Virus record (IMG/VR): IMGVR_UViG_3300045020_000189
Coordinates: 1-32,414 of that record
DNA length: 32,414 nt
Strand: one strand, 5' to 3'
From: a virus
Shown in pieces: positions 1-32,414 of this stretch. The position numbers were made by a program, and so were the translations under genes. The notes beneath the pieces were generated by a model, which was given only the letters and a program-made list of their open reading frames with translations, did no database searches and had not been told where the DNA came from. Position 1 is the first letter of the stretch, and each line of letters begins with the position of its first letter.

Positions 1-1
1 A

Positions 2-643
2 AACGGTGTGCGGGTGGTGATCATTGATGAAGTGCACGCTCTTAGTAAGCAAGCGGTCACTGCACTTCTCAAATCGCTAGAGGACCCACCTAAGTACGTC
101 TACTGGTTCCTTTGCACCACCGACCCTTCGAAATTGCCAGCGGCGATCAAGACAAGGTGCTTGGCGTATCAACTCAAGGAGGTTCGTGTCAAGGAACTCG
201 TCAAGTTGCTCGACAGTACCGAGGAGGGTCACGAGTTGGACGAAGATATTCTTCAATTGTGCGCTGAGGAAGCGGGTGGTTCCCCGCGCCAAGCACTCTC
301 TAACCTCGGAGTTTGTCTCACCGCAAAGACTGTCGAGCAGGCAACTAGGCTTTTGCACTCTGCCGAGAAATCGAAAGAGGCCATCGATTTGGCTCGATTG
401 TTATTGTCGGGGAGTGACTGGAGTTCCGTTTGTGCGCTGCTCAGCAAGATGAAGGAACTCAACCCTGAGTCAGTGCGCCATACGGTTCGAGCGTATATGA
501 CGAGCGTGATTCTATCTCCTAAAGGCGGTAACCCAACGAAGGCTTTTGCGGTGCTCGAAGAATTTTCAACACCTTTCAATTCATTTGACGGAATGTCACC
601 GCTCGTGCTTGCTTGTGGAAGGCTTTTGCTCGGTTCCGATTGA
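2..643 (+). CDS. DNA polymerase III clamp-loader subunit (DnaX gamma/tau-like), 5' truncated
   Basis: The frame is open at the left edge, so the N-terminus with the Walker A motif is outside the window. The visible part opens with the Walker B stretch VVIIDEVHAL, followed by ALLKSLEDPP and CTTDPSKLPAAIKTRC. This order is diagnostic of DnaX-type AAA+ clamp loaders (sensor 1 and the SRC-like arginine finger, here TRC). GGSPRQALSNL matches the sensor 2 region. The product would help load the sliding clamp on DNA. The C-terminal ~100 residues are helical and not recognised. It precedes single-strand binding and recombinase genes, which fits a phage replication module. A GTG at position 8 could be read as a start, but it would remove the ATP-binding loop, so a true start upstream is far more likely. 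Confidence 0.85.
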   Translation, partial: NGVRVVIIDEVHALSKQAVTALLKSLEDPPKYVYWFLCTTDPSKLPAAIKTRCLAYQLKEVRVKELVKLLDSTEEGHELDEDILQLCAEEAGGSPRQALSNLGVCLTAKTVEQATRLLHSAEKSKEAIDLARLLLSGSDWSSVCALLSKMKELNPESVRHTVRAYMTSVILSPKGGNPTKAFAVLEEFSTPFNSFDGMSPLVLACGRLLLGSD

Positions 644-675
644 GCTAGCTCGTATGTCTTCTGTAGGAGATTTAG

Positions 676-1212
676 ATGCCTTCTCGCACCGTCGCTACCA
701 CCCGAGACGAAGTACGTGCCAAGCTTCTCATTGATGACGATGATCTAGATGGCTGCTTTGTTGAGCAGCCCGAGTATTTCTTCCAGGCTGCTGAGGCATT
801 TACTATTGCCAACTCGGGTGTGGACACGCTTAAGCTGGAGCTTAAGGAGCTGACTGCGGAACTAGATCAGGAGATCAGGCGCTTTGCGGTAGAGACAGGA
901 GAAAAGCTTTCCGAGACGCTAATTTCCAACCGCATTCTGTTGACCCCGAGAATCAAGCAGTTAAACCGTAAACTGCTTGAGGCGAAGCGTGTGGCTGATG
1001 ATTGGGATTCCCTAAAAGAGGCATTTATCCAGCGTTCCTACGCGCTCAAGGATTTGAACTCAAGCCAGCTGGCTCGACTTAACAATCTAGCGATGGAGCA
1101 AGGTTCTACCGGCCCGCGGCGTAACGTTGGTGATGCAGTACGGTCCCAGCAAGAACAATTGCGTCGTGAGCGCCGTACGCAACCTCGCTATCAGCCCAGA
1201 GACGGTGGTTAA
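676..1212 (+). CDS. Helical hypothetical protein beside SSB; possible recombination mediator
   Basis: A 178-residue, mostly helical, charged protein with an ATG start preceded by TAGGAGA at a good distance. The N-terminal part (about 15-60) is acidic. The middle (60-150) has heptad-like Leu spacing that suggests a coiled coil or helical bundle. The last 30 residues are rich in Arg and Gln (QQEQLRRERRTQP). No catalytic motif is visible. It sits between the clamp loader and the SSB and RecA genes, where T4-like phages carry small helical helpers such as the UvsY mediator. Function by position is inference only; I do not recognise the family from sequence. Confidence 0.7.
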   Translation: MPSRTVATTRDEVRAKLLIDDDDLDGCFVEQPEYFFQAAEAFTIANSGVDTLKLELKELTAELDQEIRRFAVETGEKLSETLISNRILLTPRIKQLNRKLLEAKRVADDWDSLKEAFIQRSYALKDLNSSQLARLNNLAMEQGSTGPRRNVGDAVRSQQEQLRRERRTQPRYQPRDGG

Positions 1213-1216
1213 ACCC

Positions 1217-1417
1217 ATGGATGAGCTGGGTAGCTTCTTACACTTCGTAGGTTTTGTTCTCTTTTGGTCTGGTGTGTCAATGGTGGGGGTGTACATCCTG
1301 ACGCGATTAGCATCGATTGCCTATTTCAAATCAAAAGAAGACTACGAACACCACAGAGAAGTCGTTAAGTATCTTATTGAACACCCACGGAGAGAGAATA
1401 ATGCCAAAACAAACTAG
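1217..1417 (+). CDS. Small single-pass membrane protein
   Basis: Sixty-six residues beginning MDELGSFLHF, with one hydrophobic segment at about 8-32 (FVGFVLFWSGVSMVGVYIL) and a charged helical tail. The start at 1217 is four bases after the upstream stop. An earlier in-frame ATG at 1127 would lie inside the previous gene and adds a residue run with no phage-like character. The gene ends 17 bases into the SSB gene in another frame. Role unknown. Confidence 0.6.
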   Translation: MDELGSFLHFVGFVLFWSGVSMVGVYILTRLASIAYFKSKEDYEHHREVVKYLIEHPRRENNAKTN

Positions 1418-2630
1418 CCGGAAAAAGTTTGGTTATAAGGGTCGTAGTGACGAAGACATTGAGCGTCGTGCTAAGCAACAGTCGGGTCGCTACGATAGTT
1501 TCCTAACGGAAGACCTGCCTTTTTATAAGCTGCGGGCAGGTGAGAACCATATTCGCATCTTGCCCTGGCTGGATGGCAACGACCCAGATTTTGCCGAGCT
1601 GGATGAGAAGTGGGGCAATCATTGGGGCATTGACCTGATGACCCACCGCAACGTTGGCGTGGATAAGGGTTCCTATCTCTGTCTTGATAAGATGAATGGG
1701 GAGCCCTGTCCGATTTGTGATGTCTGGCGCTCAGAAGAAGCAGAACCCCTGAAACCTTCAGCCCGGGTGCTCGCCTGGGTCATTGACCGTAAGGAAGAAA
1801 AGGCCGGTCCTCAGCTTTGGGCGATGCCATTGGGCACTTCGAAAGATATCAGCGCCGCCTGTAAGATCAAGAGTACCGGCGAAAGCTTGCTGATCGATGA
1901 TCCTGAGGAAGGGTACGATATCTTCTTCGATAAAGAGGGCGAGAAAGAGCGTACGCGGTATACACATATTGAAGTGGACCGTGAGCCATCGCCAGTTCAC
2001 GACAACGAGGCGAAGCAGGATCAGTGGCTGAACTTTATTGCTGATCACCGGCTTCCAGATATGCTCAAGTTCTACGAGGCTGATTATCTGGAGAAAGTTC
2101 TTGGTGGTCAGATTTCGAAGCAAGGCGAGGAAGACGAAGAAGCAGCGGAAGATGACGGTGAAAGTCGTTCATCGCGTCGTGGCCGGAGCCGTGGGGCCGA
2201 AGAAGACGAACCTGCAACTACCTCTCGCCGCGAAAGGGCGGCGCGTAGCAGGGGCGGCGACTATGGGGAAGAGTTTACCCGGCCTTCCCGTCGCGGTCGC
2301 GGAGCGGAGGAAGAAACCTCCGAGGAAGTTGATGGAGAGACCGGCGAAGTCACCGAGAGGCCTTTGAGAGGGCGACGCGGGCGAGCTGAGCCCGAGACTA
2401 GGAGGGGCCGTAGTCGCGGAGCGGAACCCGAGGGAGAGGGAGAAGCTGAGCCCGAGGCGGATGAGCCCGCACCTGAGCGGAGCTCCAGGCGGGGTTCCAG
2501 GGGCGGTGGTACCCAAGAGAGATTCCGTGGACGGGCAGCAGCTGAAGAAGACGCCCCGGCTGAGGATGACGGCGAGGATGTAACTTCCGCCCGAAAGCGG
2601 TTGCGAAACGTCGGGCGCAGGGGCCGGTAG
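1401..2630 (+). CDS. Single-stranded DNA-binding protein, T4 gp32-like, with long RG/acidic tail
   Basis: 409 residues from the ATG at 1401, which follows GGAGAG; an in-frame ATG at 1317 lies in the preceding gene and is rejected. Residues 35-130 hold the zinc-binding pattern His82-X11-Cys94-X8-Cys103-X2-Cys106 (GEPCPICDVWR), nearly the same spacing as the zinc subdomain of T4 gp32 (H-X12-C-X9-C-X2-C). The core ends near residue 240. The remaining ~169 residues are low complexity, alternating acidic runs with SRRGRSRGAEE-type units, and end in a basic GRRGR. Known gp32-type proteins coat single-stranded DNA and recruit partners through an acidic tail; here the tip is basic, which is odd. It is followed 9 bases later by the recombinase, its expected partner. 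Confidence 0.85.
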   Translation: MPKQTSRKKFGYKGRSDEDIERRAKQQSGRYDSFLTEDLPFYKLRAGENHIRILPWLDGNDPDFAELDEKWGNHWGIDLMTHRNVGVDKGSYLCLDKMNGEPCPICDVWRSEEAEPLKPSARVLAWVIDRKEEKAGPQLWAMPLGTSKDISAACKIKSTGESLLIDDPEEGYDIFFDKEGEKERTRYTHIEVDREPSPVHDNEAKQDQWLNFIADHRLPDMLKFYEADYLEKVLGGQISKQGEEDEEAAEDDGESRSSRRGRSRGAEEDEPATTSRRERAARSRGGDYGEEFTRPSRRGRGAEEETSEEVDGETGEVTERPLRGRRGRAEPETRRGRSRGAEPEGEGEAEPEADEPAPERSSRRGSRGGGTQERFRGRAAAEEDAPAEDDGEDVTSARKRLRNVGRRGR

Positions 2631-2639
2631 GGCGCGAAC

Positions 2640-3773
2640 ATGGTTGAGCGTTTCCGCCCAGGCTCAGCGACGACGCCTTCCGCTCCAGATCGATCAAATA
2701 CCTTTCTGGAGCGGAAGGAAATTACATTTCTGCCCACGGGGTGTACACTACTCGATTGCATTATGGGCGGGGGATGGCCTTTTGGCCGCGTCGTCAATAT
2801 CGTTGGGGACAAGTCAGTAGGCAAGACGTTACTCGCTGAAGAAGCGATGGCAATATTCCAGAAGAAATACGCTAAGAAGCCTTGGTATCGGGAAACCGAG
2901 GCTGCGTTTGACCCTAGCTACTTCACAGAGCTGGGTGGGGACGCAGAAAAGGTAGACTTCGGCCCAGACGGCCCAGACACACATTGGCAAACTATCGAGG
3001 CAATTATCGACGATTTGCGCCGCATCCTAGACGAGTTCGATGCAGAGGTAATCGCTAAAGCCAAGGCACTGCGTGAGCGTAACAAGCGCAATAAGAGTTA
3101 TACGATGACAGTAGCCACTGCCGACGCTCTAAAGACGATGCTACCTGGTATTTACTTTGTTGACTCACTCGACGCGCTCAGTTCTGAGTCAGAAATTATC
3201 CGGGCTGTTAAGAAGCGTCGGGCCAATGAGGCTGGCAGAGAGGAGCAGGGCGGCACCTACAATTTGGAGAAGCAGAAGCTTTTGGGAGAATTGTTCCGTA
3301 CTGAGGTCAAGCGTCTCAAGCGGGCGAAGATTTGCCTAGTGTTTATTTCACAAATCCGTGACCGGATTGGACCGATGGTGCGCGGTAAGAAGTATACCCG
3401 CACTGGTGGCAAGGCACTCGACTTCTACGCCAGCCTTGTGATTTATCTTCAGCATATGAAGAAGATCAACGAGACGATCAAGGGTCAAACCCGCGCTACG
3501 GCGATTCGCGTCAAAGCCATGTGCGAGAAGAATAAGATCACGAAGCCTTTCCGGGATTGCGAGTTTGAGCTGCGCTTTGGCTATGGTATGGATGATGAAT
3601 GGGCATCGCTAGACTATCTTAAGTCTGTGGGTAAGCTTGGCAAGATGGGCTTGAAGGATTTGCCACCATCGCTCAAAAACATCGATGTAGAGCGCTTGAA
3701 GCGAGTCACGATTGAGTCCTGGATAGAAATCGAGAAGCAGTTCAATCCGGCTAAGGGCAAGTACGCAGCATGA
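2640..3773 (+). CDS. RecA/UvsX-family recombinase
   Basis: 377 residues. Walker A is GDKSVGKT at 56-63, Walker B is GIYFVDSLDAL at 170-180, and a YRETEAAFD segment at 83-91 matches the RecA position of the catalytic acidic residue (DAEHALD in bacterial RecA). FISQIRD at 235-241 fits the region leading to the L2 DNA-binding loop with its sensor Gln. The family forms filaments on single-stranded DNA and catalyses strand exchange. Residues 128-160 contain a basic, charged insertion. The start ATG lies 9 bases after the SSB stop, indicating co-translation. Its stop overlaps the next gene by ATGA. Confidence 0.92.
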   Translation: MVERFRPGSATTPSAPDRSNTFLERKEITFLPTGCTLLDCIMGGGWPFGRVVNIVGDKSVGKTLLAEEAMAIFQKKYAKKPWYRETEAAFDPSYFTELGGDAEKVDFGPDGPDTHWQTIEAIIDDLRRILDEFDAEVIAKAKALRERNKRNKSYTMTVATADALKTMLPGIYFVDSLDALSSESEIIRAVKKRRANEAGREEQGGTYNLEKQKLLGELFRTEVKRLKRAKICLVFISQIRDRIGPMVRGKKYTRTGGKALDFYASLVIYLQHMKKINETIKGQTRATAIRVKAMCEKNKITKPFRDCEFELRFGYGMDDEWASLDYLKSVGKLGKMGLKDLPPSLKNIDVERLKRVTIESWIEIEKQFNPAKGKYAA

Positions 3774-3976
3774 TGGAGCCTTTGTCCTGTCCATTCTGTG
3801 GTGCTCAGCCGGAGCAAGAGGCGTTTGGTTACTATCACATGGGCACCGAAAGCCGCGAGATTCGATGCAAGAATCCAATTTGCAAGGTCAGGCCATACAT
3901 CATTCTTGATCAAGAGGAAGATCAATTTGATCTAGTTGAAGTTTGGAACACAAGATTTACCGGAGCCTTCAAATGA
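3770..3976 (+). CDS. Lar-like zinc-ribbon protein (restriction alleviation family)
   Basis: Sixty-eight residues with SCPFCGAQP at 6-14, a second metal pair at Cys33 and Cys38, and VEVWNTRF near the end. The combination CPFCG ... C..C ... WNxR is the signature of the Lar family; the Rac prophage Lar protein relieves EcoKI restriction by acting on host modification. Many phages carry such proteins with no tested role, so anti-restriction activity is family-based inference. It starts on ATGA overlapping the recombinase stop and ends on ATGA overlapping the next start, so it is translationally coupled on both sides. Confidence 0.7.
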   Translation: MMEPLSCPFCGAQPEQEAFGYYHMGTESREIRCKNPICKVRPYIILDQEEDQFDLVEVWNTRFTGAFK

Positions 3977-4965
3977 GGAATGGCGGGGGTAAAGCTAAAG
4001 GAGCAGCGTTCGAAAGAGAGACGTGTAAAAACTTGTCAATGTGGGTATCGGGCGGGCGTCAAGAGGACGTATTCTGGCGCTCAGCAATGTCAGGAGGTAG
4101 AGCTACTATTGCTGCGGTGAAGGGAAAGGTGCTAACCGCACAAGCTGGTGATATCACTGCTATTCATAGCCAAGGATATAGTCTGACAAATCGGTTTTTT
4201 ATTGAAACGAAGTTTTATAAAAATCTAGGATTAGTCAATGCAATATTTGGTAAAGGAAACTTAGTAAATTTTTGGAAAATCGCTCAGCGTGAGGCCGCTA
4301 GATATAAGCGGTTACCGCTTCTTATCGCCAAGCAGAACCGTGACCCAGCCTTGTTATGTATTGATAGTATGGGGCTTCACTTTCTTAATTGTAGGGCAAA
4401 TGCCTACGGCCGATTCCCGTACTTAGATATGATTGTTTGTGACCTGCGGGCTATTCTTAATGTGCCTTACACTAAGACCAGGTTGCTTAGTTATGACTAT
4501 AGTCGCGCAATGCTTGATTTCTACCTTCATCAGCGCGGGGCCGCCGCGAGAAGTCTTGAGTTTGAGTTTGAGTTTGAGGAGTGGGTTTCTTGGTGGGAGG
4601 AGAATCTTGGGCCAAATTGGCAAAGACTTCGGGGAAGACAACGTGATCAATACGTAATGGCTCGTAATAAAGATAAAGGACCATATGCGGCTTGGAATGT
4701 ACGTTGTATAACTCAGTCTGAGAACATTTCAGAAAAAGGAGTGAATGGTACGGCGGCTCGCGGAACCAAAATTTGGACTAACAAACTCTCGGAAAAACAA
4801 GTAATTGAAATCTTTTATGACACGCGTTCAGCAATAGTCCTTGCAGCAGAATACGATGTTTCCGTTTCTATGATCTACTTAATTAAGAAGCGAAACAATT
4901 GGAAATATTTGTTAGACAAGTTGCCAAAGGTGAGACGGTATCGTGGCAGCATTAGTAACAGCTGA
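3973..4965 (+). CDS. PD-(D/E)XK nuclease with homing-endonuclease-like C-terminal domain
   Basis: 330 residues from the ATG overlapping the Lar-like stop (ATGA). The N-terminal domain shows KGAAFERETCKNLSMW (Glu14), AGDITAI (Asp60) and FFIETKFYK (Glu78, Lys80), the ordered acidic and Glu-X-Lys residues of a PD-(D/E)XK nuclease. After a Glu/Phe repeat (EFEFEFEEW, 197-204) the protein changes character: MARNKDKGPYAAWNVRCITQSEN (about 229-251) matches the region C-terminal to the catalytic part of phage HNH homing endonucleases. KLSEKQVIEIFYDTRSAIVLAAEYDVSVSMIYLIKK is the helix-turn-helix tail found in the same group. Base composition is more AT-rich than its neighbours. Likely a recombination or resolvase-type nuclease that gained a DNA-recognition tail by fusion. 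The fusion call is inference; both halves are visible. Confidence 0.75.
   Translation: MRNGGGKAKGAAFERETCKNLSMWVSGGRQEDVFWRSAMSGGRATIAAVKGKVLTAQAGDITAIHSQGYSLTNRFFIETKFYKNLGLVNAIFGKGNLVNFWKIAQREAARYKRLPLLIAKQNRDPALLCIDSMGLHFLNCRANAYGRFPYLDMIVCDLRAILNVPYTKTRLLSYDYSRAMLDFYLHQRGAAARSLEFEFEFEEWVSWWEENLGPNWQRLRGRQRDQYVMARNKDKGPYAAWNVRCITQSENISEKGVNGTAARGTKIWTNKLSEKQVIEIFYDTRSAIVLAAEYDVSVSMIYLIKKRNNWKYLLDKLPKVRRYRGSISNS
4556..4578 (+). repeat. Hexanucleotide tandem repeat TTTGAG at a domain junction
   Basis: Three full copies of TTTGAG preceded by a five-sixths copy, encoding LEFEFEFE in the nuclease gene. It lies exactly between the PD-(D/E)XK part and the homing-endonuclease-like part. Copy-number change by slippage would keep frame and only alter linker length. 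Confidence 0.85.
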
Positions 4966-5938
4966 TTTACATCTCAGCGAGAAGCAGCGTGACAGCTACC
5001 GCTTCGCTGCTATGGAGCGATTAGCGGGACTAATCGAGAAGCACAAGCCTCAGGAGCTGATTATCCTGGGTGACTTAACTGAGAACAAGGACTATCACCC
5101 AGCCACACTTGTCAATGACGTTGTTGATGTGATTTATAGCTTGAGTTGCATGGTCGATGCACTCTACATCCCGAGCGGCAATCACGACTATACGCAAAGT
5201 GATACGCCGTTCTTTCACTTCCTGCGACGCTTCAGCAAGATCAAGTGGATCAACAAGGTGCGCTTGGAGGAGCTGTCCATCGGCCGGTGCTTGTTCTTGC
5301 CGCATACCCGAGACTACGAGAAAGACTGGGTGACACTTGCAACTTCGAGTAAGCACCAGCCGAGCTGGATATTCGCACACAATACGTTCGAGGGCGCAGT
5401 TACGGAGCATGGCAAGCGTTTGAGCGGCATCCCGACGGAAATTTTCCCTAAAGGGATTCCTGTTGTCAGTGGTGATATCCATACTCCGCAAACGCTCGGA
5501 CCGGTCACCTATGTTGGTTCACCGTATACCATTGACTTTGGCGACGACTTCGAGCCAAGAGTGTTGCTTCTGGCGAAGACCCGTAAAGAAAGTATACCCT
5601 TGCCGGGACCACAGAAGCGCCTTATCGAACTGAGCGCGGGATACAACCTTAACAAGGTCAAGGCGAACCCTGGTGATATTGTCAAGGCGCGGTACAAGCT
5701 TAAGTTGGAGGAGCAGGACAAGTGGTTCGCAATCAGGGACAGGATCAAGCGTGAGCTCCTAGCGCGCGAATTGATCGTGCACCTTATACAGCCAGTGACC
5801 ACTGCCAAGACGCGCTCGGTACAGATTAAGCGTCCTGACAACAAAAGCGATGAGCGAATAGTCCAAGAGTTTGGCCAGCAGCGAAAGCTGACAAAAGCCC
5901 GTTTGCAAGTTGGTATGGACTTGTTGGAGAAAGCTTGA
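4943..5938 (+). CDS. SbcD/Mre11-like recombination nuclease (T4 gp47 type)
   Basis: 331 residues with all metallophosphoesterase motifs in order: TADLHLS (Asp8, His10), LGDLTE (Asp44), SGNHDY (Asn80, His81, Asp82), FAHN (His146) and SGDIHTP (Asp178, His180). The family resects DNA ends with its SbcC/Rad50 ATPase partner, which is encoded at 6902. It starts with GTG inside the 3' end of the nuclease gene (23-base overlap), with AAAGGTGAGA upstream as the ribosome site. The C-terminal ~120 residues are charged and helical, as expected for capping and partner-binding regions. The stop overlaps the next start. Confidence 0.9.
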   Translation: MAALVTADLHLSEKQRDSYRFAAMERLAGLIEKHKPQELIILGDLTENKDYHPATLVNDVVDVIYSLSCMVDALYIPSGNHDYTQSDTPFFHFLRRFSKIKWINKVRLEELSIGRCLFLPHTRDYEKDWVTLATSSKHQPSWIFAHNTFEGAVTEHGKRLSGIPTEIFPKGIPVVSGDIHTPQTLGPVTYVGSPYTIDFGDDFEPRVLLLAKTRKESIPLPGPQKRLIELSAGYNLNKVKANPGDIVKARYKLKLEEQDKWFAIRDRIKRELLARELIVHLIQPVTTAKTRSVQIKRPDNKSDERIVQEFGQQRKLTKARLQVGMDLLEKA

Positions 5939-6129
5939 TGATGAAGATCACAACTCAGTTTGAATTTGGCGATAGGGTCACCATCGATCGTGGTGATATT
6001 ACTGGTATAGTTACTGCCATAGCTGTCTACGGCACCGAGACCGGCATTCAATACGAGGTGTCCTGGTGGCATCAGGGCGAGCATAAGAGCGCTTGGTTCT
6101 ACGCTTGGAGAGTGTCTCCTTGTGGGTAG
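5938..6129 (+). CDS. Small beta-rich hypothetical protein
   Basis: Sixty-three residues from the ATGA overlapping the SbcD stop; in-frame TTG (5935) and ATG (5941) are alternatives. The sequence FGDRVTIDRGDITGIVTAIAVYG...YEVSWWHQGEHKSAWFYAWRV has the alternating pattern of a small SH3-like barrel similar to KOW or Tudor-type folds. The fold is a guess from residue pattern. It sits between the two subunits of the SbcCD pair. Role unknown. Confidence 0.55.
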   Translation: MMKITTQFEFGDRVTIDRGDITGIVTAIAVYGTETGIQYEVSWWHQGEHKSAWFYAWRVSPCG

Positions 6130-6181
6130 AAATTACAACGATTTGTGGCCGTATGATCCATGTGGCGCAAGGGAGGGTTGG

Positions 6182-6439
6182 ATGAGGAAACCTAAGCGAG
6201 TTTTGACAAAGAGGGCTAAGAAGTCGAAGCGGCGGTTATCTTCCTGGAAATCGCGTGCGTCCAAAGAAGATCGCGCAAGAATCAAAGCGCACAATTTGCA
6301 GGTCAAAGTTCGGGTCAATCTCTTTAGTGCTCTTGAGGCATTTATTAATGCTCAGCGAGGGCAGGTAGTTACTCCTGAGGGTGCAGCAATAACCATCAAC
6401 TGTGTACAACTTCGCGCTCTACTATTCAGCCGGAATTAG
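6182..6439 (+). CDS. Small basic hypothetical protein
   Basis: Eighty-five residues with a very basic N-terminus (RKPKRVLTKRAKKSKRRL) followed by a helical part. I chose the ATG at 6182 because GGGAGGG lies just upstream. A GTG at 6122 overlapping the previous stop would add 20 residues. The basic start suggests nucleic-acid binding, but no family is recognised. Confidence 0.55.
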   Translation: MRKPKRVLTKRAKKSKRRLSSWKSRASKEDRARIKAHNLQVKVRVNLFSALEAFINAQRGQVVTPEGAAITINCVQLRALLFSRN

Positions 6440-6444
6440 TTGCG

Positions 6445-6666
6445 ATGTACCGGATGACTGACGCAATGCAAACGGCGCTTGGTTATGATGCGTTCGGAAA
6501 TAATCCTGATCTGGTTTGCGAGGCTGATAAGGAAGCGTTGTCCAATATACCGCGGGCGAGTGGCGATGCTACTTGCGATATTTGTCACGCCTTGTTGCGA
6601 CTTCATCCGTCAGTACAAGGTGCACTTTGGGCGACCAGGGCTTGTTATGGGATTGTAAAGTTATGA
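6445..6666 (+). CDS. Small hypothetical protein with Cys/His cluster
   Basis: Seventy-three residues, starting five bases after the previous stop. VCEADKEAL (Cys25) and ATCDICHALL (Cys44, Cys47, His48) could bind a metal ion. It ends on ATGA overlapping the next gene. I do not recognise the family. Confidence 0.6.
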   Translation: MYRMTDAMQTALGYDAFGNNPDLVCEADKEALSNIPRASGDATCDICHALLRLHPSVQGALWATRACYGIVKL

Positions 6667-6902
6667 CTGGTGGATACACAGACGTACTCTATGCGTTGAT
6701 GTCGGCAGCCGGAGTCTTGGCGTTAGGTACTATTTCTCGAACCCGAGAGGAAGCAGAGAAGTTACGAACTGCGGAGTTTCCTGCGGACCACGTAATTTAC
6801 CCGGACCATCATATTGTTTTGGTACGCATATCGATTCTTCCCGAGCCTAAGCCAGATAGTGCGTACATAGCTGGAGTAGTTGCAGTATCTTTGGGGGGTT
6901 AA
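6663..6902 (+). CDS. Small hypothetical protein
   Basis: Seventy-nine residues from the ATGA overlap at 6663. The first 20 residues (YTDVLYALMSAAGVLALG) are mildly hydrophobic; the rest is a mix of charged helix and beta-like stretches. The longer frame upstream lies inside the previous gene. Its stop TAA shares its last base with the SbcC start (TAATG), so it is coupled to that gene. Function unknown. Confidence 0.6.
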   Translation: MTGGYTDVLYALMSAAGVLALGTISRTREEAEKLRTAEFPADHVIYPDHHIVLVRISILPEPKPDSAYIAGVVAVSLGG

Positions 6903-8722
6903 TGCGCCTTGATTTTGAAAAGATGGTCATCAAGGATTTCAAGGCATTTCGGGGCACGCATACTCTTCCATTAAACTTGCCTGGCGTTACATCGTTAGTT
7001 GGTGACAACCAGACAATTGACCGGATGTACGGCAACGGCGTCGCTAAAAGCACCATCTGGGATGCCTTCATCTGGTGCCTCTATGGGCAAACGCCTTTAG
7101 GGTTGCGCAATCCGGACGTCAAGCCTTGGTCAGGAGGCAATCCCATTGTCACTGTGTTTTTCAAATCAGATGCACGGCAAAACGAGCTACAACGTAGTAC
7201 CAGTCCTAATAGCTTCACGCTGAACGGTGAAGCAATTGCTGACTTCGCCGATACCTTCGGTCTTGGACTTAAGCTAGCAATCAATACGGTCTTGCTCCCG
7301 CAGGAAAAGCCGCTCTTCTTTGATCGCAGGCCAGCCGAGAAAATGCTGCTATTCTCCGAGGCGATGCCGCTAGAGCGTTGGGACACCCGTGCCGTTGCGG
7401 CAGGCAAGGCAGCAGATGAGTTAAGCGGCGAGGCCCTTGCAATTGAGAGTGATCAACAGCATGCGCAAGGTGCACTCGGTGAGCTAGATACCTCGATTGA
7501 GTCATTGCGCAAGCAGGCGTCAGATTGGAATGATAAGTTCAAGCATCGCACGAGAGTTTCCCAGAAAGAAATCGAAGCGCTAAGGAAAAAGCGTGATCGT
7601 TCGGACAATGTCTTGTCCGGTGCGATCTTGGAGCAGGACAGTGCTCTTACAGAGTTGAAGGCTTGTGAGCGGCTGAGTGCTACACTTAACCGCGAGATTA
7701 CACTGGTTGAACGGAAGCTGGCTGCTATCGATGCTCAAGCCACAGCAGCAGCCGAATCTGTGAAAGCGTTGACTATTGAGTTCGAAGCACTGACAAGGTC
7801 AAAAACCTGTCCGACTTGCGGACAGACTATCAAACCAACTGACTTGGCTTCACACAGGAAGCATATCAGCGAGCGGTTAGCTGCGATTGAGGAGCGTGTG
7901 CACGAGCAGATTGAAGTCCGTAAGCAGCTCGTTACAGACAAGCAGACAAAGCAAAGACAACTCGATGCTAACGAGCTAGCGGCTGAAGGTTTCGACGCAA
8001 AGGCATTAGATGCAGGCGATATAATCCTACGACATCGCCCAGAGATTGTGGAGCTTAATGCCAAGATCGCAGCCGCGGGTACAGTGCAGACGGAGGAGAA
8101 TCCCTATACTAAGCAAATCGCTGAGCTCCAGAAGCGCCGCAAAGGCGTTTTGCGAGAGATAGCCGAGCTAGAAGCAGAGCTGCCTCGTGTTCGCGCTGAG
8201 GAAGAGAACGCTAGGTTCTGGGTCAAGGGCTTTAAGGACATCAAGCTACAACTCATTGAGGAAGTGCTAGGTGAGCTAGAGCTAGTCACCAACTCGATGA
8301 TTGAGGAAGTCGGGCTAGAGGGTTGGGAGGTACACTACGATATCGAGCGTGAGGCTAAGACTGGGGCGGTGACCAGCATGCTCAATGTCATGATAGTCTC
8401 ACCCGATAGCCGCGGCAAGGCAGTGCGATGGGAGGCCTTCTCAGGCGGGGAGCGCCAGCGTCTACGGCTAATCGGTTCTTTAGTCCTTGCCGACGTCTTA
8501 CTTGCCCGGGCCGGGATTGAGACTAATCTAGAAATTCTAGACGAGCCAGCGGTATACTGGGCAGACGAAGGAGTGCACGAGTTAGTGGGCTTCTTGGCCG
8601 AGCGGGCGCGTGAGCGAGATAAGAGTATCTACTTTATTGAGCACAGCGCCGTTGAGTCAGTCCAATTCTCTAATGTATGGACAGTGATCAAGGATGAGAA
8701 GGGTGCTAGGGTAGAACGATGA
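6902..8722 (+). CDS. SbcC/Rad50-like SMC-type ATPase (T4 gp46 type)
   Basis: 606 residues. The N-terminus has FKAFRGTHTL and a Walker A of unusual length: LVGDNQ, then TIDRMY, then GNGVAKSTIWDAF (Lys49). Long coiled-coil arms flank a zinc hook CPTCG (Cys303, Cys306). The C-terminal half has the ABC signature FSGGERQR (513-520), Walker B LEILDEP and a late IEHS switch histidine. Such proteins dimerise through the hook and regulate the SbcD/Mre11 nuclease, encoded at 4943, during end resection. Here four small genes separate the two subunits. Length is close to T4 gp46 (about 560) and well below bacterial SbcC (about 1,050), so the arms are short. Confidence 0.92.
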   Translation: MRLDFEKMVIKDFKAFRGTHTLPLNLPGVTSLVGDNQTIDRMYGNGVAKSTIWDAFIWCLYGQTPLGLRNPDVKPWSGGNPIVTVFFKSDARQNELQRSTSPNSFTLNGEAIADFADTFGLGLKLAINTVLLPQEKPLFFDRRPAEKMLLFSEAMPLERWDTRAVAAGKAADELSGEALAIESDQQHAQGALGELDTSIESLRKQASDWNDKFKHRTRVSQKEIEALRKKRDRSDNVLSGAILEQDSALTELKACERLSATLNREITLVERKLAAIDAQATAAAESVKALTIEFEALTRSKTCPTCGQTIKPTDLASHRKHISERLAAIEERVHEQIEVRKQLVTDKQTKQRQLDANELAAEGFDAKALDAGDIILRHRPEIVELNAKIAAAGTVQTEENPYTKQIAELQKRRKGVLREIAELEAELPRVRAEEENARFWVKGFKDIKLQLIEEVLGELELVTNSMIEEVGLEGWEVHYDIEREAKTGAVTSMLNVMIVSPDSRGKAVRWEAFSGGERQRLRLIGSLVLADVLLARAGIETNLEILDEPAVYWADEGVHELVGFLAERARERDKSIYFIEHSAVESVQFSNVWTVIKDEKGARVER

Positions 8723-8764
8723 TGTCTAGCGACCCTACCTCCCTATTCAACATGGAGTACTCAG

Positions 8765-9001
8765 ATGGCTACGGCTAAGGTAGAACGTGAGCGGGCAGCG
8801 CGCGGGGAAGGATGCTTAGGCAAGGCGAAAGACGACGAACCCATTTTTATTCTACGAGCCCAGGATATCCACGCTGCCGATCTTGTCGAGAAGTGGGCGA
8901 TCTGGGCACAGGTCGGAGGCACTGATAACGACAAGGTTCAAGAGGCATTCGCGATTGCAGAAGATATGCGTCGATGGCCTAATCGTAAGAACCCAGACTA
9001 G
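8765..9001 (+). CDS. Small hypothetical protein
   Basis: Seventy-eight residues. DDEPIFILRAQDIHAADLVEKWAIWAQ is followed by a helical segment ending in DMRRWPNRKNPD. The pattern (PxFxLRAxD near the start, W...K.PD at the end) looks familiar from small conserved phage proteins of unknown function, but I cannot name one. Starts 42 bases after SbcC. Confidence 0.6.
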   Translation: MATAKVERERAARGEGCLGKAKDDEPIFILRAQDIHAADLVEKWAIWAQVGGTDNDKVQEAFAIAEDMRRWPNRKNPD

Positions 9002-9019
9002 CAAAAAGGACAATCAAAA

Positions 9020-9205
9020 ATGCCTCAATCTAGAACAGACGATGAGCAGGTCAAGGATCAGCAAGCGTTGGTCAAGACCTTACTTGATCAGAATGGCATG
9101 GCGAATAGCATCGAAGTTGTGGAGCAATTCACCGTTCTGATGGAGGCAATCGTGGAGAGCAAACTCCGTCGAATCACAGAGAGAACAGAAGATGACAAAG
9201 GCTAG
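9020..9205 (+). CDS. Small acidic helical hypothetical protein
   Basis: Sixty-one residues, acidic and helical throughout, with AAAAAGGA upstream of its ATG. It overlaps the next gene by 14 bases. No motif is visible. Confidence 0.5.
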   Translation: MPQSRTDDEQVKDQQALVKTLLDQNGMANSIEVVEQFTVLMEAIVESKLRRITERTEDDKG

Positions 9206-9872
9206 AACAGCGGTAAGGGTTCTAAGCTTGCTTTGCTTTGGAGCTGCCTCATTTATGGTTGGGTTTGGCGAGGGTGGTCGCAGGATGCTTGATCGTATCC
9301 AAGAGATCGTTCGGGAGCAAACCAGACCGACCGACCCAACCACGGTGAAGCTTTTTCCCTCAGCTTTTGAAGAGCCGGATTGTACTACACCTAGGCCGCG
9401 TTACAGTTTGTCTTGCTCTACTACATTGACTCCCAAGACGATAACGCTACGGGTAGTTTCCAAGGCGGAGTTCAATTCTGCTCCTTTGGTTTCGGGTGAA
9501 GCTGATAGTTTTAAGCCAGTCGCATTTACTTACATCTTGCACAAACCTTGTGAGATTGTTATTCCCGAGGGTGCATTGATCAACTCCGAACCGGAAACTG
9601 GGAAAGCGGAATGGGATTTTGGTGATGCATCCTACCATCTTCGAGATACACTAGCTCACGAGATTTTACATTGTTACGCTGGAGCTTGGCACGATAACTG
9701 GTGGAAAATCAATTGGCGTCGGCAGCGCAGAAACCTGCTAGAGACCAAAGATTTTGCCACTAAGCATTTCGTCAGCTATTATGTGAAGGGCAGAGATCGA
9801 ACCTTTGTTCCATTCAAGGATGAGGTGCTGCTCAGCTTGGAGTTGCATCGGAGTAATCTGTATGACTTTTGA
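9192..9872 (+). CDS. Exported metallopeptidase-like protein (HEXXH motif)
   Basis: 226 residues. Residues 8-26 (VRVLSLLCFGAASFMVGFG) form a signal anchor or uncleaved signal peptide after a basic start. TLAHEILHCYAGAWHDNWW places His156, Glu157 and His160 in a zincin HEXXH, with His167 as a candidate third ligand. The His-to-His spacing is one residue longer than the metzincin HEXXHXXGXXH. Four Cys in the mid region (64, 75, 120, 161) could form disulfides outside the cytoplasm. The start overlaps the previous gene by 14 bases and has GAGAGAA upstream. A role in cell-wall or envelope cleavage is possible but unproven; the family is not recognised beyond the motif. Confidence 0.62.
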   Translation: MTKARTAVRVLSLLCFGAASFMVGFGEGGRRMLDRIQEIVREQTRPTDPTTVKLFPSAFEEPDCTTPRPRYSLSCSTTLTPKTITLRVVSKAEFNSAPLVSGEADSFKPVAFTYILHKPCEIVIPEGALINSEPETGKAEWDFGDASYHLRDTLAHEILHCYAGAWHDNWWKINWRRQRRNLLETKDFATKHFVSYYVKGRDRTFVPFKDEVLLSLELHRSNLYDF

Positions 9873-9887
9873 TCAGGAGTATCGCTA

Positions 9888-10208
9888 GTGCACGTTGAGC
9901 TGACACCATTGCCATTTTTGACAAGCCGGGGTTCTCCGGTGGTTGTCGGTAATGTCTATGCCAACAACCGTGTGCCAGCTTTTCCCTATTTTAGAGTTGT
10001 CGTAGCTATCTCTAGTGGGCGGTATGGTAAGCAGCCTTGGAATTGCGTTGTCTGTCTGCACATAGACGTGAAAGGCGATATACAAGGTTCGTCTAATAAT
10101 CCGTTAGAGTATGTTCGAGACCATTGGGATTTGATTGGGCACGTTGTGGAGATGCCGACGTTAAAAATTGAATGGTTGCGCCCTCCCCTTGATAAGGAAG
10201 AGTCATGA
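9888..10208 (+). CDS. Hypothetical protein
   Basis: 106 residues from a GTG with CAGGAG at good spacing. Beta-rich, with VVVGNVYANNRVPAFPYFRVVVAIS and a later CVVCLHIDV. It overlaps the next gene by 4 bases. No family is recognised. Confidence 0.6.
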   Translation: MHVELTPLPFLTSRGSPVVVGNVYANNRVPAFPYFRVVVAISSGRYGKQPWNCVVCLHIDVKGDIQGSSNNPLEYVRDHWDLIGHVVEMPTLKIEWLRPPLDKEES

Positions 10209-10681
10209 TTACGTCGGAAGACCATCCGAGGATGATTAAGGCACATAAGGTGCTGTTGCAGCGTCTTGGCTTTAAGCTGGGTGATGGCACCAACGAGCTT
10301 ACCAGTGGGTTCCTGCATGACTTGTTTGAGGTTATTAAAGATCACCGCACGCAGTGTCGGCAAAAGGGCATTGATTTTCCGGTGCTAGTTGCGGTGGTAG
10401 TTCCCCGCTTGGGCATTGTAGAGTTTAAGCGGGCTGACCTGGACATTGCATCGATTCGAATTCAGATTGTTAACTTCGTCAGGGAGCATGGACCTAAAGG
10501 TATCACGATGGAAGAAATCGTGACTGCGTTTCGGATGGCCTATCCGGACCTGCGTCCAGGAGATGTTTTGGAACACCACGATACTGCTGATAAGGCGATT
10601 GAGCGGGCTACCGAGCGCCGCGAGCGTATTGTTCAGGAAGCTACCAAGATCATTGAGGAAGAGGGGGACGACGATGCTTAA
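10205..10681 (+). CDS. Hypothetical protein, helical C-terminus
   Basis: 158 residues, ATGA-coupled to the gene before it. The first ~70 residues mix helices and a hydrophobic VLVAVVVPRLGIV strand. The segment 82-115 (IQIVNFVREHGPKGITMEEIVTAFRMAYPDL) reads like a small winged-helix region. The tail (130-158) is a charged helix ending EEEGDDDA. The winged-helix idea is a weak inference. Confidence 0.6.
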   Translation: MITSEDHPRMIKAHKVLLQRLGFKLGDGTNELTSGFLHDLFEVIKDHRTQCRQKGIDFPVLVAVVVPRLGIVEFKRADLDIASIRIQIVNFVREHGPKGITMEEIVTAFRMAYPDLRPGDVLEHHDTADKAIERATERRERIVQEATKIIEEEGDDDA

Positions 10682-11033
10682 GGTTTGGGAGAACAAGGAG
10701 CGTTGCTTCAATATCGAATCTCTTGAGAAGCTTGAGAAGTTTATTGAGGGGATGGACCTATCGATGGCAACGGTCGATTGTGATCCTCAAACGTACCGAG
10801 CTTATGACGAGACGGGCAAGCTTGTGTATCAACGGTTAGGCGGCGTTGAGTTAAGGAAGATCGGAGCTCAAAATAGAGAGGCCGAGCGATTGCTTAACCA
10901 AGCGAGCAGCTATATTGCCGGTACCTGCGCGAAGCCGGAAGTCTGTGCTTGGGATAGGTTGCTAATCTACTGTCCGCGTGACGCAATCGCGCGGAGATTA
11001 GCGCAACTCATTGCCAAGGCGGCAGCAGCATAA
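10674..11033 (+). CDS. Hypothetical protein
   Basis: 119 residues beginning MLKVWENKER at the ATG that overlaps the previous stop by 8 bases. An earlier in-frame ATG (10563) lies inside the upstream gene and gives an unlikely N-terminus. It has three Cys (GTCAKPEVCAWD, IYCPRD) and a helical Ala-rich end. The stop shares a base with the next start (TAATG). Confidence 0.6.
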   Translation: MLKVWENKERCFNIESLEKLEKFIEGMDLSMATVDCDPQTYRAYDETGKLVYQRLGGVELRKIGAQNREAERLLNQASSYIAGTCAKPEVCAWDRLLIYCPRDAIARRLAQLIAKAAAA

Positions 11034-11218
11034 TGGAGAATAACCCGCGACCTTGGCCTTTAGGGTGTCATGACCCTAGCTCTTGCGCCCGCCATAAAGA
11101 TTGCATGTATATTCAGTGTAAGCGCCAAGGCGACGAGTTCGTTGTGTTTGAAATTGAGCAGGCATTGCGTCGTATCGAGGAAATTAGGCTAGAGCCAGAG
11201 CTGACAAGAGAGGGTTGA
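11033..11218 (+). CDS. Small Cys-containing hypothetical protein
   Basis: Sixty-one residues. GCHDPSSCARHKDCMYIQCK (Cys12, Cys18, Cys24, Cys29, with His13 and His21) could bind a metal ion or form disulfides; the rest is a charged helix. TAATG-coupled to the preceding gene and TTGA-coupled to the NusG-like gene. Confidence 0.55.
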   Translation: MENNPRPWPLGCHDPSSCARHKDCMYIQCKRQGDEFVVFEIEQALRRIEEIRLEPELTREG

Positions 11219-11814
11219 AAAATTCTCCTTTTCTTTTGGCAAATCAACCGCTATATGTCGTGCCACTCTTTCCCGGGGGAGGACTAGATACGGTGCCTGA
11301 GACCGCTGATAATTGGATGGTGGCCCGAACACAAGCGCACCGAGAGCGGTGGGCCGCCGAGAACGTGACACGGTTAGGTGCTGAGTACTATCTTCCCCAA
11401 ACCCTAGAAACAGAACGCTTTGTACAGGCTGGCAAACGTCGTCGCGAGTTTCGGGTTCGTCCTCTTTTCCCTACCTACTTGTTTGTTAGACCTGCCCACG
11501 GACAGTGGCACGCGATCTTAAGCGCGTTCGGTATTGTCGGGATGGTTCCCGGCTCTGGAGGCTATCCCGCCTTCATTCGTGATATCTCGCTGAGTACAAT
11601 TCGCCTCCTCGAAGAAAATGGTCTGGTGGTTCTCCCCAAAGAGGGAGGATTGCGACCAGGCTCACCAGCGCGAATAACGCGCGGAGCTTATGCAGGATTT
11701 GCCGGATTGGTACAAGGCATATCAGCTAACGACAGAATCCATATTCTACTCGACTACATGGGACGTAAAGTCCCATTTCTTGTGCGCCCTGCGGACCTGG
11801 AGGCGGTTGCGTAG
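11215..11814 (+). CDS. NusG/RfaH-like transcription elongation factor
   Basis: The NGN domain is plain: NWMVARTQAHRERWAAENVTRLGAEYYLPQTLE, then FRVRPLFPTYLFVR and AFGIVGMVPGSGGYPAFI. A KOW-type C-terminal domain follows (LRPGSPARITRGAYAGFAGLVQGISANDRIHILLDYMGRKVPFLV). The family binds RNA polymerase and promotes elongation or antitermination; specialised members such as RfaH and LoaP act on particular operons. The start shown is TTG, sharing bases with the previous stop (TTGA). A GTG at 11293 behind GGGGGAGG gives an N-terminus closer to typical NusG and is a strong alternative. It is followed by the most structured non-coding stretch in the window, which may be its target. Confidence 0.85.
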   Translation: MKNSPFLLANQPLYVVPLFPGGGLDTVPETADNWMVARTQAHRERWAAENVTRLGAEYYLPQTLETERFVQAGKRRREFRVRPLFPTYLFVRPAHGQWHAILSAFGIVGMVPGSGGYPAFIRDISLSTIRLLEENGLVVLPKEGGLRPGSPARITRGAYAGFAGLVQGISANDRIHILLDYMGRKVPFLVRPADLEAVA

Positions 11815-11844
11815 GGGAACTGTACGATGTGGCTTGATGGTGAC

Positions 11845-11905
11845 TGAAAGCTGCTGAAAGGGTGTTAGCTTTCACTAGTGCATTTGCGTGAGAAGTTCGC
11901 ACTAG
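11845..11905 (+). promoter_or_regulatory. Two small hairpins, partly competing, in the gap after the NusG-like gene
   Basis: TGAAAGCT at 11845-11852 pairs perfectly with AGCTTTCA at 11867-11874. CTAGTGC at 11875-11881 pairs with GCACTAG at 11899-11905. A GCT at 11868-11870 can instead pair with AGC at 11909-11911, extending the second stem at the cost of the first. Neither stem has a T-run, so they are not ordinary terminators. Functional assignment is inference. Confidence 0.5.
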
Positions 11906-11921
11906 CGGAGCATTGGGTAAG

Positions 11922-12001
11922 TTGCTTAGATGAGGGGTGGTTGCGCAGGACATAAGCCGATGCGGCAGAGCGCAACAACAACGCACCCCTCATCTAAGCA
12001 A
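11922..12001 (+). ncRNA. Long compound stem-loop (candidate structured RNA or dyad element)
   Basis: An 18-base arm TTGCTTAGATGAGGGGTG (11922-11939) is perfectly complementary to 11984-12001. Directly inside, GTTGCGC (11940-11946) pairs with GCGCAAC (11970-11976), leaving a 7-base bulge (11977-11983). At the tip, GCCG (11956-11959) pairs with CGGC (11963-11966) around a 3-base loop. The total is about 29 base pairs in an 80-base element with no T-tract after it. It lies between the NusG-like and cold-shock genes, 44 bases before the latter start. It could be an antitermination or mRNA-control RNA, a protein-binding dyad, or the remnant of a small inverted-repeat element. The structure is seen in the sequence; the role is not. 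Confidence 0.6.
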
Positions 12002-12045
12002 TAGCGGGTTGGGGCTTAATCCAAAATCGATGGAGCAGTACGGCA

Positions 12046-12276
12046 GTGAGTGTTGAATCAGTTGCACAAGACGTGCGCAAAACCGGACAAGTCAAGTTCT
12101 TCGATGTTCGTAAGGGGTTTGGCTTCATCAAGCCTGACGATGGTTCAAAGGATGTATTCCTGAGCTTGAATCGTTTGCCCAAGAACACAACTGGGCTTCT
12201 GCCTGACACGCGTTGTAGCTTTATCGCTGCTGAGGGCAAGAAAGGTCTTTATGCGAAGGAGTTTGTGCTGCTTTGA
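12046..12276 (+). CDS. Cold-shock domain protein
   Basis: Seventy-six residues. GQVKFFDVRKGFGFIKPDDGSKDVFLSLNRL is a cold-shock domain with RNP1 (KGFGFI) and an RNP2-like DVFLSL, in which the usual VFVH has changed. These proteins bind single-stranded RNA or DNA, melt secondary structure and can act as antiterminators. The start is GTG; no strong ribosome site is seen just before it, and a large RNA hairpin lies upstream, so translation may depend on RNA structure. Confidence 0.9.
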   Translation: MSVESVAQDVRKTGQVKFFDVRKGFGFIKPDDGSKDVFLSLNRLPKNTTGLLPDTRCSFIAAEGKKGLYAKEFVLL

Positions 12277-12401
12277 AGTTCGACCCAGTAAATGACGTGG
12301 TTATGCCTCTGGTTGGGCTCGCGATCTTTGCTGCACTCGTTTGGTATGGATATCTACCGCTAGACGTTGTGCTGAAGATCATAACGGGGGAGGTTAAGTA
12401 G
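12273..12401 (+). CDS. Mini membrane protein (42 residues)
   Basis: A TTG overlapping the cold-shock stop (TTGA) opens a 42-codon frame with one clear transmembrane helix: VVMPLVGLAIFAALVWYGYL, then LDVVLKIITGEVK. Its stop TAG shares its final G with the GTG of the next gene. The frame fills the whole interval between two genes, which supports it. An internal ATG at 12303 would leave 32 residues. Confidence 0.55.
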   Translation: MKFDPVNDVVMPLVGLAIFAALVWYGYLPLDVVLKIITGEVK

Positions 12402-12712
12402 TGCCCAATCCAGTGACAATACGTGAGATTGCTGCCCGCTATAAGACACAAACCACGAAGAAATCCGCTACTCAGATTGAGGGGTCACTCCCACCTAACC
12501 TGAAGTTCTCGAAGCCTGATTATTTTGACTTTAAGAAGCGTTGTGCAGTGCAAATTGCGGGCGAACCTTTTGAACGTGTCTTCTACGGACTGAACCGTGA
12601 TGAGTATCTGGCGGTGGCCAAGTTGAGTTTGGGTGACGCGGGCAACACAATCGTCAAGAACTTAAAGGGCTTTGAAACGGGGGCAGGCCGTGCAAGTAAG
12701 ATGCGTCGATAA
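12401..12712 (+). CDS. Hypothetical protein
   Basis: 103 residues from a GTG with GGGGGAGG upstream. The sequence is mixed and basic (TREIAARYKTQTTKKSATQ near the start, RASKMRR at the end), with no recognised motif. It overlaps the next gene by 41 bases in another frame. Confidence 0.58.
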   Translation: MPNPVTIREIAARYKTQTTKKSATQIEGSLPPNLKFSKPDYFDFKKRCAVQIAGEPFERVFYGLNRDEYLAVAKLSLGDAGNTIVKNLKGFETGAGRASKMRR

Positions 12713-12890
12713 TACGCTCGCCAAGGATCAGCTCACCATTGGCAAGGTCTACGAAGTCGCACACGTCAATGAGTACTACGATACCTACGTGTTGGAAGGC
12801 TTCGATGGCTATGGCTTTACCAAGCGCCGCTTCGAGATGGTTGATACGCCAGAGCCAGAAATAACTGGCAGGTTCCGTCCTAAGCGCTAA
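12672..12890 (+). CDS. Small beta-rich hypothetical protein
   Basis: Seventy-two residues. VRCVDNTLAKDQLTIGKVYEV...TYVLEGFDGYGFTKRRFEMVD has the layout of small phage barrel proteins (VDN..LT.GK.YEV ... RFE.V) of unknown role. I prefer the TTG at 12672 because it gives the usual MKRGQxVxVxCVDN start. A GTG at 12690 is possible. Confidence 0.6.
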   Translation: MKRGQAVQVRCVDNTLAKDQLTIGKVYEVAHVNEYYDTYVLEGFDGYGFTKRRFEMVDTPEPEITGRFRPKR

Positions 12891-12893
12891 AAG

Positions 12894-13115
12894 ATGTCAG
12901 TGAATTGTCCAAACGTTCACTGTGGTTGTCGCACAAGAGTGCGCGAAACTACCGGCAAGTTCCGACGTCGCCAGTGCCTCGTTTGCAAGACCGTCTTTAC
13001 AACACAGGAAACTGTGTACGTGATTAAGCCCGGAGAAACGAACCCAGTCTATCGCCGCAACCGCGAGACGTATAATGACAACGAGGACAGAACCATACCC
13101 GTTTGCACTGGGTGA
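12894..13115 (+). CDS. NrdR-type zinc-ribbon protein without ATP-cone
   Basis: Seventy-three residues. NCPNVHCGCRTRVRETTGKFRRRQCLVCKTVFTTQET resembles the zinc ribbon of NrdR (CPxC...T.V..T....RRR.C..C..RFTT.E), with Cys5, Cys10 or Cys12, Cys28 and Cys31 as ligands. NrdR represses ribonucleotide reductase genes, but its regulatory ATP-cone is absent here, so this is more likely a stand-alone DNA-binding ribbon, as also seen in Ogr-like phage activators. Function is inference. It overlaps the next gene by 41 bases. Confidence 0.65.
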   Translation: MSVNCPNVHCGCRTRVRETTGKFRRRQCLVCKTVFTTQETVYVIKPGETNPVYRRNRETYNDNEDRTIPVCTG

Positions 13116-13290
13116 TATTGTGGTGGCGTCCAAGGACGTCAACAAGCGCTTGCTAGTGGTCGATATTGACCCACCCGAGGTTTGCACGCCTTACCCAAAC
13201 GTTATGGTCTCATGGCGTGAAGGTAACAAGATCAAGGAAGCTGTCATTCAGTGTAAGTATTTGCAGATTGTGCAGAAGGCCAGGCAGTGA
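13075..13290 (+). CDS. Small beta-rich hypothetical protein
   Basis: Seventy-one residues: FALGDIVVASKDVNKRLLVVDIDPPEV...NVMVSWREGNKIKEAVIQCKYLQIV. The strand-rich pattern suggests a small SH3-like barrel, similar in style to the products at 5938 and 12672. Its stop overlaps the GTG of the next gene (GTGA). Confidence 0.6.
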   Translation: MTTRTEPYPFALGDIVVASKDVNKRLLVVDIDPPEVCTPYPNVMVSWREGNKIKEAVIQCKYLQIVQKARQ

Positions 13291-13553
13291 CATTTAAGAA
13301 TGGATTTCCGTATTCAGACGATACTCGCATCGGAGCTTGCGCTGACTATCTGCTCGGCAAGAGTTTCAAGGAAATTGAATATCGCTGGGGCGTAGGCCAT
13401 GTTACGGTGCTGAAGTGGATCGCCCGAACTGGCTCTTTCAAGCTTCGTAGAGTTAAAGGCGAAACCTATGTCACAGGGAGTCTTAGAGTTCACCCGCCCA
13501 AACGACAAGTCGAAGGTCTACTTGGTGCGGGAGCACATGGTGCGGTGGTATAG
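13287..13553 (+). CDS. Helix-turn-helix protein
   Basis: Eighty-eight residues. RIGACADYLLGKSFKEIEYRWGVGHVTVLKWIARTGSFKLRR is a compact HTH of the type found in small phage regulators and transposase-like N-termini. The last ~27 residues overlap the next gene in another frame (86 bases) and look like out-of-frame sequence. The functional protein probably consists of the HTH only, or the next gene starts further on. Confidence 0.6.
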   Translation: MTFKNGFPYSDDTRIGACADYLLGKSFKEIEYRWGVGHVTVLKWIARTGSFKLRRVKGETYVTGSLRVHPPKRQVEGLLGAGAHGAVV

Positions 13554-13662
13554 GGACGATTCGGGCATCGGTACGCACATCGATATGGTCAATGGCGGGA
13601 TGCAGGTGGTCCATGAGGCAGTGGACGTCGTGACCCGTATGTACTATGCGGAGGCCACCTGA
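13468..13662 (+). CDS. FlbD-like small protein
   Basis: Sixty-four residues: VLEFTRPNDKSKVYLVREHMVRWYRDD..GTHIDMVNGGMQVVHEAVDVVTRM. The layout (L.FTR.N....L....I......T.I...NG....V.E....V) resembles the FlbD family, small beta proteins first named in flagellar operons and also seen in phages with unknown role. The match is by eye. It overlaps the HTH gene by 86 bases if the ATG at 13468 is used. Confidence 0.55.
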   Translation: MSQGVLEFTRPNDKSKVYLVREHMVRWYRDDSGIGTHIDMVNGGMQVVHEAVDVVTRMYYAEAT

Positions 13663-13663
13663 T

Positions 13664-13987
13664 ATGCTGCTACCCAGTACAATTACAATCACGCTAAGTG
13701 ACCCGAAGCTGTATCAGCTGTTTAGCATGATGGGTAAGGACAGCTACGTACTCAGGGTATTCGGCAAGCTCTTTCATGTTGTGCATTTTGAGTCCAAGAC
13801 AACCCAGGAAGGCTTCTACGCAATCTTGCATCTGACTGAGCTGTTGATATCGACTTATGATGGCCCGGTGCGCGAGGTAGTTACGCTCGCCGATGGCAGC
13901 CAGGCAATTCGACTAGTCACCAAGCCAGACCTAACGGTGGTCAGTATCGCAATGGATCACAAGGGACCTTGGGCAAAGTCAACGTAG
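13664..13987 (+). CDS. Hypothetical protein
   Basis: 107 residues from the ATG at 13664, nine bases after GGAGG and just after the previous stop; an ATG at 13646 would overlap that gene. TITITLSDPKLYQLFSMMGKDSYVLRVFGKLFHVVHF is mixed helix and strand. No family is recognised. Confidence 0.6.
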   Translation: MLLPSTITITLSDPKLYQLFSMMGKDSYVLRVFGKLFHVVHFESKTTQEGFYAILHLTELLISTYDGPVREVVTLADGSQAIRLVTKPDLTVVSIAMDHKGPWAKST

Positions 13988-13993
13988 GGGTGA

Positions 13994-14143
13994 ATGACAA
14001 TGAGAATGGTTTTTGCGGAAGTCGTTGCTATCGTTTCAACGCCTATCGTTCTTGGGTTCGGAACCTACGCCTTGTACAGGTGGTTCGTTGATATGTTCGT
14101 GTCCAAGCTTTCCGAGCAAGAGCGTTGTCCTTGGGAGCGATAG
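13994..14143 (+). CDS. Mini membrane protein (49 residues)
   Basis: A frame beginning MTMRMVFAEVVAIVSTPIVL, with one transmembrane segment at about 6-30 and a charged tail ending EQERCPWER. GGGGTGA lies just upstream. It fills the space between two genes exactly, and the next gene starts on the base after its stop. Role unknown. Confidence 0.6.
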   Translation: MTMRMVFAEVVAIVSTPIVLGFGTYALYRWFVDMFVSKLSEQERCPWER

Positions 14144-14410
14144 GTGTTCGAGCGCAATTGCAAGATTTGCGGAAAGCCATTGTATTCTTTGAGATGCCGT
14201 TCATCGCATGGTATTCCTTTCCCAGGCATTTGGACCAAAGATGGGTTCCAGCCTCTGACTAGCTACCAGCCTCTGACCATCGTGGCACCAGACCTCATCA
14301 AAGAGGAAACCAGCACCGAGGTTTGGGAGCAAGTAAAGCCCCTGCTGAAGAAGAAATGCGAGTACTGTGGCAAGAGCGAGGATTGTGACTGCTACGGGTA
14401 TCTCGTGTGA
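14144..14410 (+). CDS. Small protein with two zinc-knuckle-like ends
   Basis: Eighty-eight residues from a GTG that directly follows the previous stop. The N-terminus has NCKICGKPLYSLRC (Cys6, Cys9, Cys18) and the C-terminus CEYCGKSEDCDC (Cys72, Cys75, Cys81, Cys83). Between them is an internal echo, FQPLTSYQPLTI, from an imperfect 18-base tandem duplication near 14248-14283. Probably metal-binding; function unknown. Confidence 0.6.
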   Translation: MFERNCKICGKPLYSLRCRSSHGIPFPGIWTKDGFQPLTSYQPLTIVAPDLIKEETSTEVWEQVKPLLKKKCEYCGKSEDCDCYGYLV

Positions 14411-14449
14411 AGCTTCTTTCCCTAAAATCAACAAGAGGGTAATTTTCCT

Positions 14450-14650
14450 ATGACAGAAGTACGCTGGTTCGCTCCGAGAGATAATAGTCAGGTCACAGCG
14501 TTGTTGGGCATCCTTAAATGGGCAGAAGCTGGTGACAAGATCATTTCCATTAAGCGCGAGGATGTTATAGACAGCGTGCCTGAGCAGCTAGCATTCCGTG
14601 TTGAAGTGGAACCGCATGCGATCGAAGTGGTAAACGAGAGCTGGCTGTGA
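14450..14650 (+). CDS. Small hypothetical protein
   Basis: Sixty-six residues with AAGAGGG ahead of the ATG. Mixed alpha/beta, with a hydrophobic VTALLGILKWAEAGDKIISI. Ends GTGA-coupled to the next short frame. Confidence 0.55.
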   Translation: MTEVRWFAPRDNSQVTALLGILKWAEAGDKIISIKREDVIDSVPEQLAFRVEVEPHAIEVVNESWL

Positions 14651-14766
14651 GAGATTTCCTTTTGGTGTTATTTCTTGTCCTTGCCATCGACTTGCCGGTG
14701 ATCGGAATCATGTACGTGCTCTGCCAAGGCACAATTGGATCAGTACACTCGCCTATGCTGCCGTAG
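14647..14766 (+). CDS. Mini membrane protein (39 residues), 3' end overlaps the tRNA
   Basis: A GTG sharing bases with the previous stop opens a 39-codon frame, MRDFLLVLFLVLAIDLPVIG and onward, almost entirely hydrophobic. The final 10 bases overlap the acceptor stem of the tRNA at 14757. The overlap weakens the case, but the coupled start and the transmembrane pattern match the other mini membrane genes here. Confidence 0.45.
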   Translation: MRDFLLVLFLVLAIDLPVIGIMYVLCQGTIGSVHSPMLP

Positions 14767-14833
14767 CTCATCGTAGAGCATCTGGTGTGTAATCCAGAAG
14801 GTAGGTTGGTTCAACTCCGATCCGGCAGCACCA
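14757..14833 (+). tRNA. tRNA, probably Thr (UGU), with 8-base anticodon loop
   Basis: Acceptor GCTGCCG (14757-14763) pairs perfectly with CGGCAGC (14823-14829), followed by discriminator A and an encoded CCA. The D stem is GCTC/GAGC around a short ATCGTA loop. The anticodon stem TCTGG/CCAGA encloses TGTGTAAT (14786-14793), one base longer than normal. The T loop is TTCAACT on a stem readable as GGTTGG/CCGATC, 6 pairs. G1-C72, C2-G71, discriminator A and the TGTAA context favour tRNA-Thr(UGU), but the extra loop base leaves the reading frame uncertain, and GUA or GUG anticodons cannot be excluded. It may be functional, a frameshift-type tRNA, or decaying. Confidence 0.65.
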
Positions 14834-14903
14834 CCTGACGCTCACCAAAGACACACACTGCAAAATTAACAAAACATTCCCAGTATAACCCAAGTACCTA
14901 AAC
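14834..14903 (+). promoter_or_regulatory. A-rich gap with possible -10 element
   Basis: Seventy bases between the tRNA and the next gene, A/C-rich with no Shine-Dalgarno sequence before the ATG at 14904. TATAAC at 14884-14889 resembles a sigma-70 -10 box. The only -35-like hexamer, TTAACA at 14866-14871, is 12 bases away, too close for a standard promoter. Weak evidence for a promoter for the packaging region. Confidence 0.22.
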
Positions 14904-15449
14904 ATGGCAGAGCGTTACGTCCCAGAACCCGGTAAGATATCCCGCTTCAAGCCCGGCACTCGTCCAGAGAACTCAGGCAGGAAGAAGGGCAAGCCCAATA
15001 AGACAACCAAGCTGGTCAAGGATGCCATCTCCGGAGCTTGTGAGAAGCTAGGGATGCTCAAGCCTATCTGGGCCTACAAGAATGACTACGAGAAGCAGGG
15101 CAACAGAACCGTCAAGATCAAGGTCAAGGATCGCATCATTGGCTGGGAGCCTACGGGCGAGGGTGGAGCCGAGGGCTATATGATCTGGCTAGGGTGTAAT
15201 CACCCACAGGCATTCGCTACGCTAGTCGGTCGGATGATCCCATTACAGGTCAATGCGAGCGGGACGATGGACATGACCATCACCCAGAAGTTCTCCGATG
15301 TCCAGATAGAAAAGATGACACTGGCTGAGAAGCTAGCTGCAATGCGGGACATGATCTCAATGACCAAGGCATTGCCGGATGATTCCGCTACCAACTCCCG
15401 TATGATTGAGGGTAAGGCAGAAAGGGTACCTGCCGAAGCAAACGGATAA
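14904..15449 (+). CDS. Possible small terminase subunit or related packaging-region protein
   Basis: 181 residues. The N-terminus SRFKPGTRPENSGRKKGKPNKTTKLVKDAI is a pattern I associate with a phage protein group (DUF5681-like), often found upstream of the terminase large subunit. Later, NHPQAFATLVGRMIPLQV also recurs in that group. The basic N-terminus suits DNA recognition. Here the large subunit is 4.6 kb downstream rather than adjacent, so the small-terminase role is inference. First gene after the tRNA; no ribosome site is visible. Confidence 0.62.
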   Translation: MAERYVPEPGKISRFKPGTRPENSGRKKGKPNKTTKLVKDAISGACEKLGMLKPIWAYKNDYEKQGNRTVKIKVKDRIIGWEPTGEGGAEGYMIWLGCNHPQAFATLVGRMIPLQVNASGTMDMTITQKFSDVQIEKMTLAEKLAAMRDMISMTKALPDDSATNSRMIEGKAERVPAEANG

Positions 15450-15461
15450 AGAGTTGATCAG

Positions 15462-15929
15462 ATGGGATGTCATAATGTGTCCGAGTACGGTCAAAGCAGC
15501 ATCGTCCTGCAGTGTGAGGCCGATACACTCTCTGTTACCTCATCAACTATTTCGGGAGTAACTGGAGGAACCGGGACAACGTTCCAAACTATCCAATCCA
15601 ATCCATTGAGTGTTTGTTTAAACGGGACCTGCACCACACAATTTCCCCGAATTGACTCGCAAGGCTACGTCCAGCTCAATCCGTCCTATCGTGTACCCGT
15701 TGAGGAAAAGACAATGAACTACTCAGATTGTGGGCGGCTTTACGATTGCACTATTTCGGCACCGACCTACGCTTACCCAGGATTAAACTTCCTGATGATC
15801 GCGATTGGCCTGGCTGCATTGATTTTGGCCAGTACCGTGGCTTGTCACTGGTTGGCCAAGGCTGGTCTAATCGGTGGATCAAAATCCCGGGTTCGAACCC
15901 GGAAGCCGGAAACCACAGATGATGATTAG
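15462..15929 (+). CDS. Membrane protein with Cys-containing N-terminal domain
   Basis: 155 residues. The first ~100 are Ser/Thr-rich with scattered Cys (including VCLNGTC and DCGRLYDC). One transmembrane helix follows (FLMIAIGLAALILASTVACHWLA, about 109-131), then a basic/acidic tail ending ETTDDD. No signal peptide. If the N-terminal part faces the periplasm, the Cys could pair. An internal ATG at codon 85 would leave a membrane-only form. Family not recognised. Confidence 0.58.
   Translation: MGCHNVSEYGQSSIVLQCEADTLSVTSSTISGVTGGTGTTFQTIQSNPLSVCLNGTCTTQFPRIDSQGYVQLNPSYRVPVEEKTMNYSDCGRLYDCTISAPTYAYPGLNFLMIAIGLAALILASTVACHWLAKAGLIGGSKSRVRTRKPETTDDD
15887..15902. repeat. 16-base perfect palindrome resembling a tRNA T-arm
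   Basis: CCGGGTTCGAACCCGG is perfectly self-complementary and contains GGTTCGAACC, the consensus of many tRNA T-arms. It lies inside the coding end of the membrane protein gene. No full tRNA can be folded around it. Such matches are sometimes phage attachment cores, but no integrase gene is in the window. Confidence 0.5.
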
Positions 15930-16086
15930 TTGGGAGGATGGGATTTGGCTCTATCTGGCCATCGGTCTAGGCATTTGTGCTTGGGCAAGGTTCTTTTATG
16001 GACCACCTGCACAGTCCAGGAGATACCCGGAACTTATTGCCCTTTGGCCCCTCGTGCTGATTTTGATAATCATCGACCGTGATTAG
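15919..16086 (+). CDS. Small two-helix membrane protein
   Basis: Fifty-five residues from an ATGATG that overlaps the previous stop. Two hydrophobic stretches, DGIWLYLAIGLGICAWARFF and YPELIALWPLVLILIIID, are separated by a basic loop. An upstream GTG (15874) in frame would add 15 polar residues encoded by the palindrome region. Function unknown; a holin-like role is one possibility. Confidence 0.55.
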   Translation: MMISWEDGIWLYLAIGLGICAWARFFYGPPAQSRRYPELIALWPLVLILIIIDRD

Positions 16087-16255
16087 CATCTCACACTGGG
16101 GTATGTTTGAGATAGACCCGTGGGTGCTGGTTGACTGGGTAAGTCGGCAATGCCAACAAGCCTGTTGGGAGGCATTAGGATACGAAGGATCAGACCTGTG
16201 GAAAGATACCGACACCGCCAGCGTCCAAGTTACGTCGTTATCGAAATCTCCGTAG
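16079..16255 (+). CDS. Small hypothetical protein
   Basis: A 58-codon frame from a GTG overlapping the previous stop, MISISHWGMFEIDPWVLVDW and onward. Trp-rich and acidic. An ATG at 16103 is an alternative start. It fills most of the space before the Ig-like gene; the remaining 68 bases (16256-16323) show no gene. Confidence 0.4.
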   Translation: MISISHWGMFEIDPWVLVDWVSRQCQQACWEALGYEGSDLWKDTDTASVQVTSLSKSP

Positions 16256-16323
16256 GGAGAGGACATCACCACCACCATCGACGCCACTACCTATTACTTC
16301 CCCCGAACAAGAAGGTCAAACTC

Positions 16324-16641
16324 ATGAATAACGTAAGCGTAAACGTTGGTCACACCGTTTCTATGACCATCTCCTTCCTTGACCAGAACGGCAATCCGAT
16401 GCTCACCGCGGTGACGCCTGATGCACCGCCGACCTGGAGCGATACTACTCCTGCAACTGGAACCCTGACGCCCGCGGCTGGCGGACTCAGTGCTACCGAA
16501 GCAGCTATTGCTGCGGGCTCTGACGTCGTCAATGTTGCGTTAACGGTGGGTGGTGCTGCGTTCTCGGCTTCGCTGGGCATCACCGTTTCGCCTGCACCGC
16601 AGGTTCTGACTTCGATTGCAATCAACGCGACCGTCAACTGA
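16324..16641 (+). CDS. Ig-like domain protein, probable virion component
   Basis: 105 residues from the ATG at 16324 (MNNVSVNVGH). VSMTISFLDQNGNPM...WSDTTPATGTLTPAAGG...VNVALTVGGAAFSASLGITVSPAP is the strand pattern of a single immunoglobulin-like (Big-type) domain, common as decoration or surface domains of phage virions. Upstream in-frame codons form a His/Arg-rich stretch that does not look coding. No signal peptide, unlike the large proteins at the right end. Confidence 0.6.
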   Translation: MNNVSVNVGHTVSMTISFLDQNGNPMLTAVTPDAPPTWSDTTPATGTLTPAAGGLSATEAAIAAGSDVVNVALTVGGAAFSASLGITVSPAPQVLTSIAINATVN

Positions 16642-16733
16642 ATTATGAGCTTTTCCAGTGCCAAGACTAATCTGGAATCGGAAGCGCGAGCGGCACTAGC
16701 GCCATGCTCCATCCCGGGGTCGTAGATGGGTTA

Positions 16734-16762
16734 ACCGCGGCCTTGCAGGCCGGGATAGCGGT
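16734..16762 (+). other. Two-tier hairpin before a small gene
   Basis: ACCGC (16734-16738) pairs with GCGGT (16758-16762), and GGCC (16739-16742) with GGCC (16748-16751) around TTGCA; a 6-base bulge lies on the right side. No T-run follows. It lies in a 155-base interval (16642-16796) with no convincing gene. Confidence 0.4.
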
Positions 16763-16796
16763 GACAGCTCGGAGAGACGGCAAGCAGGGGGACAGT

Positions 16797-17039
16797 ATGA
16801 GAGATACGACGCATAGTCGGTTGGAAATTGTTCGGCTCAAGGATGAGTTGATGGCTGCATGGTCTGAGCATCCTTTTCCAGTGGATAAGATCGCGCTGCT
16901 GACCAAGCAGCTCAAGGCAGCTTTGCCAAATACGGGTCGGGTAAGGATGACTTTTGAAGAGCGCTCAGCTCTTGCGAAGGCACGTTGGGTGAGAAGGAGG
17001 GAGTTGTTATGCCAGACGCCGAAAGCTTCCGAACTATAG
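16797..17039 (+). CDS. Hypothetical helical protein
   Basis: Eighty residues from the ATG after AGGGGGA. Helical and basic: LEIVRLKDELMAAWSEHPFPVDKIALLTKQLKAALPNTG, then a second charged helix. A longer frame from 16704 would have to run through the hairpin above. It overlaps the next gene by 31 bases. Unknown role. Confidence 0.55.
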   Translation: MRDTTHSRLEIVRLKDELMAAWSEHPFPVDKIALLTKQLKAALPNTGRVRMTFEERSALAKARWVRRRELLCQTPKASEL

Positions 17040-17290
17040 ACGGGCGGGATGCCAGATTTACTGGCACCCCGTCAGGTGAACGAAAGCTCCAGCTGAGTTT
17101 GTCGTTGCAAGAGACGGGCATGGTGCTTACTGCCTTGTCGAGTTTGCACAACAGCCTTGTGGCGCGACTGTCTCCGAACGAAGCAAAAATGATTGAAGCT
17201 TTGACTGCAACAATTGCGGAGGAGTTACGATTCGAGCTAGCTAAGACCAAGGCGTTGATGGACAAGATCAATACAGGAACTTGGTCTTGA
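17009..17290 (+). CDS. Hypothetical helical protein
   Basis: Ninety-three residues from the ATG with AGGAGGG upstream, the best ribosome site in this stretch. The N-terminal 35 residues are polar; the rest is one long amphipathic helical region (LSLQETGMVLTALSSLHNSLVARLS and onward). Its stop overlaps the next TTG (TTGA). Confidence 0.58.
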   Translation: MPDAESFRTIDGRDARFTGTPSGERKLQLSLSLQETGMVLTALSSLHNSLVARLSPNEAKMIEALTATIAEELRFELAKTKALMDKINTGTWS

Positions 17291-17499
17291 AGCTAGCCCA
17301 GCCTTATGTTCGACATTTTCTTATTAGATGCACTTGGGTGCAGCTGTATTGGTACTACCACAACGACGAGTTTCGTTGGAACTACTGGAAACTCTTCAGA
17401 CGTGGTTTGTACCTATCGGTAGGTCGCATTGGGATTTGTCTTAGCTTTGGAAGACCATCGCCTGTTGTAGAACGTATGCTCAAGGAAGCTGGTTTGTAA
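17287..17499 (+). CDS. Small Trp/Tyr-rich basic protein
   Basis: Seventy residues from the TTG at the TTGA overlap, with AGGAA upstream. VQLYWYYHNDEFRWNYWKLFRRGLYLSVGRIGICLSFG is very aromatic and basic with amphipathic character, which suggests membrane-surface binding. No family is recognised. Confidence 0.55.
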   Translation: MKLAQPYVRHFLIRCTWVQLYWYYHNDEFRWNYWKLFRRGLYLSVGRIGICLSFGRPSPVVERMLKEAGL

Positions 17500-17517
17500 A
17501 AGGAGCTGGAGTTAGTC

Positions 17518-17748
17518 ATGAGTCAGGTTCTCAAGTACGGCGTACCGAAGAAAGAACAGATTCTTTGCGAAGCACCAGGGTGCACTGAGTTAGCAACGCA
17601 TATCGTGAAGACAGGATTGGCAGAGCATCCGACATGCGGAGCGCATCTCGCCTACGCAAAGAATGGTACTGGGCTTCTGCCAAATCGAGTAGTCAAGCTC
17701 AATGAGCCAGGTGAGCACAACCCAGTTGAGGCAGAACCCAAGAAGTAA
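17518..17748 (+). CDS. Small zinc-binding-like protein
   Basis: Seventy-six residues with AAAGGAGCTGGAG ahead of the ATG. LCEAPGCTELATHIVKT...HPTCGAHLAYA gives Cys17, Cys22, Cys40 and His43 as likely metal ligands, like short phage zinc proteins. The tail is Glu/Pro-rich. Unknown role. Confidence 0.6.
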   Translation: MSQVLKYGVPKKEQILCEAPGCTELATHIVKTGLAEHPTCGAHLAYAKNGTGLLPNRVVKLNEPGEHNPVEAEPKK

Positions 17749-17775
17749 GAGCCCGTCAGTATCGAGGAAGTAGCG

Positions 17776-18129
17776 TTGACACCAAAACCATTTTGTCGTA
17801 ACGGACATCGCAAGACCAAGGCCAACACTGGTTACAAGTTACGGCGCAACAAGAACTCTATTAGATTTGAACCTTATTGCAAGGCATGTGATTCGGATTG
17901 GTCTAGGAAGAAATATCAAGAGGACGCAGAGTACCGTGAACGCCGTCAGAGCAGTTGCCGTGCTCGCTACCACTTCAAGAAATCTACCGGTCAGGAAGTC
18001 CCGAGCTGGGGCCGGACTACAAAGCCAGGCGGGGACTTAACAACCGGAGTGGACGATGGCCAAGAAAGCCAAAAAGCCCAAAAAGGCAGTGAAGCCTGCC
18101 AAGAAGGACAAGAAGTAGCTCATGCCTGA
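17776..18129 (+). CDS. Basic zinc-binding-like protein (HNH-related fold possible)
   Basis: 117 residues from a TTG. FCRNGHRKTKANTGYK...EPYCKACDSDWSRKKYQEDAEYRERRQSSCRARYHFKK has Cys7, His11, Cys35 and Cys38, a treble-clef-like metal site followed by a basic helix; similar layouts start HNH and endonuclease VII-like proteins. No catalytic HNH residues are clear. The last ~25 residues overlap the Lys-rich frame at 18056 and look out of frame, so a shorter functional protein is possible. Confidence 0.55.
   Translation: MTPKPFCRNGHRKTKANTGYKLRRNKNSIRFEPYCKACDSDWSRKKYQEDAEYRERRQSSCRARYHFKKSTGQEVPSWGRTTKPGGDLTTGVDDGQESQKAQKGSEACQEGQEVAHA
18056..18118 (+). CDS. 20-residue Lys/Ala/Pro-rich peptide, nested in another gene
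   Basis: ATG at 18056, seven bases after GGAG. It encodes MAKKAKKPKKAVKPAKK and three more residues, 11 Lys in 20, like the tail repeats of histone H1-type proteins. It lies wholly within the previous gene in a different frame and ends three bases before the next ATG. The extreme composition and ribosome site support real translation; proof would need protein data. Confidence 0.45.
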   Translation: MAKKAKKPKKAVKPAKKDKK

Positions 18130-18448
18130 GGTAGTGCCGCTTTCCCGTCGTGCTTTATTGGTTGGTGCAGGGGCCGCAGCAGCGGTTGCGACGCTACCTC
18201 AAGTATCAGCTCTTGAGCCGATTTTACCAGCTGAGGTGGTTACGCTCAGTTCAGTATATCAAACTGCAACGGATGCTGAATTAGATAAATGGGCTGGGGA
18301 CTGGGGACTCACCCGTTGGGCTTTGCCTACAATCCAACAGCCACTTGAATCAGATGCTAGCTTGCGCCAGCGTCTTATCGATGAAATTCGTAAATGGTGC
18401 TCGCGCAATTCGTTCATTCTGGAGGGAGAGTCATGCGAAAAGTCTTGA
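18122..18448 (+). CDS. Protein with Tat-type signal peptide
   Basis: 108 residues. The N-terminus PLSRRALLVGAGAAAAVATL is a twin-arginine signal (SRRALL, then a weakly hydrophobic Ala/Gly run), with VSA near residue 31 as a likely cleavage site. The mature part, including DAELDKWAGDWGLTR and ESDASLRQRLIDEIRKW, resembles the short LDxxAxxxGxxR...E.D..LR.Rl..EI segment found in phage baseplate and tail proteins. A Tat signal on a phage structural-looking protein is odd. It overlaps the next gene by 16 bases. Confidence 0.6.
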   Translation: MPEVVPLSRRALLVGAGAAAAVATLPQVSALEPILPAEVVTLSSVYQTATDAELDKWAGDWGLTRWALPTIQQPLESDASLRQRLIDEIRKWCSRNSFILEGESCEKS

Positions 18449-18654
18449 TTAGTGGTGCCGTGGGCCTGATCGCTATCTATGCAGTAGGACTCAGTGCGTT
18501 CATCTATACGCGCCCGATGGAGGCCAAGGCTGACACACCCAACCAGTACGTCAAGAACGCCTTTGAGGATTTGGTCAAGAGGCAGGACTGCACAATGATG
18601 CAGGTCAGCACAACGGATGGTCCGATCTGGGCCTGTTTGCAAATCTCCAAGTGA
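18433..18654 (+). CDS. Small exported or membrane-anchored protein
   Basis: Seventy-three residues from the ATG after GGAGGGAG. MRKVLISGAVGLIAIYAVGL is a signal peptide or signal anchor; EAKAD near residue 33 could be a cleavage site. The remaining ~40 residues have two Cys (QDCTMM, WACLQ) able to form one disulfide in the periplasm. Follows the Tat-signal gene directly. Confidence 0.6.
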   Translation: MRKVLISGAVGLIAIYAVGLSAFIYTRPMEAKADTPNQYVKNAFEDLVKRQDCTMMQVSTTDGPIWACLQISK

Positions 18655-18666
18655 GAGAAGCCTCCG

Positions 18667-19068
18667 ATGCACCCAGCTCGTCGTGAAGCCCTCGACAACC
18701 GCCGCTTCTCGGTGAACTACCGATTGGAGTTCCAAGGCGAAACCTATGATGTGACCGCGGGCTTCTATAACGATGGCAGACTTGGCGAGCTGTTCATCAA
18801 TCGGGTGCGTGACAAGAAAGCCGCCAAGCTTGGGTTCCAGCTAGACGCCACCTGTCGGGATGCCGCCATTATGATTTCACGGGCACTACAACACGGTGTT
18901 GACCTAGCAGAGTTGACTCACTCGGTGACGCGCGGAGACGCTGACGAACCGATGAGCATCGTAGGGGCAGTCATTGATTCAATAGAGGCACAACGTCCGG
19001 AGTGGGTCAAGTATGCCAGAGTTGAGGCAAACGAACCCGCCAAGACGGAGGAAATGGTCGATGCTTAG
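18667..19068 (+). CDS. Stand-alone TSCPD-domain protein
   Basis: 133 residues. YDVTAGFYNDGRLGELFINRVRDKKAAKLGFQLDATCRDAAIMISRALQHGVDLAELTHSVT, then MSIVGAVIDSI, matches the TSCPD domain found at the C-terminus of vitamin B12-dependent ribonucleotide reductases and as single-domain proteins. The role of the domain is not established; metal or nucleotide-related functions have been suggested. No reductase gene is in the window. It overlaps the next gene by 8 bases. Confidence 0.72.
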   Translation: MHPARREALDNRRFSVNYRLEFQGETYDVTAGFYNDGRLGELFINRVRDKKAAKLGFQLDATCRDAAIMISRALQHGVDLAELTHSVTRGDADEPMSIVGAVIDSIEAQRPEWVKYARVEANEPAKTEEMVDA

Positions 19069-19225
19069 CACACTCACAGAGCTTGGTAGTGGAGCCCTAG
19101 TAGGATTAATGCTGGCTGGACCAATCTGTGTTTTGCTTTTCCTGCTTGCGCAGGGCTTGTGCTTTTCGCTCCAAGGTGAGTTTTGCGAGATGCCGGGCCT
19201 GTCTTTCTCCTGGACGCAGCAATGA
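19061..19225 (+). CDS. Small membrane protein
   Basis: Fifty-four residues from the ATG preceded by GGAGGAA. SGALVGLMLAGPICVLLFLLAQGLC is one transmembrane helix; two further Cys (GEFCEM) lie beyond it. An upstream ATG (19013) lies in the TSCPD gene. Ends ATGA-coupled to the next gene. Confidence 0.6.
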   Translation: MLSTLTELGSGALVGLMLAGPICVLLFLLAQGLCFSLQGEFCEMPGLSFSWTQQ

Positions 19226-19587
19226 GTGGCTTGATATTTGGCAACGACCCGGTAGAGCTAGATTGGATCGCGGAGAACTTCTGTAGCTGCGGGCACCCAC
19301 TGATCAAGTGCGATGACAAAGGCTGTCGCTGCACGAGCTGTGAAAGACCAGAGTGGTCAGGCAATTCAATCTACAAGGTCGGTGATCAACTATTCATCCA
19401 GCGTAGGACCTTACCAGACAATTCCTACGAGGAGAGTATTGTTGCTGCGAACTCAACCCCGGGCTTGAAGAAGAACCAGCTGACCTACGCGGCCAAGAAA
19501 GAACATCTCAATTCTCAGGGCATGTCGAAGTATCCTGAGGACCGCGATAAGCTTCTGGCCCAGATTTACTCGGGAGAGCTACGATGA
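19222..19587 (+). CDS. Zinc-ribbon-like hypothetical protein
   Basis: 121 residues starting at ATGA. FCSCGHPLIKCDDKGCRCTSCERPEW holds Cys21, Cys23, Cys30, Cys35, Cys37, Cys40 and His25, enough for one or two metal sites. A polar helical part follows. Ends ATGA-coupled to the P-loop gene. Unknown role. Confidence 0.6.
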   Translation: MSGLIFGNDPVELDWIAENFCSCGHPLIKCDDKGCRCTSCERPEWSGNSIYKVGDQLFIQRRTLPDNSYEESIVAANSTPGLKKNQLTYAAKKEHLNSQGMSKYPEDRDKLLAQIYSGELR

Positions 19588-19784
19588 GTGACGGAGAAGA
19601 GCTTGGTGAGGTCACCATAACTTTGGTAGCTAGTGGCTCAACCGGCGCGGGCAAAACCAAGGCAATACGCTTGCTTAAGGAAGCCTTTTTGTCGCAATTT
19701 GAGGTCACAGACCAATCTGCGGGTGATACTCGTGTATACGGCGTAGAAGTTTGTACATTTCGGGGTAGGTTGAGGGGACATTGA
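19584..19784 (+). CDS. Miniature P-loop protein
   Basis: Sixty-six residues. VTITLVASGSTGAGKTKAIRLLKEAF is a complete strand, Walker A and helix; what follows is too short for Walker B or a lid. Could be a small NTP-binding regulatory protein or the remnant of a kinase-like gene. ATGA-coupled before and TTGA-coupled after, so it is maintained in the operon. Confidence 0.55.
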   Translation: MSDGEELGEVTITLVASGSTGAGKTKAIRLLKEAFLSQFEVTDQSAGDTRVYGVEVCTFRGRLRGH

Positions 19785-19996
19785 AGCAACAACTTACCGA
19801 CCGCGAATTGTTCAAGCTCGCTGAAAAGATTTACGCAGATCATTATGGGCCATCTTGGATCGATCATTTTGTAGCCCGCTGTGGCGTAAGTCGTAGAACA
19901 TTCTTTCGATGGCAAGCTGGTGCTAGGCTTCCTGGTCCTGTTAGGGCTATGATCCTCGCGCACGAGAAGTGCACTCGCTACGGTGTGGAGTTTTAA
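19781..19996 (+). CDS. Small HTH regulator-like protein
   Basis: Seventy-one residues from a TTG overlapping the previous stop (TTGA). HFVARCGVSRRTFFRWQAGARLPGPVRAMIL is a helix-turn-helix of the type used by small phage regulators. Located just before the terminase gene, it might act in late-gene control or DNA recognition at packaging; this is position-based inference. Confidence 0.6.
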   Translation: MKQQLTDRELFKLAEKIYADHYGPSWIDHFVARCGVSRRTFFRWQAGARLPGPVRAMILAHEKCTRYGVEF

Positions 19997-20029
19997 GATG
20001 AGCACCGATAGTCCGACCAAACACTAGTC

Positions 20030-21841
20030 ATGACAGTATCGTTGCTAGATCAGCCGGTCAATTTCCCGGCTCCCAAAGGCTCGCTCCTGGTTCCCCCGCC
20101 TCCACCGGCTCCGGAGGACGAAGCCGCTAGGGAGGCTGCCAGTGCGGTCAATCGCAAGTTCCTAGAGGATATCGAGGCTAGCGTTGAAAGACGCATGCAG
20201 CACCTTCTGGCAGTCGAGAAGGGGGGACTAGACGCGATCAAGCTAGAGCTGGCAATCTGCGCTGAGGATCCGCTCTACTGGCTTAACTGGTACGGGTGGA
20301 CCTACGACCCAAGAAACCCACTCGAAAAGCCCGCACTGCCTGCGCACTTGCCCTTCGATCTGTGCCAGCGCCAGATCGAGATGTGGCAGTGGTTTGACTA
20401 CGTACTAGAATGCCGGCAAGACGGCTGCGTTAAGAAATCCCGCGGCATTGGCTTTACTTGGGAAGCCGGAGCGTACGCCTGGTACAAGTGGAGGTTCGTA
20501 CCGGGCTTCAAGACTACGTTTGGTTCCCGTAAGGCCACCGAGGTGGATCAGATTGGCAACCCCGACAGCATCCTTGAAAAGGTTCGGATGCTTTACCGTG
20601 GATTGCCGAAGTGGATGCTGCCAAGAGGCTTCAATCCTTTCCTTCATGATAAGCAGATGTTGCTGATCAATCCGGAGAATGACAATGTCATCAGAGGAGA
20701 GGGCGGCGACGAAATGGGGCGGGGCGGACGAGCGACGCTTTGCATTATTGATGAGGCTGCTAAAATTGAGCACGCAGACAGAGTTGATGCCGCAACTTCA
20801 GCTACTGCATCTGTTCGCATTTGGGGCAGCACCATTAACCCTCAAAATGAAAACAACCTTTTTGCTCGAAAATACAATTCCTTTCCGCCAGATCGTGTGT
20901 TCCGATTTCACTACTCGGAGCATCCGATTTGGACAGCCGAGCGCGTAGCCAACAAGAAGCAGGATGTCAGTCCTGAGATTTGGGCGTCTGAGTTCGAAAT
21001 CGACGACAGCTACACGGTTGAAGACATCACGATTCCTGCGGCTTGGGTGCAATCGTGCCAGAAGTTCAAGGCACTGTGTGATGCACGCTATCAGGAGGAG
21101 ATAGCCAAAGGCTCCGGTGAAGCCAGCAAGTACAAGCTCCAGCCGCGTCTTGAAGGTATAGCGGGGGGTGACGTTGGCGGTGGTAAGGCGCAAAGCGTTG
21201 TCATTGGCCGGTTTGGGCCAATTGTCGCCGCGCCTAATTCCTGGTTAGAGCCAGATACTATTGATACCGCACTCAAGATGCTAGATTATTGCGCGGAACT
21301 TAAGCTAGACCCGCGCGACGATACTTTGGTGCCTCGTATACGCTCGCTACGCTTCGATAGCGTGGCAATTGGCCAAGGTGTCTCAGCCACAATGAAGCGC
21401 AATCCGCGCAAGGGTTTGAGTGTCACCGGCGTCAATACTGGTCAGGCTGCCTCAGAAACTCGGTGGCCAGACGGTGAGCAGGCAAATGAGAAGTTCTTTA
21501 ATTCAAAGGCTGAGGGGTGGTGGACTTGTCGCGAGCGGTGTAAGCGGACGCACGAGATGGTACTGCATCTCGAAGGTCTTGCAGGAGGAGTGTATCACTC
21601 TCCCGACGATTGTATGGCACTCCCGAACGAACCGTCCAACCAACTTCTCAACCGGCTGGTCGCTCAGCTCAGCCAGGTCAAGTGGAACCGCCGAGAGAAC
21701 GGCAAGATTCAGATAGAGAGCAAGGAAAGTCTTGCCAAGCGTGGTATCCCTTCGCCCGACTACGCAGACGCCTTGATTCTGACGTTTACTGCACCAACCC
21801 ATGCAGAGCGTTGGGTTGCCTTTTCCAAAGTTCGAGTATGA
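20030..21841 (+). CDS. Terminase large subunit
   Basis: 603 residues. ATPase motifs: KKSRGIGFT (135-143) as the Walker A variant, ATLCIIDEAA (Walker B, Asp241, Glu242), and WGSTINP (265-271) as the coupling motif. Nuclease motifs: GIAGGDVGGGK (Asp381), LRFDSVAIG (Asp443) and PDYADALILTF near the end. The protein cuts concatemeric DNA and drives it into the prohead. A proline-rich N-terminal extension (VPPPPPAPED) precedes the ATPase. The ATG at 20030 lacks a strong ribosome site. The next gene overlaps by 41 bases. Confidence 0.93.
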   Translation: MTVSLLDQPVNFPAPKGSLLVPPPPPAPEDEAAREAASAVNRKFLEDIEASVERRMQHLLAVEKGGLDAIKLELAICAEDPLYWLNWYGWTYDPRNPLEKPALPAHLPFDLCQRQIEMWQWFDYVLECRQDGCVKKSRGIGFTWEAGAYAWYKWRFVPGFKTTFGSRKATEVDQIGNPDSILEKVRMLYRGLPKWMLPRGFNPFLHDKQMLLINPENDNVIRGEGGDEMGRGGRATLCIIDEAAKIEHADRVDAATSATASVRIWGSTINPQNENNLFARKYNSFPPDRVFRFHYSEHPIWTAERVANKKQDVSPEIWASEFEIDDSYTVEDITIPAAWVQSCQKFKALCDARYQEEIAKGSGEASKYKLQPRLEGIAGGDVGGGKAQSVVIGRFGPIVAAPNSWLEPDTIDTALKMLDYCAELKLDPRDDTLVPRIRSLRFDSVAIGQGVSATMKRNPRKGLSVTGVNTGQAASETRWPDGEQANEKFFNSKAEGWWTCRERCKRTHEMVLHLEGLAGGVYHSPDDCMALPNEPSNQLLNRLVAQLSQVKWNRRENGKIQIESKESLAKRGIPSPDYADALILTFTAPTHAERWVAFSKVRV

Positions 21842-22091
21842 CTCTGAGGAGAATGGGCTCTTGATCAAAACCATCGAGAAGATGCAAGCCGACATTGCCG
21901 CGGCTTTTCAGATTCCCGAGCATAGGTTATTTGCACAAGCAACTCCGCCTGCCTCCTGGACGATGCACTACAACGAGCGCGATGTGCATCGCTATTACGT
22001 GCATATCAACGCGATATTCAAAGGGGCACGACGGCGTGCCCGTCGCCAGCGCAACTACATCAAGAAGATGGTGCTCAAATATAGGAGCTAA
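21801..22091 (+). CDS. Hypothetical protein overlapping the terminase gene
   Basis: Ninety-six residues. EYDSEENGLLIKTIEKMQADIAAAFQIPEHRLFA...NERDVHRYYVHINAIFKGARRRARRQRNYIKKM ends in a strongly basic helix. The ATG at 21801 gives a 41-base overlap; a TTG at 21816 is an alternative. Role unknown; position after TerL suggests packaging or head assembly. Confidence 0.6.
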   Translation: MQSVGLPFPKFEYDSEENGLLIKTIEKMQADIAAAFQIPEHRLFAQATPPASWTMHYNERDVHRYYVHINAIFKGARRRARRQRNYIKKMVLKYRS

Positions 22092-22143
22092 CCAGACTTG
22101 AGCGAGTTATAGCTTTCAAGGGGCAAGCCTTAAGGAGGCTGCC

Positions 22144-22362
22144 ATGATTGCCCTCGCTATTAGTATCCTGTGGCTTCTACTTGGTATCGTCATTCTCGTT
22201 GCCATCATCTGGTTCGCGTTGTATGCGGTGAAGCTCTTTTTGCCGGTTCCCTCTCGAATCGAGCAATTAGTTTGGATCGTGGTCTTGATTCTGATCTTGA
22301 TCGGAGTGTTGACCATGCTAAACGGAGGCGGTCCTATCACGGGGCCACACTTTCTCAGATAA
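22144..22362 (+). CDS. Two-helix membrane protein (holin-like size)
   Basis: Seventy-two residues with AAGGAGG at ideal distance from the ATG. Helix 1 is about residues 3-33 (IALAISILWLLLGIVILV and onward). A short PVPSRIEQ loop follows, then helix 2 at about 41-59 (VWIVVLILILIGVLTML) and a Gly/Pro tail. Similar two-helix proteins of unknown role are common in proteobacteria and their phages. Size and topology fit a holin, but no lysozyme is nearby, so this is only a possibility. Confidence 0.62.
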   Translation: MIALAISILWLLLGIVILVAIIWFALYAVKLFLPVPSRIEQLVWIVVLILILIGVLTMLNGGGPITGPHFLR

Positions 22363-22431
22363 GGATAGCGTCCCCAACCTTCCACCCTATCCGCCAGCAC
22401 CACCGTCTATTTGCAAGGGTTGTTGATCAAG

Positions 22432-22466
22432 CTAGCCGGGATTGAGTTCCCGGCTAGTTCCTTTTT
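22432..22466 (+). terminator. Rho-independent terminator
   Basis: CTAGCCGGGA (22432-22441) pairs perfectly with TCCCGGCTAG (22448-22457) around a 6-base loop, followed by TTCCTTTTT. This is the clearest terminator in the window. It separates the packaging region from the block starting at 22483. The 120-base gap that holds it (22363-22482) contains no other feature. Confidence 0.85.
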
Positions 22467-22482
22467 GAGAGGGTTAAGCCTC

Positions 22483-23139
22483 ATGCGCAAGATTGTCATC
22501 CATAACCATTTGCCTGCCCGAGCGCGCGATGGCGGTCCTGGTAGTGGACCTCAACCTGGAAGTAATCCAAATCATCAAGTATTTCACGAGCGTGGTGATC
22601 CTAGAAAGCCCGCCTCTGAGCAGGAAGCAAGAATGCTTGGAGGAGTTCCGCCCCACAAGAAACCTGTGTTTAAAGTTGATCCAGAAAAGCTTAAACGTGC
22701 GCAAGAGCAAGCAGCCGCAACTCGCCGATTGATGGGTGGGGAAGATTCTTCCCGTGATACCTGGTATCATGACGGCAAGGTAAATGGCTACTATATCTTG
22801 CGAGGCGAAGTGGGTGATAAGGGCCGCTGGATAGTTCGCAACGGCAAATATGACATCGTCAAGACCGCTTCTTCAAAGGAAGAAGCAGTCAGCTTCGCTA
22901 ATAGCAAGCCAAACGGTGGCATTAAGGTGCCTGAGAAGAAGGCAGCGAACGACACAATGCCTGTGCCTAAGTCTGGTGGTAAGTTTGTCTACGATACACC
23001 AGACGATACACTGACGGTAGAAAAGCGTGGCAAGGGCTTCTACGGGATGGGCGAGAAGTTTGACTTCACTGCTGCCAACGAGGCTGAGCTGGTTGCTAAG
23101 CTTACCCGCTGGGGTGCCAAGTACGTAGGTGTGGAGTGA
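22483..23139 (+). CDS. DGGPGSGP-motif protein, probable virion-related
   Basis: 218 residues from the ATG after GAGAGGG; an earlier in-frame ATG (22411) would run through the terminator. Near the N-terminus is ARDGGPGSGPQPG, a Gly/Pro motif I have seen in several phage proteins of head and protease regions, with no established function. A Lys/Ala-rich helix (65-85) is followed by two strand-rich repeats-like segments (YYILRGEVGDKGRWIVRNGKYD; GKFVYDTPDDTLTVEKRGKGFYG). No catalytic site is evident. Ends GTGA-coupled to a mini membrane gene. Confidence 0.6.
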   Translation: MRKIVIHNHLPARARDGGPGSGPQPGSNPNHQVFHERGDPRKPASEQEARMLGGVPPHKKPVFKVDPEKLKRAQEQAAATRRLMGGEDSSRDTWYHDGKVNGYYILRGEVGDKGRWIVRNGKYDIVKTASSKEEAVSFANSKPNGGIKVPEKKAANDTMPVPKSGGKFVYDTPDDTLTVEKRGKGFYGMGEKFDFTAANEAELVAKLTRWGAKYVGVE

Positions 23140-23216
23140 GACAAGCGTTCCTCGCTTGCGCAATTGGCTTCGCGCTCATGTGGGCGCTCTACCACATGCA
23201 CGGGTTTTCATATTAG
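23136..23216 (+). CDS. Mini membrane peptide (26 residues)
   Basis: A GTG sharing bases with the previous stop (GTGA) opens MRQAFLACAIGFALMWALYH and six more residues: one hydrophobic helix with a basic start. Very short; supported by the coupled start and by similar genes elsewhere in the window. Confidence 0.42.
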   Translation: MRQAFLACAIGFALMWALYHMHGFSY

Positions 23217-23228
23217 GACAAGCACACA

Positions 23229-23408
23229 ATGGGCTCGGTGTTCAGCGCTGCTCTCACTATTCTTATGCATCTAGGTCCTAATGTCGCTGGGGCCGGTTGG
23301 TCTATTTACCAAAACGGCCTTCACATTGACTACCCACAGCACACAAGACAGCAAGTCAAGAAACGAGTGACGAAGCCAGTCAAGGCAATCCACTGGGTGC
23401 AGGACTAA
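23229..23408 (+). CDS. Small hypothetical protein
   Basis: Fifty-nine residues from the ATG at 23229. The N-terminal third is hydrophobic (VFSAALTILMHLGPNVAGAG); the rest is basic (QQVKKRVTKPVKAIHWVQD). Its TAA shares a base with the next ATG (TAATG), which supports both genes. Confidence 0.52.
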   Translation: MGSVFSAALTILMHLGPNVAGAGWSIYQNGLHIDYPQHTRQQVKKRVTKPVKAIHWVQD

Positions 23409-23569
23409 TGGAAGCTTTCTTTCCCCGCGCAATGCAGATCATCCTTCCGGGCGGCAACGCCTTGCAGTTCAAGGCTGGCATCAATTCAGTGCCTGACGAG
23501 CTGGCTGATCACTGGTGGTTTGCAGCCAACGGAGTTACACCCAGGAGTTCGAGCGTCCGCCCTACGTAG
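23408..23569 (+). CDS. Small conserved-looking phage protein
   Basis: Fifty-three residues. MQIILPGGNALQFKAGINSVPDELADHWWFAANGV follows a pattern I know from small phage structural-region proteins (FxAG...VPDxLADHWxxxAHGV), whose function is unknown. TAATG-coupled to the preceding gene. Confidence 0.6.
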   Translation: MEAFFPRAMQIILPGGNALQFKAGINSVPDELADHWWFAANGVTPRSSSVRPT

Positions 23570-23598
23570 CTCCCTTAATTCAACCGGAAGATACCCTC

Positions 23599-23844
23599 AT
23601 GCCTACTTTGTCGTATTTGGAAGCGTTGACAGACGAGCTAGATAAGTTCATCTTTGACACTGAGCTACAGGCCAAGGAGATTATCGAGAAGGACATTGGT
23701 GAGCTTGTCCGTACCCGGAACATGGTCATGGAGAACGCCAAGAAGACTATCGATGGTCACAAGGAAACTGTGATCGGTATCCAGTCCAAGCTCGACGCAG
23801 CAGCGACCAGGATTGCCAATTCTTTAAAAAAGCCGGGGACCTAA
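23599..23844 (+). CDS. Coiled-coil hypothetical protein
   Basis: Eighty-one residues from the ATG at 23599 (MPTLSYLEAL). Almost entirely helical with heptad-like spacing, including LDKFIFDTELQAKEIIEKDIGELVRTRNMV. A GGAAG lies 12 bases ahead. May be a scaffold or assembly helper; inference only. Confidence 0.58.
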   Translation: MPTLSYLEALTDELDKFIFDTELQAKEIIEKDIGELVRTRNMVMENAKKTIDGHKETVIGIQSKLDAAATRIANSLKKPGT

Positions 23845-23860
23845 TCGGGGAGTTACGGTG

Positions 23861-24064
23861 ATGACTACGCTTGCTGATATCAATGCCCGCAACCGCCAGT
23901 TCTTTGAGAAGGTTCGTGAGCATCCTGAGTATCGCAATATTAGGCCTGACAAGCGGCCCGACGCCTTGAAGGTCAAGATTGATGTTATGCCACTGCCTGA
24001 GATGTTTGGACTCACGAAGGATCAATTCGAAGTCAAAGTAGAACCGATTGAGCGGGGGAAGTAA
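23861..24064 (+). CDS. Small hypothetical protein
   Basis: Sixty-seven residues from the ATG with GGGGAG upstream; a GTG three bases earlier is equivalent. Charged helix (LADINARNRQFFEKVREHPE) then strands (ALKVKIDVMPLPEMFGL). TAATG-coupled to the glycosyltransferase. Confidence 0.58.
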   Translation: MTTLADINARNRQFFEKVREHPEYRNIRPDKRPDALKVKIDVMPLPEMFGLTKDQFEVKVEPIERGK

Positions 24065-24792
24065 TGATCTCATTAGCATTCGTAGTGACTGCCCTAAATG
24101 AAGAGGCGTTAATTGCACGATGCATTCGCTCGATTCGTTCTGAGGCTCCTGGTGCACCCATTATCCTGGTGGATAATGGCTCAACTGATCGAACTGTCGA
24201 AGTGGCTATGAGCCTGCCCGGAGTAACCGTGTTCCATGAGCCCCGTCGTGGTCTTTCCCAGGCGCGACAAACCGGGCTCTACAATACCAAGACAAAGTGG
24301 GTGGCCTTCATCGACGCCGACAATGAACTACCAGATGGTTGGCTGTTAGCTGCAATCGATGCGCTTCGTCAATCAAAGTGGTCGAGCAAGCCTACGGTTG
24401 CGGCTTCAGGGCCACTTGTATACAAAGACCTATTTACGTTCTCGCGTTCGGTGGTCACAACGTTCTACTGTCTTGGTCGTGTTGCGCATACGATTTTGCC
24501 GATGATGCAAGGTGGTAATTTCATCGTGGATCGCCTCGCAATGATTCGGGCGGGCGGCTTCGACACGAGTGTAACATTTTACGGAGAGGACACCGCCGCA
24601 GCGAAGCGCCTGACCAAGTTCGGCAAGGTCAAGTTCGATTTGGATTTGGTTTGTTTTTCGTCAGCACGACGCTTCGCGGCTGAGGGATTGATGAAGGTCG
24701 GTGCCCGCTATACGATGAACTACATTTGGTACTGGGTGGCTGGTCGCCCATGGACGGTCAATCATGCCGACCATCGCCAAGAAGCCGCATAG
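24064..24792 (+). CDS. Glycosyltransferase, family 2 (GT-A fold)
   Basis: 242 residues. FVVTALNEEALIARCIRSI, ILVDNGSTDRT (Asp37), RRGLSQARQTGL and FIDADNELP (Asp84-X-Asp86) are the ordered nucleotide-sugar and metal motifs of GT2 enzymes. FYGEDTAAAKRL (about 173-184) holds the acidic residues typical of the acceptor site. The C-terminal part has an aromatic YIWYWVAGRPW that may touch the membrane. It transfers sugar from a nucleotide donor; target unknown. Phage-encoded examples modify host lipopolysaccharide, phage DNA or virion proteins. It overlaps the LpxH-like gene by 29 bases, so the two are likely co-translated. Confidence 0.88.
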   Translation: MISLAFVVTALNEEALIARCIRSIRSEAPGAPIILVDNGSTDRTVEVAMSLPGVTVFHEPRRGLSQARQTGLYNTKTKWVAFIDADNELPDGWLLAAIDALRQSKWSSKPTVAASGPLVYKDLFTFSRSVVTTFYCLGRVAHTILPMMQGGNFIVDRLAMIRAGGFDTSVTFYGEDTAAAKRLTKFGKVKFDLDLVCFSSARRFAAEGLMKVGARYTMNYIWYWVAGRPWTVNHADHRQEAA

Positions 24793-25414
24793 TTACCGCA
24801 CGCTATTCATCTCCGACGTTCATCTCGGGTCTCCCCACGCAAAGGTAGACCGGCTTTATGACTTCCTGTTGGGATGTAAGTTCGAACAACTTTATCTCGT
24901 AGGCGACATCTTTGATTCGCTTTCGATGGTACTGCCGGTACAACACCGCGTGATTTGGCAGATCATTTTGAACCTGCTGCGCAGAGGCGTCAAAGTTATT
25001 CTCATCCCGGGCAACCACGACGCTGAGTTGCGCTCGCTGTTTGGACTTTATCAGGACTTAACGATCCTGCCCGAGGCCGTGCATATCACCTTGCAAGGCT
25101 ACACAATACGGGTGGTGCATGGCGACGCCTGGGATAGGATTGGTTCTTGGGCCTGGTTGCATGCAATCGATAGGAAGCTACCCATTCCGTTTTGGGAATT
25201 GATACGCCGCAACGCCTGTCGCCTTATGGTGCGCCATATTCAGAAGTTTGAGAAAAAGGCAGTCGCTTCGCGCCGCGGTTACGACAAGATTCTTTGTGGA
25301 CACGTGCACCAGCCTGCGATCAAGGGATGCTATTTGAACGCAGGTGATTGGGTTACACACTGCTCTGCTATTGTGGAGCATCTCGACGGGACATTGGAGC
25401 TAGTCTATGGCTAA
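24764..25414 (+). CDS. LpxH-like metallophosphoesterase (UDP-2,3-diacylglucosamine hydrolase family)
   Basis: 216 residues. FISDVHLGS (Asp18, His20), VGDIFDS (Asp48), PGNHDAELR (Asn84, His85, Asp86), VHGDAWD (His119) and LCGHVHQPAI (His180, His182) are the complete two-metal site. The spacing, and the YLNAGDWVTHCSAIVEHLDGTLELV ending, fit the LpxH/YbbF-like group rather than SbcD. LpxH cleaves the pyrophosphate of UDP-diacylglucosamine in lipid A synthesis; other members of the group have other pyrophosphate substrates, so substrate is inference. Pairing with a glycosyltransferase suggests envelope glycolipid or nucleotide-sugar handling. It ends 8 bases inside the first signal-peptide protein gene. 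Confidence 0.82.
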   Translation: MPTIAKKPHSYRTLFISDVHLGSPHAKVDRLYDFLLGCKFEQLYLVGDIFDSLSMVLPVQHRVIWQIILNLLRRGVKVILIPGNHDAELRSLFGLYQDLTILPEAVHITLQGYTIRVVHGDAWDRIGSWAWLHAIDRKLPIPFWELIRRNACRLMVRHIQKFEKKAVASRRGYDKILCGHVHQPAIKGCYLNAGDWVTHCSAIVEHLDGTLELVYG

Positions 25415-26897
25415 CAAACTCAAAATTTGGTTGCTGGCAGCAGTGACCGTTTTTGGCTTAGGCGCAGCTCAAGCTGCCGGGCCAACGCCTAACACCAACC
25501 AAGGTTTGGTCTACAGCTCATTCACCAACGTTGGGCGCGCAGCTGATTTGACGGCTACCGGTTCGTCACAAGACGAAGTGTTGGGCTTCGCGGGACCGGT
25601 TGCCCGGATTTACAACTCTGGCTCGGTTGCAGCTGCGGTTGCGCTCAACAGTGCGGCCAGCTCGGTGACGTTCGCGAACGGCACCATTGTAGCTCCCGGG
25701 GCCTGTATCTACATGAATGCTGTGGGCATGTCCCACGTCCAGGCGATCACTGGGGGCACGAGCGCAACACTTCAAATCTCGGTGGGTTGGGGCAATGGCG
25801 GCGATTGCGGCGGCGCGGGAGGAGGCGGGGGCAGCGGCGGCAACGTTAACCTAACTCAGGTCGCTGGTACGAATCTAGCGGCTCCTACGGCTTGGGGCAC
25901 CGCTCCTAGCGGGGGTAGCATTGTCCCGAACATGAACGTTTACTGCGTTGTTGGTTGTTCGGCTGGTACGGTGTCCAATGCTAGCTCGGGTGTCGCGACG
26001 TCTGCTACCAATAATGGCACTGTTGCCTATAACTACGGCTTCAACGGCACAACTTGGGATCAGCTTCAGGTCGATGCCAACAAAAACCTCAAAATCGTTG
26101 TTAACCAGGGCTCTGGCGTAATCTCAGCTACGAATGGCCTTTACACGAATATCCTTCAAGGCAATGCGGTTCTTTCGGCAACGAACGGTACTTACTCCAA
26201 TTTGTTGCAAGGTAATGCGGCGCTGAGTGCAACCAATGGTCTCTATTCGAATATTCTGTTAGCGAACGTAGCCCCAGCCACGGGTGCAGGTGCAACCGGT
26301 TCGACGGTTCTCCGCGTTGGCGTCGCACAGGACACTACCACGATTGCGGGCTCCGCCCCAGGTACGGCTGGTACGCCCTCCGCCAATGCGGTTACAGTTC
26401 AAGGTGCAGCGGGTGCAACTCCGATTGTTACAAGCACCGATGTTGCAGTCTACGTTGCACCGACCATTCAAAACGCTGCTTACGCATCCGGCAACGCAGT
26501 GGGTGCACTCCAGTCAGTGTCGGTGTTCCGCACCACTAACCAACCGAGCGGTGTGCTCAACGCATTACTCTTGGCTTGGAAAGGCACCGAGACCACCCCG
26601 CTTACGTTCTTTGTATTTGATACCAACCCAACCGGTTCCACCTGTACGGACAAGACTGCGTTCTCCTTGGCGACCGCAGACATTCCTAAGCTCGCGCTTG
26701 CACCATTTACCCTGACCGCAGCGGCACCTGCTGTTGGCACAACCTCGACGTACGCACAGTCCTCGTTCTCACCTGTTAGTGTTAAGAACCAGGATAGCGG
26801 CGCAACGCAAAATCTCTACATCTGTGCGGTTTCTGGTGGTTCCTTTACGCCAGCGGTTGGGGATTTGACCTACAAAGTTAGTGTTGTCAATGATTAG
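25407..26897 (+). CDS. Exported repeat protein 1 (paralogue of the next gene)
   Basis: 496 residues. The N-terminus KLKIWLLAAVTVFGLGAAQA is a Sec signal peptide with cleavage near AQA|AG. Residues ~30-130 (YSSFTNVGRAADLTATG, then LQISVGWGNGGDCGG) form a domain shared with the next protein, ending in a Gly linker (GGAGGGGGSGG). Three 17-residue repeats follow at about 238-288. The C-terminal 150 residues (AYASGNAVGALQSVSVFRT, then FDTNPTGST) look like a phage decoration or fibre-tip domain. Gly/Ala/Thr/Asn-rich and beta-predicted throughout. A virion protein or an exported adhesin-like protein; the signal peptide favours export. Confidence 0.7.
   Translation: MANKLKIWLLAAVTVFGLGAAQAAGPTPNTNQGLVYSSFTNVGRAADLTATGSSQDEVLGFAGPVARIYNSGSVAAAVALNSAASSVTFANGTIVAPGACIYMNAVGMSHVQAITGGTSATLQISVGWGNGGDCGGAGGGGGSGGNVNLTQVAGTNLAAPTAWGTAPSGGSIVPNMNVYCVVGCSAGTVSNASSGVATSATNNGTVAYNYGFNGTTWDQLQVDANKNLKIVVNQGSGVISATNGLYTNILQGNAVLSATNGTYSNLLQGNAALSATNGLYSNILLANVAPATGAGATGSTVLRVGVAQDTTTIAGSAPGTAGTPSANAVTVQGAAGATPIVTSTDVAVYVAPTIQNAAYASGNAVGALQSVSVFRTTNQPSGVLNALLLAWKGTETTPLTFFVFDTNPTGSTCTDKTAFSLATADIPKLALAPFTLTAAAPAVGTTSTYAQSSFSPVSVKNQDSGATQNLYICAVSGGSFTPAVGDLTYKVSVVND
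26118..26270 (+). repeat. Three tandem 51-base coding repeats
   Basis: Units 26118-26168, 26169-26219 and 26220-26270 encode VISATNGLYTNILQGNA, VLSATNGTYSNLLQGNA and ALSATNGLYSNILLANV. Codons differ much more than residues, so the repeats are old and kept at protein level. Confidence 0.88.
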
Positions 26898-26928
26898 TCG
26901 GTCGGCGCTTTCCCGGAGTTTCAATGCG

Positions 26929-29900
26929 ATGATACTTTCACGCAAACTCTTGACGGTGCTAGCACTTTGGCTCGGCTTGACCGCGGCGGTGCAGGCGCAA
27001 AGTCCACCTGTGGGGCTTCAGCCGGTCTACAACTCGTTCACGTTCGTTGGACGGGCTGCCGACATCGCGGTTACAACCCTAAGTCAGAACCGTGCGCTTA
27101 GTTTTGTGGGCCAAGTCGCGATGGTGTACAATATAGGCACCGCGACTGCCTACGTCTTGCCGTCTAACAGCTCAACGGAGTCGGTTACCACTTCTAGTGG
27201 TTTTCCGGTTTTGGCAGGATCGTGTACAGCCGTTAACATTTCAGGACAGACCTATCTTGCGGCTATCGGCACGGGTGCAACGACGCTTCAAATTGCGGTC
27301 GGCTGGGGCTACGCGGGCTCCTGCGGTGGAGGGGGTGCAGGAGGCGGAGGGGGAGGCGGGGGTGCGGTATTTGGCCCCACCACGATAGGTTCCCCCCTAA
27401 GCAACCCTCCCGTTGTGCTGGGCGGTTCTCAGAACGGTCTTTCTTCGGGTAATGTTGGGGTTTGGAAGGTTGACGCGACGGGGCTGGGTTACGTTAGTTG
27501 CTCGAATTGTTCGGGTACAGCGGCCGTAGACGAATCCACGTACAGCCCGAGCGTATCGACCTTTGCACCAAACGGTGGTTTTTTCCAGACCACCGCCACA
27601 AACAATCCGCTGAGTAATCTGCAACAAGGCTTGGTGCAGATGACGGCGAACCGCGCCTTCTTCGTCAATCCACGTAATTCATCGGGCGTCGAGATTGGTA
27701 CAGCGTCAATGCCTATTCAGGTCTCGCTCGCGAATACCGGCGCAAATGGTACGGCGTTGCTCGTTGCGGGTAACGGCGGAACGTTCCCGGTTACAGGAAC
27801 GTTCTGGCCCTACACCCTTGGCCAGCAGGTCAATGCCAACTCGGTGCCTGTGGTTCTGACGGCAGCGCAACTCACCACGTTGACACCCCCGGCTGCAATT
27901 ACGAACTACGCTTTGGAAACGGGCGGCAACCTTGCACAGGTTGTCACCGATTTCGGCGCTCCCGGAGCAACCGCTTGTGCCTCGGACACAGCTTCCTGTA
28001 ATCTCAATCAACAGATGCAGCGCCTCGCGCAGCGCCTGTCCACGACCATTACCACGCTAGGCTCACCTTTCCAGGCTGGTGGCTCGGTTGGCATCTCGGG
28101 TACACTTCCGGCATTTGCTGCGACGCCCACGGTCAACTTGGGCACGCTAAATGGCGTAGCGTTGGCGGCAAATCAGCCGACCAATGCCGCGATTGCGAGT
28201 ACCACCGCGGGACAAAGTGGTACACTTCTGATGGGCGCAGCTACGACTGCTTCGCCTAGCTATACCACAGCGCAGACTAACCCCCTAAGCTTGACACTCG
28301 CGGGAGCGCTTCGTGTTGACGCAAGCGCGACTACTCAACCCGTCAGTGTAGCATCGCCTATTACAGTTGCGCAAGCGACTGCTGCCAACCTCAACGCGAC
28401 GGTTGTGGGCAACGGCACCTTTGCGGTCCAACTTACCGGCGCGACCAATAACATCAATAACATTTCGGGCACGATTTCTCTCCCGACTGGCGCGGCAACC
28501 GCCGCCAATCAGACTGCTAAGACTGCCCCGCTTAATGCAGCAACGGCAACGGCCACGAACTCTAACGTCGTTGGTGGGCAGTATCTCTCTACGCAACCGA
28601 CGATGACCAACACGCAACAGGCTGCGTTGTTGGTATCTTCAAGGGGTGAGTTGCTGATCTCACCGGGAGCGTCGGGCTTCCCTGTCACGCTTAGCTCAAC
28701 GAGCATTACGGGTTCGGTTACGGTAGTCCAGCCCACTGCTGCCAACCTTAACATCACCTGCGCCAACTGTTCGGGTTCTGGCGCGTCGGCAGTGGACGAG
28801 GCTACGTTCACCCCCGGTTCGCCGACTGTGTTCGCCCCGATGGGTGGTTTTTTCCAGACCACCGCAACCAACAACCCACTTACCAACCTGCAAGGCGGTT
28901 GGGCACAGATGACAGCCAACCGCGCTGTCTTTATGAATTTGCGCAGTTCGTCTGGAACAGAGCTAGGAACCTCCGGCAATCCCATCATTGTTTCGATCGG
29001 ATCAAGCTCGTTCCCAATCACGGTTGCGGCGGGTGCGGTTGCATCCGGAGCTTACGTTTCTGGTGCGCTGGCTTCCGGAGCTGTGGTTGATATTACAAAC
29101 CTGTCTACGCCGATTGCGCCTAACACCGCGACCGCAACGAAGGGCATCCTGATTGGCGGACAGTATAACTCTACGCAGGAAACCCTCACGACTGGTCAAC
29201 AAGGTCAGTTTGCGATGTCATCGCGCGGTGCGCTTTACGTCGCAACCGGTGCAGACGCGTTCACGATTGGATTGCCCTCCGGTGCAGCGACGTCAGCCAA
29301 CCAGCCCACGAATGCGGCTCAGGCCTCCACGACATCTGGCCAGACCGGCACGCTCATGTTGGGAGCCGCGACAACCACCGCGCCTTCCTACACGACGGCA
29401 CAGACTAATCCCCTTAGCCTTACCCTAGCAGGAGCATTGCGAGTAGACGCCTCTGCGACGACGCAGCCTATTAGTATTGGAGCGAGTCAAGTTGCCGTAG
29501 GCGCTGCGCTGGATGGCTGGAATGTTACGGAAGGTTCCAAAGCCGACGCGGTTTGCGGTACGGCTACGGGTACTTGCTCTGCGATGGCGATCTGGAAATA
29601 TATCGCGCAAGCATCGCAACAATCGGTTCCAGTCACGGTAAATGGTACAGTTACAGCGTTAACCGGGTTGACACCCGGAACGGCTCAAACTGGCACCATT
29701 GTTGCACTTAACAGTGATTTGACGTCGGTAAACGGCACCGCCATCGGTGCAATGGCCAATTACGGTACGTCGCCTGGCGCTGTAAAGGCAATTGGCGTTA
29801 ACGCATTTGTTACCAATACTGTGACGGTTACTGGTACGATCACAACGACGCCCCCGTCTAATGCCTCAACTAATATAACACAGTGGTCTTCTGTTGCGTT

Positions 29901-30510
29901 AGGCTCGCCTTCGAACTATGGAACTCCCCCTGGGGCCGTTGAGGTTCCCGGCGTTAATGCTTTTGTAACGAATACGGTCGCGACAAACAGCACGTATTTT
30001 AATAACGTAGCTTCGACCGTTCTCACGAGGACAGCAAATACCACTGCATACTCGGCAAATGAGACTGTTTGCCAGTCAACATCCTCCGCGTGCACCCCGC
30101 TTATAATTTCGATTGCTAATAGCGCTGCTGGACGTGGGTTGATTAATCGTATCTCACTTTTGAAATCGGGTTCTGGTACTACCAATGCTAACTTTACGAT
30201 TTGGCTATTCTCGGCTGCACCGACGCTAACCACTCCGACACAAGAAGACGCGACTGCATATACCGGTCCGCGTGCTGCTGATATGCCAAACTATATCGGC
30301 AACGCGGTTTGTTCCTCGCCGGTAGCGACAAGCGATACGACGTCACAGGTGTGGTACGATTGCACGTTGTCAAATCCGAACACGGCCGGGGCGCTAGATT
30401 TTCAGGCAGTTTCTGGACAGGTTTACATTGAGGCGCTGATATCTGTGACAGGTGCTTACACTCCGGCCTCGGCTGAGACCTTCACTGTCTACGCAAGCGG
30501 AATTTACTAA
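26929..30510 (+). CDS. Exported repeat protein 2, large modular protein
   Basis: 1,193 residues from the ATG at 26929 (GGAG upstream); an ATG at 26890 overlapping the previous stop would add 13. SRKLLTVLALWLGLTAAVQA is a Sec signal peptide. An N-terminal domain similar to the previous protein (YNSFTFVGRAADIA, then LQIAVGWGYAGSCGG) ends in a Gly-rich linker. The middle has duplicated modules: A (FFQTTATNNPL, then QMTANRA), B (59 residues, 51 identical between copies) and C (GGQY.STQ..., then SSRG). Near 960-1035 a short NYGT.PGAV..GVNAFVTNTV motif occurs twice. The C-terminus resembles the end domain of the previous protein. Beta-rich, Ala/Thr/Asn/Gly-rich; likely a fibre-like or surface protein. 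Confidence 0.72.
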   Translation: MILSRKLLTVLALWLGLTAAVQAQSPPVGLQPVYNSFTFVGRAADIAVTTLSQNRALSFVGQVAMVYNIGTATAYVLPSNSSTESVTTSSGFPVLAGSCTAVNISGQTYLAAIGTGATTLQIAVGWGYAGSCGGGGAGGGGGGGGAVFGPTTIGSPLSNPPVVLGGSQNGLSSGNVGVWKVDATGLGYVSCSNCSGTAAVDESTYSPSVSTFAPNGGFFQTTATNNPLSNLQQGLVQMTANRAFFVNPRNSSGVEIGTASMPIQVSLANTGANGTALLVAGNGGTFPVTGTFWPYTLGQQVNANSVPVVLTAAQLTTLTPPAAITNYALETGGNLAQVVTDFGAPGATACASDTASCNLNQQMQRLAQRLSTTITTLGSPFQAGGSVGISGTLPAFAATPTVNLGTLNGVALAANQPTNAAIASTTAGQSGTLLMGAATTASPSYTTAQTNPLSLTLAGALRVDASATTQPVSVASPITVAQATAANLNATVVGNGTFAVQLTGATNNINNISGTISLPTGAATAANQTAKTAPLNAATATATNSNVVGGQYLSTQPTMTNTQQAALLVSSRGELLISPGASGFPVTLSSTSITGSVTVVQPTAANLNITCANCSGSGASAVDEATFTPGSPTVFAPMGGFFQTTATNNPLTNLQGGWAQMTANRAVFMNLRSSSGTELGTSGNPIIVSIGSSSFPITVAAGAVASGAYVSGALASGAVVDITNLSTPIAPNTATATKGILIGGQYNSTQETLTTGQQGQFAMSSRGALYVATGADAFTIGLPSGAATSANQPTNAAQASTTSGQTGTLMLGAATTTAPSYTTAQTNPLSLTLAGALRVDASATTQPISIGASQVAVGAALDGWNVTEGSKADAVCGTATGTCSAMAIWKYIAQASQQSVPVTVNGTVTALTGLTPGTAQTGTIVALNSDLTSVNGTAIGAMANYGTSPGAVKAIGVNAFVTNTVTVTGTITTTPPSNASTNITQWSSVALGSPSNYGTPPGAVEVPGVNAFVTNTVATNSTYFNNVASTVLTRTANTTAYSANETVCQSTSSACTPLIISIANSAAGRGLINRISLLKSGSGTTNANFTIWLFSAAPTLTTPTQEDATAYTGPRAADMPNYIGNAVCSSPVATSDTTSQVWYDCTLSNPNTAGALDFQAVSGQVYIEALISVTGAYTPASAETFTVYASGIY
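27493..27732 (+). repeat. Module A, copy 1
   Basis: Encodes about 80 residues starting VSCSNCSGTAAVDEST and containing GGFFQTTATNNPLSNLQ and QMTANRAFF. Copy 2 lies at about 28753-29004 with the same order of motifs. The 23-base core GGTGGTTTTTTCCAGACCACCGC is identical in both, starting at 27574 in this copy (shown in part: GGTTTTTTCCAGACCACC). Confidence 0.8.
28171..28347 (+). repeat. Module B, copy 1 (177 bases)
   Basis: Encodes 59 residues from NQPTNAAIASTTAGQ to ATTQPVS. Copy 2 at 29299-29475 is the same length with 51 of 59 residues identical, including the segment SYTTAQTNPLSLTLAGAL. Confidence 0.9.
28753..29004 (+). repeat. Module A, copy 2
   Basis: Encodes ITCANCSGSGASAVDEAT, GGFFQTTATNNPLTNLQ and QMTANRAVF, paralleling copy 1 at 27493-27732. 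Boundaries are approximate. Confidence 0.8.
29299..29475 (+). repeat. Module B, copy 2 (177 bases)
   Basis: Second copy of the 59-residue module starting NQPTNAAQASTTSGQ. Relative order differs from the first set: A-B-C earlier, A-C-B here, with C at about 28540-28680 and 29122-29264. Confidence 0.9.
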
Positions 30511-30511
30511 T

Positions 30512-31300
30512 ATGAAGAAAGTTCTCTCATCACTCGGTGGACTGGCAACTTCGGCCATCGTATCGCTGTCGTTGATAATGCTTGTTGCAGGACCAGCCAT
30601 TGCGCTGACCCTTCAACAAAAGATTGTTTTGTTTAAGAAGAAGATTATATCAGCACCTGATAGTTTGACGTACGAAACCCTTGTTACGGAAAGCTCTGGT
30701 ACATCTACAGCGACATACAGTGCTACTCTTGGAGTAGCTGCTACTAAGCGGGTTATCATTGTAATTCCAGCCGCGCGTGTCGCGTCTGGCAACTCAAATA
30801 CAGTTTCTTCCATGACAATCGGCGGGAATGCCGCTAGTCAAGTTTCCGGCGCGGCTGTGACGAGCCCTGGTGGCGCTGGAAATATGAATTCTGATATTTG
30901 GTATTATGCAGATGGGGGAGCGTTAGGTTCTTCCGCAACTATTGTCGTTCACTGGGCCAACGCAAATACAAGATCAGGGGCTTGTATTTACAATCTTGTG
31001 ACAAACACACCAACGGCGTCAGCCGGGTCTGAAAATAACGACGGGGGCGCTCAATGGACGAGCCTCACGGAAGCTATCAGCGTCCCGGCTAGTGGATTTG
31101 GCGTTGTCTCCATTACAGTACAAGCAGCAGGTACTCTTGGCTTTAGTGCTGGAGCTTCATTGGATGTGAACGGTACATTGGCGGGTGGCATCAACGGTCT
31201 CGCCTGCGGCCACACGACTTCCACCGGAAGCGTGTCCGTAACCGGAACGCAGGCCACCGCACAATTTGGTGTCATGTCGCTAGGGTCATGGAGCCCGTAG
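30512..31300 (+). CDS. Exported beta-rich protein 3
   Basis: 262 residues from the ATG at 30512, one base after the previous stop; an earlier in-frame ATG (30452) lies in the upstream gene. LATSAIVSLSLIMLVAGPAIA is the core of a Sec signal peptide cleaved near AIA. A short Lys-rich stretch (FKKKIIS) follows. The rest (TYSATLGVAATKRVIIVIPAA, then MTIGGNAASQVSG, DIWYYADGGALGSSATIVVHW) is a beta-sandwich pattern found in phage tail-fibre-associated domains. Two Cys. Third in a row with a signal peptide. Confidence 0.7.
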   Translation: MKKVLSSLGGLATSAIVSLSLIMLVAGPAIALTLQQKIVLFKKKIISAPDSLTYETLVTESSGTSTATYSATLGVAATKRVIIVIPAARVASGNSNTVSSMTIGGNAASQVSGAAVTSPGGAGNMNSDIWYYADGGALGSSATIVVHWANANTRSGACIYNLVTNTPTASAGSENNDGGAQWTSLTEAISVPASGFGVVSITVQAAGTLGFSAGASLDVNGTLAGGINGLACGHTTSTGSVSVTGTQATAQFGVMSLGSWSP

Positions 31301-31302
31301 CA

Positions 31303-32414
31303 ATGAAATTTTTACGGATTTCGCTGTGCTTGGTGCTTCTATGCGCGTCCGTGCAAAGTACGGACGCTCGTTCTATTCGTGGGCTCGTACCAATAGCTGC
31401 AACCATCCCCAACGGGATGACTATCAATTTTGATTATCCGACAAGTGATATCTATAATAATCTCGCTAATGGTCTGGTGTTTGGCACGGCGACCGCAAGC
31501 GGTAATTCGCCAACACAGTTCTTCAACAATGGCTACCCAACCGGGTTCCTTGCGGCTACTGTTGGATCAAATCCTAACCCAGCAAATGGTACAGGTATTG
31601 GATCGCTTGGTTACTACGGTCATTACAACAATTCGTGGACAGGCGTAACCCAAATAAATTTTCTGCTTGGTCCGGTTATTGTCTATAACGGTGGCGTGGG
31701 TGTTTTTGGAATATCGCCCGCAAATTTCGGATTTTCTAATGGCGGCGGCTCCATTGGGGTGTCTTTCACTAACAATATTCATGTCAGCGGGTCGTCCGCA
31801 CTCGCTAATTCGTCTGTCGTCGGTAACGGGACTATTGTCACTGTTACAACAGCAGCCGCGCATGGTTTGACGGGTCAACAGGCTGTAGCCCTTGCGGGGA
31901 CAGCAACGCCTAGCTTCAATGGCGTCTACCTTTGTACGGTCACTACTTCGAATCAATTCACTTGTCCTAGTACGGTAACTGGCACGGCGGCAACGTCGGG
32001 AACCTGGCAGCCCAACGTCACAAATATGAACGCCGAGTTTGCGTTCGGCACCATTATTACAAGTGTGACTACGAGCAGCAGCGGTCTTGTTCAGTTTGTA
32101 ACGCCAACACTTGGCGTATCACAGCTTATTGGGACCTTCAATGTCCAGATAAACCGTGCTGGAGGATGCTGGCCTTCGACGGGTCCGAACGCAGACGGGT
32201 CCTGGACCGCTGTTAAGATTGATAACCAAGATATTGCCATTAATGGCTCGTCGACCTATGTTGGTTGTACGACTGTTAATGGGAGCAGCGTTCCTGGTAT
32301 AGCTGTAGAAGCGCTCATTTCACCAGGTAACGGCAACATAGACATTGACGCTGCTAGCCAAGTCGTAAATCATAATTTTAGTAATTGGGTGTTCTGTCGT
32401 GTAGACCGTTGTGG
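31303..32414 (+). CDS. Exported beta-rich protein 4, 3' truncated
   Basis: The frame is open to the right edge, 370 codons seen. FLRISLCLVLLCASVQS is a signal peptide core; an LLCA lipobox-like segment around Cys14 means a lipoprotein cannot be excluded. VVGNGTIVTVTTAAAHGLTGQQAVALAGT...FNGVYLCTVTTSNQFTC (about 167-222) matches a small phage domain (AHGLxxGdxVxixGt...NGxyxVtxvtsntFt) common in tail proteins. Rich in Asn, Gly, Ser and Thr. The ATG is two bases after the previous stop. Confidence 0.7.
   Translation, partial: MKFLRISLCLVLLCASVQSTDARSIRGLVPIAATIPNGMTINFDYPTSDIYNNLANGLVFGTATASGNSPTQFFNNGYPTGFLAATVGSNPNPANGTGIGSLGYYGHYNNSWTGVTQINFLLGPVIVYNGGVGVFGISPANFGFSNGGGSIGVSFTNNIHVSGSSALANSSVVGNGTIVTVTTAAAHGLTGQQAVALAGTATPSFNGVYLCTVTTSNQFTCPSTVTGTAATSGTWQPNVTNMNAEFAFGTIITSVTTSSSGLVQFVTPTLGVSQLIGTFNVQINRAGGCWPSTGPNADGSWTAVKIDNQDIAINGSSTYVGCTTVNGSSVPGIAVEALISPGNGNIDIDAASQVVNHNFSNWVFCRVDRC

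Follow-up and report, generated by a model that had tools for sequence, protein, structure and literature searches.

A structured intergenic region behind a phage NusG-like gene as a candidate loading region for an RfaH-like factor

Several described systems bear comparison with the locus reported here. RfaH of enterobacteria belongs to the NusG family and has an NGN and a KOW domain; it recognises the non-template strand of the DNA at its ops site, and it has been described for operons of virulence, capsule and conjugation in bacteria. The UpxY-type NusG paralogues of Bacteroides serve capsule operons and are encoded beside them. Among phages, the put element of HK022 is a structure of the nascent RNA that acts without a phage protein, and lambda Q, which is not known to be a NusG homologue, is a phage protein that reads a pause-linked DNA site, both at the start of an operon. 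The LoaP protein of Bacillus velezensis is a NusG paralogue that is paired with a structured leader, containing the dfn hairpin, at the head of a long operon, and its target is a small hairpin with a UNCG tetraloop (PMC12691694).

Our study concerns a 32.4-kb linear virus record (IMGVR_UViG_3300045020_000189; the whole stretch of 32,414 nt is referred to here as the window), in which a NusG-like gene is followed by a structured gap. RfaH/ops is the closest known system, and judging from their sequences the phage relatives of this gene look as if they work alike, as their cis site, GCGGTAGC(GTG), is the ops core and positions 10, 20, 23, 24 and 72 of the protein that would read it are RfaH-like. 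The parallel with RfaH, drawn in the sequence-only reading because RfaH acts at a specific DNA site, is a better fit than that with LoaP. Unlike RfaH, the gene is phage-borne and adjoins its likely target, the phage ops often stands behind an RNA hairpin, and the window itself carries degenerate ops-like sites only. The locus resembles LoaP in joining a NusG paralogue to a structured leader that heads a long operon; however, none of the small UNCG-tetraloop hairpins that LoaP needs was seen here, in the sequence or in its folds, and the largest hairpin of the gap is far larger, so recognition of the LoaP type, which the same reading had raised, finds no support. The locus shares with put and Q a phage cis element at an operon start, yet no sequence similarity to them was found, and it shares with UpxY a specialised paralogue encoded beside the operon that it would serve, although identity is only about 24 %. 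The literature that we searched, mostly non-subscription, contains no description of a phage-encoded NusG paralogue or RfaH-like factor with its own loading (ops) site, which speaks weakly for novelty.

The proteins of the window were read as clamp-loader, gp32-like SSB, UvsX/RecA, SbcD, SbcC, NusG-like, cold-shock, terminase and tail proteins, the clamp-loader, SSB, SbcD and tail names being based on sequence reading and on synteny with the annotated phage SSP002. The NusG/RfaH-family gene (11215..11814, + strand) matched Pfam NusG (2.6e-13) and PHROG 6386, 'transcription antiterminator' (1.8e-18). The first gene past the gap encodes a cold-shock-domain protein (12046..12276, + strand; Pfam CSD, 9.3e-12), and the terminase large subunit gene (20030..21841, + strand; PHROG 2, 2.4e-16), 8.2 kb downstream, marks the packaging and structural region. 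The AlphaFold2 model of the NusG-like protein (pLDDT 85) comprises an NGN domain followed by a beta KOW domain, and its Foldseek matches are NusG and RfaH; Pfam, AlphaFold2 and Foldseek thus agree on the domain order that defines the NusG/RfaH superfamily. The true start of the gene, listed as a TTG, is uncertain because residues 1-26 are modelled with very low confidence. The KOW domain is predicted as a beta-barrel and not in the autoinhibited alpha form of RfaH, a prediction that is compatible with fold switching. Monomorphic beta homologues of RfaH encoded near their own targets have been reported (PMC13015549).

Sequence, folding and a helix search together define a 231-nt structured intergenic region (11815..12045, + strand), and the three stem-loops described in the sequence-only reading, among them a compound hairpin with stems of 18, 7 and 4 bp, were confirmed. 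On the + strand, HP1 (11845..11874) pairs 11845-11853 with 11866-11874 over 9 bp including one G-U, and HP2 (11875..11905) pairs 11875-11881 with 11899-11905 over 7 bp. The compound hairpin HP3 (11921..12002) consists of a perfect 18-bp stem (11922-11939/11984-12001) extended by a G-U pair (11921/12002), an inner 7-bp stem (11940-11946/11970-11976) with a 7-nt bulge on its 3' side, and a 4-bp tip (11956-11959/11963-11966). The helix search also found a possible pseudoknot (11953..12018, + strand), in which UAAGCC in the HP3 loop (11953-11958) would pair with GGCUUA (12013-12018). A second possible pseudoknot was seen in the window, between GCAUUGG after HP2 (11910-11916) and the complementary CCGAUGC of the HP3 loop (11957-11963).

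The structure of the gap exceeds chance. Its folding z is -4.4, with none of 200 dinucleotide shuffles as low, and the lowest 80-nt folding energies of the window on the two strands, -43.7 and -46.2 kcal/mol, belong to segments containing HP3 (background mean -18.9, sd 5.4 kcal/mol). Apart from HP3, the 32 kb contain no perfect 18-bp inverted repeat within 120 nt, and arms of at least 18 bp occur in approximately 0.07 % of 1406 control windows of 350 nt. No T-tract follows HP3 on either strand, so it falls outside the definition of an intrinsic terminator as a G+C-rich hairpin plus T-tract, and no terminator or promoter match was found inside the gap, in keeping with the earlier view that it is not a plain terminator. 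No Rfam family matched the gap at gathering score; matches at a relaxed threshold, to a plant microRNA and a lncRNA, look like chance. The gap is likely to be non-coding, as had been supposed, and it contains no credible gene; against this, ORFs of 24 to 86 aa run across it on both strands, and the one that was tested, an 86-aa minus-strand ORF, had no phage relative.

HP3 itself is confined to the window in most of what was searched. Its DNA had no match in phages or plasmids, its arms and the whole element were absent from viral contigs, and no second copy was found in the window. Across 257 Gb of bacterial genomes a single match was recovered, a Veillonella hairpin (L008), about the number expected by chance, which has the arm letters alone in common with HP3 and unrelated flanks. 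As no homologue of HP3 could be aligned for covariation, the comparison was moved to the same position in nusG-related phages. Queries with single proteins, the NusG-like protein and the terminase of the window, found no relatives in viral contigs. A two-sequence alignment query recovered 80 virus loci whose NusG-like genes reach 43 % identity with the one in the window; a RecA alignment query added seven nusG loci, and a repeat with a larger alignment recovered nearly the same loci. The fragment L164, whose clamp-loader, SSB and RecA proteins are about 53-57 % identical to those of the window, stops short of nusG. Human-gut 'phage' NusG matches H2-H4 have polysaccharide and integrase genes as neighbours, are probably bacterial UpxY loci and were excluded as phage evidence. 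NusG matches also occur in the fecal 'Bacteriophage sp.' records MT836553.1, MT838838.1 and MT836453.1; the two that were opened, MT836553.1 and MT836453.1, look like Bacteroides chromosomal polysaccharide loci of the UpxY type rather than phage.

A de novo count of k-mers in the first 300 nt after nusG, across 65 non-redundant loci including the window, revealed that the most enriched 8-mers were overlapping pieces of one motif, GCGGTAGC. This motif was present in 17 of these loci against 0.4 expected from the remainder of the same loci, and TGCGGTAGC in 10 against 0.08; the ops-like letters had been noticed in folded sequences before the count, which ranks all k-mers with none preselected. 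Exact GCGGTAGCGTG follows nusG in four loci (L018, L020, L058 and L064), and about a quarter of the nusG relatives carry exact or core ops. GCGGTAGC is the core of the Escherichia coli ops, GGCGGTAGCGTG, and corresponds exactly to the part read by RfaH, a DNA hairpin with a C3:G8 pair that exposes G4, G5 and T6 (PMC5995543). In the phages it usually lies 25-150 nt past the nusG stop codon, often directly behind an RNA hairpin, the 3' arm of which extends into the motif; the 50 nt upstream of the motif have a mean folding z of -1.42 compared with -0.19 at random places, and 8 of 18 fall below -1.5 compared with 10 % at random places. One such locus, L216, has the gene order of the window from the clamp-loader through SbcC to nusG and carries a hairpin and GCGGTAGC after nusG. 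Approximately 80 nt after its nusG stop, an intrinsic terminator (GCGCCG...CGGCGC TTTTT) was also seen directly behind the hairpin and ops site.

A terminase was detected in 17 records (14 once near-copies were removed), and a comparison of its coordinates with those of nusG places it in every case on the nusG strand, 0.4-6.5 kb downstream. This puts the nusG gene and its element between the replication and packaging genes, a position that would be appropriate for a late antiterminator. No enrichment of intrinsic terminators was seen behind the NusG-like genes (7/72 compared with about 7 % in controls), and leader terminators were therefore rejected as a general target of read-through. The idea that a long perfect stem always follows nusG was likewise dropped, since arms of at least 10 bp occur in 16 of the 65 loci against 5.8 expected, a modest excess that is carried largely by the sister clade described below.

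This sister clade, class B, lacks GCGGTAGC and has in its place a hairpin and then GYGCAGCGCG. In about ten class B loci, GYGCAGCGCG is enclosed in a pseudoknotted RNA, formed by a closing stem P1 of 9-14 bp and a second stem, P3, that interlocks with it. The pseudoknotted RNA was located in the first 180 nt after nusG in L019, L023, L025, L026, L028, L035, L040 and L042, and L017 and L030 also carry it after nusG. The arms of P1 vary between phages and yet pair, with 8 of 12 pairs changed on both sides among eight sequences and a covariation score of 0.586, compared with 0.213 when shuffled and at most 0.164 when slid; this score covers P1 only, since P3 and the later hairpin are not in register in the MAFFT alignment. 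The mean folding z of the stretch after nusG, 110-270 nt in length, was -2.8 for class B, -0.4 for class A (the ops-bearing loci), -0.5 for other NusG loci and -0.2 for controls; the window scored -3.8. Another long hairpin lacking a U-tract often follows the pseudoknot, just before the next gene, and resembles HP3 in position and kind. In L025 and L040 the loop of this second hairpin carries CCUCCUC, the complement of GAGGAG, which serves as ribosome-binding site for the gene that follows; translational control is thus possible. No Rfam family matched the sequence behind nusG in 11 relatives drawn from both classes, nor the pseudoknotted RNA in the six of the listed loci that were scanned. 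The window region does not contain GYGCAGCGCG, and on the tree the window protein is placed outside class B, so the window does not belong with the class B RNA.

The residues that would read the site change with the site. RfaH has K10, H20, R23, Q24, T72 and R73 as DNA-reading residues, and loci with GCGGTAGC have K, Q or H at position 10 and N or H at position 20, with Q24 in 21/23 and T72 in 23/23; the 23 ops-class loci include L042, a class B locus placed in class A by a chance CGGTAG. Class B proteins most commonly have E10, L or F20 and A24. The two classes cluster on the protein tree, class B forming one side of a branch with support 93/95, so the association of residues with site is partly relatedness and does not represent many independent events. 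The window protein has Q10, N20, R23, L24, A72 and F73, of which Q10, N20, R23 and F73 are inside the range of the ops-bearing relatives and L24 and A72 are outside it. It belongs to a ten-row clade (support 89/86) with the ops-bearing loci L010, L043, L170 and L195, and L216 lies outside this clade. L170, whose protein is 40 % identical to that of the window, has a hairpin and GCGGTAGTG after nusG, and L195 has GGCGGTAGCGT after nusG with a cold-shock gene and terminase further down. In other members of the clade, L012, L169 and L182, the 220 nt behind nusG showed no ops core, and in L171 the core appears only at a distance of 336 nt. The gene after the ops-like site of L170 (11692-15225) encodes a ribonucleotide-reductase-like protein, with a seeming intein that includes a homing-endonuclease-like part.

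No exact GCGGTAGC was found near the nusG gene of the window, and two degenerate sites are candidates for loading, both at a level compatible with chance. The ops-like site GGCGGTTGCGTA (11802..11813, + strand) overlaps the nusG stop codon and matches GGCGGTAGCGTG at 10/12 letters, retaining C3, G4, G5, T6 and G8 of ops and differing at A7 and G12. It occupies the same position as the exact ops of the relative L058 and is the best PSSM site of the region, ranking tenth in the window, where three 10/12 matches occur against 2.5 expected; it may have arisen by chance or simply from the codons for Glu-Ala-Val-Ala-stop. The second, GCGGAGC (11905..11911, + strand), is GCGGTAGC minus its T and lies at the 3' end of HP2, in the same register as in the ops-bearing relatives, where a hairpin precedes GCGGTAGC. 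Matches to the ops core at an edit distance of one are expected approximately 0.2 times per 200 nt, making GCGGAGC weak when taken alone. Either the reader and site of the window have drifted elsewhere, or the hairpin took over, or the function differs.

Taken together, we consider it somewhat probable that the gap is a cis-acting loading region for the RfaH-like NusG paralogue of the phage, placed behind its gene and before the late genes, a role that is well supported for the family and that we infer for the window. RNA polymerase arriving from the replication genes would transcribe the mRNA of the factor and would then pause in the gap region, influenced by hairpins in the nascent RNA and by non-template DNA of ops-like sequence. 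The NGN domain of the factor would bind the paused polymerase and displace host NusG, and the modified polymerase would traverse the long downstream block unstopped by Rho or terminators. As leader terminators are not enriched, protection from Rho, as with RfaH, appears likelier than read-through of such terminators. The degenerate sites may contribute to loading, and HP3 may be a structured RNA that aids pausing or loading, or a processing or stability element of the downstream message. More tentatively, the locus may represent a widespread phage late-gene switch that combines a NusG paralogue of the RfaH type with a cis loading region of its own and would exist in three variants: a true ops behind a hairpin, swapped residues with GYGCAGCGCG in a pseudoknot, and the window, with its large compound hairpin and an ops site that would have decayed or changed. 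The earlier suggestion of a new antitermination system accordingly survives in part, since a cis element after nusG at the entrance to the packaging genes of the relatives fits it and the LoaP route does not. If phages carry matched pairs of reader and site before their late genes, this would suggest a new class of phage antitermination, with phages as a possible source of RfaH-like regulators and with naturally co-varying pairs of protein and site on which target choice among NusG paralogues could be examined, a choice that the clade-specific swap of residues and site would make directly testable.

The main rival to this treats HP3 as a hairpin for RNase III processing or for stabilisation of the mRNA, of the kind found at T7-like intercistronic sites. 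It would divide the upstream message (replication genes and nusG) from the downstream one, and its neighbour nusG would be a coincidence. A nearly continuous duplex of approximately 25 bp with no U-tract, at a module border and just 5' of a gene, would suit such a role, as would the long U-less hairpin before the next gene in many class B relatives; we nevertheless regard it as rather unlikely, as it leaves unexplained why structures recur behind NusG-like genes with ops-like sites. We rate as distinctly unlikely, though compatible with a loading region and not exclusive of it, the reading of HP3 as an attenuator, in which a strong pause hairpin or U-less terminator would keep transcription out of the late genes until the phage factor has been made. 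The very stable stem at the border of the late region would fit, and intrinsic terminators are present right after the ops site in L216 and after nusG in L016, but HP3 has no T-tract on either strand and terminators are not enriched at this position overall.

The adjoining gene suggests a further reading, in which the gap, as 5' leader, would regulate the cold-shock gene through control of its translation by temperature or structure, as in cspA. A GGAG stands 10 nt before the GTG start of the cold-shock-domain gene; however, the Rfam matches of the gap are confined to chance hits at a relaxed threshold, the genes directly after the structured gaps of L195 and L170 are not cold-shock genes, and few relatives were seen to have cold-shock genes, making this very unlikely. 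Nor is the cold-shock protein a constant partner in the system, since few of the relatives have it again behind nusG. Such genes were seen downstream of phage nusG in L195 (13010-13219), L169 (13555-13662), L187 (11220-11327) and L064 (5797-5904). It is extremely improbable that HP3 is a mobile or recombination palindrome (a transposon end, integron attC-like or REP-like) or a replication hairpin. A long perfect inverted repeat would fold as single-stranded DNA too, but its single copy in the window, the absence of its arms from viral contigs and the one unrelated, chance-level bacterial match run counter to a mobile inverted repeat at unrelated sites, the finding that had been named in advance as one that would count against an RNA element, and there is no GC-skew switch at the position of HP3.

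The genes of the window had been described as otherwise overlapping; this does not hold throughout, as a second gap of similar size is present at 14651-14903. It contains a tRNA-like gene (14757-14830), unreported by ARAGORN, which scored 44.5 bits against the Rfam tRNA model and whose anticodon loop looks 8 nt long (UGUGUAAU, GUA-like).
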